Both the position numbers and the translations under genes were made by a program. A DNA stretch of 64,000 nucleotides, taken from assembly GCA_016932255.1 (NCBI GenBank), contig JAFGDE010000015.1, positions 93,694-157,693 on the forward strand, written 5' to 3'. The notes under the pieces are model-generated. The model was not told the DNA's origin, ran no database searches, and was given only the letters and a program-made list of their open reading frames with translations. Positions within the stretch are counted from its first letter, which is position 1; every line of letters begins with the position of its first letter. Source of the DNA: Candidatus Saganbacteria bacterium (GTDB taxonomy: Bacteria; Margulisbacteria; WOR-1; O2-12-FULL-45-9). Of the stretch, positions 1 to 64,000 are shown piece after piece.

Positions 1-66
1 GCGTTTTGACTCTTCCTGAGCGGCCATGATCACGCGCACAGCCTTTTCAGTGAATCTTTCGAACAT
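1..66 (-). CDS. clpC: ClpC/ClpB-family ATPase, N-terminal fragment (runs off window)
   Basis: Reverse complement reads MFERFTEKAVRVIMAAQEESKR, matching the Clp N-domain start; truncated at window edge. Confidence 0.75.
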   Translation of the reverse strand, partial: MFERFTEKAVRVIMAAQEESKR

Positions 67-152
67 TGCCATATCAAGCATTATATCAATCAGGACCACA
101 GGGCGCAAGTTTAAGCGATTTTAGCCCGATAATATAATGTAGAGAGGCAATT

Positions 153-347
153 ATGAGCGCCAATACACAGGAAAGAGCAGCCAGCACAATAACCATCAAC
201 GGGGTCACCTTTAAAACCAGCGGCAACATCGTGTTCCAGGATGGCGAGGAAAACGCCTATTACCTGGCCGAGCCGTCAAAACTGGACCAGCTTGAGGGCA
301 TGCTGGAACACGGCATGCAGATGCTGCTTAAAAAGGTCAAGTTCTAA
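153..347 (+). CDS. small hypothetical protein (64 aa)
   Basis: ORF with ATG, not overlapped by a stronger ORF. Confidence 0.5.
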   Translation: MSANTQERAASTITINGVTFKTSGNIVFQDGEENAYYLAEPSKLDQLEGMLEHGMQMLLKKVKF

Positions 348-2548
348 CTTCGCTGCGACAGCGTGATGATGAAGGTCGTCCCTTTGCCGGCCGCGCTCCG
401 TACTTTCACAGAGCCGCCGTGCTCTTCAATGATCCGCAAGGTTATCGGCAAGCCCATGCCTGTGCCCGTCATCTTGGTGGTAAAGAACGGATCGAACAGG
501 CTTTTGAGGTTCTCTTCCGGTATGCCTTCGCCTGAATCAGAGATCTCGATAAAAATGACCGGTACCGGTTTATCAAATTCCTCTTCCTCGCCCCAGACCA
601 TTTCCCGGCCGCGCATTTTGCCTTCCTGCATCTTGCCCAGCCTGACGACTTCGCCGATATCGGTCTTGACAATGAGCTCGCCGCCTTTATCATGCATGGA
701 TTCAATGCCGTTCTTAACTATATTAACGAAGACCTGCTGCAGCTGGCCCGCATCCCCGGTGATCTGAGGCAGGTCAGCCAGTTTTTTTGTCACCCGCACA
801 TTATGCTTTTTGCATTCGCTCTCAAATAGCAGCAAAACTTCCTCAAGCAGCGAGTTGATGTCGACCTTGGTCAGCTCAGGTTTCATCGGCTTACCGAACT
901 TGAGCAGGCTTTCAGCGATACGATTGATCCGCTCGATTTCGTGCGGAATAATGGTGGCGAACTTCTCGCGGAATTCCTTGTCCTCCCATTTCTGGGTCAG
1001 TATCTGGGTAAAGGTGCGTATGGAAACCAGCGGGTTCTTGATCTCATGGGCCATGCCGGCCGCCATTGTACCCAAAGAGGCCAATTTCTCAGAAAGTATC
1101 AGGCGCTCCTGGCTCTCTCTCAAATCCTTGGTCATCTGGTTAAAAGCTTTGGCCAGCCGGCCGATCTCATCAGCTGAATCGACCGCCACATACCAGCGCA
1201 GGTCACCTTTGGCCACGGCCTCAGTGCCCGCGGTCAGTTCTTTGATTGGCCGCTCGATCGAGCGGGCAAAGAAGATGCCGCCCAGGGAGGTCACCACGAT
1301 ACCGATAATGACAAAAAGCAGTGAATTCGTTTCCAGTCGCCTTAATTCAGCATAGGCGGAGATGATCGGTTCCTGGACAATAACGCTCCAGCCGAACTTC
1401 CCGACCGGGATATAAGCGCCAACCATGATCGCTCCCAGCTCGTCCTTGAATTCACCGCCACCCTGGCGTCCTTGGGCCACTGCAGCAACTGCCTGGTTGC
1501 CGCCGACGAATTCCCTCTGCAGCGCCCGCTTCTGATCAGGGTGTGCCACCAATCTCTGGTCCTGATCGACTATAAAGACCTCGGCCTGGCCACTCAGGTC
1601 AACGCCGCTGACCAGGGCCTGGAGTTTTTCCTGTGACGGCTGCCCGGGCATGGAACCGATCTCATCCGAGACCTTTTCCGCTACTTTAGAGTAATTGCCG
1701 ATGATCGACTTGGACATCGCGTACTTACTGATATTGATCGTCGGCAGGATCGTGCTGACGAACAGGATGACGATCAGCAGCACAAAGATGATCAGGAGCT
1801 TAAAAAGTATCCGGGTGCTAAAGAACCGCAGCGGCCGCTGCGCCTCCGGCGATCCGGGCGGGATCAGCTCGGCCAGCAAAAAACCCAGGATCGCCGCCAG
1901 GGTCAGGACCCACGATAAACCCAGAAAAGCCGGTTCTGCCTGGGAGACATAAAGATATGAGCAGAGCAGCGCCAACAGCACGATCAGGCTTGAGCCACTG
2001 AGATAAAATGTCAGTTTGCGCTCCCCGGCCCGGGCGCGCAGGGCAAAGACCAGGGCAAAAACAGCCAGCAGCAGCCACATCAGAACAAAGAACTGCCTGA
2101 CCGGGACATAAAGAGAGAAAAAGACCAGCGGCTCGATGATGTCCTGACGATAGATCAGGTTGACTGAGGATTGGGCGATGCGCAGGATGAACCAGCCGGC
2201 CAGCAAGAAAATTATCAGATAGCTCCAGCGCAGCCTTTTCAGGCCAAAGCGCTCCAGCAGATAACACCAAAGAAAAAAGCTGCAAAGCACTATGCTGACA
2301 TAAACCCATTTCTGCAGCATGATCCTGGCCGCCAGGTCGCTCCCCAGGCTGAACATCATCTGCGAAGCGATCGTGGCAGCTACGTAGAAGAAAAAACAGA
2401 AAAAGACCAAAGCAAAACAGATATCCTTGAACTGGCGCTGGGCCAGATATTTCCGTAAAAAGGCAAGCGCTCCGGCTAAAAGCAGACCGGCCGCGAATAT
2501 CTCCGCGAAAATGCTCAGAACATTAATCGTGGTCAGTGTTGATAACAT
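344..2548 (-). CDS. membrane sensor histidine kinase (multi-TM N-terminus, HAMP, HisKA, HATPase)
   Basis: H-box AAGMAHEIKNPLVSIRTF, HAMP-like segment, GEGIPEENLKSLFDPFFTTK, GTGMGL. Confidence 0.92.
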   Translation of the reverse strand: MLSTLTTINVLSIFAEIFAAGLLLAGALAFLRKYLAQRQFKDICFALVFFCFFFYVAATIASQMMFSLGSDLAARIMLQKWVYVSIVLCSFFLWCYLLERFGLKRLRWSYLIIFLLAGWFILRIAQSSVNLIYRQDIIEPLVFFSLYVPVRQFFVLMWLLLAVFALVFALRARAGERKLTFYLSGSSLIVLLALLCSYLYVSQAEPAFLGLSWVLTLAAILGFLLAELIPPGSPEAQRPLRFFSTRILFKLLIIFVLLIVILFVSTILPTINISKYAMSKSIIGNYSKVAEKVSDEIGSMPGQPSQEKLQALVSGVDLSGQAEVFIVDQDQRLVAHPDQKRALQREFVGGNQAVAAVAQGRQGGGEFKDELGAIMVGAYIPVGKFGWSVIVQEPIISAYAELRRLETNSLLFVIIGIVVTSLGGIFFARSIERPIKELTAGTEAVAKGDLRWYVAVDSADEIGRLAKAFNQMTKDLRESQERLILSEKLASLGTMAAGMAHEIKNPLVSIRTFTQILTQKWEDKEFREKFATIIPHEIERINRIAESLLKFGKPMKPELTKVDINSLLEEVLLLFESECKKHNVRVTKKLADLPQITGDAGQLQQVFVNIVKNGIESMHDKGGELIVKTDIGEVVRLGKMQEGKMRGREMVWGEEEEFDKPVPVIFIEISDSGEGIPEENLKSLFDPFFTTKMTGTGMGLPITLRIIEEHGGSVKVRSAAGKGTTFIITLSQRS

Positions 2549-2566
2549 TCAATAATACCGCCCTGT

Positions 2567-3454
2567 TCACTTATGGACCCGGACCTTGATATCTTCCGCT
2601 GAATAGCCGCCAGCCAGGTTCGAGGCGCCTATTCTGATCAGGTACTCGCCTGATTTGACGAAATCAGGCACTTTGAATTGTAAACTATAGATGTCATCTC
2701 CTGCAACAGCATCGCCGCCGCGGCCGTCATTGAGCAGCGGCAGGAGCTCATTGTAGCCGAAGGCCCTCAGATCGGCCGTTACACTCTTCATGTCCTCGAT
2801 CCGGCCGGGATTATCGATCTTGACCGTCAGCGTAGTCGTCGACTGCCCGTCCGCCATCACTTTCTCCGGGATGAAGAGCGCTTCAATGATGACCGGGTCT
2901 TTCTTGATGTCCAAGGTGGTCTTGGCCAGGGCCAGCCAGCCCTTTTTATTCGCCACTGCCACAGGGATGTCCTTAGAGCCGATCTCTATCTTGGGCGAAA
3001 CACTGGTTTGCAAAGTGTAAATCCCGTCAGCCGCTGTTTCATCACCATAAAGCCCGTTATCGACCAGCATGGTATTAGGCAGGCGGCCGATCGCGCTGAG
3101 ATCGGCGCGCACCCCGGCAATATTGTTCAGACCGGCCGGGTCGTCGACGGAAGCCTGTACCTCCAGGATCGTCCGGCCGTCCGGCGGTACACGTTTCGGC
3201 ACAGCCCGCACGTAATTGATGGTCGGGGTCAACTTGACCCGGCTGACTTTCGAGAGGTCATAGCCAACGCTCCAGGAAAGCAGTTCGCCGATCTTTTGTT
3301 TGACAAAGTCGGCCGCAGTGATACGCATAATGGCATCGCCTCTCGTCAGCATCTCCCGCTCACCGGTCTCCGTCTGGGCCAGCAGGGGCCGGGCCAGACA
3401 TCCGACCAGCAAGCTCAACGATATTAGGCTAAGAACGATCCCGCGTCGCATCAT
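2567..3454 (-). CDS. secreted protein with two Ig-like 'DDGxxGDxxAGDxIYSL' domains
   Basis: Signal peptide; two copies of a domain also seen in ORF 5130..6377. Confidence 0.7.
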   Translation of the reverse strand: MMRRGIVLSLISLSLLVGCLARPLLAQTETGEREMLTRGDAIMRITAADFVKQKIGELLSWSVGYDLSKVSRVKLTPTINYVRAVPKRVPPDGRTILEVQASVDDPAGLNNIAGVRADLSAIGRLPNTMLVDNGLYGDETAADGIYTLQTSVSPKIEIGSKDIPVAVANKKGWLALAKTTLDIKKDPVIIEALFIPEKVMADGQSTTTLTVKIDNPGRIEDMKSVTADLRAFGYNELLPLLNDGRGGDAVAGDDIYSLQFKVPDFVKSGEYLIRIGASNLAGGYSAEDIKVRVHK

Positions 3455-5130
3455 TTCAGCGCCTCAAATTTAGCGAAAACAACATCCCCTTCGGCTTTTG
3501 AGACCACGGCGTTCGGCCGGAACGTGCCGTCCGCGAACGGCCTGAGCAGATTTAGGTCGACCACGACCTTGATATAGGGCGCCAGGGGATGGTCTTTGGG
3601 CACGTCACTGAACAGATCGCGCTTGACCTCGGGCAGTTTCATATCGGAGGCCTTGACCAGCCAGCTGGCCAGTTCGCCGCGCGTCACGCCGGCCTCCATG
3701 ACGAATTCTTCTTCCGGTTTGATCTCGATAACGCCCATGGTCACCAGGTTCTCAACGCCCTCTTTTTTCTGGCCCAGGTTCTTGACCTTGTCCGCGTCGG
3801 AGATCTCGACCCGGGCTTTCCTGAAGACTTTATAGGTCCAGACCTTCTTTTCACCCTGATATCTGGCCTCAACGATGATTAAATTCTTTTGCAGTTTGAG
3901 CGGCACAATGGTGCTGAAAGAGTTGTCCATTCCCAGCGCCGCCCGTGCGCCGTTGATATAGACCTCGACCCCGGGCTTGACCCGGCCGTAAACTTCGATC
4001 GTCGGGTCATAGGTAACGATATTATCCGTCAGTGAAAGCGACTCGAACGGCTGTTCCAGCATCAATCCCGGCCGTTCTATATCAAGTTCGCTGAGAACGA
4101 TCCAGTCCTTTGGGAAATAAAGCACTGACAGGCAAATATAACGCTGGTCATTGAGCGGCTGGTGAAAGCTGGCTAGATCCACTCCCCAGCGTTCTGTGCG
4201 GTAACCTGCGCCGAGGTTGATATTGCCCGAAGATCTCTTGCCCACATACTGCTGCATAAAACCGGTCCGCAGGTAGAACCCTTCACGAAAACTGTATTCT
4301 CCGCCAAAGCGCAGGAGCAACGGGCGGTCGCGGCCCAGCCAGACATCGCCGCAGACAGTCAGCTCTCGATCAGTGCTTTGGACCGGGGAGCCCAGTTCGC
4401 TGATCACTCGCGCCGATCCGCCTAACTTGAGCACCGCCGGCACACTTTCTTCTCCGCCAATATCCCATTTGATCACGCCGCCGCCAAGGGTATTGGCCGG
4501 CAGCGCGTTCTGCAGCACCAGTCCGGCCATGCGCCAGTCATCGACTTTCCAAAGCACGCCTAGATCGAGGTCGTAGCCTGTCGCGGAACGGTCGAGCTGG
4601 CCGGTCCGCCGCAGGGTCTGGCCAACCAGGCCTTTGAGCGTGGCGCCGACACCAATACGCTGGAAGAGCTCGTTGTCGCGGAAACGCGGGATAAAACTTA
4701 ATTTGGTGCCGTAAGCCAGTGCCACAATATTGCTATTGGAATTGGCCCAGCCGGTGCTGATGGGGATGTTCACTATTTTGCTGGTAATGACCGCCAGACC
4801 AAAGGCTGAATTTTTACCGGTCGGATAAGCCTGCAGCGCAGTAATGTTCTCCGAGTCCTGCAGCGAAAGGGTTATACCCTTGGTCCAGGCTAACCCTGCC
4901 GGGTTATAAAGCACCGCATTCATATCATCGGCCAGACCGGAAAAACCTCCGCCCATACCAAGAGCGCGGCCGGCCAGTTCAAGCCTGAGCGGTTCGACCC
5001 CTATCTCAATCAGCTCAGCACCTGCCGGCAATGCAAAGCTCAAAACACAAAAGCTAAAACCGCAAATAATAACTAATGGTGTTTTAAGTTTTGAACTGCG
5101 GTTTTTAATTTTGCTCTTTTTATTTCGCAT
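3451..5130 (-). CDS. PorV/UPF0164-like outer-membrane barrel with C-terminal SLH domain
   Basis: LAGRALGMGGGFSGLADDMNAVLYNPAGLAW motif; C-terminal GVTRGELASWLVK...FSDVPKDHPLAPYIKVVVDLNLLRPFADGTFRPNAVVSKAE SLH signature. Confidence 0.8.
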   Translation of the reverse strand: MRNKKSKIKNRSSKLKTPLVIICGFSFCVLSFALPAGAELIEIGVEPLRLELAGRALGMGGGFSGLADDMNAVLYNPAGLAWTKGITLSLQDSENITALQAYPTGKNSAFGLAVITSKIVNIPISTGWANSNSNIVALAYGTKLSFIPRFRDNELFQRIGVGATLKGLVGQTLRRTGQLDRSATGYDLDLGVLWKVDDWRMAGLVLQNALPANTLGGGVIKWDIGGEESVPAVLKLGGSARVISELGSPVQSTDRELTVCGDVWLGRDRPLLLRFGGEYSFREGFYLRTGFMQQYVGKRSSGNINLGAGYRTERWGVDLASFHQPLNDQRYICLSVLYFPKDWIVLSELDIERPGLMLEQPFESLSLTDNIVTYDPTIEVYGRVKPGVEVYINGARAALGMDNSFSTIVPLKLQKNLIIVEARYQGEKKVWTYKVFRKARVEISDADKVKNLGQKKEGVENLVTMGVIEIKPEEEFVMEAGVTRGELASWLVKASDMKLPEVKRDLFSDVPKDHPLAPYIKVVVDLNLLRPFADGTFRPNAVVSKAEGDVVFAKFEALK

Positions 5131-6377
5131 TATTCAACGATGGTCAGCCAGGCCTCGGCTGCACTTTCCCAGCCCAGTTTGTCCACCGCCGTGACGCGGA
5201 CGGGTTTACTGCCCGATTCCTTCGGCTCAAGTAGGACATTAAGAGAATAGATAAGATCCCCGGACACTTGATCGCCATGGCTGCCGTCATCGAACAGGAG
5301 CACGTCCGGCATGCCGCCGAGCTCGGACAGATCGACCTTGACCTTGGCAATGGGAGCGAAATTATCGCGGCTGCCCAGGGTCAGGCGCAGCGCAACAGTG
5401 GACTGTTCATTTGCCTGGATAGTCTCCGGATTGATGCTGAACGATATCATCTGGGGCGCGATATTAAGCGGGCAGTAGCTGTCGGCGGCGAATCCCTTGC
5501 TGTAATTGAACAGCCATTGGACCGCGTTCTGGCTGCGCTTGAAGCGGCTGAGCAGGATCGTGGCCTCTGCCCGGGTCAGAGCACGCTCCGGTTCATAGAC
5601 CGGGATATCCTCTGAGACCCCCCGAAGCAGGCCTTTTTCTTTGCCGATATATATCGGGAAAGCGCCCCTTTCCGTTTTTGGTACGTCGATGAACAGCGGC
5701 TTTGTCTTATCGACCACATCGATGCCCTCGGCCAGCACAGCGATACTGGCGGCCTGGCGTCGCGAGATCGGATCCTCCAGGCCGAATGTCTGGTTATCAT
5801 AACCCTGCATATAGCCGGCATCGACCACGGCCTTCACGTAGGGCGCACGCCAGTGCTCCTTAGGCACGTCAAAGAAAACATCCTCTGTCAGAGCAGGAAT
5901 GCTGAGCTTTTTAATGCGGGCCAGCCAGGTAGCCAGTTCCCCCCTGGTGATAGGATTGCCGGGATAAAAATTATCATCGGGATAACCCTCGATGAAACCA
6001 AGGCTGGAAAGATAGACGATCTGCTGTCTGGCCCAGTGCTTCTTGCCTTCATAGAGCGTTTCAATGTCAGGATAGCTCTTCAAGCCGAGGATGCGGACCT
6101 GCTTGTCAAACACCTGGCCATAGGCATCGACGGCGCGGACATCGACATAATTTTTACCGCGCCGCAGCACCAGGCCGCAGGCAAAGGACCCGTCAGGCTG
6201 AAGCTGCAGCTGCTGGCCGTTGACTGTCAAGCGGCTGACATCCTTGGCAACACCCTTGAGCATGACGACTTTTTCAAAGGCAACGCCCTTGTCCTTTGGC
6301 TCATAAATAAAGATGCCGGCGGAGGCAACCGATGAAAGCAAGAGAAAGCAAAGCGCTAAAACGCTTGTCCGTTTCAT
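5130..6377 (-). CDS. SLH-domain secreted protein
   Basis: GFIEGYPDDNFYPGNPITRGELATWLARI and two further SLH-type segments; signal peptide. Confidence 0.85.
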   Translation of the reverse strand: MKRTSVLALCFLLLSSVASAGIFIYEPKDKGVAFEKVVMLKGVAKDVSRLTVNGQQLQLQPDGSFACGLVLRRGKNYVDVRAVDAYGQVFDKQVRILGLKSYPDIETLYEGKKHWARQQIVYLSSLGFIEGYPDDNFYPGNPITRGELATWLARIKKLSIPALTEDVFFDVPKEHWRAPYVKAVVDAGYMQGYDNQTFGLEDPISRRQAASIAVLAEGIDVVDKTKPLFIDVPKTERGAFPIYIGKEKGLLRGVSEDIPVYEPERALTRAEATILLSRFKRSQNAVQWLFNYSKGFAADSYCPLNIAPQMISFSINPETIQANEQSTVALRLTLGSRDNFAPIAKVKVDLSELGGMPDVLLFDDGSHGDQVSGDLIYSLNVLLEPKESGSKPVRVTAVDKLGWESAAEAWLTIVE

Positions 6378-6442
6378 TTTGTGGTTATTTTAACACACCC
6401 GAACACGGTTGCAAACGCTTTAGTTGCTGAGCTGCGGTAAAT

Positions 6443-8704
6443 TTGCTATATTATATAACTGAAATGTTTCTCAAATTGCTCATCTTGCGCGGTTTCAAGA
6501 CTTTCGCTGACACGACCGAGATCGAGTTCTCGCCCGAGGACAGGATCACGGCCATTGTCGGGCCCAACGGCTGCGGCAAAAGCAACTTGATGGACGCCAC
6601 CCGCTGGGTCCTGGGCGAGGACAATCCCCGGGAGTTACGCGTTGCCAGTCTGGCCAACATTATCTTCTCCGGCACAGCCGCCCGCAAGGCCCTGTCGCTG
6701 GCCGAGGTCAGCATGATCTTTGACAATGCCGCCGGCAAGCTCAGTCTGCCTTTTGCCGAGGTGGGCATCAAACGCCGCACCTTCCGGGAGGGCGAAAGCG
6801 AATTCTCCATCAACAAGAACCAGTGCCGCCTGAAGGACATCAAGGACCTGCTGCTTGACACCGGCCTTGGCGAGAGCACTTATTCCATCATTACCCAGGG
6901 CCGGGTCGACGCGATACTGTCCAGCAAAGGCGAGGATCGCCGCGCGGTCTTTGAGGAGGCCGCCGGCATCAACAAGTACAAGACCAGAAAGCACTCGGCC
7001 GAGAAGAAACTGATCGCAGCCGAGCAGAATATCCTAAGGATCAGCGACCTTAAGATAGAAGTGGCCGAACATTTGATCACCCTGGAGGAGCAGGCCAGAG
7101 CGGCCAGGGAATATCTGGCACTCCAGGAACAGGTCAGGAACATGGATATCGGCTTGAGCAAAAAATTGCTGATCAACATCCTGGAAAAGCGCAATGAGCT
7201 TTTCGCTCAGCTGGAAAAGGTCAGGCAGGAATCACAGCAGAAAAAGGAGGCCGAGGCCAGGGACGAGGGCGAGCTGCACCAGCTCAAGGAACAACAGGGC
7301 CGGCTGGAGCAGGAGATCGATGAAATCATGGTCAAGCTGGATAAAGAAAAAGACCAGCTCCGCGATATTGAGCTTGACCGCCGCTTCACCCAGAGCGAGC
7401 ATGGGCGTGAAGAACGAGCCCTAGCTGAACTTGCCGTCCGCCAGACGGACGTCTTCAATAAGATCAACGAACTCAAGGCAGCCATTACCAAAGAATGCGC
7501 CGGCCTTGATTTCAGCAATCTGCCCTGCCCTGAAGATCTTAGCCGGCTCGTAGCCGAGACCAAGGTCCTTGTCGAACGGCTGGCCGCGATCCTGGCCTTT
7601 TTAGGCAAGACCAATTCTCTTGATCTGATCATCGGCCGCTCGCCGGACAAAGAAGAAGCCTACAAAATGAAGCTGGAGATGATGGAGGAAGAGGCCCGGC
7701 GACTGGAACAGGAAAAGGACCGCGTCAGCTTTGCGGCGCAAGCCCATTCTTCCCAGCTGGCCGGATTGAATCAAAAGGCAAAACAGGCCCGTGCCGCCCA
7801 GTCATCCCTTGACCTGATCAACACCAAACGCGAAGCCAAGTCCGCTCTGGCCCGACAGATCGCCGAACTTGAGGAGAAATTGCGCCAGGAAGACCAGGTC
7901 GAACGCCGGTCGCTGAGCGAAGAAACAGGCATCGAGATCGCCCTGGCTAAGCTTGAGGGCGAAATGAGCGGTATCCGTGAACGCCTCTCTCTTGAATACA
8001 ATTTGTCCCTTGAGGAACTGGAAAAAATGCCGCAGGAGATCGAGAACGTCACCCAGGCCAGGCGGGCCATTGAATCAGGCCGCGGCCGTTTACGCGCCCT
8101 GGAACCGGTCAATCTGCTGGCGATCGATGAGTTTGAAAGAGAGAAAGAACGCCTTTCGTTCATTGAAGCCCAGTTGGCCGACCTCAATGCGGCCCGCGAC
8201 AACCTGCAAAGTCTGATCACTGAACTGGACCTAAAGGCCGAGCAGACCTTTATCGAAACGATGGACCGTCTTTCCGAGATCTTTTCTGAGACCTTTTCGA
8301 AACTGTTCGCCGGCGGCGAAGCCAGGATCTCCCTGGCAACCGGTGTGCCGGCGCTGGAGGCCGAGGTCGAGATCTCCGTCAGGCCCAATGGCCGCAAGTG
8401 GCTTCCCCTGCCCCAGCTCTCCGGCGGCGAACGCTCCCTTTCAGCGATCGCCATACTCTTTTCTCTGCTGAAGATCAGGCCCAGCCCTTTCTGTTTCATG
8501 GACGAGGTCGATGCTGCTCTAGATGACGCGAATATCGGGCGTTTTGCCGAGATGCTCAAGGACTTCTCGAGCCAGACCCAGATCATCGTCATTACCCATA
8601 ACAAACGCACCATGGCCGTAGCTGACAGCATCTATGGCGTGACCATGGAAGAACCGGGAGTGTCTAAGGTCATTTCCATGAAATTGACCGAGGCTGCCGC
8701 ATGA
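6443..8704 (+). CDS. smc: SMC-family chromosome segregation ATPase, unusually short (753 aa)
   Basis: Walker A GPNGCGKSNLMDATRWVLGE; LSGGERSLSAIAILFSLL signature; FMDEVDAALDDAN Walker B; coiled coil between. Confidence 0.9.
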   Translation: MLYYITEMFLKLLILRGFKTFADTTEIEFSPEDRITAIVGPNGCGKSNLMDATRWVLGEDNPRELRVASLANIIFSGTAARKALSLAEVSMIFDNAAGKLSLPFAEVGIKRRTFREGESEFSINKNQCRLKDIKDLLLDTGLGESTYSIITQGRVDAILSSKGEDRRAVFEEAAGINKYKTRKHSAEKKLIAAEQNILRISDLKIEVAEHLITLEEQARAAREYLALQEQVRNMDIGLSKKLLINILEKRNELFAQLEKVRQESQQKKEAEARDEGELHQLKEQQGRLEQEIDEIMVKLDKEKDQLRDIELDRRFTQSEHGREERALAELAVRQTDVFNKINELKAAITKECAGLDFSNLPCPEDLSRLVAETKVLVERLAAILAFLGKTNSLDLIIGRSPDKEEAYKMKLEMMEEEARRLEQEKDRVSFAAQAHSSQLAGLNQKAKQARAAQSSLDLINTKREAKSALARQIAELEEKLRQEDQVERRSLSEETGIEIALAKLEGEMSGIRERLSLEYNLSLEELEKMPQEIENVTQARRAIESGRGRLRALEPVNLLAIDEFEREKERLSFIEAQLADLNAARDNLQSLITELDLKAEQTFIETMDRLSEIFSETFSKLFAGGEARISLATGVPALEAEVEISVRPNGRKWLPLPQLSGGERSLSAIAILFSLLKIRPSPFCFMDEVDAALDDANIGRFAEMLKDFSSQTQIIVITHNKRTMAVADSIYGVTMEEPGVSKVISMKLTEAAA

Positions 8705-11421
8705 TCGGACGATCGTTAGCTTTAGTTTGCCTGGCAGTGGGAGCCTGCTGCCTGCTGCTTGCCCCTGTTCAGGCGCAACAGCATCCTCAAGCCCTTTGGT
8801 CGCAGTACGGCATTGTCATTAACGACACGCCGGGCAATACTCCGCAGGAAAAACCGCAAATATTCAGCGACGGCTACAGCGGCTATATTATTGTCTGGGA
8901 GGACGGCCGCAGCGGTTACTACGATATTTACACGCAGAAGATCGATGAATCCGGCCGCGCCCTTTGGTCAAAGAAAGGGATCCCGGTCTGTGAATGTCCA
9001 GGCAACCAGAATTTTCCTCACGCTGTCGGCGACGGGGCCGGCGGGTTATTTGCCGTCTGGCAGGATTACCGCAGCGGCGCTTCCGATATCTATGCTCAGC
9101 ATATCAATTATCAGGGCAAGACGCTCTGGGGCGAGAAAGGCAAGTTGGTTTGCGGCGCACCGGCCGGCCAGTTCGCTCCACAGGCAGCCGCAGACGGCTC
9201 AGGCGGTGTGATTATCGTCTGGCATGATTACCGCAGCGGCACCGGAGAGGATATTTACGCTCAAAGGCTTGATAACAACGGCGAAGCCGTCTGGGCCAAT
9301 GACGGCGCGCCTGTCTCACTGGCCAAGGGCACGCAATGGTATCCCAAGCTCGTTTCTGACGGCAGCGGCGGGGCCCTTATTACTTGGTCAGACGGCCGCA
9401 ACGGCGCCAGCAACAATGATATTTACATCCAATACCTGAACGCCAGCGGACAGCCTCTTTGGGAAAAAGATGGGATCGCGCTTTGCGCGGCGGAACGCAA
9501 TCAGGAAAAGCCCGTTATCATGGCTGTCACCGAAGAGCGGGCAATCAGCGGCGCTGTTATTGCCTGGCAGGATGAGCGCCACCGCAACACCGATGTCTAC
9601 GCCCAGAAGATCGACCTGAGCGGCCACGTACAATGGGCCCAGGATGGGGTGGCGGTCTGCCTTTTCCCTTACACCCAGCAGAATATCCAGCTTTCACCCG
9701 ACGGTTCGGGTGGGGCCATTTTAGCTTGGGAAGACCAGCGTGAGGAAAAAAGCGACATTTATGTCCAGCGTATCTACAGCAGCGGACAGACCGCCTGGTC
9801 AGAGAACGGCCGGCCGGTCTGCCGCGCTTTTGGCGAGCAAAAAGCGCCGGCGATCACCAAGCTGGTTTCGGAAGACTGGATCATCGTTTGGGAGGATGAA
9901 CAACCGGGCCGCCGCAAGTACGACATTTTCGCGCAGAAGATCAATAGCTCCGGCACCCCGCTGTGGGACCCCCGAGGTCTGCCGCTGGTCTCGGCCCGGC
10001 AGCGGCAAGGCGCGCCGGCGACCACCACAACACCTAAAGGCAATGTTGTCGTTGCCTGGGAAGATGCTCGGGAAGGCAACTACGATATTTATGCCCAGAA
10101 GGTCTCCACCGACGGCGAAACGCTCTGGACAGATCAAGGCGTCGAGGTCTGTGCCGCCATCGGCTCAGTCGTCCAGCAGAACGTTCAGCTGACGCTTACT
10201 GGCAAGGGTGAGATCATTCTGGTCTTTGAGGATGGGCGGCACGGTTATTTCAATATTTACGCTCAGAAGATCTCAAAGGCCGGAGCCCTGGCCTGGGACA
10301 AGCACGGTATTGCGGTGGCAAAAGTGGCCGCCAATCAGGCTAAACCGTGCGTGGTACCCGACGGCAGCGGCGGCGCTTATGTCGCCTGGGAGGATCAAAG
10401 GATAGAGAACCTGCCCAGCATCAGGCTCCAGCGTCTTAGCAGTCAGGGAAAACATCTTTGGGAAAGCAGTCTGCCGGTCGCCAAGGTCAAAGCCCGGCAG
10501 ACAGATCCGCTTATGGTCCCTGACGGGGCCGGCGGGGCGATCATCGCCTGGCAGGACGGCCGGGACATTCTCAGTCTGACCGATCTGTATGTCCAGCGCG
10601 TCAATGCCAAAGGCCAGCTGCTCTGGGGAGAAAAAGGCAAGATCGCCGCCGCGGCCAACGGCGAACAGATCGAAGCGGACATGATCTCCGACGGCGCAGG
10701 CGGCGTCATTTTAACCTGGACGGACTACCGCCGCGGTGACCGCAATCCAGACATCTATGCCCAGCGCCTCAATGCTAAAGGTGCGCCGCTTTGGCAGGAA
10801 GACGGTGTTCTGGTCTGCGGCGCACCGGATGTCCAACGCACCCCCAAACTGATCAGCGATGATCAGGGCGGCGTCATTATCTCCTGGACGGACAAAGGCG
10901 GGGGCAGTTATGATATCTACGCCCAGCGGATCGATAAAGACGGCCAGCCGCTCTGGATGACCGACGGCATCCCCATCAATCAGATGAGCCGGACCCAACA
11001 GAACGCCAGCTTCGGCAATAAACGGGTGCTGGTCTGGGAAGATTATCGCTATGGCAATTGGGATATTTTTGCCTCAGCCATTTCGCCGGCCGGGAAATTG
11101 CTTTGGAACAATGACGGTGTCCCGGTTGTTAACCTACCCCACACCCAGTATGCGCCCCAGATAATTCCCTGGAAGAATAACAGCGTACTGATAGCCTGGG
11201 AAGACTACCGCACCGGCCAGTACTACGAGATATATGTTCAGCGCTTGAACAGTGAGGGCGAGCCTTTATTTGAAGAGAACGGCATGAAGGTCAGATCGCG
11301 CGACGGCGGCAGAGCCCCCAAGATAATCGCTGCGCCCAATGACGACAGCTTCTATGTTTTCTGGGAAGATTATACCGACGGCGGCAAAGCCATCTACGGC
11401 CAGCGCTATCTGCTTTATTGA
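8701..11421 (+). CDS. secreted protein of ~16 tandem 'W.D.R.G.YDIYAQ' repeats (propeller-like)
   Basis: Signal peptide followed by ~16 repeats; ATGA overlap with smc. Confidence 0.85.
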   Translation: MIGRSLALVCLAVGACCLLLAPVQAQQHPQALWSQYGIVINDTPGNTPQEKPQIFSDGYSGYIIVWEDGRSGYYDIYTQKIDESGRALWSKKGIPVCECPGNQNFPHAVGDGAGGLFAVWQDYRSGASDIYAQHINYQGKTLWGEKGKLVCGAPAGQFAPQAAADGSGGVIIVWHDYRSGTGEDIYAQRLDNNGEAVWANDGAPVSLAKGTQWYPKLVSDGSGGALITWSDGRNGASNNDIYIQYLNASGQPLWEKDGIALCAAERNQEKPVIMAVTEERAISGAVIAWQDERHRNTDVYAQKIDLSGHVQWAQDGVAVCLFPYTQQNIQLSPDGSGGAILAWEDQREEKSDIYVQRIYSSGQTAWSENGRPVCRAFGEQKAPAITKLVSEDWIIVWEDEQPGRRKYDIFAQKINSSGTPLWDPRGLPLVSARQRQGAPATTTTPKGNVVVAWEDAREGNYDIYAQKVSTDGETLWTDQGVEVCAAIGSVVQQNVQLTLTGKGEIILVFEDGRHGYFNIYAQKISKAGALAWDKHGIAVAKVAANQAKPCVVPDGSGGAYVAWEDQRIENLPSIRLQRLSSQGKHLWESSLPVAKVKARQTDPLMVPDGAGGAIIAWQDGRDILSLTDLYVQRVNAKGQLLWGEKGKIAAAANGEQIEADMISDGAGGVILTWTDYRRGDRNPDIYAQRLNAKGAPLWQEDGVLVCGAPDVQRTPKLISDDQGGVIISWTDKGGGSYDIYAQRIDKDGQPLWMTDGIPINQMSRTQQNASFGNKRVLVWEDYRYGNWDIFASAISPAGKLLWNNDGVPVVNLPHTQYAPQIIPWKNNSVLIAWEDYRTGQYYEIYVQRLNSEGEPLFEENGMKVRSRDGGRAPKIIAAPNDDSFYVFWEDYTDGGKAIYGQRYLLY

Positions 11422-12618
11422 TCAAAGCCGGCTGGCTTTTTTCTTCAGTTCCCCGGCCTTATCGGTCTTTTCCCACGGTAAATCCAGGTCCGGCCGGCCA
11501 AAGTGGCCGTAGGCCGCGACCTGCCGGTAGAGCGGCCGGCGCAGCTTCAGGTGTTTGATGATCAGGCCCGGCCGCAGGTCAAAATTCTCCTCAACCAGAT
11601 CGGCGATCTTGGCATCAGGGATCTGGCCTGTCCCGAAACTATCGACCATGATCGACAGCGGACGGGCAATGCCGATCGCGTAGGCCAACTGGACCTCGCA
11701 CTTGCTGGCCAGCCCGGCAGACACTATGTTCTTGGCCACCCAGCGTGCGGCGTAAGTTCCGGAACGGTCCACTTTGGTGGGATCTTTTCCGGAGAACGCG
11801 CCGCCGCCGTGGCGGGAGTAGCCGCCATAGGTATCAACGATGATCTTGCGGCCGGTCACGCCGGTATCGCCCTGCGGACCGCCGATGACGAACCTGCCGG
11901 TAGGATTAACATAATACTTGATGTTATCATCGACCAGCTCTGCCGGCAACGTGGGCAGGATGACCCGCTCAAGGACATCTTTTTTCAGGTCTTCCATCCT
12001 GGTGTCAGGCGCATGCTGGGCCGCGATCAGGACCGTATGGACCCTGGCCGGCTTGCCATCGTTATATTCGATCGTGACCTGTGATTTACCGTCAGGCCGC
12101 AAATATGACAACTCGCCGGTTTTGCGCACTTCAGCCAGCTTCTTGGCCAGTCTGTGTGACAGTGAGATCGGCAAGGGCATTAATTCCGGGGTTTCATCGC
12201 AGGCAAAGCCGAACATCAAACCCTGATCGCCGGCCCCCAGCTTTTCCAGGTCTTCCTTGACCACTTCGCCATCCTTGATCTCCTTGGCCGTGTCAACGCC
12301 GCGGGCAATGTCCTTGGACTGGCCCTGGATCGCCACCATCACGCCGCAGGTCTCATAATCAAAACCATACTTGGCCCTGGTATAGCCGACCTCCTTGATA
12401 GTCTGGCGCACGATCTGCGGGATCTCGACATAACAGCCGGTGGTGACCTCGCCGGCCACGATACAGGTGCCGTTGGTCACCAGGGCTTCGACCGCCACGC
12501 GGCCGTGAGGGTCCTTGTCCATGATAGCGTCAAGGATGGAATCAGAGATCTGGTCGCAAACTTTATCAGGATGGCCTTCGGTAACTGACTCAGAGGTAAA
12601 CAAATGGGTCTTCTTCAT
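11422..12618 (-). CDS. metK: S-adenosylmethionine synthetase
   Basis: [47 protein letters not shown]. Confidence 0.98.
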
Positions 12619-12723
12619 CTTTTCTCCTCCCTCTTACGAGCGGACCGGATACTTTCAATGATTTTCGGTCAACGCTATTTAATTATATGATAAGTATAAT
12701 GACCCGGCGAGAATATGTCAACT

Positions 12724-13836
12724 TTAAGGGCCGACATATTTTAAGATCGTGCCGTTATCGCCCACGATTCTGCCGGTTAAACCTCCCGGCGCATAAAGGC
12801 CGTTCAAGCTCACGCCTGTGCCGCTATCCTGAGTGATCCAGGTGACGCCGGCATTGGTGGTCTTGTAGATCTGTCCGCCTGACCCGGCCACGACTAAAGC
12901 CGATGACTGTACGGCAATAGAGTTAATAGTGCCAAATGCGCCCGGGATGGTGATGGCGGTCCAATTACTGCCGTTATCAGTTGTCCTGATCACTTTGCCG
13001 CCGGCGCCGATCCAGCCGTTGCCGCTGCCGTCAAAAACTACTGTTCCAAAAGACTCGCCGCTGACCGGACTGGTGACCTGAGCCCAATTGGCCCCTCCGT
13101 CAGTTGTCTTAATGATCGATGACGATTTCCCGACGATCCAGCCGGTCGTGTCGTTCAGAAAATAAACTCCCTGCAGGTCCTGGTGCACAGCGGTGGTCTG
13201 CGTGTCCCAGGATGTGCCGCCATTGGTCGTCTTACGAATAGTAAAACTGTTCCCGACTGCCCAGCCGGTACTGGAGTTAATAAAATTCAAGTCATTCAGC
13301 TGCGAGCTGGCTCCGGCATTCTGGTTGCTCCAGCTACTGCCGCCGTTAATCGTTTTAATGATCGTCCCGGAACTGCCCACGGCCCAGCCAACTGATGAAG
13401 TGACGAATTGCACCGCATAAAGCGCCTCGGTCGTGCCGCTGGTCTGACCGGCCCAACTGCTGGTATATTTCAAGACCGTGCCGCTAGCACCTACGGCCCA
13501 GCCGTTGCTGAAATCGATAAAATGAATGCCATACAGGTCTTCGCTCGTCCCGCTGGTCTCCGGCGTCCAAATGGTTGAGGTCGTGGTTGATGTTGTAGTC
13601 GTGCTCGTGGTCAAAGGAACGGTTGAAGTCGTGCTGGCTGAGGTCGTACTGGTTGATCCACCTGTCGTTGTAGAAGTGCTGACAAGAGTGGTCGAACTGC
13701 CTGAAGTAGTCGTTGCAGTAATTGTTGTCGTTGGATTGTTGACCTTAGCGCAACCGCCGGACTGGCCGATAAAAAAGACCGTGCAGACCAACAAAGCCAA
13801 GCCTAACGTTCCTAAAACGATCAGATGTTTGTGCAT
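12724..13836 (-). CDS. lipoprotein with Thr/Ser-rich linker and YCF48/BNR-like repeats
   Basis: Signal with SGGCA lipobox-like; TTTSTTTT linker; GWAVG..GTI.KTT.GG..W repeats. Confidence 0.85.
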   Translation of the reverse strand: MHKHLIVLGTLGLALLVCTVFFIGQSGGCAKVNNPTTTITATTTSGSSTTLVSTSTTTGGSTSTTSASTTSTVPLTTSTTTTSTTTSTIWTPETSGTSEDLYGIHFIDFSNGWAVGASGTVLKYTSSWAGQTSGTTEALYAVQFVTSSVGWAVGSSGTIIKTINGGSSWSNQNAGASSQLNDLNFINSSTGWAVGNSFTIRKTTNGGTSWDTQTTAVHQDLQGVYFLNDTTGWIVGKSSSIIKTTDGGANWAQVTSPVSGESFGTVVFDGSGNGWIGAGGKVIRTTDNGSNWTAITIPGAFGTINSIAVQSSALVVAGSGGQIYKTTNAGVTWITQDSGTGVSLNGLYAPGGLTGRIVGDNGTILKYVGP

Positions 13837-13870
13837 ATCAGTTTGCTGAGTTTAACTGCAAGGGCCAGCC

Positions 13871-15772
13871 ATGTCAACATATGATAGAATAGTCTGCGTG
13901 ACAAACAGGACCAGGTCCATTAAATATGCAATAGGTGCCCTGATCTTCCTGGGCACGCTGGCGATATATCTCCTGACCCTTTGCCCGACAGTGCCGCCTC
14001 GCGACAGCGGAGAGCTAATCACGGCCGCCTACACTCTGGGGATCACACATCCACCTGGCTATCCAGTTTACACGGTACTCGGCAAATTATTTACCTATAT
14101 ACCATGGGGCAATATTGCCTGGCGGGTCAATTTCATGTCCGCGGTCTTTGCTTCGGCAACCGTTACCTTGCTCTATTATCTGGTACTGGAGCTGACCGGC
14201 AGCCTTCCGGCAGCTACTTTGAGCGCCTTAAGCCTGGCCTTTGCCCCCTTCTTCTGGTCCCTGGCCCTGGTGGCGGAAGTCTTTCAGCTCAACGCCTTTT
14301 TCACTATCTTGAACATTTATTTGCTGTGGCTCTGGTCGCAAAAAAGAGACTTTAAACTTTTAGCTGCCTTTGCTTTCATCTGGGGACTGAGTTTCAGCCA
14401 CCACCATACCACTGCCCTGCTGGGTCCAGGCTTTCTCTATATTATCCTAGTCACTGACTGGCGGGTGCTGACAAAACTAAAGAACTGGGCGATACTAGCA
14501 GGTTGTTTCCTGGTCGGGCTCATACCATATATATATCTGCCGCTGCGCTCGCTGGCCAATCCGTACATCGACTGGGGTGACCCGCAAACAACAGAAAGGT
14601 TCCTTGATGTTGTGCTGCGGCGCCAATTCGGTTCAATGCGCCTTGATCCTGCTCTGCCGCAAGCCGCCTACACCCTCGAGATGATAATGGCCAATCTCAA
14701 GGTCTATTTCGGCTGGCTGATCAAGCAGTTCACCATTGTTGGCTTTATCCTCGGTCTGACCGGAACGGTCATTGCTTATTTTAAGGATAAGAAACTGTTC
14801 TTTTTCAATCTGCTATTGTTCCTTTTCTCCGGCCTTATCTTCGTTCTTCTAGCCGCTTATCCTTTTCACGTCAAGACCTATCAGCTTTACTGCGGCACCA
14901 TCTTGCGGCGTTTTATGCTGCCGTCTTTCATTGTCTTTGCGATCTGGCTCGGCCTGGCAGCTGCCGCTATCATCAACTGGCGGCCGGACAAACGCGTCAG
15001 CCTGGCTCTGGGGGGGACTTTCCTGCTCATCCCGGCCTTTGTCCTGGCCATTAACTTCAAGACCGTTGACATGAGCCGTTATTATTATGTTGAGGACTTG
15101 ATCAATAATATATTAAGATCGGCCAAGCCAAACTCGATCATCTTTGCTAACGCCGACACATCGCTTTTCAGCCTCTGGTACATGCAGGGGGTGGAGGGGA
15201 AGCGTCCCGACATACGTATCATCAGTTCCACCCCGCAAAAATGGCGGGCTGAGCGCATCATGCGCGAAGCGCCCGGGCTAATGGGTTTCAAGCAACAGCC
15301 GACCGAAGAAGAGATCCAGGCCAGGATAGCCTCCTATCCCAATGGCTTTGTTTTCTTCCATGACCTGATCAGAAGGAATGCCGCAAAAATGGACATCTAC
15401 ACCGACCTGGACGATTCCAAGACCTTCGGCCCGATGTTCGACTATCTGGCGCCCAACGGCTTGTTGTACAAGTTCCTAAGCACCAAGGACACGAAAGCTA
15501 AACTTACCCAACTAAAAACCACTTATCATCTCTGGGACGACTATAAATACACCGTGCCGCTCAGCACGATCAACATGAACGATTATTCGGCCAGGGAACT
15601 GTTGACTTTTTACGCGGAAGGGCATAATTTTGCCGGTCTGGTCTATGTCTTTAACCGGGACTATTCTGAAGCTGTCAAGGAATTCAACAAAGCTCTGGCG
15701 CTTTATCCCAATTACCCCTCAGCCATGATCAATTTGCAGAAACTTCATTCTCTGAAACAGCGGGCTAATTAA
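13871..15772 (+). CDS. DUF2723-family membrane protein (TMEM260/O-mannosyltransferase-like), C-terminal TPR-like segment
   Basis: YLLTLCPTVPPRDSGELITAAYTLGITHPPGYPVYTVLGKLF plus multiple TM segments. Confidence 0.85.
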   Translation: MSTYDRIVCVTNRTRSIKYAIGALIFLGTLAIYLLTLCPTVPPRDSGELITAAYTLGITHPPGYPVYTVLGKLFTYIPWGNIAWRVNFMSAVFASATVTLLYYLVLELTGSLPAATLSALSLAFAPFFWSLALVAEVFQLNAFFTILNIYLLWLWSQKRDFKLLAAFAFIWGLSFSHHHTTALLGPGFLYIILVTDWRVLTKLKNWAILAGCFLVGLIPYIYLPLRSLANPYIDWGDPQTTERFLDVVLRRQFGSMRLDPALPQAAYTLEMIMANLKVYFGWLIKQFTIVGFILGLTGTVIAYFKDKKLFFFNLLLFLFSGLIFVLLAAYPFHVKTYQLYCGTILRRFMLPSFIVFAIWLGLAAAAIINWRPDKRVSLALGGTFLLIPAFVLAINFKTVDMSRYYYVEDLINNILRSAKPNSIIFANADTSLFSLWYMQGVEGKRPDIRIISSTPQKWRAERIMREAPGLMGFKQQPTEEEIQARIASYPNGFVFFHDLIRRNAAKMDIYTDLDDSKTFGPMFDYLAPNGLLYKFLSTKDTKAKLTQLKTTYHLWDDYKYTVPLSTINMNDYSARELLTFYAEGHNFAGLVYVFNRDYSEAVKEFNKALALYPNYPSAMINLQKLHSLKQRAN

Positions 15773-15799
15773 AAAGGAGCGGGGAAACCCGCTCCTTTT
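15772..15799 (+). terminator. rho-independent-type hairpin
   Basis: AAAAGGAGCGGG GAAA CCCGCTCCTTTT between convergent genes. Confidence 0.8.
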
Positions 15800-15825
15800 A
15801 GAGAAACAAAGGCTAAATTAATACA

Positions 15826-17310
15826 TTATGGTCCGACATATTTGAGCGCTGTGCCGTTGGCGCCGACCGCCCAGCCTTCGGTCGAATCATAGAAATGCAT
15901 GTCCCAAAGCGTAGCTGTCGTGCCGGTCCCTTGGACCTCCCAGGAAGCGCCGGCATTGGTTGTATAGAGGACCAACCCATTCTCGCCGCAGACCCAGCCG
16001 GTCTGGTCATCCAGGAAATGCAGGCCGTAGAGGTTGTTGGTCGTTCCGGTCGCGACCTGGGTCCAGGTAGCCGCACCGCCATCCCCGGCATTGGTCGAAC
16101 GCAGGACCAGTCCGCCATCACCCACGATCCAGCCGTCATACGGCTGCGGCACATGGACATCATTGAGCGTTGCGGTCACCCCGCTGGTCTGGGAGACCCA
16201 GGTCCCTCCGCCAGTCGAGAACTTTATTGTGCCGTTCGGCCCGACCGCCCAGCAGTAATTGGAGTACGAAAACCCGAAAAGATCCTCGGTCGTGCCGCTG
16301 GCCTCCCTGGTCCAATTGGAGCCACCGTTCGTTGTCGCTAAGATCGTCCCGTTAGCCCCGACCGCCCAACCTTGAGCCGGTGAGCTGTCCTTAAATGCCA
16401 CCGCGTAAAGGGCTTCTGACGTTATGCTTGTAGCCGTTCCCAGGCTGCTGTAATTCGTCGTGGCCAGGAAGGTGCCAACGTCACCCACTACTGTCGTACG
16501 GTGATTGGCCCCGCCATCGTCAGCATAATCAATATCGAACAGGGCATTGCTGGTTGAAGGGGACCAATCCGACCACATCCCTATAGTGGTTGTTGAATAC
16601 CGCACTGCCACACCACCACCGCCTACCGCATAGGCGCACCCGGGGGAATATACATCAATGCCCCAAAGGTCAACGGTCGTAGTGCTGTCATAGCTCTTCC
16701 AGAGCGTTGAGGTGGTCGTGCCGGTCGTTGTCGTGGTGCTAGTGGTAGAAACGGTCGTAGAAGTTGACGTCGTTGTTACGCTCGTTGTCGTGGTGCTTGT
16801 CGTCGTCGTGGCCGGCGGCTGGAGCGAAAAGCTCCAGATACGGGTAGTCACGATATTGCCGAAGATATCCTTAAGGTTAGGAGTACCGATGATATCAACG
16901 TTGTTACCTGAAGCCATTGCTTTAAGGCCAGAAGCCGACAGGCCGGACCAACCTGCGACCGAGACCGAAAGCGTCTTATTGCTGTTGGACCAGGCGATAG
17001 AATTGACAGAAGGCGTTCCAGCATTGTGGTCCGCGCCGAATGTCAGGTATGTGCCGAAAAGATTACCGGCTGTGATCCCGGCCGTATCGATCGGATAATC
17101 AAAATTGGCGGTCAGTACTCCATCCGGCGATACATTCGTGGAGCCCACGGCCGGGCTCTGGCTTTTCAGCACCGGCACCGAAATATCATTCGCCTCTTCG
17201 CAGCCGGACAGAGCCAACCCAAAAGCGACCAGGCCAAGACACATTAACCAAACTATCTTTTTGTTCATCCTAAACCTCCCAAGGGAAAAATCCAAATAAG
17301 AGTATACCAA
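15826..17310 (-). CDS. lipoprotein with Big_5-like domain, Thr/Ser linker and YCF48-like repeats
   Basis: ALSGCEE lipobox; TTTTSTTTTSVTTTS linker; GWAVGANGTI repeats; paralogous to 12724..13836. Confidence 0.85.
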   Translation of the reverse strand: MVYSYLDFSLGRFRMNKKIVWLMCLGLVAFGLALSGCEEANDISVPVLKSQSPAVGSTNVSPDGVLTANFDYPIDTAGITAGNLFGTYLTFGADHNAGTPSVNSIAWSNSNKTLSVSVAGWSGLSASGLKAMASGNNVDIIGTPNLKDIFGNIVTTRIWSFSLQPPATTTTSTTTTSVTTTSTSTTVSTTSTTTTTGTTTSTLWKSYDSTTTVDLWGIDVYSPGCAYAVGGGGVAVRYSTTTIGMWSDWSPSTSNALFDIDYADDGGANHRTTVVGDVGTFLATTNYSSLGTATSITSEALYAVAFKDSSPAQGWAVGANGTILATTNGGSNWTREASGTTEDLFGFSYSNYCWAVGPNGTIKFSTGGGTWVSQTSGVTATLNDVHVPQPYDGWIVGDGGLVLRSTNAGDGGAATWTQVATGTTNNLYGLHFLDDQTGWVCGENGLVLYTTNAGASWEVQGTGTTATLWDMHFYDSTEGWAVGANGTALKYVGP

Positions 17311-17354
17311 ACTAATTTGCTATGTCAACCAAATGGCTATATAATATAATATTA

Positions 17355-17777
17355 ATGGGCGACCTGAGCGAACATTTTAACAACAAGGATTTTGCCTGCC
17401 GCTGCAACGTCTGCCAGGGAGAATACAAGATACACCTGGGCCTGGTCGGGGCGCTGGAGCAAATCGGCGGGAATTTCCGTAAAAAGGTCAGGATCGATTC
17501 CGCTTTCTGGTGCGACGATTACCACGAGAAGCAGAATAAACCCAAACGCAGCTTTCACACCAAGGGCAAGGCCGTCCACATCCATATTGACGGCGTTACC
17601 CCGCAGGATCTTTTCAAGTATTGCGAAACGGTCCCTGAATTGCGCGGCCTGGTCTTTTATCCCAAAGAGCCTTTCATACATATTGATACCCGTCCCGGCG
17701 ACCCGGTCCGGCTGGTCAAGGAAGGCAACAATTACAATCCCCTGACGCCTGAAAAAAGAGCCAAGTACGGGTTTTAA
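17355..17777 (+). CDS. peptidase M15-like / DUF882-type protein
   Basis: HFNNKDFACRCNVC...FHTKGKAVHIHIDG...FIHIDTRP; ATG at 17355 preferred over 17322. Confidence 0.75.
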   Translation: MGDLSEHFNNKDFACRCNVCQGEYKIHLGLVGALEQIGGNFRKKVRIDSAFWCDDYHEKQNKPKRSFHTKGKAVHIHIDGVTPQDLFKYCETVPELRGLVFYPKEPFIHIDTRPGDPVRLVKEGNNYNPLTPEKRAKYGF

Positions 17778-17780
17778 ACC

Positions 17781-18692
17781 GTGCAAAATCCGAAATCCTC
17801 AGCCGACGGCGGACAAAATCAGAAAAAAGACCGGATCACTCAGTTCTTAGGCCATCTGAAGACCGAGCGGAACTATTCACCACACACCCTGAGCAACTAC
17901 CAGCGCGACCTGAATTTTCTGCTGGAGTTTATCGGCCAGAGGCAGATTGACCGCTCTGTTGCCCGGGAGTATCTTCTGGCCCTGGAAAAGAAACGCTATT
18001 CCAGGCGCTCCATTGCCAGGAAATTGTCCTCAGCCAGGTCGTTCTTTCGGTTCCTTGCCAGAGAGAAGTTTATAGACCAGAATCCTTTTGAGAATCTGCT
18101 TACGCCAAAACTGCCGAAGAAACTGCCCAATTTCCTCTACCCCGAAGAGCTGACCGGCCTGTTCAATGCGCCTGGCCTGAAGACCGCACAGGGTCTGCGC
18201 GACAGAGCGATCCTTGAGATCCTCTACGGCACAGGCCTGCGCGTGACAGAAATAAAGAGAATGAACCTGGGGGACATTGATTTTGATGAGGGGGAGATCA
18301 AGGTCCTGGGCAAAGGTTCGAAAGAGCGCATAGTCCTGTTCGGCTCTCATGCCCGGCAGGCGCTGCAAAACTACTTCAAACACGGGCGGCCCGAACTGGC
18401 CTTGGGCAAAAAGACCCCGGTCGTATTCCTCAACCGCCGGGGGACGCGGCTGACCACCAGATCGATCGAACGCATGATCAGCCGCTGTGCCGGCCTGGCC
18501 GGACTGAACAAAAAGGTCACTCCGCATACTTTGCGCCATTCCTTTGCCACTCATCTGCTCTCAGGGGGCGCTGACCTGCGTATGGTCCAGGAACTGCTGG
18601 GCCACGTTTCGCTGTCCACAACCCAGGTTTACACCCATATCACCAAGGAACGCCTCAAAGAGGTCTATGATTCAGCCCATCCCAGGGCCTGA
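17781..18692 (+). CDS. xerC: tyrosine recombinase XerC/XerD-like
   Basis: ILYGTGLRVTEI, HTLRHSFATHLLSGGADLRMVQELLGHVSLSTTQVYTHI. Confidence 0.92.
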   Translation: MQNPKSSADGGQNQKKDRITQFLGHLKTERNYSPHTLSNYQRDLNFLLEFIGQRQIDRSVAREYLLALEKKRYSRRSIARKLSSARSFFRFLAREKFIDQNPFENLLTPKLPKKLPNFLYPEELTGLFNAPGLKTAQGLRDRAILEILYGTGLRVTEIKRMNLGDIDFDEGEIKVLGKGSKERIVLFGSHARQALQNYFKHGRPELALGKKTPVVFLNRRGTRLTTRSIERMISRCAGLAGLNKKVTPHTLRHSFATHLLSGGADLRMVQELLGHVSLSTTQVYTHITKERLKEVYDSAHPRA

Positions 18693-18754
18693 CTGCCGTC
18701 AGGCAGGCAAATCGTTGACCCGGTCCCTGAAATCCAGTATAATAGGCCCTTGTT

Positions 18755-19186
18755 GTGAAAATCGACCTTACGGAATTGCTGCAAAAGGTCGGTAACGAGG
18801 CTGATCTGGCAGAGGAGATCACAGTTTCCTGGCCTGAAGACAGCCTGACCTTGACCAAGCCGATAAGGCTCGATCTGCATCTGGTCAATACCGGCAGTTC
18901 GGTGCTTTTGACCGGCCGGGCAGAGACCGAAGCTGAGCTGGAATGCTCCAGGTGCTTGAAGAAGTACCGCGTGCCTCTGGCCGCTGACCTGGAAGAGGAG
19001 TTCACTCTTGATCCGGTCAGGCAGGGAGCCGGCGAAACAGAGTTGCATGCTGAAGATTTCGCTTCGCCGATTGACCCGGATAACAGTATCGATCTGGCCG
19101 AGATCATTAGACAGGATCTGCTGCTGGCTTTGCCGATCAAAACACTCTGCCAGCAGAACTGTCAGGGAATAAAAGGAGAAGAATAG
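18755..19186 (+). CDS. DUF177 (YceD-like) protein
   Basis: ECSRCLKKYRVPL motif, directly upstream of rpmF; GTG start. Confidence 0.85.
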   Translation: MKIDLTELLQKVGNEADLAEEITVSWPEDSLTLTKPIRLDLHLVNTGSSVLLTGRAETEAELECSRCLKKYRVPLAADLEEEFTLDPVRQGAGETELHAEDFASPIDPDNSIDLAEIIRQDLLLALPIKTLCQQNCQGIKGEE

Positions 19187-19189
19187 ACC

Positions 19190-19402
19190 ATGCCAATGCC
19201 AAAAAAGCGCCATTCTAACGTTCGCCAGGGTAAACGCCGCGCTTCAAACTATACTCTGAGCGCAGCCAGCACCAGCCGCTGTTCTGCCTGCGGTTCCCCG
19301 ATCCTGCCCCACCACGCCTGCCCTACCTGCGGTAATTATAAAGGCCGTCAGGCGATCAAGATCAAGGCCGAGAAAAAGAAGGGGAAAAAGGAGCAAGAGT
19401 AA
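19190..19402 (+). CDS. rpmF: 50S ribosomal protein L32
   Basis: MPMPKKRHSNVRQGKRRASN and zinc ribbon CSACGSPILPHHACPTCGNY. Confidence 0.96.
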   Translation: MPMPKKRHSNVRQGKRRASNYTLSAASTSRCSACGSPILPHHACPTCGNYKGRQAIKIKAEKKKGKKEQE

Positions 19403-20383
19403 GTGATCAGGATCGCACTCGATGCGATGGGCGGAGATTTTGCTCCAGCCGAGATAGTCAAAGGAGCGGTCCAGGCCAGCCGAGAGCTAGCGGCCGAAAT
19501 CATGCTTGTAGGCAACCCCGATCAGATCGGCCGGGAGCTCAAGAAATACAAGGATAAGGGCAAGTTGCCCATTGTCTCGGCTTCTGAAGTCATCACCATG
19601 AACGATCACCCGGTCCAGGCAGTTAAAAGCAAAAAAGACGCTTCGGTCAACGTAGCCGTAGCCCTGGTCAAAGACGGCAAAGCCGACGCTGTGGTCTCTG
19701 CAGGCAACACAGGCGCTCTGATGGCCGCAGCTCTGTTCAAGCTCGGCCGCTTGCCTGGTATTGAGCGGCCGGCGATCGCGACCGAATTCCCCCTGCCCTC
19801 AGGCAAAGTCCTGCTGCTTGATATGGGCGCCAACGCCGACTGCAAGCCGAAACACCTGGAACAGTTCGGGGTCATGGGCAGTCTTTACGCTAAACACGTC
19901 ATGCATATTGCCAATCCCCGGGTCGGTCTGCTCAATATTGGGGAAGAAAAAGAAAAAGGCAACGAACTGACCAGGGAAACCTGGCCGCTGCTCAAACAGG
20001 CGCCGATCAACTTTATCGGCAATATTGAATCAAAAGAGATCCTGCAGGGCAATGTTGATGTTATCGTTTGTGACGGGTTCACCGGCAATTTAATCCTCAA
20101 GTTCGGGGAAAGTCTTGGGGTCTCCGTCTTTCAAATGCTCAAAGCCGAGCTGTCGCGGGGCATTTTGAACAAGATCGGCCTGGCCTTTCTGCTGCCATCT
20201 CTGCTCAGGATCAGGAAAAAGGTCACTTATGATGAATACGGCGGCGCGCCGCTGCTGGGCATTGCCGGCACCGTCTTTAAAGCCCACGGCCGGGCCAAAG
20301 CTGCCGCGATCAAGAACGCCATACGCGAATCAGTGGAAGCGGTCAGCAGCGACATGGCAGCAAAACTGAAAGAGAACTTATGA
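19403..20383 (+). CDS. plsX: phosphate acyltransferase PlsX
   Basis: IRIALDAMGGDFAPAEIVKGA; SAGNTGALMAAA; GTG start. Confidence 0.97.
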   Translation: MIRIALDAMGGDFAPAEIVKGAVQASRELAAEIMLVGNPDQIGRELKKYKDKGKLPIVSASEVITMNDHPVQAVKSKKDASVNVAVALVKDGKADAVVSAGNTGALMAAALFKLGRLPGIERPAIATEFPLPSGKVLLLDMGANADCKPKHLEQFGVMGSLYAKHVMHIANPRVGLLNIGEEKEKGNELTRETWPLLKQAPINFIGNIESKEILQGNVDVIVCDGFTGNLILKFGESLGVSVFQMLKAELSRGILNKIGLAFLLPSLLRIRKKVTYDEYGGAPLLGIAGTVFKAHGRAKAAAIKNAIRESVEAVSSDMAAKLKENL

Positions 20384-20424
20384 CCCCTCGGCATCGGTCG
20401 GGGTCATGGCAAGGAAATCAAACT

Positions 20425-21408
20425 ATGAAAGCAAAAATAATCGGCGTCGGTTCCTGCGTCCCGGATAAGATCGTGACCAATGACGACGTGGCCAAGATCG
20501 TTGAGACCAATGATGAATGGATCAGAACGCGCACCGGTATCCAGGCAAGACGGGTCTCGGACGCCAGCACTGCAACGTCCGATCTGGCCATTGTCGCTGC
20601 GGAAAAAGCCCTCAAGGCCTCCGGTCTAAAAGCCGCAGACCTTGATCTGATCATTGTTGGCACGACCTCTCCGGACTACCTTTTCCCTTCGGTCGGCTGC
20701 CTGCTGCAGAATAAACTGGGAGCGATGCGCGCCGCAGCCTTTGATGTTTCTGCCGCCTGCTCCGGTTTCAATTACGCCCTGACCGTGGCATCCAACTTTA
20801 TTAATAACGGGGCTTATCGCAATATTCTGGTGGTTGGAGCCGATACCCTGACCAAATACCTTGACTGGTCTGACCGCGGCACCTGCATTCTGTTCGGTGA
20901 CGGAGCTGGCGCGGTCGTGTTGACCGCGACCGATAGCGGCGCCGGCATCCTGGCCAGCTGGCTCAAGGCCGAAGGCGACCTTGGTCATCATCTGATAATG
21001 CGCGGAGCCGGTTCCCGCGACCCGGAGTTAAAAGGAAAACATGGCCGCTTCATGACCATGGACGGCAAGGATGTTTTCAAGTTCGCGGTCAGGGTGCTGG
21101 AGGAATCGATCAGGGCTGTCCTGGATAAAACCGGCCTCAAGGTCGAAGATATCAATCTACTCATACCGCATCAGGCCAATGTCAGGATAATCGACCATGT
21201 GAGCAAGAAAATGGGATTGCCAAATGATAAGGTTTATGTTAATCTCCAGAAGTACGGAAACACCTCAGCCGCCTCAATCCCCCTAGCATTAGATGAAGCG
21301 CTGGCTGATGGTAAGATAAAGAACGGCGATATGATCGTCCTGTCCGGGTTCGGCGCCGGCCTGACCTGCGGGGCGAATCTTATTAAATGGGAGGATAGCA
21401 ATGCTTGA
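20425..21408 (+). CDS. fabH: 3-oxoacyl-ACP synthase III
   Basis: AAFDVSAACSGFNYAL, IPHQANVRIID, GNTSAASIPLAL; ATG at 20425 preferred. Confidence 0.96.
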   Translation: MKAKIIGVGSCVPDKIVTNDDVAKIVETNDEWIRTRTGIQARRVSDASTATSDLAIVAAEKALKASGLKAADLDLIIVGTTSPDYLFPSVGCLLQNKLGAMRAAAFDVSAACSGFNYALTVASNFINNGAYRNILVVGADTLTKYLDWSDRGTCILFGDGAGAVVLTATDSGAGILASWLKAEGDLGHHLIMRGAGSRDPELKGKHGRFMTMDGKDVFKFAVRVLEESIRAVLDKTGLKVEDINLLIPHQANVRIIDHVSKKMGLPNDKVYVNLQKYGNTSAASIPLALDEALADGKIKNGDMIVLSGFGAGLTCGANLIKWEDSNA

Positions 21409-22564
21409 TTATCAGCTGACCGAAGAACAACAAATGATCAAGGATTTGGTCAGGAAAGTGACTTTGGAAAAGGTTCTGTCCAAACGCGAGGAATGGGACG
21501 AGAAAGGCGAATTCCCCTGGGAAGCGATGAAAGCTTACGCTGACGCGGACCTGTGCGGTCTTTATATTCCTGAGGAATTGGGCGGTTTTGGCCAAAGCGT
21601 TTTCAACTTCTGCCTGGCGACCGAAGAGGTCAGCCGGGTTTGCGGCGGCGTTGGCGTGACCTTTGCCGCGTCAGCCCTGGGGTCCACCCCGATCCTGTTA
21701 TTCGGCACTGACGAACAAAAGAAAAAGTATATGCCAGATATCGCGGCCGGTAAAAGGCTGGCGGCTTTCGGCCTGACCGAGGCCAATGCCGGCTCTGATG
21801 CCGGCGGCATGGAAACAACCGCTAAAAAAGAGGGCGACTACTACATTATTAATGGCACTAAGCAGTGGATCACCAACGGCGGGGAAGCCGAGGTTTACAC
21901 TCTCTTTGCCATGACCGACAAGAAGAAAGGATCCCGCGGCGCTTCCTGTTTTATCGTTGAGAAAGGCACGCCGGGTTTTACTTTCGGCAAGAAAGAGAAC
22001 AAGATGGGTATCCGTTGCTCTGCCACCCGTGAGCTTGTCTTCCAGGACTGTAAAGCCCACAAAAGCCAGCTGCTGGGCAAAGAGGGGCAAGGGTTCATAA
22101 TCGCAATGAAGACGCTGGACCTTACTCGTCCGGGCATTGGCGCCCAGGCGGTAGGTATTGCCCAGGGCGCGATCGATGAAGCAACTAAATACGCCCGGGA
22201 GCGTATCCAGTTTGGCAAACCTATTGCTGCGCTTCAGGCAATACAGCATATGTTGGCTGACATGTCAACCCAGACCGAAGCCGCCCGTGGCCTGGTCTAC
22301 TCTGTAGCCCGGATGATCGATGCCGGAGCCAAGGACTACACCCTGCCCGCTTCTCAAGCCAAATTGTTCGCTTCTGACACGGCCATGAAAGTTACCATTG
22401 ATGCCATCCAGATCCTGGGCGGCTACGGCTACATGAAGGAATATCCGGTCGAAAAAATGGCGCGCGACGCCAAGATAACCCAGATCTATGAAGGCACCAA
22501 CCAGATCCAGCGTAACCAGATCGCTTTAGCCATGATCAAGGAAAGCGCCAAGAAGAAGAAATGA
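21401..22564 (+). CDS. acyl-CoA dehydrogenase
   Basis: AFGLTEANAGSDAGGMETTA, KQWITNGG, QILGGYGYMKEYPVEKMARDAKITQIYEGTNQIQR. Confidence 0.95.
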   Translation: MLDYQLTEEQQMIKDLVRKVTLEKVLSKREEWDEKGEFPWEAMKAYADADLCGLYIPEELGGFGQSVFNFCLATEEVSRVCGGVGVTFAASALGSTPILLFGTDEQKKKYMPDIAAGKRLAAFGLTEANAGSDAGGMETTAKKEGDYYIINGTKQWITNGGEAEVYTLFAMTDKKKGSRGASCFIVEKGTPGFTFGKKENKMGIRCSATRELVFQDCKAHKSQLLGKEGQGFIIAMKTLDLTRPGIGAQAVGIAQGAIDEATKYARERIQFGKPIAALQAIQHMLADMSTQTEAARGLVYSVARMIDAGAKDYTLPASQAKLFASDTAMKVTIDAIQILGGYGYMKEYPVEKMARDAKITQIYEGTNQIQRNQIALAMIKESAKKKK

Positions 22565-23343
22565 ACTTCATAGTCTGCATTAAACAGGTCCCGGAAACGA
22601 CCGAGGTTAAGATCAATCCGGAGACCAACACCCTGATCCGCGAGGGCGTCCCCTCGGTGGTCAACCCTTTTGATGAGAATGCGGTCGAGGCCGCGCTCAA
22701 ACTGAAAGAGAAGCACGGCGGCAAGGTAACGGCTATTACCATGGGGCCGCCGCAAGCTGCCGAAGCCCTGAGAACCTGTCTGGCCATGGGGGTTGATGAG
22801 GTGATACTGGTTTCTGATCGCGCTTTTGCCGGTTCTGACACCTGGGCCACTTCCTATGCCCTGTCCCAAACGATCAAAAAACTGGGTGAATACGATCTGA
22901 TCATCTGCGGCAAGCAGGCTATTGACGGCGACACCGCCCAGGTCGGCCCGGGCATTGCCGAATGGCTGGGACTGCCCCAGGTGACCTTTGCGGTCAAAAT
23001 AGAGGTCGAAGGAAAGACCGCCAAGGTCGAGCGCCTGCTTGAAGAGGTTAACGAAGTCGTTGAAACACCCCTGCCGGCAGTGCTGACCGTAGTCAAGCAG
23101 ATCAATGAACCCCGCATGCCTTCGCTCAAGGGCATGATGAAAGCCAAAAAAGCTGAGATCAAATCCCTTAAAGCCGAAGATATCAACGGTGATCCGAAAA
23201 ACCTCGGCTTAAACGGCTCGCCGACTCAAGTGGTCAAGATTTTTTCTCCGCCGCCTAAAGGTGGCGGAGAAAAACTGGACGGCGAAGCAGCCGAGATCGT
23301 CGATAAACTCGTGTCCAAGATCCGGGAGAGGAAGATTATTTGA
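22561..23343 (+). CDS. etfB: electron transfer flavoprotein beta subunit
   Basis: MNFIVCIKQVPETTEVK; CGKQAIDGDTAQVGPGIAEWLGLPQ. Confidence 0.95.
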   Translation: MNFIVCIKQVPETTEVKINPETNTLIREGVPSVVNPFDENAVEAALKLKEKHGGKVTAITMGPPQAAEALRTCLAMGVDEVILVSDRAFAGSDTWATSYALSQTIKKLGEYDLIICGKQAIDGDTAQVGPGIAEWLGLPQVTFAVKIEVEGKTAKVERLLEEVNEVVETPLPAVLTVVKQINEPRMPSLKGMMKAKKAEIKSLKAEDINGDPKNLGLNGSPTQVVKIFSPPPKGGGEKLDGEAAEIVDKLVSKIRERKII

Positions 23344-24557
23344 TGAGCATCAAGGTCATTGCTGATAATTGCACCGGTTGCACGCTCTGCGTTAAAGCTT
23401 GCGGCTTCAACGCCATTGAGATGAAGGACCGTCCGGACAGCAAGAAAAAGCTGGCGGTCATCGACCTGGACAAGTGCACCCTCTGCGGCGCCTGCGTTTC
23501 CGCTTGTAAGTCCAAGGCCATCGAGATCAAGGTTGAAAAAGAATCAAGCAAGGATCTGTCGCATTACAAAGGTGTTTGGGTCTTTGCCGAACAGCGCGAA
23601 GGCAAGATCCAGCCGGTGGCCTATGAATTGTTGGGTGAAGGCAGGAAGCTGGCCCAGGACCTGGGCACTGATCTTTCTGCCGTGCTCTGCGGCGGCGAGG
23701 ACATTGAAGAAGAAGTCGAGCATTTGTTCGCTTACGGCGCGGACAAGGTTTATTTACTGCACCACGACGAGCTGAAAGACTATAAATCCCTGCCCTACAC
23801 CCGGGCGGTCTCTGAGGTCCTGACCAAGTACAAGCCTGAGGTCTTTCTGCTGGGCGCGACCACCATGGGCCGCGATCTGGCCGCCCGGTTGGCTATCCGC
23901 ATTGGCGCCGGCTTGACAGCCGACTGCACCGGCCTGTCCATAGACAAGACCAAGAAGATCCTTCAGCAGACGCGGCCGGCTTTTGGCGGCAATATTATGG
24001 CCACCATCATCTCGCCTAATAACCGGCCGCAAATGGCCACGGTCCGTCCCAAGGTCTTCAAGAAACCGGACCGCCAGGAAGGCCGCAAAGGCGAGCTGGT
24101 CAAGTTCTCTCCAGCTATTAACCCGGAAGACCTGGTCGTCAAACTGCTTGAAGTGATCAAGGACGAGAGCATCAAGGTCAATCTGGCGGAAGCAGAGATA
24201 ATCGTCTCCGGCGGCCGCGGCATCGGCGAGGCCAAGAACTTCAAGCTGATCGAAGACCTGGCCAAGGTCCTGGGCGGCGCGGTTGGCGCCTCGCGCGCGA
24301 CCGTTGACGCGGGCTGGATCTCAGCCCATCATCAGGTCGGCCAAACCGGCAAGACCGTTGCGCCGAAACTCTATATTGCCTGCGGTATTTCCGGCAAGAT
24401 CCAGCATCTGGTCGGCATGCAGTCGTCGGACACGATAGTGGCGATCAACAAAGATCCGGACGCTCCGATCTTCAAGGTCGCTACTTACGGCATCGTTGGG
24501 GATCTGTTCGAATACGTTCCCCTTTTGACCAAGAAGATACAGGAGCTCAGAGGCTAA
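23340..24557 (+). CDS. etfA: electron transfer flavoprotein alpha subunit with N-terminal 2x[4Fe-4S] ferredoxin domain
   Basis: CTGCTLCVKAC and CTLCGACVSAC; C-terminal VSGGRGIGEAKNF, GASRATVDAGWI. Confidence 0.95.
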   Translation: MMSIKVIADNCTGCTLCVKACGFNAIEMKDRPDSKKKLAVIDLDKCTLCGACVSACKSKAIEIKVEKESSKDLSHYKGVWVFAEQREGKIQPVAYELLGEGRKLAQDLGTDLSAVLCGGEDIEEEVEHLFAYGADKVYLLHHDELKDYKSLPYTRAVSEVLTKYKPEVFLLGATTMGRDLAARLAIRIGAGLTADCTGLSIDKTKKILQQTRPAFGGNIMATIISPNNRPQMATVRPKVFKKPDRQEGRKGELVKFSPAINPEDLVVKLLEVIKDESIKVNLAEAEIIVSGGRGIGEAKNFKLIEDLAKVLGGAVGASRATVDAGWISAHHQVGQTGKTVAPKLYIACGISGKIQHLVGMQSSDTIVAINKDPDAPIFKVATYGIVGDLFEYVPLLTKKIQELRG

Positions 24558-24642
24558 CGAGCTTCGGCGCTGAAAGCGTCGGTTCTTGCCTGCGGTCAGG
24601 AACTGACGGTTTCACATTGCCAAATAAATAAGGGGAAAGATA

Positions 24643-25512
24643 ATGGACACGGCCTTTGTGTTTCCCGGCCAGGGCTCGCAGAGCGTTGGCATGGGCAAAG
24701 ACCTGGCAGAGAGCTATCTTGACCAGGCCAACGATGTGCTGGGCTTTGACCTGAAGAAGCTCTGCTTCGAAGGCCCGGAAGAAGCACTTAAACGCACGGA
24801 TATCACCCAACCGGCCATACTGACGGTCAGCATCGCTGCCTTTTATCGCCTCTCGTCCTACGTCCCTCGTCCCTCGTTTTTCGCTGGCCACAGCCTGGGC
24901 GAGTTTTCCGCCCTGGTCGCCGCCTCCGCCCTCTCCTTTAACGACGCGGTCAGACTTGTCCATCTCAGAGGGAAATTCATGCAGGAAGCCGTGCCAATGG
25001 GCCAGGGAGCCATGGCCGCGATTATCGGCGGCGATAACGGCAAGATCAAAGAGATCTGTCAGTCTGTCGGCAATGTCTGGCCGGCTAATTTCAATTCTCC
25101 TGGTCAGGTCGTTATTTCCGGTAAAAAGGAAGCGGTCGAGACCGCCGGCAACAAGATCAAGGAAGCCGGCGCCAAAAGAGTGATCCCCCTGGCTGTTTCC
25201 GCGCCTTTCCACTGCCCGCTGATGCAGCCTGCCGCAGACAAGCTTAAAGCTGAACTGGACAAAATCGAGATCAAAGACGCCCAAATACCGGTCGTGGCCA
25301 ATGTCACGGCCGAAGCTGTGACCGAAGGGGCCAAGATCAGGGAACTGCTGGTCAAACAGGTGACCAGCCCGGTCCTGTGGGAAGCTTCGATCAAAAATAT
25401 GATCGGTAACGGCATTAATAACTTTATTGAGGTCGGCTCAGGCTCGGTCCTGGCCGGTCTGATCAAGAAGATCGACCGGTCCGTTGAAGTTAAATCATTT
25501 TTAAATATTTGA
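24643..25512 (+). CDS. fabD: malonyl CoA-ACP transacylase
   Basis: FVFPGQGSQSVGMGKDL, AGHSLGEFSALVAA. Confidence 0.96.
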   Translation: MDTAFVFPGQGSQSVGMGKDLAESYLDQANDVLGFDLKKLCFEGPEEALKRTDITQPAILTVSIAAFYRLSSYVPRPSFFAGHSLGEFSALVAASALSFNDAVRLVHLRGKFMQEAVPMGQGAMAAIIGGDNGKIKEICQSVGNVWPANFNSPGQVVISGKKEAVETAGNKIKEAGAKRVIPLAVSAPFHCPLMQPAADKLKAELDKIEIKDAQIPVVANVTAEAVTEGAKIRELLVKQVTSPVLWEASIKNMIGNGINNFIEVGSGSVLAGLIKKIDRSVEVKSFLNI

Positions 25513-25626
25513 TCCCCACAATGAATTGTGGGGAATTATTCCGCAGATTTTAATCTGCGGTGTTAAAGGTTGAAGCTGAGGAACCGCGACGTTCAGTCGC
25601 TGGTTCCGAAAAAACGGAGGAAGAAC

Positions 25627-26373
25627 ATGCAATTGAAAGGTAAGGTCGCCTTAGTTACCGGCTCAGCCCAGGGTATCGGCAAAGCTATCGCCGTGGCCCT
25701 GGCCAAGGCCGGCGCTAATATCATCATTTCCGACATCAACCTGGAGCTGGCCAACAAGACCGCTGAGGAGATCAAGGCGCTGGGCGTAAAGACCATGTCG
25801 GTCAAGCTCAATGTTGCCGACGCTACCGAGGCCGAAGAAGTGGTCAAACAGGCCAAAGAAGCCATGGGCCAGATCGATATCCTGGTCAACAATGCCGGTA
25901 TCACCCGCGACACCCTCTTTATACGAATGAAGAAAGAAGATTGGGACCTGGTGCTCAACATCAACCTGAACGGCGTTTTCAATATGTGCAAGGCGGTCGT
26001 GCCACTGATGATGAAACAGCGTTTTGGCCGGATCATTAATATCGCTTCCATTGTCGGCGAAATGGGCAATTTCGGCCAGGCCAATTACGCCGCGTCCAAA
26101 GCCGGCGTGATCGGGCTGACCAAGACTCTGGCACGCGAGACCGCTCCGCGCGGCATCACGGTCAACGCTATCGCTCCGGGCTTTATTCAAACAGCAATGA
26201 CTGATAAAATACCAGAGGAAGTAAAACAGAAAATGATGGCACAAATCCCGATGGCCAAACTGGGCCAGCCCGAGGACGTGGCCAATGCCTGTCTCTTTCT
26301 GGCCAGCGAAGCCGCGGCTTATATTACCGGCCAGGTGATCAATGTTAACGGCGGCATGTTGATGAACACTTAG
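25627..26373 (+). CDS. fabG: 3-oxoacyl-ACP reductase
   Basis: ALVTGSAQGIGKAIA, LVNNAGITRDTLFIRM, YAASKAGVIGLTK; ATG at 25627 preferred. Confidence 0.97.
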   Translation: MQLKGKVALVTGSAQGIGKAIAVALAKAGANIIISDINLELANKTAEEIKALGVKTMSVKLNVADATEAEEVVKQAKEAMGQIDILVNNAGITRDTLFIRMKKEDWDLVLNINLNGVFNMCKAVVPLMMKQRFGRIINIASIVGEMGNFGQANYAASKAGVIGLTKTLARETAPRGITVNAIAPGFIQTAMTDKIPEEVKQKMMAQIPMAKLGQPEDVANACLFLASEAAAYITGQVINVNGGMLMNT

Positions 26374-26453
26374 TAGTCCGTAGGCTGTAGTCAGTAGCCT
26401 GTTTTCCTGCCTATTGCCTACTGGCTACGGTCTACAAAAAAGGAGGTGAAACA

Positions 26454-26699
26454 ATGGACGAGAATCAAGTTTTCGAACAGGTAAAGAAAGTTGTTGTTGA
26501 ACAGCTGGGGGTCAATGAGTCCGAGATCACGCGCGAGGCTTCCTTTGTGGACGATCTGGGCGCTGATTCCCTGGATACGGTCGAGCTCGTCATGGCCCTG
26601 GAGGAATCTTTCGGCACCGAGATCCCGGATGAGGACGCTGAAAAGATCAAGACGATCGGCGACACCGTGAGCTATATCCTGTCCCATAGCAAAAAGTAA
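26454..26699 (+). CDS. acpP: acyl carrier protein
   Basis: [33 protein letters not shown]. Confidence 0.98.
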
Positions 26700-26704
26700 T
26701 AATA

Positions 26705-27664
26705 ATGCGATTACCGGAACTTCAAATAGCTGATCTCGTGGCCAAGGTCCCCATTATCCAGGGGGGCATGGCCGTGCGTATCTCCACCGGGGCTCTGGCT
26801 GGTGCTGTGGCCGCTGCAGGCGGCATCGGCGTCATCGGCGCTTCAGGGATGACGTTTGAGGAACTGGCAAATGAGATCCGGTTGGCCCGGGCTAAAGCCC
26901 AAGGCGGCATTATAGGCATTAACATCATGTTCGCAGCCAGGGAATTTTGGGGGATCGTTAAAACAGCGATCAAGGAAAAAATTGACCTCGTCTTTACCGG
27001 GGCTGGTTTTTCCCGAGATATCTTCAAGGTCGGCCAAGATAACGATACCCCCATTGTTCCCATAGTTTCTTCCGCCCGCCTGGCCCAGACCTCGACCCGC
27101 TGCGGCGCAGCCGCTATCGTGGTCGAGGGCAAGGAAGCCGGCGGGCATCTGGGCACAGACCGGCCAATCCGCGAGATATTGCCCGAGGTCAGGCAGGTGA
27201 CTGACCTGCCGGTCATTGCCGCCGGCGGCATAACCACCGGGGCGGATATCGTGGAGATGTTCAAGCTGGGAGCCAATGGCGTGCAGATCGCCACCAGGTT
27301 CGTCCTGTCAGAAGAATGCAACGCAGCCCTGCCCTATAAACAACGCTATCAAACTGCCAGGCAAGAGGATATCGTTACGATCTCCTCGCCTGTCGGACTG
27401 CCCGGCCGGGCGATCAAAACTCCTTTTGTGGAAAAGATCCTGAGCAAGACAGCCCCCAAACCTGTCGGCTGTGATTTCTGCCTTAAACACTGTTCTCTGG
27501 AATACTGCATCATCCAGGCGCTGATCAACTCTCAGAATGGGGACATCGATAACGGCGTCGTCTTTTCCGGAGAGAACGTCTGGAAGATCAAGGACAAGAG
27601 CATCAGACCGGCTGCGGAGATCGTTAAAGAACTTGCCAAAGAAGCTGAGGAGGTTCAAGTATGA
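26705..27664 (+). CDS. fabK: enoyl-ACP reductase II (FabK / nitronate monooxygenase fold)
   Basis: PIIQGGMAVRISTGALAGAVAAAGGIGVIG; VEGKEAGGHLG; located in FASII cluster. Confidence 0.9.
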   Translation: MRLPELQIADLVAKVPIIQGGMAVRISTGALAGAVAAAGGIGVIGASGMTFEELANEIRLARAKAQGGIIGINIMFAAREFWGIVKTAIKEKIDLVFTGAGFSRDIFKVGQDNDTPIVPIVSSARLAQTSTRCGAAAIVVEGKEAGGHLGTDRPIREILPEVRQVTDLPVIAAGGITTGADIVEMFKLGANGVQIATRFVLSEECNAALPYKQRYQTARQEDIVTISSPVGLPGRAIKTPFVEKILSKTAPKPVGCDFCLKHCSLEYCIIQALINSQNGDIDNGVVFSGENVWKIKDKSIRPAAEIVKELAKEAEEVQV

Positions 27665-28902
27665 CTCGAGTCGTAATTACCGGCATGGGCGTTGTAAGTC
27701 CCATTGGCATCGGCCTGGAAAAATTCTGGCAGAGCCTGGCCGTCGGCCAGGGCGGGATCGGCAATATTACTGCCTTTGACGCCGGCGCTTTTTCTTCCCA
27801 GGTCGCCGGCGAAGTCAATGATTTTGATCCTAACGATTACTTTGATAAAAAAGAGGCCCGCCGCCTGGTCCGCTTCATCCAGTTCGCCGTGGCCGCCTCA
27901 CAGATGGCCCTGACGGACGCCGCTTTAACGATAGATGAGAGCAATGCCGGTGATATCGGCGTTTTGATCGGTTCCGGTATCGGCGGCATCAGTTTTCTGG
28001 AAGAACAGGCCAGGATCTTGCAGGAAAAAGGTCCGGACAAGCTCAGTCCTTTTACCGTGCCTTACATGATCACTGATATGGCTGCGGGTTACGTTTCGAT
28101 CAAGACCGGGGCCAAGGGCCCAAACTCCTGCGTGGTGACGGCCTGCGCTACCGGGACTCACGCGATCGGCGACGCTTATAAGATCATTCAGCGCGGCGCA
28201 GCCAAGATGATGATCGCCGGCGGCGCTGAAGCCTCGATCACTCCGCTGGGGGTGGGCAGTTTTTGCGCTGCCCGGGCCCTGACTACCACACATAACGCTG
28301 AACCAGCCGTGGCCAGCCGGCCTTTTGATAAGACCCGCGACGGCTTTGTCATCGGCGAAGGCGCGGGCACTGTTATCTTAGAGGACCTGGAACACGCCAG
28401 GGCCCGGGGCGCCAAGATCCACGGCGAGATCGTGGGCTACGGCATGAGCGGCGACGCCAGTCATATTACTGCCCCGGCACCCGGCGGCGAAGGCGCGGTT
28501 AGGGCCATCCGGGCTGCGTTCAAGGATGCTGATCTCGGCCCGGCCGATATCGACTATATAAATGCCCACGGTACTTCGACCGTACTGAATGATAAATATG
28601 AGACCATGGCCTTAAAAACGGCTTTTAGCGACAGGGCTAAAAATGTGCCTGTCAGTTCGACCAAATCCATGACCGGCCATCTCCTTGGGGCGACCGGCGC
28701 GGTCGAATTGATCGCTTCCATTCTGGCCATCCACAATTCCAAGATCCCGCCAACGATCAATTATCACGAACCCGACCCAGATTGTGATCTGGACTATGTG
28801 CCGAACAAAGCCAGGGACAAGGATATCAGGACTGTGATGTCAAATTCGTTCGGTTTTGGCGGTCACAACGCCATCCTGATAGTTAAAAAGTACCAGGCAT
28901 AA
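27661..28902 (+). CDS. fabF: 3-oxoacyl-ACP synthase II
   Basis: VVITGMGVVSPIGIGLEKFW, NAHGTSTVLND, KSMTGHLLGATGAVE. Confidence 0.97.
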   Translation: MTRVVITGMGVVSPIGIGLEKFWQSLAVGQGGIGNITAFDAGAFSSQVAGEVNDFDPNDYFDKKEARRLVRFIQFAVAASQMALTDAALTIDESNAGDIGVLIGSGIGGISFLEEQARILQEKGPDKLSPFTVPYMITDMAAGYVSIKTGAKGPNSCVVTACATGTHAIGDAYKIIQRGAAKMMIAGGAEASITPLGVGSFCAARALTTTHNAEPAVASRPFDKTRDGFVIGEGAGTVILEDLEHARARGAKIHGEIVGYGMSGDASHITAPAPGGEGAVRAIRAAFKDADLGPADIDYINAHGTSTVLNDKYETMALKTAFSDRAKNVPVSSTKSMTGHLLGATGAVELIASILAIHNSKIPPTINYHEPDPDCDLDYVPNKARDKDIRTVMSNSFGFGGHNAILIVKKYQA

Positions 28903-28929
28903 TTCGGCCCCTGTGTTATAATAGGGCTA

Positions 28930-31900
28930 ATGAAAAAGTTCCTGAAATTATTATTTCCGGCGCTTTTGATTTTATTCTTTGCCGGTCAGGTCCCGGCCCA
29001 GCAGGGAACCTATCCCCAACTTGATATCTCCGGTTTTAAGAAATGGGAATATAAAAAAGTTGACGTCAAGCCTTCCAGTAATTATTTTTCCGGCCTGACC
29101 CAGCTGGGCGGTTATTACCCGACCTTCACCGGCGGCCCGTGGCAGGAAAGACTCCAGTTGCGGATCATCGGCCAGCTGTCCGAGAACCTTTCTGTCACAT
29201 ATGATCTTGAACAACAGCCGGAAACGCCGGACCGCTATGATGTTAAGGTCAAATATTATAACAACGAATTGACCTTTGGTGATTTCACGGCCAATTTTAC
29301 CGGCAACGAGTTCGCCTCCGCCTCAAAGTTCTTGAACGGCGTGATGCTGACAGCTAAAGACGGCTGGTATGACGTCATTGCCGTGCCCTCGGCCAAGCTC
29401 AAGAGCCAAACCCAGGCCCTGACGTCGCAGACAGGCAATAATACTAAAGGCCCTTACAATCTCGGCCACGGCTCGATCGTCGAGGGTTCTGAGAGCATCG
29501 AGCTTAATGATGTTCAGCTGATCCGCAATGTCGACTATACGATCGATTATTTCGAGGGCAAGGTCACGTTCAATCGCATTCTGACCGAAGCCGATACGTT
29601 CAAATATACTTTTGAATATACCAACATTCTTGATCTGTTCTTCCCTTCCCTGTCCAAGCGTGATTTTTTCGGCTTCCAGTCGCGCTTCACGATCGATCCC
29701 GATGAATTCGGCCGGCCGCCGGTAGTGCCTGAACCTGTAATTGAATCTGCTCAGGACACTTTCCCGACCAGCGGCAGCCCGGAACCCGAAGTACTGGAGG
29801 CAGAAGCATCAGGGCAGTATCAGCTTCAGCACGTCCCGGTTGTCAATTTCTCCGAGAAACTGACATTTATGGGCACTGAATTGCGCAAGAACGAGGATTA
29901 TATCATCCGCTATACCAAAGGCGAGATCAAGCTGTTGACCCGTTTTCTGCCGACAAGCAATGAGGTCCTGGTCGTGGAATACGATTATTACGTGACCTCT
30001 GAGGAAACAGAGGCTATCCTGGGCATTGGCGCCCGCGGTCCGTATAAGTTCGCCCATAACAATATCGTGCCGGAAAGCGAGCGGATCGAGGTCGACGGCA
30101 AGCTGTTCGTCAGGGACCTGGACTATACGATAAATAATGCTAAGGGCGAGATCGCCTTTGGCGTGGTCATCGGCCCAACCTCACAGATCAAAGCCCGCTA
30201 TCGCTTCAATGTATTGGCCCTGCCGGAAACTCTTCCGTCAAAATTCCCCAAGGAGCTGATCCTTGGCATGACTTACCTCAAGGAGTCGGCAAAGAAAAGT
30301 TCCGGCACGGCAACGACGTCGCTGATCGAAAGCGTCAGCGGCCAGGATATTATAAACAATAATTATCACATTTATCTGCAGAACCGGCCGGTCGTGCCGA
30401 GCAGTGAAGGGGGCACCCTGATCGTCAAGGTCGACGGCGTGCAGCTGACCGCTGAGGTCGATTATGCCGTGCCGAGCACAGAGGTCAATGCCGGCACCGG
30501 CGATATTGAGGTCGTGCCGCCGGCTACCCTGGCCTATATCAATGACCGCGATGACCCGACCGATGGTTACGGCACAGGCACGATCAAGATCCTTAATCCT
30601 GCGACCATCATAGCGACCAGCTCGGTCACGGTCACTTACAGTTATTCTAAGAGCATCGTCGGCAAATATTCCGGGGTGGGCGACGGGACCAGGGGCCCTT
30701 ATTATCTGCGCAACATCAGAAATATCGTACCGGGGTCAGAGACCGTCCAGGTCTGGGAACAGGGATCCTCGATCATCACGACCTATACCCGCAACTCCAG
30801 CTTTGACGCGGATGCCGGCGCAACAGGCTATTCCATCAATTATAACGCCGACAACCCTTCGATCACTTTCAATGATGATCTGGGCACGACCAAGAACTTC
30901 CAGATCATCTACCAGTATGTGCCGCCGAGTTCGGCCGGCAGCGACGACATCTCACAATCGGTCTTCGGTTTTGACGGCAAGTACAAGATCGGTGATATTT
31001 TCAACATCGAGACCGCCTATGCGAAAAGCGAAACGGACCAGGTCTTTGTCGCCGAGACAAAATACGAGGATTTCTTCGGCAACGGCACCAAGAACTACGC
31101 CCTGTCCTCGCCCAAAGAGATCATTGAAGGCAGTGAAAAGATCTCCGTTAACAACAACCTGCTTAACAAGGATATCGATTATTTTATCAGCTACTCGGCG
31201 CCGGGCCAGATCACTTTCTATTACATTACGCCGACCACTTTGGACGCGATCTCGGTCGAATACAAATACCAGTCACAGAGCGGCATCGTTGTGGGCCAAA
31301 AGGTCAAGACCGATTCCGCCTATAAACTCTCGGCCGAGACAAAGCTGTTCGGCGACAAACTTACCATCGGCGGCAGCACCAAACAGATCGGCTTTGATTT
31401 CACGCCCATGGGCAGCACTTCTATCGGCCTGGGCTCCCGTTATAAATCATATAACGTCAAGTACCTGCCCGGCGAAGGCTGGCACGACCTGAGCACAAAC
31501 TATTCATATATCGAGAACATCACGCCTATCGGCACCACCCGCGATCGTTTCCAGCGGAGTTTTGACAATTCCGTCTCGCTGGGCCTGAACCCGGCACAGG
31601 TGGCCAGGCTTGATTTTTCTTACCGCGATTACCGCACAATGGACGACACGAACATATTGACGCCGACCCACAGCGGCGACACAAAACAGAACTCCTACGC
31701 CGTCAGCCTGACACCGACGGAATGGAGCTATGGCGTTCTCACCTTTAATCAGAAATATGACCTTAAGAAAACCTTTTCCGAACAGGACTCTGAGCGCGAC
31801 AGCAACAATTACCAGAAATCGACCATTGATTACTCGCATGCCAATGGCCAGCTGAAGTTCACTGACCGCGTCGGGCTGGGCTATGATTTCCAGTTTAGTG

Positions 31901-33030
31901 AACCGAAAACGATCGCGCTTAAAAGCTCGACCATTGAAGCCACGGCCGAGGCGACAAAATCACTGACGCGCTCGATAGATAATTCCTATACCGTATCGCT
32001 TGACCTGACTCCCAGCTTTCTGGAAAAATGGACCGCGCGTGTCAGCCTGCTCGACCATAAAGGAGAGACTTTGATCAAGGAGTATGCCCCGACTTCAGAG
32101 GTCAATACCACAAAGAACGAGACCTACCACATGGACCTGGTGCCTTTCTCTCAGCTGACCATGGCCCTGGACCATAACCGCCAGGAAAGGTCAACAGTCG
32201 TTATCGGCGGGGTCAACCCCAGGACCGAACGCAGCTCGGCCAATGTGCGTTATGTGCCCTTCTCCTGGCTGTCCGGCGGCTGGAACGGCTCACAAAGCGA
32301 ATCGATCCCTGAGTCCGGGGCAAATTACAAGACCACCGGCCGGGCCCACGCCTATAATGCCGGCTGGACGCCTATTTCACACAACCTGTTCAAGCTGTCC
32401 TCAACGTTCAACCTGAGCAATACTTTGCAGACCGCCCCTTCCGGCACCCATGAAGGCATTGCGACGGAAACCAATACCTTCGGCCAGAACTACACGGTCA
32501 ATATCCTGCCGCATCCCAACGTCCCGCTGACGCTGGGTTATGCCCTGGAGAATTACCACAATAAGAACGATCATCCGGTGGCCGCCAGCAAGATAGACAC
32601 CGAGACCGAGAATTCAACCGCTAATGCCGGCATCTCATTTACTCCGATCCCGGCCTTGACGCTCAGCTCAAATTACAACATCAAGACCACCCGGGTGATC
32701 AATGATCTCAAAGTCTCGCCCGAAGCCCTCACCAAGACGGTCCTTGACAGCAAGGTTGTTTATCAGCTCTTCAGCTGGGGGACGCTTGTCTATGACCGCC
32801 AGGACGAGGATAACCACGGCGAGGTCCAGGCCGGTTCCGTGGCCGCTCTCAATATCCTGAAAGTGACCGAGACCCTGAGCCTTAATATCACCCTGCCTGT
32901 TGATAACCCGGTGCTGTCCAGCTTTGTTTTCATCGCTTCGGTCAAATCAGTCGATTACAAGAACCGCAATAATCCTTCAGATAACTTCAAGGCGGCTTTG
33001 ACCACCTTCGAAGGCAGTTTGAACTTCTGA
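28930..33030 (+). CDS. large secreted/outer-membrane protein with ~6 SprA-like modules and C-terminal barrel-like region
   Basis: Signal peptide; recurring GPY.L....IV.GSE.I.V....L....DY.I.Y..G.I.F modules. Confidence 0.65.
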   Translation: MKKFLKLLFPALLILFFAGQVPAQQGTYPQLDISGFKKWEYKKVDVKPSSNYFSGLTQLGGYYPTFTGGPWQERLQLRIIGQLSENLSVTYDLEQQPETPDRYDVKVKYYNNELTFGDFTANFTGNEFASASKFLNGVMLTAKDGWYDVIAVPSAKLKSQTQALTSQTGNNTKGPYNLGHGSIVEGSESIELNDVQLIRNVDYTIDYFEGKVTFNRILTEADTFKYTFEYTNILDLFFPSLSKRDFFGFQSRFTIDPDEFGRPPVVPEPVIESAQDTFPTSGSPEPEVLEAEASGQYQLQHVPVVNFSEKLTFMGTELRKNEDYIIRYTKGEIKLLTRFLPTSNEVLVVEYDYYVTSEETEAILGIGARGPYKFAHNNIVPESERIEVDGKLFVRDLDYTINNAKGEIAFGVVIGPTSQIKARYRFNVLALPETLPSKFPKELILGMTYLKESAKKSSGTATTSLIESVSGQDIINNNYHIYLQNRPVVPSSEGGTLIVKVDGVQLTAEVDYAVPSTEVNAGTGDIEVVPPATLAYINDRDDPTDGYGTGTIKILNPATIIATSSVTVTYSYSKSIVGKYSGVGDGTRGPYYLRNIRNIVPGSETVQVWEQGSSIITTYTRNSSFDADAGATGYSINYNADNPSITFNDDLGTTKNFQIIYQYVPPSSAGSDDISQSVFGFDGKYKIGDIFNIETAYAKSETDQVFVAETKYEDFFGNGTKNYALSSPKEIIEGSEKISVNNNLLNKDIDYFISYSAPGQITFYYITPTTLDAISVEYKYQSQSGIVVGQKVKTDSAYKLSAETKLFGDKLTIGGSTKQIGFDFTPMGSTSIGLGSRYKSYNVKYLPGEGWHDLSTNYSYIENITPIGTTRDRFQRSFDNSVSLGLNPAQVARLDFSYRDYRTMDDTNILTPTHSGDTKQNSYAVSLTPTEWSYGVLTFNQKYDLKKTFSEQDSERDSNNYQKSTIDYSHANGQLKFTDRVGLGYDFQFSEPKTIALKSSTIEATAEATKSLTRSIDNSYTVSLDLTPSFLEKWTARVSLLDHKGETLIKEYAPTSEVNTTKNETYHMDLVPFSQLTMALDHNRQERSTVVIGGVNPRTERSSANVRYVPFSWLSGGWNGSQSESIPESGANYKTTGRAHAYNAGWTPISHNLFKLSSTFNLSNTLQTAPSGTHEGIATETNTFGQNYTVNILPHPNVPLTLGYALENYHNKNDHPVAASKIDTETENSTANAGISFTPIPALTLSSNYNIKTTRVINDLKVSPEALTKTVLDSKVVYQLFSWGTLVYDRQDEDNHGEVQAGSVAALNILKVTETLSLNITLPVDNPVLSSFVFIASVKSVDYKNRNNPSDNFKAALTTFEGSLNF

Positions 33031-33037
33031 GGAGAAC

Positions 33038-35230
33038 CTAGTTGAGGATTATCAGCTTGCCGCGGGCCAGCGGTTTATTGTCAGCGACTATCTGGTAGAG
33101 ATAAACCCCGTTCTCTACAGGCTGACCGGAAGCCGCCCTGCCGTTCCAGGTCGGCGCGTTGGCCCCGGATTTGCCGCCGCTATCACCCGCAGCGTACGTG
33201 TTTTGCCAGACCAGCTTGCCGCTCAGATCAAAGACATATATCCTGACCTGGAAGTTGCTCGAAAGGACATAATTGAAGCTGACCTCTCCGGTCAGGCTGC
33301 GGTCAAAGGGATTGGGCAGGCCAAATGTCAGCGGCAGGCCGGGCTGCGGCTCGACCGATTTATTGCTTGAACCGCCCGGCTGGATATCGATCACTATGCT
33401 TTCACGGCTGATGTTGCCGATCTTATCGTAGACCGTCAACCTCAGTGTATAATCACCGTTCAGTCCAGATGTCTCCCAGCTGCCGAGTATGCCGCCCGGG
33501 ACCGGAACATACGCCTGCTTGATCGTTTCGTACGTCGTCGGGACGGCACCCTGGCCATACTCCAAGATATAACGATCGATATACTGGTCCTCAGCAGTGC
33601 CCAGGATCGTCAAAGCGCCGGCGACACTGGCGCCGTTCGCCGGATAATATATCGAGGCTTCCGGGGTCGTATTGTCGACAAAAACAGAAACCTGGGCTTC
33701 TTCCGTAGCCGAACCAACAGAAGAAACTTCGAGCCGGATCTCATACGCGCCGTTAAGCCCGGCCGTCTCCCAGGTGCCGAGCTGCCCGCTTTCAACGCTT
33801 GCGCTAGTGCTCTCGATTGTAGCCACCAGGGCGCCTGCCTGCCTCGCTTCCAGAATATAACTGGTGAAATCCCAGCCCGCGGCCGAACCGGTCACGGCAA
33901 CCTTGCCGCTGACATATGTGTTGTCAGCCGGAGAAGTTATGCGCGCAACCACGCCTGCGATCGCCAAATAGGCGTTGACGCGTTTGCCGATCGGCTGATC
34001 GGTCGAAATAACGTCAGCCTCAGTGGTGATCTTGTCCATTATTTCCCGAACGTTATAGGATGGGTTAGCGGCTTTGACCAAGGCAGCCAAGCCTGCCACA
34101 AAAGGCGAGGAATATGAAGTGCCGTTGTGGGTCCCGTAAGCATTGCTGCGCTCCGTGGACCAGATACCTGTGCCTGCAGCACAGCAATCGACCCAGGTGC
34201 CATAATTGGATGCTGGGGTCTTGCCGGTGGCCGGGTCAATACCGGTCCAAATGGCGCGCTGATCGCTCGAATCGACCGCACCCACCGCCAGCACCGTTGA
34301 AAGATAGGCCGGATAGGTCGGATCACTGACATTGCCGTTGCCTGCCGCAGCAACCAGGACGATCCCGTCGTTATACGCATCCTGACAGCGGCTTTGGAGC
34401 GAAGCATCAGCGGCATATTGGCCAAAACTCATGTTGATCACGTCAACGTTCTTGGCCCTCGCCCAAGCGATCCCCTGCAAGATGTCAGTCATATATCCGT
34501 CACCATGGCTGTCCAGCACCTTGATCGGCAGGAGCTGGCAGGCCCAATCAATGCCGGCAATACCCTTGCCGTTGTTCGTTGTCGCGCCGATAACGCCGCA
34601 GACCGTCGTGCCGTGAGAAGCTGAATGGTCATCCATCGGATCGGGCCCTTCTGGATCAACAAATCTATAGGCATCCGCCACATTAACACGGCCAACCAGG
34701 TCCTCATGGTTATAATCGCAGCCTGTATCAAGCACGGCTACTGTTACGCTGTTAGTGCCCGTGGTCCTATCCCAGGCCAGCGGACAATCGATATTGGTCA
34801 GGCCATACTGGTCATTGGCTAAAAAACGCGGGTCGTTCGGGGTGGTAATAAAAGCATGGACGATCGAATCAGCCGCTGCGGAACGCACATTGCTGTCGCG
34901 GCGAAAATCATTTGCCACTTGTTCCGGATCTTCTGTTTCCGGGAAAATAAGGACATATTCATCGGCCAGCTCGGTCCATTCCGGCTTGATCTCCAGGGCT
35001 TTGGAGTAAAGCTGTTCGATGCGATAGATCTTGTGTTTAGTATTAAGCGCCTGGACGGAAGCAGCTGAAACATTGGCCGCTTGGACAGAAGAAGCGCTCA
35101 GGCCTTTGGGCAGGGCAACAACGCCAGGCTTGAATTTAACCATGATCCTGTCGGGAGCATATTCGGCAAAGGCCGTGGAAGCAAAAAAGAGGGGTAAAAG
35201 CAGGCCCAGGGCCCAAACTTTCCTTCGCAT
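33038..35230 (-). CDS. subtilisin-like S8 serine peptidase with FlgD-type C-terminal domain
   Basis: VAVLDTGCDYNHEDL, SHGTTVCGVIGA, NGTSYSSPFVAGLAAL; C-terminal NPFDRS...VRIYVFDLSGKLV...WNGRAASGQPVENGVYLYQI. Confidence 0.93.
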   Translation of the reverse strand: MRRKVWALGLLLPLFFASTAFAEYAPDRIMVKFKPGVVALPKGLSASSVQAANVSAASVQALNTKHKIYRIEQLYSKALEIKPEWTELADEYVLIFPETEDPEQVANDFRRDSNVRSAAADSIVHAFITTPNDPRFLANDQYGLTNIDCPLAWDRTTGTNSVTVAVLDTGCDYNHEDLVGRVNVADAYRFVDPEGPDPMDDHSASHGTTVCGVIGATTNNGKGIAGIDWACQLLPIKVLDSHGDGYMTDILQGIAWARAKNVDVINMSFGQYAADASLQSRCQDAYNDGIVLVAAAGNGNVSDPTYPAYLSTVLAVGAVDSSDQRAIWTGIDPATGKTPASNYGTWVDCCAAGTGIWSTERSNAYGTHNGTSYSSPFVAGLAALVKAANPSYNVREIMDKITTEADVISTDQPIGKRVNAYLAIAGVVARITSPADNTYVSGKVAVTGSAAGWDFTSYILEARQAGALVATIESTSASVESGQLGTWETAGLNGAYEIRLEVSSVGSATEEAQVSVFVDNTTPEASIYYPANGASVAGALTILGTAEDQYIDRYILEYGQGAVPTTYETIKQAYVPVPGGILGSWETSGLNGDYTLRLTVYDKIGNISRESIVIDIQPGGSSNKSVEPQPGLPLTFGLPNPFDRSLTGEVSFNYVLSSNFQVRIYVFDLSGKLVWQNTYAAGDSGGKSGANAPTWNGRAASGQPVENGVYLYQIVADNKPLARGKLIILN

Positions 35231-35274
35231 GATGGTTGAAGTATATCATGGATTAGGAGTATAATAAACCCGCT

Positions 35275-36471
35275 ATGAAAAATTTGACCGAACGCGGCAA
35301 AGAAGTTCTCTCCCCCGTATTGGGCCGCTACTTCGCTGATTTTGAGGTCGACAAAGGCGAGGGATGCTACCTTTTTGGGCTGGACGGGAAAAAATATCTG
35401 GACTTTTCCTCAGGTATTGCTGTCTGTGTTATCGGCCATGCTCATCCCAATGTCGTGGCCGCGGCACAGGCCCAGACAGCCAAGCTGATCCATATCTGCA
35501 TCGGCATTGCCAGCTATGAACCATACATAAAACTGGCCGAAGAACTGGCAGAAATCGCGCCGTTCAAAGATGCCCAGGTCTTCCTTTGCCAGAGCGGTTC
35601 CGAAGCGGTCGAAGCCGCGATCAAACTGGCCCGTTATTCCTCAAAAAAGACCGGCCTGGCCGCTCTGCGCGGCGGCTTTCACGGCCGCACCCTGGGCGCC
35701 CTGTCACTGACGACCTCAAAGATGAAATACCGTGACGGCTACGAGCCGCTGGTCCCGGACGTTCACATCGTTGATCCTGACCTGGCCAAGATCGAACAGT
35801 TGTTCAAGCAAGGCGGCATCGCCGGCATTATCCTGGAGCCGATCACCGGCGAGGGCGGCTACAGAGTCCAGTCCAAAGAATTGATCCAGGGCATCCGCAA
35901 ATTATGCGATAAATATAATGTGCTGCTGATCGCGGATGAGATCCAGAGCGGGTTCGGCCGCACGGGCAAGTGGTTCGCCATTGAGCACTTTGGCGTAATA
36001 CCTGATATTATATGTATGGCCAAGGGGATCGCCTCGGGCTTTCCTCTGGGCGGCATCATGGCCCCGGCCGCGCTCATGGCCAAATGGTCCCCCGGTTCCC
36101 ACGGCGGCACTTACGGCGGCAATCCTGTCTGCTGTGCCGCAGCCATTGCCACGATCAAAACGATCAAACAGGAAAAACTGATCGACAAAGCAGCTGAATC
36201 CGGCCGCTATCTGAGCAGCAAGCTTAAAGAACTTCAGGCCGCTCAACCAAAGATCAAGGAAGTCCGCGGCCTTGGACTGATGATCGGGGTCGATTTTGGC
36301 GAGTCGAATATGGTCAAGAAGGTCATCAATGAATGTCTGGCCAACGGCCTGGTCATTATCCCAACGGGCGCTGACGGCACGGTCATCCGTTTTATCCCGC
36401 CGCTGATCGTTTCCCGGGAAGAGATCGACAAGGCCTTGAAAATCTTCGCCCAGGCTGTCTCACATGCCTGA
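35275..36471 (+). CDS. class III aminotransferase (4-aminobutyrate/acetylornithine type)
   Basis: [54 protein letters not shown]. Confidence 0.92.
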
Positions 36472-36973
36472 ATACCTGAACCTTGACGAGCTGCTGGATA
36501 TCACCCGCAGGAAAAAAGATCCTGCCTTTATTCTCATTCTCGACGGTATCGAGGATCCCCATAATTTTGGCGCCATTCTTCGCTCGGCCGAAGCCTCCGG
36601 GGTCCATGGCGTTGTTATCCGCAAGAAACGCCAGGTCCAAGTGACCGAGACCGTGGCCAAGGTCTCAACGGGCGCTGCCGACCTGGTAGCCATCGCCCGG
36701 GTAGCCAACATCGCCGAGACCATCAGTCGCCTGCAGGATGCCGGAATCGTCGTGATAGGTGTTGAAATAGACGGTAAAAGGTTATATAATGAACCTGACC
36801 TGAAACAGCCGACGGCGATCGTCATCGGCAGCGAAGGTTTCGGGATGTCCCGCCTGGTCAAGGAAAGATGCGACGAGATCGTTCGCATCCCGATGCACGG
36901 CGAGATCAACTCGCTTAACGCATCAGTGGCCACGGGCATAATGCTGTACGAAGTGCTCCGACAAAGGAGGTGA
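36464..36973 (+). CDS. SpoU-family rRNA 2'-O-methyltransferase (RlmB-like catalytic domain only)
   Basis: LDGIEDPHNFGAILRSAEASGV, IGSEGFGMS, IPMHGEINSLNASVATGIMLYE. Confidence 0.92.
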   Translation: MPEYLNLDELLDITRRKKDPAFILILDGIEDPHNFGAILRSAEASGVHGVVIRKKRQVQVTETVAKVSTGAADLVAIARVANIAETISRLQDAGIVVIGVEIDGKRLYNEPDLKQPTAIVIGSEGFGMSRLVKERCDEIVRIPMHGEINSLNASVATGIMLYEVLRQRR

Positions 36974-36979
36974 AATGGT

Positions 36980-37105
36980 ATGGCAGAGAAAGTTCTAAAG
37001 TGTGGCATCAAGAAACAGAAAGGTTACCTGTATTTCATTGACAAGAAAGGTGACATTTCTCGCGCTAAGATGGCTCGCGGCAGGAAGAAAAAGAAACGCC
37101 GCTAA
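36980..37105 (+). CDS. small basic hypothetical protein (41 aa): MAEKVLKCGIKKQKGYLYFIDKKGDISRAKMARGRKKKKRR
   Basis: Read directly; strong SD AAAGGAGGT just upstream; too short for the supplied ORF list. Confidence 0.65.
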   Translation: MAEKVLKCGIKKQKGYLYFIDKKGDISRAKMARGRKKKKRR

Positions 37106-37115
37106 TGGTCCTAAT

Positions 37116-37169
37116 GGTTGCGGTTGCGGATCCGTAGAGTCGTTACGGGTCTCGTAACCGCAACCTTTT
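37116..37169 (+). terminator. terminator-like hairpin upstream of tRNA-Tyr
   Basis: GGTTGCGGTT ... AACCGCAACC followed by TTTT. Confidence 0.5.
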
Positions 37170-37223
37170 ATTGGCGCCCTTCCCTCTCCGCTGATGAAGG
37201 AGCAGGCACAGGGCGCTTCGTGC

Positions 37224-37309
37224 GGAGAGGTAGCGAAGTGGTCAAACGCATCTGACTGTAAATCAGACGGCTTACGCCTTCGAAGGTTCAAATCCTTCCC
37301 TCTCCACCA
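37224..37309 (+). tRNA. tRNA-Tyr (anticodon GTA), CCA encoded
   Basis: GGAGAGG acceptor pairs with CCTCTCC; anticodon arm TCTGA-CTGTAAA-TCAGA; long variable arm; T arm GAAGG TTCAAAT CCTTC; discriminator A then CCA. Confidence 0.93.
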
Positions 37310-37367
37310 CCCACTCTTCCTCAAGTACTTCAAACAGACAACAGATCGATCTCTTTTCTGAAAACCT

Positions 37368-37539
37368 GGATTCAAACCCGGGAAAAGATGGGAGGCTCCA
37401 TCGAATCCGCTACAGGCGGATGAGATGGAGGGAAGAAAAACGGAAGTTTTTCTTCCGGGGGATCAGGAAGCGAAGCGACCGTTAAGGGGGCGCAGCCCCC
37501 TTAAGGAGTCAGCCGCAGGCTGACGACGGGTTCTAATCC
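37368..37539. repeat. 172-bp palindromic multi-hairpin element, copy 1 (candidate structured RNA or MITE-like)
   Basis: Ends GGATTCAAACCCG / CGGGTTCTAATCC inverted; four internal hairpins; closely matches 39641..39813. Confidence 0.8.
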
Positions 37540-37550
37540 TTCCCTCTCCA
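37528..37550 (+). repeat. tRNA-Tyr 3'-end-like att site (copy)
   Basis: GGGTTCTAATCCTTCCCTCTCCA vs tRNA TTCAAATCCTTCCCTCTCCA (19/20 over the core). Confidence 0.7.
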
Positions 37551-37751
37551 TTCTCCCTCGCTCTCGCTTCGCTCGTAGCTTCGGAGAATTAACCATTTAT
37601 TATCTCTAGGTTCAAATTTATACTACGTAGTAACGCCAAAGGCGGACGAATAAAATGAGGCCGCAAGAGGGTAGTCCCTAGCGAACAGAGTGAGCCGAGG
37701 GGCTTCCTTCTCCATATATTTATCCCCACTTTTGCTACAATTTCACTAATT

Positions 37752-37811
37752 ATGCTAATTTTGGGAGTGGAAACTTCGTGCGATCAACAAATCCCCACAC
37801 CAACTTATTAA
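37752..37811 (+). pseudogene. tsaD: truncated tsaD 5' end (MLILGVETSCD then stop after unrelated residues)
   Basis: Translation MLILGVETSCDQQIPTPTY*; LGVETSCD is the conserved TsaD/Kae1 N-terminus. Confidence 0.65.
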
Positions 37812-37983
37812 GCAAGCTATCATTTACTGATTGGGTATTCTTTTAATAAAGAAAGACTCTTCTTTTACTAACAACCATTATCAACAAGTTGGTGCGGGGA
37901 CAAACACACCAGGAGATTTTTGGTTTAAAAGCACTACATTTGATCTTGCGGCAACTGGTAACAGTGTTTTGTGTTAGAACTTT

Positions 37984-38751
37984 TTATCCTTTGTTCTCCT
38001 GGATTAATTCCACAAAGTCACTTCTTCTATATTGTAAAGCGTGACCAATATCATTTGCAGTGGCAAGTTGTTCCGCTGAATATTCTTTTATACTAATCAC
38101 TTCTTCGCCGCTGCCACTAAGCTGAAAAGCTTCGATTTCTTCAGGCGTTACTTTTATTGTAAACAAAGTAAAGAAAAGAGAAAAGCCTTTCTTTGGCATA
38201 TGGAATTGTGTTCTGGGAATAAGACGATCCGGATCAATGTCAGCACCAAGCTCTTCGCTAATTTCCCTCTTAGCAGTGATTTCGGCCATCTCATAAGTTA
38301 TTTTCCCGGAACTATCCCTGGCATCAGCTAGATCTTGGGCATTCATCGATCCAGAAGACAGAGCAAAGACCCCTTTCATATCCTGGGCACCTTTACCTCT
38401 TTCAAATAAGACCAGGTTACCACTTTCCGAATTTATCATGGCAATGAGGGCAACGGCGAATACGCCGCCCAAGCTTCTTTCAGGTTTTGGCACAACCCCT
38501 TCGATGACGCCATTTTCATCAACCTTAATAAGCAATTCATTTTTAAACCATCCTGGAAATTTAGCGTCCAAAATCTGAAATCTTTGAGCCCGAGTTGTTT
38601 TCAATAACTTTTCATAAATTGTATCCAGCCTGCCTCCAGGTAAACTAGTGAACTGGCGAAGTTTTTTGCTGGTTCCTTCTGGAAGTAATTTCATGGCTCT
38701 ATGGGTATTAACATAAACAAATTTCACAATAGATGAAACAGTCCCACTCAT
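37984..38751 (-). CDS. Nudix-like hydrolase (degenerate Nudix box)
   Basis: E-x7-REISEELGA matches the core of GX5EX7REUXEEXGU; AT-rich context. Confidence 0.6.
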   Translation of the reverse strand: MSGTVSSIVKFVYVNTHRAMKLLPEGTSKKLRQFTSLPGGRLDTIYEKLLKTTRAQRFQILDAKFPGWFKNELLIKVDENGVIEGVVPKPERSLGGVFAVALIAMINSESGNLVLFERGKGAQDMKGVFALSSGSMNAQDLADARDSSGKITYEMAEITAKREISEELGADIDPDRLIPRTQFHMPKKGFSLFFTLFTIKVTPEEIEAFQLSGSGEEVISIKEYSAEQLATANDIGHALQYRRSDFVELIQENKG

Positions 38752-38907
38752 TATTATTCCCTCCTAGCTTCTGCTATATAAAATTTGATGGGTTTCACTC
38801 CCCACCATATGGACATAGGCTCAGGCTTCGCCTTCGCGCTGACCCCACCTATGTCCAGACATATATCTTTCGACACATTTTGGCAAAATTTCATTTTATT
38901 TGTAACT

Positions 38908-39024
38908 ATTCAGGTCCTTTTAGTGTCTTTGCGTCTTAGCGGCAAATAAAAATAGCCGCAAAGGCGTTAAGGCGCAAAGTTTCGCAAAGGGATCCATAAG
39001 GACAGAAGTACTCGAGACCTGAAT
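38908..39024. repeat. inverted short-period (8-bp) repeat element
   Basis: ATTCAGGTC..GACCTGAAT flanks; CTTTGCGTCTTAGCGGC vs GCCGCAAAGGCGTTAAGGCGCAAAG arms. Confidence 0.6.
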
Positions 39025-39139
39025 ATTTACCCTTTTCTTATAATTATTGGAAATGATCTGGAACATGGTATACCCAAGGATTTAACAAAATCATTTTATA
39101 AAGGTAGTATACTTTCTTTATGAATATAGGAGTATTGCT

Positions 39140-39199
39140 GTGCTTATACTAAGTATCGAAACTTCATGCGATTCAAGAACACATCAGCGATTTTTTTAG
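39140..39199 (+). pseudogene. tsaD: second truncated tsaD 5' end (MLILSIETSCD..., GTG start)
   Basis: Translation MLILSIETSCDSRTHQRFF*; diverges right after the same Asp codon as copy at 37752. Confidence 0.6.
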
Positions 39200-39556
39200 C
39201 TTAATCACAGGATATTTTGATTTGGGAAGAGAATAAAGAATAAAAAGGCACATCGAAAAGTGGCATTTAATTCGAAAGAGGCATAGAAGTCTCTATATTG
39301 GATTCCGAGAGCGGCGAGCCTTGCCTGCCGGCAGGCGGGGCCGCCTCCGGCCCGCTGCGCGACCCTGCGGCGGAAGATCAGTTTTCGTTGGAGGGGAAAG
39401 ATGCGGCGACTTTTCGGCACCTAGCGGCGCCTCAAAGTCGCCGCTCCAACGCAATGGTTTGCGGTAAAAATAAAATGGCTCGAGCCTGTGCCTCGGATTT
39501 TTATAGGCACAGGATCAGGCACAGGAGAAGGAACCCCGAGATGATTGAGGAACTAC

Positions 39557-39583
39557 AGGTTCTAATCCTTCCCTCTCCACCAC
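39557..39583 (+). repeat. tRNA-Tyr 3'-end-like att site including CCA (copy)
   Basis: TTCTAATCCTTCCCTCTCCACCAC vs tRNA TTCAAATCCTTCCCTCTCCACCAC (23/24). Confidence 0.75.
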
Positions 39584-39640
39584 TAACTCTCCTGTTGATC
39601 ATTATCCCAAACAATTAATCAGGTCTTACCTGACCATCAA

Positions 39641-39813
39641 GATTCGAACCCGGGAAAAGATGGGAGGCTCCGCCGAGTCCTGAGCTTGTCGAAGGACGAG
39701 GTGGAGGGAAGAAAAACAGTAGTTTTTCTTCCGGGGGATCAGGGAGCAGAGCGACCGTTAAGGGGGCATAGCCCCCTTAAGGAGTCCGCCGCAGGCAGCC
39801 GAGGGTTAGAATC
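39641..39813. repeat. 172/173-bp palindromic multi-hairpin element, copy 2
   Basis: GATTCGAACCC / GGGTTAGAATC ends; same internal hairpin order as copy 1. Confidence 0.8.
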
Positions 39814-39858
39814 CTTGCCTGACAGCAGTCAAAGCAGACAGAAAAAGTTCAATAGAGT

Positions 39859-40593
39859 CTAAGCCCCAACATCCTGAACAAGAATAATTGAAGTGGTTAT
39901 GTACCGATGCTGAGGTCCACCGCCTCTACCACAATCACCATTTGTAAGATCATACCTACGGTATTTGCCTTTTTCTACCGTTTCTGTCCAACAGTACATC
40001 CCACGTCCTGGTATTAAGCCTTTAACTTGTTCGAGTTCCGTTAGGGTTGGAACCCTGAATTTCCCGCCGGACATAGCACTTAACCGGTTAGCAAATTGCC
40101 TAGCATCAAGTAAACTGACACGAGAAATCTCATGCCCTGACTCTGAACGAGAAAGGAGTTCCTGGAGTTCTTTTGCACCATCACCTTTTATTTCAACTCC
40201 CTTCATAACCTCCCTAAACAATCCAATTGTGACCAAATCATTCATAATGCTTACCTCGTCAGAAATAGGAATCATTCCAGGGAGTTCTATTGTAAACTCC
40301 CGAGCAGCGGCTGCTTGAGAACTCTTATCAATTTCTGCTGCTAGCGCATCAATTTGCCCCACGCTCTTTCCAATCATAGAAGCTGCATTTAACTCAACAC
40401 CAAGGGGCGTAAAGAACCTCACGTCAATATCTTTTACAGCCGAAAACTCCTCGAACTTTCTGATCACGTCTATCGCCCTAGTTCCACATTCATTTCTCCC
40501 TCTGACCTCTATCGCCAAAGCTCTTCCGCGATAATTTACATCCCTTGACACTTGTTGGGCCACTGTTAACCTTCTTGCTCCTGTAATTACCAC
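39859..40593 (-). CDS. hypothetical protein with FGE/SUMF1-like (C-type-lectin-fold) C-terminus
   Basis: SLLDARQFANRLSAMSGGKFRVPTLTELEQVKG...MYCWTETVEKGKYRRYDL...RYITTSIILVQD. Confidence 0.5.
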   Translation of the reverse strand: MVITGARRLTVAQQVSRDVNYRGRALAIEVRGRNECGTRAIDVIRKFEEFSAVKDIDVRFFTPLGVELNAASMIGKSVGQIDALAAEIDKSSQAAAAREFTIELPGMIPISDEVSIMNDLVTIGLFREVMKGVEIKGDGAKELQELLSRSESGHEISRVSLLDARQFANRLSAMSGGKFRVPTLTELEQVKGLIPGRGMYCWTETVEKGKYRRYDLTNGDCGRGGGPQHRYITTSIILVQDVGA

Positions 40594-40747
40594 TTTTCAT
40601 CTACCTCCTAATAGGATATGTTCTATTGAACCATAATGAAACATTTACCAAACATATACCGCAGTATTTTTTGCAAATTTCATAATTTTAAAAATATTTA
40701 ACTTTATTAAATTGTTTATCGCCATTATATTGTGGTTCAGAAGGCGC

Positions 40748-40776
40748 AAAGGACTAATCCTTCTCTCTCCACCACC
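40748..40776 (+). repeat. degenerate tRNA-Tyr 3'-end-like att site at distal edge of island
   Basis: AAAGGACTAATCCTTCTCTCTCCACCACC. Confidence 0.6.
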
Positions 40777-40817
40777 ATCTTTAAACCCCGCCCCCCTTCA
40801 TATATAATGCTTACACC

Positions 40818-41870
40818 ATGGCCCAACATCTTGATTACGGCTTTGATCACTACAAAAAAGGCCTGCATCTTAAAAAATCGAGCCTGACGCCTTGCCGGGT
40901 CATTGCCCAGTACAATTATATTTATGACCTGGCCGCACCGCATGGAGTGGTCTCAGGCGAATGCTCCGGCAAACTGCTCTATGCCAATGAACTATTGCCG
41001 GTAGTCGGCGATTGGGTCCTGGCCGAGGCAATGAACGACCTGGCGATCATCCATGAGATCCTGCCCCGCAAGAGCGCGATCTCGCGCAAAGCCGCGGGCC
41101 GCGCGGTCAGCGAACAGGTGCTGGCCGCTAATCTTGACGCCTTGGGCATAGTTACCGCCCTGGACAATAACTACAACCGCAACCGGGTCGAGCGCTTCAT
41201 TGCCTTAGCGCTGCAGAACAATATCGAACCAATCCTGATCTTCAATAAAACGGATGTTTGTCCGGACCTGGAAAAGACCAAAGAAGAAGTGGCCCGGCAC
41301 TTTAACAGTTATCGCTCATATTTCATCAGCCTGGTCAGCCGGGAAGGCTTACCCCTGCTGCAGAAAGAGGTCCTGGTCCCCCATCAAACGATCGCCCTGG
41401 TCGGCTCTTCCGGCGTGGGCAAATCGACCCTGATCAATTATCTGCTAAAGGAAGAGGTTATCCCGACCAACGCGGTCAGGCAAAAAGACCAGCGGGGACG
41501 GCACACTACGACCAGCCGCAATCTTTATCTGCTCAAGAACAAGGCCATGGTCATTGATAATCCAGGTATCAGGGAATTGGGCCTGTGGCAGGCGGACAAA
41601 GGCCTGGCCCGCGTTTTTTCAGAACTTGAGCAGCTCGCTGCTCAATGCCGCTACCCTGACTGCCAGCATCTTTCAGAGCCCGGCTGTGCCGTGCTGAAAG
41701 CAGTAGCCTCAGGCGAGCTGGCTCAAGAGCAATATGATAACTATATCAAACTGCGCAAAGAGAACGAGTTCCTGAAAAGAAAAACCGATAAAAGCCAGGC
41801 CGCAAATACTAAGAAACGCTGGAAAAGCATCTCAAAAGAGATCAAGAGGATCTATAAGAACAAACACTAG
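40818..41870 (+). CDS. rsgA: ribosome small-subunit-dependent GTPase A
   Basis: ALVGSSGVGKSTLINYLL, VIDNPGIRELGLW, CRYPDCQHLSEPGCAV; circularly permuted GTPase order. Confidence 0.95.
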   Translation: MAQHLDYGFDHYKKGLHLKKSSLTPCRVIAQYNYIYDLAAPHGVVSGECSGKLLYANELLPVVGDWVLAEAMNDLAIIHEILPRKSAISRKAAGRAVSEQVLAANLDALGIVTALDNNYNRNRVERFIALALQNNIEPILIFNKTDVCPDLEKTKEEVARHFNSYRSYFISLVSREGLPLLQKEVLVPHQTIALVGSSGVGKSTLINYLLKEEVIPTNAVRQKDQRGRHTTTSRNLYLLKNKAMVIDNPGIRELGLWQADKGLARVFSELEQLAAQCRYPDCQHLSEPGCAVLKAVASGELAQEQYDNYIKLRKENEFLKRKTDKSQAANTKKRWKSISKEIKRIYKNKH

Positions 41871-41928
41871 TGCCGTTTTCTGACGGAACCTGTTACAATA
41901 CAAGCAAATAAACTCGGAAGGACATATT

Positions 41929-42672
41929 ATGATCTGGTTATATACAATTATCTCCGTACTGATCGTCAGCTTGATCTCTTTTGTCGGCGTACTTGGCCTG
42001 GCCCTGAGGAAAAACCTTTTACAGAATATTCTCCACCTTCTGGTCAGCCTGTCGGCCGGCGCGCTGATGGGAGGGGTTTTCTTCCACCTTATCCCGGAAG
42101 CTTCGGAGAAAATAGGTTTTAGCGTTAACCTGGCTGTCTATATCCTGAGCGGCATCCTCCTCTTCTTCATGCTGGAAAAACTTATCTGCTGGCGCCATTG
42201 CCACATCGTAACGTCGGAGGAACACCCCCATCCGTTCGCTTTCATGAACCTGATCGGTGACGCGCTGCATAACTTTATCGATGGTATGATCATTGCCGGC
42301 ACTTATCTGGTAAGTATCCCGCTGGGTATTTCGACCACTCTGGCGGTCATTTTCCATGAGATCCCGCAGGAGATCGGCGACTTCGGCGTGCTCGTTCACG
42401 GCGGTTTCGGCCGGCTCAAGGCCCTGATGCTTAATTTTGCCTCAGCCCTGACCGCTGTACTGGGGGCACTGGTCATCCTGGCCCTGAATATTGAAGTAGA
42501 AACGATCGGTCAAGTCCTTGTCCCGCTGACCGCCGGCGGCTTTCTCTACATAGCCACTTCAGACCTTATTCCTGAACTGCGCAAAGATATCAAGCCTTTG
42601 AACTCCCTGCTCCAGCTGATCTTCATCATTATCGGCCTGGGGATCATGTATCTGCTAACCTTGCGCGGCTGA
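41929..42672 (+). CDS. ZIP-family metal transporter
   Basis: DALHNFIDGMIIAGTYL, VIFHEIPQEIGDFGVLVHGGF. Confidence 0.93.
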   Translation: MIWLYTIISVLIVSLISFVGVLGLALRKNLLQNILHLLVSLSAGALMGGVFFHLIPEASEKIGFSVNLAVYILSGILLFFMLEKLICWRHCHIVTSEEHPHPFAFMNLIGDALHNFIDGMIIAGTYLVSIPLGISTTLAVIFHEIPQEIGDFGVLVHGGFGRLKALMLNFASALTAVLGALVILALNIEVETIGQVLVPLTAGGFLYIATSDLIPELRKDIKPLNSLLQLIFIIIGLGIMYLLTLRG

Positions 42673-42676
42673 GTAA

Positions 42677-42716
42677 TTGTTACGTTTTTGTTACAAATAT
42701 TTCGCTGATTTGTCAT
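42677..42716 (+). promoter_or_regulatory. candidate Pho-box (11-bp-phased repeats)
   Basis: TTGTTAC-GTTT-TTGTTAC at 42677/42688, TTGTCAT at 42710; TATAAT at 42727. Confidence 0.6.
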
Positions 42717-42743
42717 AATTCAGTGTTATAATTTCTCCTGTAA

Positions 42744-43430
42744 ATGGACAGCATATTAATAATAGAGGACGAAAAGGACATTGTTGAGGCCATAGAATAC
42801 AACCTCAAAAAGGCCGGCTTTAAGGTCTATAAGGCTTATGACGGCAAGACAGGCCTCAAACAAGCCAAAGAGCGCTCCCCCAGCCTGGTTCTGCTTGATC
42901 TGATGCTGCCGGGCATGGACGGCCTGGACGTGTGCAAGAACCTGAAAAAGAGCGAGACCACAGCCGGGACTCCCGTCGTCATGCTGACCGCCAAGAGCAG
43001 TGAAGTCGACAAAGTCCTGGGCCTGGAGATCGGCGCCGACGATTACATCACCAAACCTTTCAGCATGAGAGAACTGCTTGCCAGGATCAAAGCGATACTC
43101 AAGCGCTATGGCTGGCGGGAAAAGGACCTGCCTCAAGCAGTGATCAAGTTCCCTGAACTCGAGATCGACATAGACAGACATGAGGTCAAGGCTTCCGGCA
43201 AGCTGGTGGAGCTGACGGCCAAGGAATTTGCCCTGCTGCGCTATCTGGCCGAGAACAAAGGCAAGGCGATCTCTAGAGAGCGCCTGCTGGACACGGTCTG
43301 GGGCATTGAGGTCGCGATCGAAACAAGGACCGTTGACGTGCACATCAAACGCCTGCGCGAAAAGATCGGCAAGAAAGCCAGCAAATATATACAGACCCTG
43401 CGCGGGGTCGGTTATAAGTTCAAGGAATAA
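42744..43430 (+). CDS. phoB: PhoB-type response regulator
   Basis: Receiver DLMLPGMDGLDVC; winged helix with LRGVGYKF; adjacent PhoR-like kinase. Confidence 0.9.
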   Translation: MDSILIIEDEKDIVEAIEYNLKKAGFKVYKAYDGKTGLKQAKERSPSLVLLDLMLPGMDGLDVCKNLKKSETTAGTPVVMLTAKSSEVDKVLGLEIGADDYITKPFSMRELLARIKAILKRYGWREKDLPQAVIKFPELEIDIDRHEVKASGKLVELTAKEFALLRYLAENKGKAISRERLLDTVWGIEVAIETRTVDVHIKRLREKIGKKASKYIQTLRGVGYKFKE

Positions 43431-45217
43431 TGTTCAAGAACATTCAAAGCGCGCTGGTCGCTTCATTCTTCGGCCTGGTCTTCATAACACTAGTGGTCTT
43501 TGCCCTGATCGCCACGCCAAGCATCCGCTCTACAACGGTCCACTACATCAGCGAAGAGATCGCCAAAGAACTTGCTCTCTCCCAGGCCGATTTCGTTCAG
43601 CTGCTCGAAACAGGGGCATCATCAAGGCAGTTGCGGGCGTTGACCGAACATGTAGCCCAATTGGCCCAATGCCGGGTCACGCTGATCTCAGATAACGGTC
43701 GGGTCCTGGCCGATTCCGCGACCACGCCCAATGAACTGCAAAAGCTTGAGAATCACGGTCAAAGGCCGGAGATCGTAATGTCCCGCACAGAACGTTTCGG
43801 CTTGGCCCTGCGCAAAAGCGAGACCCTGGACCAGAACCTGATCTACGTTGCCAAATCCATCAGATCGCGCGCCGGGCAGCCTCTGGGCTATCTCCGGTTC
43901 GCCGTCCCCTCCACCCACGCTGTTGACCTGGTCATCAAGATACACAAAGCCATGGCCATCGCGCTTGCCTTCGCACTGTTGACCGCGATCTGCCTCAGCA
44001 TTATCTTCGCCCGGGCATATTCGGTACCGATAGCCAGGCTGGCCAACATTTCACACAGAATCGCCATGGGCGATTTCTCCCAGCGGATCAAGGACCGCTC
44101 AAGATTTGAGATCGGCCAGTTAGAGGCGGCAGTAGACACAATGAGCCAGCGACTGGCCGAGACTTTTGAAAAACTGACCCTGGAACGAGGGCAGATGTCC
44201 GCGATCCTTTCAGGCATGGCTGAAGGCGTCCTGGCGGTCGACCAGGACGGACGGCTTATCCTGATCAATCCGGTCGTTGAAGATATCTTCGGCATCGTGG
44301 AGCCGGAAGCGATCGGTAAAACGGCCCAGAGCGCCTTGCACAACGCGGCGATCGCCAGTCTCGTCCAGCAAGCACTTAGCTTTCTGCGAACAGTCAAAAA
44401 AGAACTGCAGTTGAGCCGACACAACGCGGAGGAGACATTCCTGGCCCAGGCCAGCCCGATCCGCAATGACCAGGGAAAACTGCTCGGCTCTGTCTGTGTT
44501 CTTTATAACATAAGTGAATTGCGTCGTCTCGAGAAGCACCGATCCGAATTTGTGGCTAATGTTTCACACGAATTAAAAACTCCGCTGACGGCCATAAGGA
44601 ATTATGTTGAAACTCTGGCCGGCGGAGCGGTCAACGAAAAAGAGCTCGCCCGGGATTTCCTGAACAAGATCGAAAAACATGCCATTAATCTTTCGCGACT
44701 GATCGATGACATCCTGGAGATCTCCCAGCTCGAGGCTAAAAAGGACCTTGGGCCGTTCATCCGGCTTGATCTAGCCGACATCATCAAGCGCGCTATTGAA
44801 ACCATATCTGAAAAGGCCAAAAAGAAATCGATCGTCATCAGCGTGGAATGCTCGGACGGCGACGCATATGTCCTGGGCATCGAAGAGCACATCTACCGTG
44901 CCGCCCTGAACCTGCTTGATAACGCCGTCAGCTATACCGAATCCGGCGGGCAGATCGAGGTCTTTTGTCTCAGACAGGGCAGCAAGGTGAAGCTGGCGGT
45001 CGCTGACACCGGCATCGGGATCCCGGCCGATGAACAGGAGCGTATTTTTGAGCGTTTCTATCGCGTCGATAAAGCCCGCTCCAGGGAGCTGGGGGGCACC
45101 GGCCTGGGCTTATCGATCGTCAAACATGTCATGAACACCCACAATGGCAGTATCGAGGTAAATAGCGTTATCGGACAAGGCTCCACTTTCACCCTGGTCT
45201 TTCCCTCGGCTGACTGA
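43430..45217 (+). CDS. phoR: PhoR-type sensor histidine kinase (HAMP-PAS)
   Basis: FVANVSHELKTPLTAIRNYVETL, GGTGLGLSIVKHVMNTHNG. Confidence 0.9.
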   Translation: MFKNIQSALVASFFGLVFITLVVFALIATPSIRSTTVHYISEEIAKELALSQADFVQLLETGASSRQLRALTEHVAQLAQCRVTLISDNGRVLADSATTPNELQKLENHGQRPEIVMSRTERFGLALRKSETLDQNLIYVAKSIRSRAGQPLGYLRFAVPSTHAVDLVIKIHKAMAIALAFALLTAICLSIIFARAYSVPIARLANISHRIAMGDFSQRIKDRSRFEIGQLEAAVDTMSQRLAETFEKLTLERGQMSAILSGMAEGVLAVDQDGRLILINPVVEDIFGIVEPEAIGKTAQSALHNAAIASLVQQALSFLRTVKKELQLSRHNAEETFLAQASPIRNDQGKLLGSVCVLYNISELRRLEKHRSEFVANVSHELKTPLTAIRNYVETLAGGAVNEKELARDFLNKIEKHAINLSRLIDDILEISQLEAKKDLGPFIRLDLADIIKRAIETISEKAKKKSIVISVECSDGDAYVLGIEEHIYRAALNLLDNAVSYTESGGQIEVFCLRQGSKVKLAVADTGIGIPADEQERIFERFYRVDKARSRELGGTGLGLSIVKHVMNTHNGSIEVNSVIGQGSTFTLVFPSAD

Positions 45218-45230
45218 TCTTTCCCCAGTT

Positions 45231-45270
45231 TTTTTACGCCAGCGTTACTTTTGCTTCATCATCCTGTTAC
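45231..45270 (+). promoter_or_regulatory. candidate Pho-box upstream of porin
   Basis: TTTTTAC 45231, GCGTTAC 45242, GCTTCAT 45253, CTGTTAC 45264. Confidence 0.5.
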
Positions 45271-45304
45271 TTTTTCATATTATTCTCAAAGCCAGGAGGT
45301 CGCC

Positions 45305-46342
45305 ATGAAAAAATATCTTCTGGCCGCAGCGTTATTGATCGTTATATCATCATCGGGCATTGCCTCTGCAGCGCCGGGGACAAAAACTCCCTTGATCCAG
45401 GGCCGCGCCTATATCTACTGGCAAAACGATCTCTCCGGCAACACAGCGGACCGTTTTGATATCAACCGCCTTTATCTTGATCTTAAGCACGATCTGGACG
45501 CAGATGCTGCCGTGCGAGTCACAACAGATATCGCCAGAGAGACCTATGACCAGGATTCCGGCAGTGCCGCTGACACCAGACTGCACGTTTACCTCAAATA
45601 CGCCTATGTGGAACTGAATGAACTGGATAAGCGCCTGCCATTTATCGGTCTGCGGACAATAAGACTGGGCCAATCAGCCACCCACTGGATAGATTTTATG
45701 CAAAAATACTGGCAGTTCAGGTACGTGGCCAAGACTTTGACCGATGAGAACAGCTTCTTCCACTCTGCTGATATGGGGCTAGTCTTTCTGGGGCGAATCG
45801 ATCTTGATCGTTCGCTGTTTTACGGAGACAATAGCCTTTCTTATCAAGCCACGCTGATGAACGGAGAAGGGTATAAAGAAGGCGAGCTCAACCCAGGGAA
45901 AGATGTCGCCCTGCGCCTGGCTTTCTCATCTCGCAACGAGGCGACCGGGCAACAATTCACCCTGGCTGGCGGGGCCTTGATCGAAGACCTGCGGGCTTTT
46001 GAGTCAGTTGCCCCTGAGCCGGCCACCAAACTTACTGTCATGGCAGCCTATCAACTGCCCCAGCCTGCCCGGCTGCTCCTTTTCATTGAATACGCGAACC
46101 AGCTGTCGAGTCCGGTCGGCGGCACCAGCCTGGGCGGACAGATCGGCCTGGGCCCGCAGCTTAATTTATTTGTCCGGGTCGACCGTTTCCGCCAAGTGAC
46201 GGGCCAACAGGATCTTCAGGTGGTCGGCCTTGAATATCCCTGGGGCAAAGACCTGAAGCTGGCACTTGATTACCAAAGGGAAGTACATGACGGACAAGCC
46301 GCTGCCCAACTCCTTTCTTTGCATGCGCAGGTCAATTGGTGA
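45305..46342 (+). CDS. porin-like outer-membrane beta-barrel protein
   Basis: Signal peptide; alternating barrel-like strands; within pho cluster; SD GCCAGGAGGT. Confidence 0.65.
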   Translation: MKKYLLAAALLIVISSSGIASAAPGTKTPLIQGRAYIYWQNDLSGNTADRFDINRLYLDLKHDLDADAAVRVTTDIARETYDQDSGSAADTRLHVYLKYAYVELNELDKRLPFIGLRTIRLGQSATHWIDFMQKYWQFRYVAKTLTDENSFFHSADMGLVFLGRIDLDRSLFYGDNSLSYQATLMNGEGYKEGELNPGKDVALRLAFSSRNEATGQQFTLAGGALIEDLRAFESVAPEPATKLTVMAAYQLPQPARLLLFIEYANQLSSPVGGTSLGGQIGLGPQLNLFVRVDRFRQVTGQQDLQVVGLEYPWGKDLKLALDYQREVHDGQAAAQLLSLHAQVNW

Positions 46343-46346
46343 ATAT

Positions 46347-46375
46347 TAGTAACATAAATGTTACATGGCGGTCAT
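46347..46375 (+). promoter_or_regulatory. candidate Pho-box upstream of Na/Pi cotransporter
   Basis: TAGTAAC 46347, ATGTTAC 46358, CGGTCAT 46369. Confidence 0.45.
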
Positions 46376-46418
46376 CAGGGCATAATATTTAAATTATAAG
46401 ATTGTTCTGGAGTTAAAA

Positions 46419-48089
46419 ATGACAAACAACATTATCTTCGGAGTTTTGGGCGGCCTGGGCCTATTCCTCTTCGGCATGAAGAACATGTCTGAAGGCCTGC
46501 AAAAGATAGCCGGCCAGGGCATGCGCAAGATACTGGAACTGCTGACCAAAACGACCATTGCCGGGGTCGCGGTCGGCGCGGCGGTCACCGCTATCATCCA
46601 GAGCAGTTCGGCCACGACCGTGATGCTGATCGGGTTCGTCCAGGCCGGCCTGATGACGCTGAAACAGTCAATTGGCGTTGTTTACGGCGCCAACATCGGC
46701 ACGACCATTACCGCCCAGATCATTGCTTTCAAGATCCATAAATACGCCCTGCCCGCTATCGGTCTGGGCGTTTTCCTTTACTTCTTCTTTCCTAAAAGAA
46801 AGCTTAAGCACTTTGGACAGATCCTGCTTGGTTTTGGCATGCTCTTCTTCGGACTGGCCATTATGTCGGAGGTCTTTATTCCGCTCAAACAAAGCCCCGA
46901 GTTCCGTCAATTGTTCGTTCTGTTCAGCCGCAACCCCCTGTTGGCAGTGCTGACCGGCACAGCCCTGACCATGATCGTACAGAGCAGCTCAGCAACGGTC
47001 GGCATCACCATGGCCCTGGCCGGAGCCGGCCTGCTCGATTTCGTCACGGCCTTTGCTGTTGTTCTGGGCGACAATATCGGCACGACCATCACCGCCCAGC
47101 TGGCCGCGCTCAACGGCAACATCACGGCCAAGCGCACAGCCTGGGCTCACACCCTTTTCAACCTGTTCGGCGCCGGGTACATGCTGCTCCTGCTCAATGT
47201 CCGGATCGACGGGCAGCCGGTCTTCCTGCATTTCATTAACTTGATCACGCCGGGCAATGCTTTTGCTGGAGAGAATATCGAACGGGCCGTGGCCAACAGC
47301 CACTCGCTCTTTAATATCTTCAACTGCATTATCTTTATCCCTCTGGCCGGGGTGATGGCTTTTGCCGTCACAAAACTTGTCCGGGGAGAGGTGGAGGTAA
47401 TCGAGCACGGCACAAAATACCTTGACGACCGCATGCTGGTCACGCCGGAGATCGCTATCGGCCAGGCCAAGAAAGAGATCAGCCGCATGGCCGGATACGC
47501 CAAGGACCAGCTCAACATGTCGATCGAGGCCGTATTCGTCAAAAAACACCGCGAGCGCGAAAGGCTGTTCGAGAAGATCAAGCGGCGGGAGGAAGCGGTC
47601 AACTTGTTGGAGAGAGAGATCTCATCTTTCCTGGTCCGCATCGATCAGGAATCGATCACCGAGCAATTGGCCAAGACCACCGCAGCCTACCTCCACTTGA
47701 TACATGATATCGAACGCATCGGCGATATTTCCGAGAACATCGTTGACCTGGTCGTGCTCAAAGAGGAAGAGAACATCAAGTTCTCGGAAACAGGCAGCGC
47801 CGAGGTCAGGACGCTGAGCCAGCTGGTCGATAAGGCCATGGACAGGTCCTTCCGGGCATTTGATCAATGGAACAAGCAATTAGCCGAAGAGGCGATCGAA
47901 CTTGAAGGCAGGATCGACGCGACGGAACAGCTTTACCGCGACAACCATATATTCCGCTGCGGCCAGGCGACCTGCGACCCAAAAGCCGGGATAGTCTTCC
48001 TCGATATCCTGAGCAATCTGGAGCGAGCCGGCGACCATTTGCACAATATCGCCCAGAAGATCCTGGAATTGAACTCCTTCGACACTTAA
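46419..48089 (+). CDS. Na/Pi cotransporter family protein with PhoU-like C-terminus
   Basis: Two QSSSAT repeats (AIIQSSSATTVMLIGF, MIVQSSSATVGITMAL); YGANIGTTITAQ; C-terminal PhoU helices. Confidence 0.93.
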   Translation: MTNNIIFGVLGGLGLFLFGMKNMSEGLQKIAGQGMRKILELLTKTTIAGVAVGAAVTAIIQSSSATTVMLIGFVQAGLMTLKQSIGVVYGANIGTTITAQIIAFKIHKYALPAIGLGVFLYFFFPKRKLKHFGQILLGFGMLFFGLAIMSEVFIPLKQSPEFRQLFVLFSRNPLLAVLTGTALTMIVQSSSATVGITMALAGAGLLDFVTAFAVVLGDNIGTTITAQLAALNGNITAKRTAWAHTLFNLFGAGYMLLLLNVRIDGQPVFLHFINLITPGNAFAGENIERAVANSHSLFNIFNCIIFIPLAGVMAFAVTKLVRGEVEVIEHGTKYLDDRMLVTPEIAIGQAKKEISRMAGYAKDQLNMSIEAVFVKKHRERERLFEKIKRREEAVNLLEREISSFLVRIDQESITEQLAKTTAAYLHLIHDIERIGDISENIVDLVVLKEEENIKFSETGSAEVRTLSQLVDKAMDRSFRAFDQWNKQLAEEAIELEGRIDATEQLYRDNHIFRCGQATCDPKAGIVFLDILSNLERAGDHLHNIAQKILELNSFDT

Positions 48090-48169
48090 GGGGCCGCACA
48101 GCCCTCATTTAAAAACCTTTATGTTTCTGTTATAATGCTGCTGGATCGATTGTCTGGAAAGCATTATCT

Positions 48170-49840
48170 ATGACTGACAACATATTATTCGGCGTGATCG
48201 GCGGCCTCGGCTTATTCCTTTTCGGCATGCACATCATGTCCGAAGGCCTGCAGAAAATAGCCGGCCGCAGCATGCGCAGGATCCTGGAAATGCTGACCAA
48301 GACAACCATCGGCGGCATTGCGGTCGGTGCGGCGGTCACCGCTATCATCCAGAGCAGCTCAGCTCCCACCGTCATGCTGATCGGCTTTGTCCAGGCCGGT
48401 CTAATGACCCTGAGACAATCCATCGGCGTTATTCTCGGCGCCAATATTGGCACGACTATCACCGCGCAGATAATCGCCTTTAAGATCCATCAATATGCCC
48501 TGCCCTGCATCGGCCTGGGAGTGCTGCTGAACTTCTTCATTCCCAGAAAGACCTTCAAGTATTTCGGTCAGTTCTTGCTCGGCTTTGGCATGCTATTTTT
48601 CGGCCTGGCCATTATGACAAGTGTGTTCGAGCCGTTGAAAACCTCGCCTGAATTCCAGCAGCTGTTCGTCACCTTCAGCAAGAACCCCCTGCTGGCCCTG
48701 CTGACCGGCATGGTCCTGACCATGATCATTCAGAGCAGCTCGGCCACTGTCGGCATCACCATGGCCCTAGCCGGCGTCGGTCTGCTTGATTTTGTCACGG
48801 CCTTTGCCGTCATATTGGGTGATAATATCGGCACGACCATCACCGCTCAGCTGGCCGCCCTGAACGCTAATATAACGGCCAAGCGGACTGCCTGGGCCCA
48901 CACGCTCTTTAAGGTTTTTGGCGCTGCTTATATGCTCGCTTTATTGGGCATTCAAATCAACGGAAAACCCGCCTTCCTGTATTTTGTGGACCTGATCACC
49001 CCTGGCAATGTCTGGGCAGGCCAGAATATAGAGCGGCATGTCGCCAACACGCATACAATATTCAACGTGCTCAACTGCCTGATCTTCATGCCGCTGGCCG
49101 GTTTTATGGTTTTCATCGTGACCAAGCTTGTCAGGGGCGAGGTCGAGGTCATTGAGCACGGCACAAAATACCTTGATGAGCGGATGCTGGTCACACCGGA
49201 GATCGCCATCGGCCAGGCAAAAAAGGAGATCAGCCGCATGGCTCATTACGCCAAGGAACAGTTAAGCATGTCGGTTGAATCGATCTTTGCCAAAAATAGT
49301 CGTGAAAGAGAGCAATTATTCGAAAAGATCAAGCGCCGCGAGGAAGCCGTAAATTTACTCGAGCGAGAGATCGCTTCTTTCCTGATCCACATCGACCAAC
49401 AGGCGATCACGGAAGAATTGGCCAGAACAACGGCTGCCTACCTTCACCTGATACATGATATCGAGCGCATCGGCGATATTTCCGAGAATATCGTTGACCT
49501 GGTCAAGCTCAAAGAGGAGGAGAATATCAAGTTCTCTGACACCGGAAGTAAAGAAGTGACGACCTTAAGCAAGCTGGTCGAAAACGCGATTAATAAGACT
49601 ATTCGGGCTTTCGAAGAATGGAATCGACAGCTGGCCGAGGAGGCGATCGAGTTGGAAGGCAAGATCGACGCCACTGAACAGCTTTATCGCGACAATCATA
49701 TTAGCCGCTGCGGCAAAGCCGAATGTGATCCCAAGGCAGGCATAGTCTTCCTGGATATCCTCAGCAATCTGGAGCGCGTCGGCGACCACGCCAATAATAT
49801 CGCGCAAAAGATCCTGGAACTAAATTCCTTCGGTAGTTAA
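48170..49840 (+). CDS. Na/Pi cotransporter family protein, tandem paralogue
   Basis: Same 556-aa length and architecture as 46419..48089. Confidence 0.93.
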   Translation: MTDNILFGVIGGLGLFLFGMHIMSEGLQKIAGRSMRRILEMLTKTTIGGIAVGAAVTAIIQSSSAPTVMLIGFVQAGLMTLRQSIGVILGANIGTTITAQIIAFKIHQYALPCIGLGVLLNFFIPRKTFKYFGQFLLGFGMLFFGLAIMTSVFEPLKTSPEFQQLFVTFSKNPLLALLTGMVLTMIIQSSSATVGITMALAGVGLLDFVTAFAVILGDNIGTTITAQLAALNANITAKRTAWAHTLFKVFGAAYMLALLGIQINGKPAFLYFVDLITPGNVWAGQNIERHVANTHTIFNVLNCLIFMPLAGFMVFIVTKLVRGEVEVIEHGTKYLDERMLVTPEIAIGQAKKEISRMAHYAKEQLSMSVESIFAKNSREREQLFEKIKRREEAVNLLEREIASFLIHIDQQAITEELARTTAAYLHLIHDIERIGDISENIVDLVKLKEEENIKFSDTGSKEVTTLSKLVENAINKTIRAFEEWNRQLAEEAIELEGKIDATEQLYRDNHISRCGKAECDPKAGIVFLDILSNLERVGDHANNIAQKILELNSFGS

Positions 49841-49843
49841 GCC

Positions 49844-50473
49844 TTACTTACTGGCGATCCTAAGACTGAGGTCGTTCTTGGTGCGGGCGCCATATTGATG
49901 AAAAGGCACTGAGGTCCAGGTAAAAATGCTTTTTTGCCAGCTCTGTTTGTTAAGTTTGCCGCCAGGGCTTTTTGTGGCCAGCACTGCCCTCTGTTCAGCC
50001 AGCTCTTTTTCGATCGAGACCGCGGTGATCTGGTCCAGGGCATAACGCATGTTCTCATAATAATGCTGATAGGGTGGCACGCCCTTATACACATAGATCA
50101 GGTCCTTGATATCACCTGTCTTGCGGAACTTTTTGTAATAAGAGGTTGTGCCGATCAGCTTGGAGGTCTCATAGATGTTCTCCCAGATCGAGGTAAAGCC
50201 GGTCTTACAGCTATTATATCCGGTCAGGTTCTTGGTCCCCAGGGGATAGCGTTTGCCATAGGAACTTTCTGCTCCGGCAATGGCCACATAAAGGCGGTAA
50301 TCCAGGCCGAATTTATCAGCACAATAAAGTATCTCTTGCTCATGGCCGCGCAGCGGGCTCCAGGGATAACGGTCAAGGAATTTCTTCAGCTTGACCGCGC
50401 GCAGATCTTTAGCCACAACCATTGTAGTGGCCAAAAGAAACGCGCACGCCACTAATAGCGTCTTTTTAAACAT
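49844..50473 (-). CDS. secreted lysozyme-fold / glucosaminidase-like protein
   Basis: FGLDYRLYVAIAGAESSYGKRYPLGTKNLTGY; signal peptide. Confidence 0.6.
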   Translation of the reverse strand: MFKKTLLVACAFLLATTMVVAKDLRAVKLKKFLDRYPWSPLRGHEQEILYCADKFGLDYRLYVAIAGAESSYGKRYPLGTKNLTGYNSCKTGFTSIWENIYETSKLIGTTSYYKKFRKTGDIKDLIYVYKGVPPYQHYYENMRYALDQITAVSIEKELAEQRAVLATKSPGGKLNKQSWQKSIFTWTSVPFHQYGARTKNDLSLRIASK

Positions 50474-50513
50474 AATTATCTGTTCTCCAGCAAGAAGGCA
50501 TTACGAGGTCGCA

Positions 50514-50759
50514 TTATAGACTGATGTATTCCCACTCTTCGTTGATATTATTATAACATAAACTGCCACAATAATTATCGTCAAGGTCAAAAAAATCATA
50601 TCTGGACAAGGTTGAGTTGTAGGTCGGGTATCCTTTGATCTTATAGGTAATATAAAAGGCATCCCACTCCGTCGGGGAATCAACATAATCGCATTGCGCT
50701 AGCACCGGAACCGTCAGCCAGCTAAATAACAGACCTAGCAATAAGAATTTTCTGATCAT
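50514..50759 (-). CDS. small secreted hypothetical protein (81 aa)
   Basis: ORF with signal-peptide-like N-terminus. Confidence 0.5.
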   Translation of the reverse strand: MIRKFLLLGLLFSWLTVPVLAQCDYVDSPTEWDAFYITYKIKGYPTYNSTLSRYDFFDLDDNYCGSLCYNNINEEWEYISL

Positions 50760-50859
50760 TGATCCACCCGGGTATTCTTCCTGATTTAGAGGGCCGGATT
50801 TCAGCCAATGGCAATATTACTTGATTAGGCCTTTAACCAGCTTGTATAATCAAAAGACC

Positions 50860-51423
50860 ATGAAAAAGATCGTGCTGGCTTCCGCTTCGCCAAGGAGACG
50901 GCAATTGCTTAAGAAAATAGCCCGCTCGGTCACGGTTTCGCCCAGTCGTGTCGACGAAACAAGGATCAAGGCCCAAAGTCCTGAAACCTTTGCGGTCAAA
51001 GCCGCGCTGGCCAAAGCCAGGGACATGGCCAAACACTTTAAGAAAGCCCTGATCATCGGCGCGGACACGATCGTTGTTCTGGGCCAAAAGATCCTGGGCA
51101 AGCCTAAAGATAAGCAACATGCTCTCAAGATGCTAAAAAGCCTGAGCGGCCGCACCCATAAGGTCATTACAGGCATCTGCGTTATCGATTCAGCGACCGG
51201 GAAGGCCGCAGCTGATTTTGTCGTCACCAAGGTCAAGATGAAGAAAGTCCCGCTTAAGGAGATCCAGGCTTATGTTGAGAGCGGCCGGCCGCTGGACAAG
51301 GCCGGCGCTTACGGCATCCAGGAGATCGAAGAGATCTTTATCGACAGGATCGAGGGTGACTATGATAATGTTGTCGGCCTGCCGGTCCTGCGGCTCAAGG
51401 AATTGCTCGATAGCCTGAAATAA
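50860..51423 (+). CDS. maf: Maf-like nucleotide pyrophosphatase
   Basis: MKKIVLASASPRRRQLLKKI; GADTIVVLGQKILGKPKD; GAYGIQE. Confidence 0.95.
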   Translation: MKKIVLASASPRRRQLLKKIARSVTVSPSRVDETRIKAQSPETFAVKAALAKARDMAKHFKKALIIGADTIVVLGQKILGKPKDKQHALKMLKSLSGRTHKVITGICVIDSATGKAAADFVVTKVKMKKVPLKEIQAYVESGRPLDKAGAYGIQEIEEIFIDRIEGDYDNVVGLPVLRLKELLDSLK

Positions 51424-51472
51424 TATCTCCATTTATCTTGGCTCAAAAGCACAAATCAAGTAAAATAAGACC

Positions 51473-53176
51473 ATGAGCCAGAGCATAAACATCCTGCCTG
51501 AAGACCTGATCAATAAAATCGCAGCCGGTGAGGTCATCGAACGGCCGGCCTCAGTGGTTAAGGAATTGATCGAGAACGCGATCGACGCCAAGGCTTCCAG
51601 GATCAAGGTCGAGATACAGCAGGCCGGCAGAAAATTGATCCGTGTCAGCGATAACGGCGCAGGCATGAGCAAAGCAGACCTGCAGCTGGCGGTCGAGCGT
51701 CACGCGACCTCCAAGCTCAGCGACCTGAACGATCTTTTTAACATCAAGAGCCTGGGTTTCCGGGGCGAGGCCCTGCCCTCGATCGCCAGTGTTTCGATCA
51801 TGGAACTGATCAGCCGGGAAAGCAGCAGCTCAAGCGGCACAGAGCTCAGGCTGGAAGGCGGCAAACGCATTGACCTTGAGGACTTCGGCAGCCCGACTGG
51901 AACCAGTGTAACGGTCAAAGACCTGTTCTTTAATACTCCGGCCCGCAAGAAGTTCCTTAAATCTCCGGCCACGGAAATGGGCCACATCGGCGACATTGTG
52001 GCCAAGTACGCCCTGGCCAGGCCAGAGATCGCTTTTGAACTTGTTTCAGACGGGAAACCCCTGCTCTCTTCGCCAGGTTCGGGCAAACTGGCGGACGCGG
52101 TCATTGCGATCTACGGCATTGACCTGCTCAAGAACCTGATCGAAAGCGAGCAGACCTTTAAGAACATCAAGGTCGCCGGCCTGATCAGCCGCCCCACTCT
52201 GACGCGGCTGGACCGCAGTTATGAGACCTTCTTTGTCAACGGACGCTATGTTAAGAACTTTTTATTGAACAAGGCGTTGGAACAAGCCTACCGCACCCTG
52301 ATCCCGAACAATCGTTTTCCAGCGGCGGTTATTTTTCTGGAGATCGATCCCAAACACATCGATGTTAACGTGCATCCGACCAAAAAAGAGATCAAGTTCA
52401 GCCGGACCCAAGAGGTCATGGATGCGGTCAGGGAATTCGGCCGCACAGCTTTAAGCAAGGTCGTTGAGGCTCCCCTGCCGCCGGCAACAGAGGACAGCTG
52501 GACCCCGCCGGCTGAAGGCCGCTGGCAGGCGGCCATGGCTGACGCCCTGTTTCCCGAAGGCTTGTCAACTGAAGAGATAAAACATTTTGAAGCAGATCGA
52601 TCCTTGCCCATCCAGCCGGTCTATCAGCATAATAATACTTATATTATTTGCAAGGACGGACCGGACCTTGTGTTGATCGACCAGCACGCTGCTCATGAGC
52701 GGGTCCTCTATGACCAGCTAAGCGAAAAATCAGGCGAGCCCGGCAGTCAGCCGCTGCTTTCACCTGAAACCCTTGAGTTCACGGCCACAGAGTTCTCAAC
52801 ACTTCAGGAGAACATCGCTTATTTGCAGGAGCTTGGTTTTGATGCAGAAGAGTTCGGCAACAATTCTTTTCGAATAAGATCGTTCCCGTCAACTTTGAGC
52901 AACAGGCCGGCCAAAGAACTGCTGCTTGATATTGCTGTGGAACTGCAACAGTTGGGCAAATCAGCCCAACTTGAGGCCAAACAGGAGAATATTAGAAAAC
53001 TGATCGCCTGCCACAGCGCGATCAAGGCCGGCGATAAATTGAGCTTTGCAGAAATGCATCAATTGATCGCCCAGCTGCTGAAGACGGAAAATCCCCTGAC
53101 CTGCCCGCACGGCCGGCCCACCATGATCAGATTGACGCTTGCAGAATTTGAAAAACGCTTTAAAAGAAGCGGCTAG
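51473..53176 (+). CDS. mutL: DNA mismatch repair protein MutL
   Basis: INILPEDLINKIAAGEVIERPASVVKELIENAIDA; GFRGEALPSIASVS. Confidence 0.97.
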   Translation: MSQSINILPEDLINKIAAGEVIERPASVVKELIENAIDAKASRIKVEIQQAGRKLIRVSDNGAGMSKADLQLAVERHATSKLSDLNDLFNIKSLGFRGEALPSIASVSIMELISRESSSSSGTELRLEGGKRIDLEDFGSPTGTSVTVKDLFFNTPARKKFLKSPATEMGHIGDIVAKYALARPEIAFELVSDGKPLLSSPGSGKLADAVIAIYGIDLLKNLIESEQTFKNIKVAGLISRPTLTRLDRSYETFFVNGRYVKNFLLNKALEQAYRTLIPNNRFPAAVIFLEIDPKHIDVNVHPTKKEIKFSRTQEVMDAVREFGRTALSKVVEAPLPPATEDSWTPPAEGRWQAAMADALFPEGLSTEEIKHFEADRSLPIQPVYQHNNTYIICKDGPDLVLIDQHAAHERVLYDQLSEKSGEPGSQPLLSPETLEFTATEFSTLQENIAYLQELGFDAEEFGNNSFRIRSFPSTLSNRPAKELLLDIAVELQQLGKSAQLEAKQENIRKLIACHSAIKAGDKLSFAEMHQLIAQLLKTENPLTCPHGRPTMIRLTLAEFEKRFKRSG

Positions 53177-53700
53177 AACAGCAACCTGCTTTTGCTATAA
53201 CACGACGGAGCAGTCCTCAGGATCTGGCCAATCCTTTGCTGCAATGGACCATCTTCAATTCTGGATAAATGACGCAGTATCTTTTGCGCTTGAGCTCTAA
53301 GGGGATAGAGCACTTCCACGAACTCGGTCTCTCTGCCGTTATAATTCTCAAACAGGGTCATGCCGCCAAGTTTTTTATCGTTCAGATATGCCGCCAGCTC
53401 AGTTACCGCGGCATCATGAAAAGCTTCCTGGCGCAGGATAATGGCCTCGGCCAGCGGCTGCAAGGCCCTGGGCCCTTTCACCACCAAAGCAATAAGGCCT
53501 TTTAATGAAAGCCTGCCGGATAAAAAACGGTCCTCAAGATTACGCTCAACAGCTCGTTCCAAGTTGAACGTACGCGGCATGGAGACCATCAAACGTGCCA
53601 AGCCCCAGGCACTGGTGTGCTGGCTGTGCAAACGGGTCTCGCGGCTGCGCAGTAGATTGATCGGCCGCCAGAAAGCTGTTTTAAAACTTGATATTTTCAT
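53173..53700 (-). CDS. hypothetical protein
   Basis: 175-aa ORF overlapping mutL stop by 4 bp, convergent. Confidence 0.5.
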   Translation of the reverse strand: MKISSFKTAFWRPINLLRSRETRLHSQHTSAWGLARLMVSMPRTFNLERAVERNLEDRFLSGRLSLKGLIALVVKGPRALQPLAEAIILRQEAFHDAAVTELAAYLNDKKLGGMTLFENYNGRETEFVEVLYPLRAQAQKILRHLSRIEDGPLQQRIGQILRTAPSCYSKSRLLF

Positions 53701-53963
53701 GATACTTTTCTTTCGGCCGTTCAGCTGACGGATTTCAGTGTCGGGATTGAGACGGTTTGGGTTCTAGGTTCTGGGTTCTGGCATATAAATTAATAGATTC
53801 ATTTAATTATATTAGAGTAGTAAAAAAATATGATCATAGGATCCAGGGCCACAGAACCTAGTACCTAGAACCCAGAACCTGGCAGGCTGGTAATGAAATT
53901 GCTTTGAAATTTGACAGATATTTGCCTGTCTGATAGACTCGCTATGTTCCGGGAGGTAAAATT

Positions 53964-56138
53964 TTGGCTAAAAAACTTGTAATTGTTGAGTCACCGGCCA
54001 AGGCCAGGACCTTGAAAAAGTTCCTGGGTCAGGGTTTTGAAGTTGCTGCCTGCGGCGGACATGTCCGCGATCTGCCGCCAAAATCCCTTGGCGTAAAAAT
54101 AGACCAGGATTTCTCGCCCAGCTACAAGATCATCAAGGGCAAGGAAAAGATCATCAAAGACCTCAAGAAGTCGGCGGCCAAGGCTGAGATCATTTTCCTG
54201 GCGCCCGATCCCGACCGCGAAGGCGAAGCTATTGCCTGGCACCTGATGACGATCCTTGACGGCGACGATAAGGTCAAGCGCATCGAATTCCATGAAATCA
54301 CCAAGGAAGCCGTGACCAGCGCGGTCAAACATCCGCGCAAGATCGACATGGCCCGGGTCAATGCCCAGCAAGCTCGCCGCATCCTCGACCGTTTGGTCGG
54401 CTACAAGCTCAGTCCTCTGCTCTGGAAAAAGGTCAGAAAAGGCCTGTCCGCCGGACGGGTGCAGTCAGTAGCCGTGCGCCTGATCTGCGAGCGCGAAGAA
54501 AAGATCCAGGCTTTCAAGGCCGAGGAATATTGGGATATCATCGCCAAGCTCAGTAATGAGGAAAAAGCCGAGTTCACGGCCAGGCTGGCAGCCAAAGGCG
54601 ATGAACCCCTCGGTGTCCGGCCCAAAGAAAAAGGCAGGGCCATCGGCTCGGAAGCCGAAGCAAAACAAATACTTAAAGAACTTGAAGGCGCCAGCTTTTC
54701 CATCTCTGAGATCAAGAAAAAGGAACAGCAGCGCCACGCTCCTCCGCCCTTTATCACCAGCACCCTGCAGCAGGAAGCTGCCCGCAAGCTTGGTTTTTCA
54801 GCCAAGAAGACAATGATGCTGGCGCAAAAACTCTACGAGGGCGTCGATCTCAAGGGCGAAGGCCGCGTCGGTCTTATCACTTATATGCGAACTGATTCCG
54901 TGCGCATTGCCCATGAAGCTGAAGACGCGGTCCGCGAACATATCGCCGCTAATTTCGGCAAAGAATACCTGCCGGAAATACCTCAGCGTTATAAAAAGAA
55001 GAAACAGGCCCAGGACGCTCACGAAGCCATCCGGCCGACCTCGGTCAAACGCCAGCCTGACAGCATCAAGGACAGCCTGAAACCTGACGAGTTCAGGCTC
55101 TACGACCTGATCTGGAAGCGTTTTGTTGCCTGCCAGATGAACTCCGCGGTCTTTGACCAGACATCCATCGATATCAACGCGGGCGAATACCGCTTCCGCG
55201 CGACCGGTTCCGTGCTCAAGTTCGACGGTTTCATCAAGGTCTATTTGGAAAGCGAAGATGACGACGAAGAAAAGGAGATGGCCGGCACCTTGCCCCTGCT
55301 CAAGGATAACGAAGTCATCAGCTTGATCGAGCTCAAGCCGGAGCAGCATTTCACCCAGCCGCCGCCGCGATATAATGAGGCGTCCCTGGTCAAGGAACTG
55401 GAAAAACGCGGCATCGGCCGGCCATCGACCTACGCGCCGATCATGTCGACCATCCAGGACCGCGGCTATGTGGAAAAAGAAGGCAAGGCGCTCAAGCCCA
55501 CCGAGATCGGCACGACGGTCAATGGCTTGCTGGTCAAGCATTTCCCGCGCATCATGGACATCAAGTTCACCGCCCACATGGAGGACGACTTGGACGATAT
55601 AGTGGCCGAGAAGATGGAGTGGGTCAAGGCGCTCGAGGAATTCTACGAACCTTTTGCCCAGAACCTGGCCAAAGCCGAGGTCAAGATGGAAAAGGTCAAG
55701 AAAGAGATCAAGACCAACGAGGTCTGCCCTGACTGCGGCAAGCCCCTGGTCATCAGGCAGGGCCGCTACGGCGATTTCATGGCTTGTTCCGGTTATCCCA
55801 AGTGCAAGTTCACCAAAGCGCTGCCCGGCGAAGAGCCCGAGGCCCCGGCAGATGAGGTCTGTGACAAGTGCGGCAGCAAGATGGTTCTCAAGCACAGCCG
55901 CTACGGCAGTTTCCTGGCTTGCTCCGCTTATCCCAAGTGCAAGAATATCAAGCCGATCCTGAAACGCATCGGCGCCCAGTGCCCTAAATGCGGCGGCGAC
56001 CTGGTCGAGCGCCGCACCCGCCGGCGCAGGCTTTTCTACGGCTGCATCAATTATCCAAGATGCGATTATGCCACCTGGCAGCGGCCGGGCACGGAGAAGC
56101 CGAAGAAAAAGGACAAGCAGGAGGATAGTGATGCTTAG
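53964..56138 (+). CDS. topA: DNA topoisomerase I
   Basis: KKLVIVESPAKARTLKKFLG; YMRTDSVRIA; three C-terminal zinc ribbons; TTG start with GGGAGGT SD. Confidence 0.97.
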   Translation: MAKKLVIVESPAKARTLKKFLGQGFEVAACGGHVRDLPPKSLGVKIDQDFSPSYKIIKGKEKIIKDLKKSAAKAEIIFLAPDPDREGEAIAWHLMTILDGDDKVKRIEFHEITKEAVTSAVKHPRKIDMARVNAQQARRILDRLVGYKLSPLLWKKVRKGLSAGRVQSVAVRLICEREEKIQAFKAEEYWDIIAKLSNEEKAEFTARLAAKGDEPLGVRPKEKGRAIGSEAEAKQILKELEGASFSISEIKKKEQQRHAPPPFITSTLQQEAARKLGFSAKKTMMLAQKLYEGVDLKGEGRVGLITYMRTDSVRIAHEAEDAVREHIAANFGKEYLPEIPQRYKKKKQAQDAHEAIRPTSVKRQPDSIKDSLKPDEFRLYDLIWKRFVACQMNSAVFDQTSIDINAGEYRFRATGSVLKFDGFIKVYLESEDDDEEKEMAGTLPLLKDNEVISLIELKPEQHFTQPPPRYNEASLVKELEKRGIGRPSTYAPIMSTIQDRGYVEKEGKALKPTEIGTTVNGLLVKHFPRIMDIKFTAHMEDDLDDIVAEKMEWVKALEEFYEPFAQNLAKAEVKMEKVKKEIKTNEVCPDCGKPLVIRQGRYGDFMACSGYPKCKFTKALPGEEPEAPADEVCDKCGSKMVLKHSRYGSFLACSAYPKCKNIKPILKRIGAQCPKCGGDLVERRTRRRRLFYGCINYPRCDYATWQRPGTEKPKKKDKQEDSDA

Positions 56139-56232
56139 AGAGTTCTTTACCCGCAACATCGGCCTCAAGGCCCTGGCCCTGGTCCTGGCCATCGTCCTCT
56201 GGGCCATTGCCCGCTATTGGGTCATTCGCTAA
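56131..56232 (+). CDS. 33-aa single-TM protein, YbbR/CdaR N-terminus-like: MLREFFTRNIGLKALALVLAIVLWAIARYWVIR
   Basis: Overlaps topA stop (coupled); matches NxxLKxLALxLAxxLW pattern. Confidence 0.55.
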   Translation: MLREFFTRNIGLKALALVLAIVLWAIARYWVIR

Positions 56233-56251
56233 GCCGGGAACAAGGCGGTTT

Positions 56252-57103
56252 ATGATGAAGATCATCAAATATCCCCGGCAGATGCACGCCTTTGCCGAAC
56301 AGCAAAAGGCCGCCAACAGGACCATCGGCTTTGTGCCGACCATGGGCTACCTTCATGAAGGGCATCTTTCCCTGATCGAGTCAGCTTCGGCTCAAAGCGA
56401 TGTGGTCATTGTCAGTATTTTCGTCAACCCGCTCCAGTTCGGGCCTAAAGAGGACCTGAAGCGCTATCCCCGAGATCTGGGCCGCGATAAAAAACTGCTG
56501 CGCAATTTTGATATCGCTGCGCTCTTTGTCCCAACGGTCGGCCAAATGTACCCGGAAAAGCCACTGACCTTTGTTGAGGTGCCGGATCTGGGGCAAAAGC
56601 TCTGCGGCAGAACGCGGCCGGGCCACTTCAGGGGCGTGGCCACTGTGGTCAATAAATTTTTTAACATCGTGGCGCCTGACCTGGCCTTTTTCGGCGAAAA
56701 AGATTTCCAGCAGCTGACCATCATCAAGCGGATGGTCGCCGACCTTAATCTGCCGGTCAGGATCGTCGGCTGCCCGACCGTGCGCGAGCCTGACGGAGTG
56801 GCCATGAGCTCGCGCAACGCTTATCTTTTAAAAGAGGAAAGGGCCCAGGCGGTCGCTCTTTATCAAACGCTTCGCCTGGCTGCCGCAGAGATCAGGCACG
56901 GGATAAAGCAGGTGGCCGCGTTGAAACAACGCTTGCGCCGTTTTCTTCGGGGTTTTCCCAAAGTACGGCTTGATTACCTGGAGGTCGTCGACCCGGTGAG
57001 CCTTGAGCCGAAAAGCTCGCTTAAGGGGGAGAGCCTGATCGCTGTTGCGGCCTATCTTGGCCAGACCCGTCTGATCGATAATTGCCTGGTCGGCCGCAGA
57101 TGA
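56252..57103 (+). CDS. panC: pantoate--beta-alanine ligase
   Basis: GFVPTMGYLHEGHLSLI, FVNPLQFGPKEDL, FFGEKDFQQLTIIKRMVADL. Confidence 0.97.
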   Translation: MMKIIKYPRQMHAFAEQQKAANRTIGFVPTMGYLHEGHLSLIESASAQSDVVIVSIFVNPLQFGPKEDLKRYPRDLGRDKKLLRNFDIAALFVPTVGQMYPEKPLTFVEVPDLGQKLCGRTRPGHFRGVATVVNKFFNIVAPDLAFFGEKDFQQLTIIKRMVADLNLPVRIVGCPTVREPDGVAMSSRNAYLLKEERAQAVALYQTLRLAAAEIRHGIKQVAALKQRLRRFLRGFPKVRLDYLEVVDPVSLEPKSSLKGESLIAVAAYLGQTRLIDNCLVGRR

Positions 57104-57471
57104 AACAGCCGGGTTTTACCCTGATAGAATTGGTCGTTGTGCTCAGCCTGGTCGGCCTGCTCTCGATCGTCAGCCTGCGGCCGCTGCACGGCTGGTTGTC
57201 CCAGGTCAATCTGACCGCGGCAGCCCATCTCATCGCGGCCGAGCTGCAAGCCCTGCGCTCCGAAGCTGCCGCCGGGCATGAAACCAAGGTCTTTGAGCCG
57301 GCCGCTCTCGCTCTGCCCAAAGGCATCAGACTAAGCGGCAGCCAGCAATTGTCTTTTTCAGCCACAGGCTTCCCTCCGCCCGGCGGTTCAGGTACACTAA
57401 TAGCAGAGAACTCATATGGCAAGCAGAAAAAAGTCATCCTGTCCTCAAGCGGCAGGGTCCGCATCGAATAA
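57100..57471 (+). CDS. type II secretion/type IV pilin-like pseudopilin (GspH-like)
   Basis: GFTLIELVVVLSLVGLL. Confidence 0.85.
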   Translation: MKQPGFTLIELVVVLSLVGLLSIVSLRPLHGWLSQVNLTAAAHLIAAELQALRSEAAAGHETKVFEPAALALPKGIRLSGSQQLSFSATGFPPPGGSGTLIAENSYGKQKKVILSSSGRVRIE

Positions 57472-57808
57472 GGCCGGTTTTACTATTATCGAATTACTGG
57501 TCGCTGCCGGCTTGTTCATTGTCTGCCTCGGCACCTTCAGTTATCTGCTGCGCAGCAGCGCCGCATCAATAGCCGATTCACGCCAGCTGGCCAGAGCGGT
57601 CTATGAACTTCAGGCCGAATCTGAAGAATTGCAGGAAGTCCCCTTTGCCAGTCTTTGTTTTCTTAACGGCCGCCGCTTTGCCGGTGGAGCCGGCAAGATC
57701 AGCGTAACCCAGGCGCTGGCCGATCTGGTCGAGGTCAGGCTGGAGCTTGTCTGGCATGAGAACAAGGTGCCGCTCAGGCTTTACACCTTGAGGAGCAATT
57801 ACAAATGA
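57416..57808 (+). CDS. pseudopilin (GspI/V-like)
   Basis: AGFTIIELLVAAGLFIV. Confidence 0.8.
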   Translation: MASRKKSSCPQAAGSASNKAGFTIIELLVAAGLFIVCLGTFSYLLRSSAASIADSRQLARAVYELQAESEELQEVPFASLCFLNGRRFAGGAGKISVTQALADLVEVRLELVWHENKVPLRLYTLRSNYK

Positions 57809-58227
57809 GACCGAGGCTTCGGGGCTTTACCTTGATAGAGATGATCATTGCCTTCACTCTCTTGGCGATGGTCATGGGCGGCATTTTTCACGCGGCAAGC
57901 GTTGAGCTGGCGTTCTGGCAACGTGTTGCTCTGGCCAGCACCAGGCAACAGGCTGTTGACCACTGCCTGGGCAGCATCGTCCGCGACATCCACTCTGCCG
58001 GCGAGATAATCTTCTCCGCTACGGGCGACGAGCTTATCCTGCTCGCCGGTCCTGATCGTATCGAGTATTCCCTTAACAGCGGCAAGCTCTGCCGCAAGAA
58101 GAACGGCCGGGCCGCTTATCTGACGGATGTCGGTCAGGTCGGTCAGTTCAGTGTTTCCTATCCAAGCACGCGCCGGATAGAGTTCATGCTGGATGAATAT
58201 ATCGGCCAGGCGGCGCTGAGGAACTGA
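57805..58227 (+). CDS. pseudopilin (GspJ-like)
   Basis: RGFTLIEMIIAFTLLAMVMGG. Confidence 0.85.
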   Translation: MRPRLRGFTLIEMIIAFTLLAMVMGGIFHAASVELAFWQRVALASTRQQAVDHCLGSIVRDIHSAGEIIFSATGDELILLAGPDRIEYSLNSGKLCRKKNGRAAYLTDVGQVGQFSVSYPSTRRIEFMLDEYIGQAALRN

Positions 58228-58228
58228 T

Positions 58229-58642
58229 ATGAAAAAAGGCTTTGCCCTCATGACCAGTATAATGATAATTTCCGCCTCATTGGTCTTGTGTGCATTATTG
58301 GTCAAAGTGGTCTATAATTGTCATGTTAGCGTTAATGCGGCGCTGGACCGGCAACTGGCCTTCAGTCTGGCGGAGGCCGGTCTGGAAAAGGGCAAGGTCG
58401 AACTGAGCCATAACCCGGCCTGGTACACTGACCAGCCGTATTTCCGTCCGGACAACGCTGAATGGCTGATCAAGTACGCCATCGGTCAGGAGAACTCCCT
58501 GGGCGACGGCCATTTCAAGGTGATCAGGGAAAAAGGGCGTGATGCGCTTTATTCGGTCGGCTGTCAGGGCCGGGGGGCCGTGGTCCTGAAGCTTGTTTTC
58601 AGCAATTCGCCATTCGAGACCCTTGCCTGGCAGGAATTATAG
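58229..58642 (+). CDS. PilX/GspK-like pilus assembly protein
   Basis: KKGFALMTSIMIISASLVL; AFSLAEAGLEKGK. Confidence 0.7.
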   Translation: MKKGFALMTSIMIISASLVLCALLVKVVYNCHVSVNAALDRQLAFSLAEAGLEKGKVELSHNPAWYTDQPYFRPDNAEWLIKYAIGQENSLGDGHFKVIREKGRDALYSVGCQGRGAVVLKLVFSNSPFETLAWQEL

Positions 58643-58658
58643 ACACCGGAGGTAAAAA

Positions 58659-59021
58659 ATGACGAACTATCTGTTTTTATCGACTTCGATCATACTGGCG
58701 ACCATGGGGCAGCTCTTGATGAAAAGGGGTATGATGAGCTTTGGCGCATTTCCTGTCAGCCAGCTGTTGAGCAAGATCATTCCCATGTTCTTGAATCCTT
58801 ACGTCTTTGTCGGCCTGGCCTGCTTCGGCGCCAGCGCTGTCACCTGGCTGGTCGTCCTCTCGCGCATGGAGCTCAGCCTGGTCTATCCCATGGTCAGCGT
58901 GGCTTACGTCATCGTAGCCCTGGTCTCCTGGATCTTTTTCAAAGAAAACTTGACCCTGGTGCGCTGGCTGGGGATACTGGTGATCATGGTCGGGGTTTTC
59001 CTGATCTCGCGGACGTCCTAA
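58659..59021 (+). CDS. EamA/SMR-like small membrane transporter
   Basis: Four TM segments; YPMVSVAYVIVALVSWIFFKENL. Confidence 0.75.
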   Translation: MTNYLFLSTSIILATMGQLLMKRGMMSFGAFPVSQLLSKIIPMFLNPYVFVGLACFGASAVTWLVVLSRMELSLVYPMVSVAYVIVALVSWIFFKENLTLVRWLGILVIMVGVFLISRTS

Positions 59022-59027
59022 GCCGCC

Positions 59028-59516
59028 TCAATCCTTCTTGTAATATTTGGTGAAGTCCTCGGGCTTCATGTTCTGGATAAAATCCTTGAATTTTTTGGTC
59101 TCATCCGCGTCTTTTTCCGCGTTGACCAGCTTGGCTTGCATCATCACGACCTCAGAAACAAAGATCGGCAGATGAGCCCGCACTGCCAGGGCAATGGCGT
59201 CTGAGGGACGGGCGTCGATCTTCATGATCTTTTTATCCTTTTCGCATTCGATCACCGCGTAAAAGGTGCCTTCCTTGACCTCATTGACGATCACGCGCTG
59301 CAGGGTTCCGCCCAGCTTTTCAATAAAATCAAGCAGCAGGTCGTGTGTCATCGGCCGGGGCGGTTTGACGTTCTGGAGCTCCATGGCAATGGCGGCAGCC
59401 TCAAAAATGCCTATCCAGATCGGCAGGAAGTTCAGTTCCTCTTCATCGCGCAACAGGACTAAGGGTGATAGGTTACGGGGATCAAAGCCCAGACCCCCGA
59501 CCTGCATCTGGATCAT
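59028..59516 (-). CDS. bifunctional nuclease family protein (DUF151)
   Basis: LPIWIGIFEAAAIAMEL, MKIDARPSDAIALAVRAHLPIFV. Confidence 0.92.
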   Translation of the reverse strand: MIQMQVGGLGFDPRNLSPLVLLRDEEELNFLPIWIGIFEAAAIAMELQNVKPPRPMTHDLLLDFIEKLGGTLQRVIVNEVKEGTFYAVIECEKDKKIMKIDARPSDAIALAVRAHLPIFVSEVVMMQAKLVNAEKDADETKKFKDFIQNMKPEDFTKYYKKD

Positions 59517-59863
59517 GCGGTTTTAACGACCTCCAGCAGTTGCTTAAAATCAGCAGGATGGTTGGCCGCCAGATCCGCCAGAGAGCGGCGGTCCAGTTCG
59601 ATCTTTTTCTTTTTAAGCCCGGCCATGAACCGGCTGTAACTTAAGCCAGCCTGGCGCACAGCCGCGTTGATCCTGACGATCCAGAGCCGGCGCATGGCCG
59701 ATTTCTTCTGGCGCCGGCCGCGGGTGGCATGTCTCTTAGCCTTAACGATCGCCTGCTTGCGCCGGCGCAGCTGAGTGCGCAGCCCGCCGCGGAATCCCTT
59801 GGCCCTCTTTAACTGTTTACGCTTCTTCTTCCTGGCAACATTGCCTCGTTTTACCCTGACCAT
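59513..59863 (-). CDS. rplT: 50S ribosomal protein L20
   Basis: MVRVKRGNVARKKKRKQLKRAKGFRG; RLWIVRINAAVRQAGLSYSRFMAGL. Confidence 0.97.
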   Translation of the reverse strand: MVRVKRGNVARKKKRKQLKRAKGFRGGLRTQLRRRKQAIVKAKRHATRGRRQKKSAMRRLWIVRINAAVRQAGLSYSRFMAGLKKKKIELDRRSLADLAANHPADFKQLLEVVKTA

Positions 59864-59869
59864 GGATTT

Positions 59870-60067
59870 CTAGCCTCCTGGCAGCATGTCCCTGACGCGG
59901 GCAATGTCGCTCTTGGCGACCTGGCCGACCTGGCGCAGGGAGCGCTTTTTCTTTTTTGATTTTGACTCAAGGATATGTCTGGTCTTGGCGTGGCGGCGCA
60001 TGACCTTGCCTTTCTTGGTCAACCTGAACCTCTTGGCCGCCGCGCGTCTTGTCTTGACTTTTGGCAT
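59870..60067 (-). CDS. rpmI: 50S ribosomal protein L35
   Basis: [27 protein letters not shown]. Confidence 0.97.
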
Positions 60068-60076
60068 TACTGTCTC

Positions 60077-60580
60077 CTATTTCGGTGAAACGATCACCAC
60101 AAAATTCTTGCCGAATCTCTTTGGCTTGGCCTCGGCTTTGCCCAGGTCGCCGAGCGCCTCGATCATACGTTCCATGACCTTCATGCCCAGATCGACATGG
60201 GCCATTTCACGGCCGCGGAAGAACATCGATAACTTGACCTGGTTCTTTTCTTCCAGGAATTCCCGCGCTTTTCTCAGCCTGACCTCAAAATCATGCTGGG
60301 CGATCTTGGGAGAAAGCTTTACCTCTTTCAGCCCGCCGCCGCGCTGCGATTTTCGCGCTTCCTTTTCCTTTTTACTCTGCTCGTACTTGAGTTTGCCGTG
60401 GTCAGCAATGCGGCAGACAGGCGGTTGAGCCCCTGGCGAGACCAGAACAAGGTCAAGTCCCCGTTCGCGAGCCAGCTTCAAAGCATCCTGGGTCGGTAAA
60501 ACCCCTAACTGCTTGCCCTCCTCATCCACTACCCTGACTTCCCGGCCGCGGATACGTTCGTTAATTATGAAATTCTTAAT
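60077..60580 (-). CDS. infC: translation initiation factor IF-3, probable ATT (AUU) start
   Basis: In-frame extension upstream of the supplied GTG gives (I/M)KNFIINERIRGREVRVVDEEGKQLGV, the full IF3 N-terminus; GGGGGT SD 10 nt before ATT. Confidence 0.9.
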   Translation of the reverse strand: MKNFIINERIRGREVRVVDEEGKQLGVLPTQDALKLARERGLDLVLVSPGAQPPVCRIADHGKLKYEQSKKEKEARKSQRGGGLKEVKLSPKIAQHDFEVRLRKAREFLEEKNQVKLSMFFRGREMAHVDLGMKVMERMIEALGDLGKAEAKPKRFGKNFVVIVSPK

Positions 60581-60616
60581 ACGTGCTCTACCCCCAAAGG
60601 TTAATTATACTACAAA

Positions 60617-62338
60617 TCAGGCCTTACTGTCTATATCACGACGTAATTTAGCGAGGAGTTCAGCGGTCTTTTCAGCGCCCAGGTCGCCTTCGCTCCGGTG
60701 CCTGACCGCGACCTGGCCGGCGTCTGCCTCATTATCGCCCACGATCAGCATATAAGGGATCTTTTCCAGCTGGGCATCCCGGATCTTGGCGCCGATCTTT
60801 TCCTTGCGCTGGTCAACTTCGACCCGGATCCCGGCCTGGCGCAGCTCAGCCGCTACCTTTTCAGCATAGTTATTATGACGGTCGGATATCGGCAGGACCT
60901 TGGCCTGGACCGGCGCCAGCCAGAGCGGGAATGCTCCGGCATAATGCTCGATCAATGCCCCTAAAAATCGCTCTAAACTGCCCAGAACCGCACGATGGAC
61001 CATGACCGGCGTCTGTTTTGTGCCGTCAGCAGCTGTGTAGTTCAAGGCAAAGCGCTGTGGCAGGTTGAAATCGACCTGCACGGTCGGCCCCTGCCAGGTG
61101 CGGCCCAGCGCGTCCTTGAGCTTGATATCGATCTTTGGCCCGTAGAACACCCCGGCGCCAGGATCGATCTCAAACGGCATTTTCTTGTGTTTGAGGGCTT
61201 TTTTTAGTATTTCTGTAGCTTTATCCCAGTTCTCTTCTGTGCCGGCGAATTTTTCCGGCCGAGTCGACAGGTTGACTTCATATTCGAACTTAAAGGTCTT
61301 CATGACAAAGTCAATGAATTCCAGCACAGAAACGATCTCTTCTTCCAGCTGGTCCAGGCGGCAGAAGATATGAGCATCATCCTGGGTAAAGCCACGCACG
61401 CGCAGCAGGCCATGAAGCACGCCGGACTTTTCGTAACGGTAGACCGTGCCGAACTCGAACATGCGCACCGGCAGGTCGCGATAGCTCATCAATTTGCGCT
61501 TGTAGATCAGGATATGGCCCGGACAGTTCATCGGCTTGACCACATAGTCCTGCTCATCGATCTGCATGAAGTACATGTTTTCACGGTAATAATTGGTATG
61601 GCCCGAGGTGTTCCACAGGTCGATCTTGGCAATGTGCGGGATAGCGACCATCTCGTAGCCGCGCTTGAGGTTCTCCTGGCGCATAAAATCCTCGATCAGG
61701 TAGCGCACCATCGCGCCTTTTGGGTGATAATAAACAAAGCCCGCGCCGGCCTCTTCATGCATGGAGAACAGGTCAAGCTCTTTGCCCAACTTGCGGTGAT
61801 CGCGTTTTTTAGCTTCTTCCAGGCTGGTGAGATAATTATCAAGGTCCTCTTTGCTGGCCCAGGCCGTGCCGTAGATGCGCTGCATCATGGGATTGGTCTC
61901 AATGCCGTGCCAATAGGCGCCGGCAATGGACAAGAGCTTAAAAGCCTTGATCTCCTTGGTGTAGCGCACGTGCGGTCCGCGGCAGAGGTCGATAAAATCG
62001 CCGTGCTTGTAAAAAGTGACCATTTTGTCAGGGATCTCGTGCAGTATCTCGATCTTGTACTTTTCCTCGCGCTCTTCCAGGAACTGGGCCGCCTCTTCCT
62101 TGGTCATCTCGATCTTTTCGAACTTGGCGTTGGACTTGATGATCTCTTTCATTTTTTTCTCGATCTTGGGCAGGTCTTCAGAAGTGATTTGCTCGGGCAT
62201 GTCAAAGTCATAGTAGAACCCGTTCTCGATCGACGGGCCGATGCCGAGCTTAACTCCCGGGAATAGCTCGACAACTGCCTGAGCCATAATGTGGGAGGCG
62301 GAATGTCTTAATGTTTCGAGGTCAGCCTTTTTCGTCAT
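60617..62338 (-). CDS. thrS: threonyl-tRNA synthetase lacking an N-terminal TGS domain
   Basis: LRHSASHIMAQAVVELFPGVKLGIGPSIENGFYYDF; MNCPGHILIYK; GSLERFLGALIEHYAGAFPLWLAPVQ. Confidence 0.97.
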   Translation of the reverse strand: MTKKADLETLRHSASHIMAQAVVELFPGVKLGIGPSIENGFYYDFDMPEQITSEDLPKIEKKMKEIIKSNAKFEKIEMTKEEAAQFLEEREEKYKIEILHEIPDKMVTFYKHGDFIDLCRGPHVRYTKEIKAFKLLSIAGAYWHGIETNPMMQRIYGTAWASKEDLDNYLTSLEEAKKRDHRKLGKELDLFSMHEEAGAGFVYYHPKGAMVRYLIEDFMRQENLKRGYEMVAIPHIAKIDLWNTSGHTNYYRENMYFMQIDEQDYVVKPMNCPGHILIYKRKLMSYRDLPVRMFEFGTVYRYEKSGVLHGLLRVRGFTQDDAHIFCRLDQLEEEIVSVLEFIDFVMKTFKFEYEVNLSTRPEKFAGTEENWDKATEILKKALKHKKMPFEIDPGAGVFYGPKIDIKLKDALGRTWQGPTVQVDFNLPQRFALNYTAADGTKQTPVMVHRAVLGSLERFLGALIEHYAGAFPLWLAPVQAKVLPISDRHNNYAEKVAAELRQAGIRVEVDQRKEKIGAKIRDAQLEKIPYMLIVGDNEADAGQVAVRHRSEGDLGAEKTAELLAKLRRDIDSKA

Positions 62339-62366
62339 GAAATCAGTATATCATAGAGGTTAAAGC

Positions 62367-63515
62367 TTAGCCAGAGGCCGCGGCTTGCTCCCTCGCCCAT
62401 TTATCAGCAGCCAAAATGTCTTCTAGGGTAGGATTTTCCTTGTTCTCATGGCGCTCCATGACCATTTTGATCCGCTGCGGCAGCTGGGCGAAATTGAGCT
62501 TGCCTTTGAAGAACAGCTTGATCACTTCCTCATTAGCCGCGTTGAGCACCGCTGGCAGCGTGCCCTTTTTCTTGCCCGCTTCATAAGCATAATCCAGACA
62601 GGGAAATTTTTGTTTATCTGGCTGTAGGAATTCAAGCTTGGACAATTTTGCCAAACTCAGAGTGTTCCAGTGGTTCTTGGCCCGGGTCTGTTCCAGCAAC
62701 GCATATTGGATCGGGATGCGCATGTCCGGCGCGCCCAGCTGGGCCTTGACCGAGCCGTCAATGAATTCAACAAAGGAATGAATGATGCTTTGCGGGTGAA
62801 TGATAACCTCGATCTGGGAGTAATCTAGGCCAAAGAGATAATGGGCTTCCATCACTTCAAAGCCTTTGTTCATCAGCGTGGCCGAGTCAATGGTGATCTT
62901 GGGCCCCATTTTCCAGGTCGGGTGTTTCAAGGCTTCCTTGGCGGTAAGCGTGGCGAATTTTTCCACGGGGGTTTTGATGAACGGACCGCCGGACGCGGTC
63001 AGCACGATCTTCTTGACCGTTTTCATATCCTCACCAGCCAGGCACTGGGCAATAGCGCTGTGCTCGGAGTCGATCGGGAAAACCTTTACGCCTGCGGTCT
63101 TGACCTCTTTCATAAAGACCTCGCCTGCCGCGACCAGGACTTCTTTGGTCGCCAGGGCAATGTCCTTTTTAAGCTTAACCGCTTCGAGCACCGCGGTCAG
63201 GGCCAGCGCGCCGGGGATGGCAACAACAACTGTTTTGGCTGTCGGCTCGGTCGCGACTTTCATTAATCCTTCAGGACCAGACAGAACTTCGGCCTTAACG
63301 CCAGCCAGCTTGGCTTCAACCTGTTGTTTAACAGTGTCATTCTCGACTGAAACGATCTTGGGCTGGAATTTCTTGACCTGTTCAACGATCAGGTCAACTT
63401 CGTCCTTGGCCGCGATGGCCGTGACCGTTAAACTGCTGGGGAAGATCGAAACGACCTCTAAGGACTGCTTGCCGATGGAGCCGGTCGAGCCGAGGACAGC
63501 AATGCCTTTCTTCAT
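62367..63515 (-). CDS. dxr: 1-deoxy-D-xylulose 5-phosphate reductoisomerase
   Basis: GIAVLGSTGSIGKQSLEV; ATKEVLVAAGE; IDSEHSAIAQCL; MNKGFEVMEAHYLF. Confidence 0.97.
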   Translation of the reverse strand: MKKGIAVLGSTGSIGKQSLEVVSIFPSSLTVTAIAAKDEVDLIVEQVKKFQPKIVSVENDTVKQQVEAKLAGVKAEVLSGPEGLMKVATEPTAKTVVVAIPGALALTAVLEAVKLKKDIALATKEVLVAAGEVFMKEVKTAGVKVFPIDSEHSAIAQCLAGEDMKTVKKIVLTASGGPFIKTPVEKFATLTAKEALKHPTWKMGPKITIDSATLMNKGFEVMEAHYLFGLDYSQIEVIIHPQSIIHSFVEFIDGSVKAQLGAPDMRIPIQYALLEQTRAKNHWNTLSLAKLSKLEFLQPDKQKFPCLDYAYEAGKKKGTLPAVLNAANEEVIKLFFKGKLNFAQLPQRIKMVMERHENKENPTLEDILAADKWAREQAAASG

Positions 63516-63568
63516 GGTGTGCCTATTATACAATAGATGTTATAATACTGCCAACGAGGTGATGCTTC

Positions 63569-64000
63569 ATGAAAAAAGCACTTAAATGGACTGCGATCGT
63601 CGTGGCTGTATTGGTAGTTCTGCTGATCGGCGCTGCCGTTGCCCTGCCCTTTGTTCTGCCGCTGGATAAGATCAAGGATATCGCCACAGAGAAGATCTCA
63701 ACCGCCATTAACCGCGAGGTCAAGGTCGAAAGCGTATCGTTCAACATCTTCTCTGGCATTGAACTAAAAGGCCTGTCCGTTAGCAACAGCCCGGGCTTTG
63801 CCAAAGAGCCGTTCGTGAGAGCTGACGCGATCGCCCTGCGCTACGCCTTCTGGCCTTTGTTCAAACGACAGGTGATCGTCAAAGAGGTCCGGCTGGTCAA
63901 GCCGGAGATATTGATCGAGAAAAGCCGTTCCGGCGAGTTCAATTTCTCGGACATGACCAAAAGCAAAGGGAGAAGTAGCCGGGAGCCGGTAGCCAGTAGC
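63569..64000 (+). CDS. AsmA-family protein, N-terminal part (runs off window)
   Basis: MKKALKWTAIVVAVLVVLLIGAAVALPFVLPLDKIKDIATEKISTAINREVKVESVSFNIFSGIELKGLSVSN. Confidence 0.75.
   Translation, partial: MKKALKWTAIVVAVLVVLLIGAAVALPFVLPLDKIKDIATEKISTAINREVKVESVSFNIFSGIELKGLSVSNSPGFAKEPFVRADAIALRYAFWPLFKRQVIVKEVRLVKPEILIEKSRSGEFNFSDMTKSKGRSSREPVASS

Follow-up and report, generated by a model that had tools for sequence, protein, structure and literature searches.

A probable decayed composite island at the 3' end of tRNA-Tyr in a Candidatus Saganbacteria genome

The 3.4 kb that separate tRNA-Tyr from rsgA in this genome are very probably a decayed composite island, produced by the serial insertion of at least two kinds of elements at the 3' end of the tRNA gene, with two minus-strand genes as passengers. 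Stepwise accretion at this 3' end is well supported by nested copies of the tRNA end, the farthest of which is the most decayed, by the different cargo found at the same place in two relatives of one genus (G010 and G012), by a 97-bp unit present in one of them and absent from the other, and by relatives that lack any extra copy. The original prediction, made on the 64,000-nucleotide stretch analysed here (the window), was of a 'stepwise-accreted, in-trans-mobilised cassette array'. The nested, decaying copies and the G010/G012 pair bear out the accretion, but the in-trans part is not supported: one component comes from a serine-recombinase element of which an end is left and the gene is gone, and the interior of a related element at tRNA-Met of the same genome is unassembled.

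The features of the island are as follows.

37224-37309 (+): intact tRNA-Tyr (GTA) with encoded CCA, the integration target (ARAGORN; Rfam RF00005, 67.8 bits)
37352-37529 (+): element A copy 1, structured, non-coding, about 180 bp (repeat finder; covariance model R1, 126 bits; RNA fold z = -5.0)
37531-37550 (+): tRNA-Tyr 3'-end copy without CCA, closing element A copy 1 (core 16/16)
37653-37723 (+): short hairpin unit ending in a degenerate 3'-end copy, CTTCCTTCTCCA, at 37703-37714 (blastn)
37984-38751 (-): cargo gene 1, Nudix-like protein of 255 aa (Pfam NUDIX, 19.6 bits; PHROG MutT/NUDIX, 9.6e-7)
39225-39500 (-): element E, orphan end (core CCATTTT at the outer edge) of an element with a large serine recombinase and tRNA 3' ends as targets (matches in relatives)
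39560-39583 (+): tRNA-Tyr 3'-end copy including CCAC (longest identical run 20 nt)
39624-39805 (+): element A copy 2 (repeat finder; covariance model R1, 124.7 bits)
39806-39823 (+): decayed 3'-end copy closing element A copy 2 (homologous position in the repeat alignment; not significant alone)
39859-40593 (-): cargo gene 2, protein of 244 aa (family in 12 of 79 genomes of the phylum)
40748-40776 (+): farthest and most degenerate tRNA-Tyr 3'-end copy, which bounds the island on the side of rsgA, at 40818 (core 15/16)

Elements A and E account for most of the island. The two copies of the ~180-bp repeat, the CTTCCTTCTCCA site and the 262-bp element end at 39225-39486 were missed in the original prediction.

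Copies of the tRNA-Tyr 3' end and content of the island

Copies of the 3' end were scored on the 16-mer AATCCTTCCCTCTCCA, with 60 shuffled versions of this 4-kb stretch and the upstream 4 kb as controls. The predicted copies at 37531, 39560 and 40748 proved real, with 16/16, 16/16 and 15/16 matches, respectively, against a maximum of 13 in the shuffles and a best score of 12 in the upstream 4 kb. A genome-wide search with a 23-mer (up to 3 mismatches) returned tRNA-Tyr itself and 39560 only, and its reversed control returned nothing. Two further predicted sites, at 39801-39823 and just upstream of the tRNA at 37178-37189, are at the 12/16 level, which is that of chance when they are scored alone. 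The former can still be regarded as a decayed copy by its position, because copy 2 of a longer repeat, element A, ends with it; the latter was dropped as being at chance level. Some copies include CCA or keep an intact T-arm and others do not, and a single uniform mechanism thus does not fit all of them. Across the approximately 37 tRNA genes of this genome that we examined, five have a downstream 3'-end copy that does not belong to a neighbouring tRNA, and upstream matches are confined to places where another tRNA stands.

Displaced 3' fragments therefore lie downstream of an intact, regenerated tRNA-Tyr, as in the Islander definition of genomic islands. The integrase gene included in that definition was not found inside the island, as had been predicted. 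The arrangement corresponds to that of a CIME, with flanking att sites kept at 37309, 39560 and 40748 and no recombinase gene between them. The recombinase encoded at 17781-18692 is XerC (TIGR02224, 349 bits), in keeping with the housekeeping role proposed for it, and the recombinases of the assembly belong to two Xer types only, with no serine recombinase. The absence of an integrase is partly due to assembly. The genome is 90% complete, and two of its contigs, C24 at its end and C23 at its start, carry both ends of one serine-recombinase element at tRNA-Met. The two contig ends stop at the same repeat base, the far-end motif is found 5.5 kb further, and the position of the recombinase falls in the gap. 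Because this element has both its ends but an unassembled interior, the missing integrase is partly a matter of assembly.

The GC content of the island is 37-45%, compared with 52-58% in the flanks. The predicted AT-richness is therefore correct except for two inner stretches of 49-54% GC, at 37.3-37.5 kb and 39.25-39.75 kb, which correspond to elements A and E. Only two convincing genes were found, both on the minus strand as predicted. Cargo gene 1 scores just under the Pfam NUDIX cut-off of 21.1 bits and has no homologue among the 79 genomes of the phylum. In G003 and G029, members of the family of cargo gene 2 also lie at most about 2 kb from tRNA-Tyr. No 3'-end copies are detectable there, so import is not certain, and cargo gene 2 might be an old neighbour of tRNA-Tyr. 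For both cargo proteins, single-sequence structure models were of poor quality (pLDDT 38 and 42), PADLOC gave weak matches only, and an Rfam scan of the island found nothing near threshold besides the tRNA.

Elements at tRNA 3' ends in related genomes

In the class candidate division WOR-1, the DNA that follows tRNA-Tyr is a hotspot of integration, and its content varies even inside one genus. Comparison of the locus in related genomes, which had been suggested as a check, showed that argD and/or rlmB are kept upstream of tRNA-Tyr in most of them and that the downstream side differs; the sequence is not shared by all relatives. In the same-genus pair G010/G012, unrelated cargo of 1.35 and 2.3 kb separates tRNA-Tyr from maf, and the order of the units differs. 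The 97-bp unit, which ends in CTTCCCTCTCCA, directly follows tRNA-Tyr in one of these two genomes, and in the other the same flank adjoins the tRNA directly. G020 harbours a 14.3-kb island bounded by identical 32-nt copies at tRNA-Tyr, with a tyrosine integrase gene that ends 33 bp from the tRNA. Several relatives have no extra tRNA-Tyr 3'-end copy. The short hairpin unit of the window is 73% identical over 71 bp to a locus near tRNA-Tyr of G008 (blastn). Serine recombinases are commoner occupants of tRNA ends in the class than tyrosine recombinases, and the premise that such sites are used by tyrosine recombinases thus covers only part of the case.

Element E belongs to the serine-recombinase type. 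Its segment 39225-39486 is 84% identical over 262 bp to G021 (E=2.8e-77), 80% to G010 and 75% to G007, and it matches both ends, in inverted orientation, of ~2.4-kb large-serine-recombinase segments at tRNA-Ile (G021), tRNA-Lys (G010) and tRNA-Tyr (G007). G007 is from the same family as the genome of the window, and its copy of element E sits with a recombinase at tRNA-Tyr. More copies abut tRNA-Val in two genomes, tRNA-Ile in G012, and tRNA-Leu and tRNA-Met in the genome studied here. As in DsiB-like elements, this end thus abuts tRNA 3' ends at other loci (Ile, Lys, Val, Tyr, Leu and Met). The serine recombinase gene of such elements is missing, with no PF00239 match in the genome of the window, where element E is a remnant only. 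Its inner side is cut short, and a conserved outer motif is missing from it.

The recombinases of the E-type segments carry Resolvase, Recombinase and zinc-ribbon domains. Eight of these proteins form one clade (100/100), with two members at tRNA-Ile and one each at the Lys, Tyr, Val, Glu-ttc and Glu-ctc tRNAs and at tmRNA, i.e. at seven different tRNA/tmRNA genes. Except in G007, their open frames extend into the oppositely oriented tRNA or tmRNA gene. Past the inverted copy of E comes the conserved motif GAATAGTGTTGGGTATAATCAGAG ... GGGTCGAG, then the core CCATTTT, which are also present at the far end of the islands; in G019 this far-end motif directly precedes tRNA-Ala. We infer that element E represents the P' half of attP and the conserved outer motif the P half. 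The recombinase gene of G007 is oriented opposite to those of G021 and G010, which fits what inversion between such inverted sites would give. When the far side of the serine-recombinase islands was searched for 3'-end copies over 16 nt, G024 alone gave one; the far ends are marked by the outer motif instead.

The two copies of element A in the island are 81-88% identical and sit just left of the 3'-end copies at 37531 and 39806. Other copies are found at tRNA-Gln and on contig C27 of the same genome, and in G012, G024, G026 and G021; the right end of each is a tRNA 3' end, identical over 14-19 nt to the adjacent tRNA where that is visible. With a covariance model based on six copies, further strong loci were detected in a second class of the phylum, which had not contributed to the model; in all five out-of-class loci examined the element is again closed by a tRNA 3' end, and the tRNA visible upstream is tRNA-Gln, Met or Leu or, in one more case, an apparently intron-bearing one. 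In total, 14 strong loci were collected from the two classes. All are on the strand of the tRNA and have a tRNA 3' end at the right end, which matches the adjacent tRNA in every case where one can be seen (Tyr, Glu, Gln, Met, Leu and others). Within the class, strong matches occur in 5 of 32 genomes. The members share core hairpins with covariation as well as the 3'-end copy: eight pairs change on both sides, giving 21 double-changed cells where shuffles give 6.8, and the signal is destroyed by sliding the partners. Together, the patchy loci, the right ends and the covarying fold describe element A as a patchy, tRNA-bound, structured sequence.

The left boundary of element A usually carries the T-arm of the adjoining tRNA as its reverse complement. 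The tRNA of the locus ranks first among the tRNAs compared in 7 of 11 loci, with up to 15/15 bases in G050. In the two copies of the window, the left inverted T-arm fits tRNA-Tyr no better than other tRNAs, so that this part of the case for rewritten ends rests on the relatives. At the syntenic tRNA-Glu, element A is present in G012 and absent in G010. In G024, tRNA-Glu is followed first by a serine-recombinase island and then by an older element A, which still bears the tRNA-Glu 3' end. Elsewhere element A occurs alone at tRNAs, without genes, and no recombinase adjoins it at its loci. Its hairpin had no copies in viral contigs, and a GTDB scan gave two matches only, one in WOR-1 and one in a sediment bacterium.

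These features suggest, tentatively, that element A might be a new minimal mobile element of ~180 bp, protein-free and structured, confined to tRNA 3' ends in at least two classes, whose right end is the 3' end of the target and whose left end is the inverted T-arm of the same tRNA, both rewritten for each tRNA entered; we consider this possible rather than probable. If true, such rewriting implies copying of the target, e.g. by templated or single-strand insertion, and not recombination of a fixed attP.

Origin of the island

The island very probably formed as elements that recombine at tRNA 3' ends landed one after another at tRNA-Tyr, each insertion leaving an intact tRNA beside the newest element and pushing the older 3'-end copy farther away. 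One contributor is element A, present twice, and another a large-serine-recombinase element, of which the P'-like end at 39225-39500 remains after loss of the gene. The newest piece would adjoin the tRNA and the oldest copy would be that at 40748, with genes lost later and the two minus-strand genes riding as passengers. Such layering is directly visible in G024. The long 3'-end copies would result from tyrosine-type T-loop recombination, and the pieces of the window are presumably immobile now.

Other explanations account for parts of these data. A living array of integrase-less cassettes (cis-mobilizable elements), still moved and shuffled by recombinases in trans, would explain the nested copies with their 20-nt identical run, the different unit orders of G010 and G012, and the serine-recombinase element ends at tRNA-Met and tRNA-Leu of the same genome. 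We find it unlikely, as the distal copies are degenerate, element E has lost its inner side and its outer motif, and the assembly encodes Xer recombinases only. An integron-like cassette array with attC sites derived from the tRNA is suggested by the succession, seen twice, of a gene and a hairpin-rich site, with both genes on the same strand. This is highly improbable: there is no integron integrase, the XerC of the window scoring 142.6 bits against the TIGR02249 cut-off of 265 bits; the GTTRRRY core is not kept at the element A sites, which end in GTTCTAA, GTTAGAA or GTGAGA by inspection of the alignment; and element A is gene-free at other tRNAs. Hardly more credible are chance matches or tandem duplication of T-arm-like sequences with no mobile origin. 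Short, tandem-type partial copies do exist at tRNA-Val(GAC) and tRNA-Ala(CGC) of the same genome, but the scores of the island copies far exceed those of shuffles and elements that adjoin other tRNAs are homologous to the inserted segments, which contradicts the reservation attached to the original prediction that the repeats could be chance T-arm-like matches.

Element A itself could be a host structured RNA made by readthrough of tRNA genes and not mobile. In the tyrT operon of E. coli, the rtT repeats are ~180-bp structured units that follow tRNA-Tyr and contain the tRNA 3' end, a layout like that of element A. The conserved multi-hairpin fold with its covariation and the constant location on the tRNA strand agree with such an origin, but we judge it improbable given that strong matches are so patchy in the class, that the tRNA target varies among genomes, and that element A is present or absent at the same tRNA-Glu within one genus. 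Element A differs from the rtT repeats (Bosl and Kersten 1991, cited in PMC2965389) by its occurrence at many tRNAs and its patchiness, and has neither sequence nor covariance-model similarity to them (no match to RtT RNA, RF00391, by cmscan of 36900-41000 up to E=5).

Serial insertion followed by decay, the explanation that we prefer, makes the window a small, decayed example of known island accretion. Tycheposons are also cargo elements that target tRNA genes, but they carry a tyrosine recombinase, which is absent here. They are mentioned as tRNA-bound cargo elements in PMC10872708. Accretion of islands, including integrase-less ones, is established (PMC5704250, PMC3146451). In the tandem-accreted genomic islands and CIMEs at tRNA 3' ends (Pavlovic 2004, Bellanger 2011), as summarized in the review PMC5704250, serial islands are parted by tRNA 3'-end copies, as in the window, and some lack integrase and transfer genes; unlike them, the window has small units (0.2-2 kb) in an advanced state of decay, with a structured non-coding element interspersed among them. 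Islander-type tRNA islands (PMC4383910) are likewise marked by a regenerated target gene and a displaced fragment, whereas the window has several nested fragments and an integrase within none. In the ssrA islands of Dehalococcoides (DsiB), 15 of which have no integration module (PMC3146451), the 3' end of the serine-recombinase gene runs into the targeted tRNA/tmRNA as in WOR-1. Unlike DsiB, the WOR-1 elements use many tRNAs, not ssrA only, and several have an inverted second copy of the tRNA-side end. Element A and the inverted-end serine-recombinase elements are the unusual components, with a provisional novelty that is relative to open papers.

The odd repeat pattern downstream of tRNA-Tyr becomes a traceable history, in which one tRNA 3' end of an uncultured lineage was reused by unrelated elements. 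Element A is worth testing as a protein-free, structured sequence whose ends match whichever tRNA adjoins it. Lastly, the clade of eight serine recombinases at seven tRNA/tmRNA genes, which also merits testing, is relevant to the question of how an integrase comes to use a new target, and to tools that insert DNA at tRNA genes.

Serine recombinase genes at tRNA and tmRNA genes

Ten serine recombinase genes overlap a tRNA or tmRNA gene of the other strand, either ending within it or reading through it, and their targets are nine different tRNA or tmRNA genes. They were found in genomes G003, G006, G010, G019, G021, G024 and G030 (loci L057, L111, L114, L116, L118, L119, L121, L122, L124 and L125). 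Seven of them fall into a single clade that also includes the gene adjoining tRNA-Tyr in G007, a genome of the window's own family. Inverted copies of element E, the end of a large-serine-recombinase element that abuts tRNA 3' ends, flank a serine recombinase gene (L148, L154 and L155). Since this gene runs in opposite directions between the copies in G007 and in G021/G010, the segment that they enclose is suggested to be invertible.

tRNA-Ile and tRNA-Ala are usual neighbours within the ribosomal RNA spacer. At G019:C7 (L150/L151) and G021:C12 (L154), a segment of ~11 kb with a serine recombinase lies between them. Three consecutive tyrosine recombinase genes of G010 (L128, G010:C1:736209-738765), coding for products of 405, 323 and 306 residues, resemble a recombinase-in-trio element.

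Displaced tRNA fragments and pseudogenes

Short palindromes such as TCCCGACG...CGTCGGGA interrupt displaced tRNA fragments at the T-loop, T-stem or D-loop, at tRNA-Thr (L081) and tRNA-Ala (L085) of the window's own genome and in G014 (L043) and G016 (L050). Upstream of the genuine tRNA-Glu gene of G012:C58 (L058, reverse strand 711-1040) are three tandem tRNA-Glu pseudogenes; all three break off at the T-loop, and in each a palindrome takes the place of the anticodon arm. Element A, the ~180-bp structured non-coding repeat, is present at two loci, L092 (G021) and L189 (G039), harbouring tRNA 3' halves not called by ARAGORN; the sequences preceding these halves look like group I intron ends.

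The 244-residue cargo protein

The second cargo gene of the tRNA-Tyr island (39859-40593, minus strand) codes for a 244-residue protein whose family, with relatives at L097-L107, occurs in 12 of the 79 genomes of the phylum, some of which have several copies. The C-terminal ~140 residues are conserved.

Follow-up and report, generated by a model that had tools for sequence, protein, structure and literature searches.

The two structured elements behind tRNA-Tyr in the window, a 64,000-nt stretch of Candidatus Saganbacteria DNA, belong to a previously uncatalogued family of gene-less, mobile-looking elements of about 0.2 kb that occurs in several bacterial phyla. There is good support for reading it as a family of non-autonomous mini-elements located at the 3′ ends of tRNA genes. 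In the window, two mini-elements lie in a tandem array at tRNA-Tyr, together with two cargo genes, and the array is composed of the following parts.

37224..37309, + strand: tRNA-Tyr(GTA), the target gene (ARAGORN; Rfam tRNA, 67.8 bits)
37291-37309, + strand: first core of the array, the tRNA-Tyr 3′ end, AATCCTTCCCTCTCCACCA
37291..37534, + strand: mini-element 1 unit, consisting of tRNA 3′ end, 58-bp spacer, left box, and folded core (244 bp from core to core)
37368..37380, + strand: left box of copy 1, GGATTCAAACCCG, inverted and T-arm-like (imperfect match to tRNA-Tyr, 9/11)
37370..37508, + strand: folded core of copy 1 (covariance-model match, 129.2 bits)
37396-37402/37424-37430, + strand: stem 1 of copy 1
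37431-37441/37446-37456, + strand: stem 2 of copy 1
37482-37491/37495-37504, + strand: stem 4 of copy 1
37529..37550, + strand: direct repeat of the tRNA-Tyr 3′ end that follows copy 1, GGTTCTAATCCTTCCCTCTCCA (differs from the tRNA at one position)
37984..38751, − strand: cargo gene lying between cores 37535 and 39564, a segment of 2.0 kb (the NUDIX-domain match is weak and falls just under the Pfam cut-off)
39340..39490, − strand: remnant of a serine-recombinase island, the tRNA-proximal end of the large-serine-recombinase type in reverse orientation (by-eye comparison with loci L144 and L147 beside tRNAs)
39564..39582, + strand: additional exact copy of the tRNA-Tyr 3′ end, ahead of mini-element 2
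39642..39784, + strand: folded core of copy 2 (126.6 bits; 84% identity to copy 1)
39642-39651, + strand: left box of copy 2, ATTCGAACCC
39804..39819, + strand: tRNA 3′ end in degenerate form, following copy 2, GGTTAGAATCCTTGCC (from the sequence)
39859..40593, − strand: second cargo gene, 244 aa (no Pfam family)
40756..40774, + strand: final core of the array (differs from the tRNA-Tyr 3′ end at one position)
At 40818: rsgA, which follows the last core

Cores related to the tRNA-Tyr 3′ end are located at 37291, 37535, 39564, and 40756. The first interval between them consists of nothing but a 244-bp mini-element, the second (2.0 kb) is occupied by the NUDIX-like gene and the serine-recombinase island-end remnant, and the third contains mini-element 2, which lies 2.27 kb beyond mini-element 1, along with the gene lacking a Pfam family. 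The initial annotation had described twin elements at 37368-37539 and 39641-39813, 58/59 bp from their preceding cores; they were found at these positions, 84% identical to each other, and the spacing is 58 bp in both copies. The hairpins it had named were also found (CTCC..GA..GA..GGAG, GAAGAAAAAC/GTTTTTCTTC, and TTAAGGGGGC/GCCCCCTTAA), as was its fourth hairpin, which is weaker in copy 2. On the + strand, the folding energies of the two copies are far below those of dinucleotide shuffles (z of −7.8 and −4.7).

Base-pair conservation was then examined in two alignments. In the first, made from 8 sequences without reference to structure, two-sided changes occur in 7 of the 27 pairs, and 98.6% of the pair cells are paired versus 91.0% after shuffling, with none of 500 shuffles being as good. 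In the second, of 24 sequences, the changes involve 21 of the 27 pairs and 96.0% of the cells are paired versus 78.1% (0/500), figures that lean towards the model's fold since this alignment was fitted to the model. These data indicated that the compensatory stem changes proposed from the twin copies are genuine. For the inner hairpin of the first stem (ATCCGC/GCGGAT versus GTCCT/AGGAC), the variation is better explained by the swapping of whole small palindromes in a variable loop than by covariation of single pairs.

The folded core consists of 3 to 5 hairpins, among which stem 2 has five invariant pairs and, in most copies, a C-GNNA-G loop, while the small hairpins are often closed by a C-GNA-G loop. 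Wobbles on the tRNA-sense strand amount to 28 GU versus 3 AC cells, the latter being wobbles of the other strand, and therefore the tRNA-sense strand is the folded one. This agrees with the noncoding RNA suggested in the initial annotation, but the same mark is expected from folded single-stranded DNA. The cGNNAg and cGNAg loop classes are unusually stable in DNA. The loop types thus give a hint in favor of DNA folding, although most of the conserved GNNA loops also satisfy the RNA GNRA rule: 16 of 22 carry a purine at position 3 and are RNA compatible too.

The family was collected stepwise. The window's genome is a MAG of the Margulisbacteria/WOR-1 type, as judged from named relatives of a neighboring rRNA methyltransferase gene. 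A DNA search brought the number of copies in this genome to three and revealed others in three further genomes from the phylum; with the fourth copy of the window's genome, detected by its head motif, the total at that stage was eight. A covariance model built from these eight was run on 383 genomes and detected the family in more genomes of the phylum Margulisbacteria and in other phyla; its counts are lower bounds, few candidates per genome having been scored, and the model E-values rest on a short calibration. With a second model, built from 24 copies, eight full copies were found in genome G299, and up to 8 copies are present per genome. Genomes with matches above 38 bits are G000, G012, G020, G023, G025, G037, G047, G050, G091, G159, and G299. 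Neither 300 kb of tRNA-rich loci nor 1.03 Mb of G159 contigs without the known copies, both used as controls, gave any model match. Weak model matches in G123, G024, G042, G045, G334, and parts of G047 were rejected as members, as they lack a tRNA 3′ copy or are apparently coding. The homologues have covarying stems, and the claim of a novel structured element stands: in an Rfam 15 search of the elements, only tRNA reached the curated gathering score and neither window copy matched a family, and no description of the family was found in the literature, for which the coverage of papers was partial. Nor was the family found in IMG/VR by motif or in PLSDB or INPHARED by similarity; three looser viral-pattern matches were rejected, being located in other sequence without a model match.

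We also noticed weaker model matches that combine GGGGTTCAG or GGGGTGACAG with a GGGGC/GCCCC half and have no tRNA 3′ copy (L214 8127-8239, L215 1308-1632, L216, L213 8088-8209, and L190). They perhaps represent a related second family, and two near-identical copies of this type are present in G334.

At 20 loci an intact tRNA gene predicted by ARAGORN precedes the element on the same strand, no more than about 110 nt away, and the tRNAs concerned are Tyr, Gln, Glu, Cys, Leu, Ser, Phe, Asp, Ala, and Val. In G299, this holds for all 8 strong copies. The unit measures about 175 to 255 bp from the tRNA 3′ end to its copy, with no gene inside. At nearly every tRNA locus, the core is followed by a direct repeat of the 3′ part of the locus's own tRNA, usually spanning from the T-loop/T-stem border to the tRNA 3′ end. 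The summed score of these right copies against their own tRNAs is 299.5, versus 129.8 (SD, 14.2) under label permutation (0/5,000). Ahead of the core, most copies carry a left box that reads as the resident T-arm in reverse complement, such as GGACACAGAATCGA for Phe, AAGGATTCGAAC for Gln, GGCCGGAATCG for Leu, and CTGCCCCACAAGGAC for Gln in G047, and the left boxes had a summed score of 163.5 against the reverse complement of their own tRNAs versus 110.8 (SD, 6.5) for permuted labels (0/5,000). The same relationship is seen within G299 alone, where the cores are 86 to 98% identical and the left boxes still track the resident tRNA (2 of 40,320 permutations as good). Thus, the inverted T-arm-like ends that had been reported for the twin elements are real and specific to the resident tRNA in other copies, but the match is weak in both window copies, as it is in the G000 Gln copy and, by our scoring, in the G299 Cys copy. 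The T-loop part of the right copy often differs from the tRNA sequence, as would be expected if that part belonged to the element and the remainder to the chromosome. The duplication extends beyond the tRNA end by 14 nt in G091 and by 5 nt at Leu(TAA) in G299, a pattern more in keeping with a target-site duplication than with an att core carried by the element.

Unoccupied sites were found in G159, a sister species in the genus of G299: its orthologs of four occupied tRNA genes, Ser(GGA), Leu(TAA), Gln(TTG), and Leu(CAG), all lack an element. At two of them, Leu(TAA) and Ser(GGA), what follows the copy on its right in G299 is similar to the unoccupied G159 trailer; therefore, insertion took place at the 3′ end of the tRNA gene, whose native end lies to the right. 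G010 was unusable as an empty site for the G012 copy, synteny being lost beyond the tRNA. That the structure is an immobile tRNA trailer or regulatory element of the host, inherited vertically, would account for its constant placement near a tRNA on the tRNA-sense strand, but its sporadic occurrence across phyla, the many tRNA types served per genome, and its absence from orthologous tRNAs of a sister species make this very improbable. The many tRNA sites, the target-derived flanks, the empty sites in a sister species, and the lack of an internal gene instead support the non-autonomous mobile unit envisaged in the initial annotation.

Two further observations concern site occupancy. The empty tRNA-Ser and tRNA-Leu loci of G159 (L273, about 10610, and L321, about 1036) are followed by a small GCGAAGC/GCGATAGC hairpin; at tRNA-Ser, the tRNA 3′ end is repeated in inverted form flanking this hairpin (CTCCGCCA..TGGCGGAG). 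In G050, the same element is located beside tRNA-Leu on two contigs (L208 and L209) whose left contexts differ; this may reflect an island insertion that is variable in the population sampled.

In Margulisbacteria, large serine recombinases of one subfamily lie directly beside many different tRNA genes, and beside tmRNA, in each case at the 3′ end (L098 263-1789, L144 to L150, L008 5836, and L011 3759). In junctions of this recombinase type, the distance from the T-loop GTTCRA to CGAAC is 40 bp at 9 of 10 sites and 41 bp at the tenth, which suggests that the universal T-loop serves as a half-site for the subfamily. The far ends of these islands have in common a promoter-like motif, TTGCARCC..GGTATAAT, then GGTTYGA-N18 and a junction that precedes ATTT (L151 12483, L152 3761, L098 at about 12720, L096 on the reverse strand near its end, and L011 6478); this could be the second att half-site or else a small transcript. 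One could regard the folded core as the end of such an island, left behind at the tRNA after deletion of the rest, as a recombinase island sits between tRNA-Glu and the element in G023 and island-end motifs occur ahead of the G000 C27 copy. This explanation is improbable and already disfavored: a folded core is missing from the other recombinase islands that were examined, mini-elements are uniform in size, and the fixed 40-bp GTTCRA..CGAAC junction was not found at the window or the G000 tRNA-Gln mini-elements, while the G023 arrangement reads as an island inserted between the tRNA and a pre-existing mini-element. Moreover, the tRNA-type large serine recombinase is absent from carriers G000, G012, and G025; with this absence and the differing junction, the enzyme was rejected as sole mobilizer.

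Other candidate enzymes were surveyed in carrier genomes, where absences are only suggestive because the genomes are MAGs and some are incomplete. G025 (99% complete) encodes one tyrosine recombinase and G000 two, all Xer-like, and neither genome has the integron integrase IntI; a dedicated integrase is therefore not present in these hosts. No Y1 transposase matched in carriers G037, G050, and G020, whereas matches were found in noncarriers, and reverse transcriptase is lacking in 7 of the 10 carriers, one of them G299 with its 8 copies. On this occurrence, both were rejected as consistent partners. No autonomous partner was found among genes within 2.2 kb of the inspected copies. A tyrosine-recombinase domain fused to an AAA ATPase domain is encoded in a tRNA island (L098 7919-9376; also L107 and L113), and related proteins occur elsewhere in G012 and G023.

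The reading that we favor, and to which we give about an even chance, is that the mini-element is a folded single-strand recombination site at tRNA 3′ ends that is acted on in trans, and that the window array arose by repeated insertion. It is drawn by analogy with integron attC and CTX-type attP sites. The unit is ordered as tRNA 3′ end, short spacer, left box, folded core, and second direct copy of the tRNA 3′ end. Its tRNA-sense strand would fold as single-stranded DNA, in which the left box and the right copy could pair into an imperfect duplex mimicking the target T-arm. A recombinase supplied in trans, either host Xer or the enzyme of another element, might then exchange this duplex with the tRNA gene near the T-loop/T-stem border, an exchange that would leave tRNA function intact. 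Successive insertions of this kind would produce the tandem cores of the window, with the two cargo genes trapped between them.

Ordinary site-specific recombination does not explain how a tRNA-specific left box is renewed in near-identical copies. Left boxes for eight tRNAs on near-identical cores could either have been rewritten at insertion, for instance by snap-back copying, or belong to old tRNA-specific lineages whose cores were homogenized by gene conversion. A rather doubtful alternative is a mobile structured RNA, in which the tRNA-sense transcript folds, the left box acts as an antisense guide to the T-arm, an RNA/cDNA step duplicates the tRNA 3′ end, and snap-back copying makes the inverted box. 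Such copying predicts exactly the geometry seen, and the wobble polarity, the facing GA pairs, the strong covariation, and the variable lengths of the target duplications would all suit an RNA. So would the fit of the left box in most copies, which is at least as good to the intact tRNA as to the right copy, a comparison biased by the selection of boxes on their tRNA match. Against it stand the carriers devoid of reverse transcriptase, the window copy, at which no promoter-like site was found, and G299 Ser(TGA), where simple read-through into an RNA is made less likely by an intrinsic terminator that separates the tRNA from the core. Unlikely, in our estimate, is also a broader idea of self-retargeting elements, which would write a direct and an inverted copy of the target tRNA into each insertion via a folded single-stranded DNA or RNA intermediate, by a previously undescribed mechanism, and so spread over all tRNA kinds.

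Genes for tRNA are classic landing sites of genomic islands, but known integrases each fit one or a few tRNAs. A 0.2-kb element that occurs behind ten tRNA kinds in unrelated phyla, with target-tracking ends on a constant core, raises the question of how a targeting sequence is renewed, and this uncatalogued structured family can now be searched for in genome annotation.

The mini-elements share features with several known systems. The Dehalococcoides ssrA islands are tRNA/tmRNA-targeted integrative elements with the serine recombinase DsiB (PMC3146451). As in the mini-elements, insertion is at the 3′ end of an RNA gene, leaving the intact gene on one side and a direct 3′-end copy of about 20 bp on the other, with tandem accretion and members without an integrase. 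Unlike these islands, the mini-element is a gene-less 0.2-kb unit with a conserved fold and a tRNA-specific inverted box, and it serves at least 10 tRNA kinds. Recombination at attC has been discussed (PMC4792948). Integron attC and the single-stranded attP of CTX-type phages resemble the mini-element in that imperfect inverted boxes surround a structured middle, one strand folds, and recombination is expected beside the right-hand box. When the boxes were compared with attC R″/R′ (RYYYAAC...GTTRRRY), GAAC...GTTC was found in many copies and GTGAGA or GATT in others. In contrast to attC and attP, the mini-element targets tRNA rather than attI or dif, its boxes track the resident tRNA, and the hosts examined have no integron integrase. 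Bacterial MITEs and the REP elements with RAYT (Y1) transposases are likewise short, noncoding, folded, and multicopy; they differ from the mini-element in that its targets and ends are tRNA and tRNA derived, while Y1 is missing in some of its carriers and found in genomes without it. Finally, the ends of IS200/IS605 with DNA guide sequences also pair a stretch 5′ of the hairpins with the junction 3′ of them, but in the mini-element the fold is much larger and the pairing is longer and tRNA specific.
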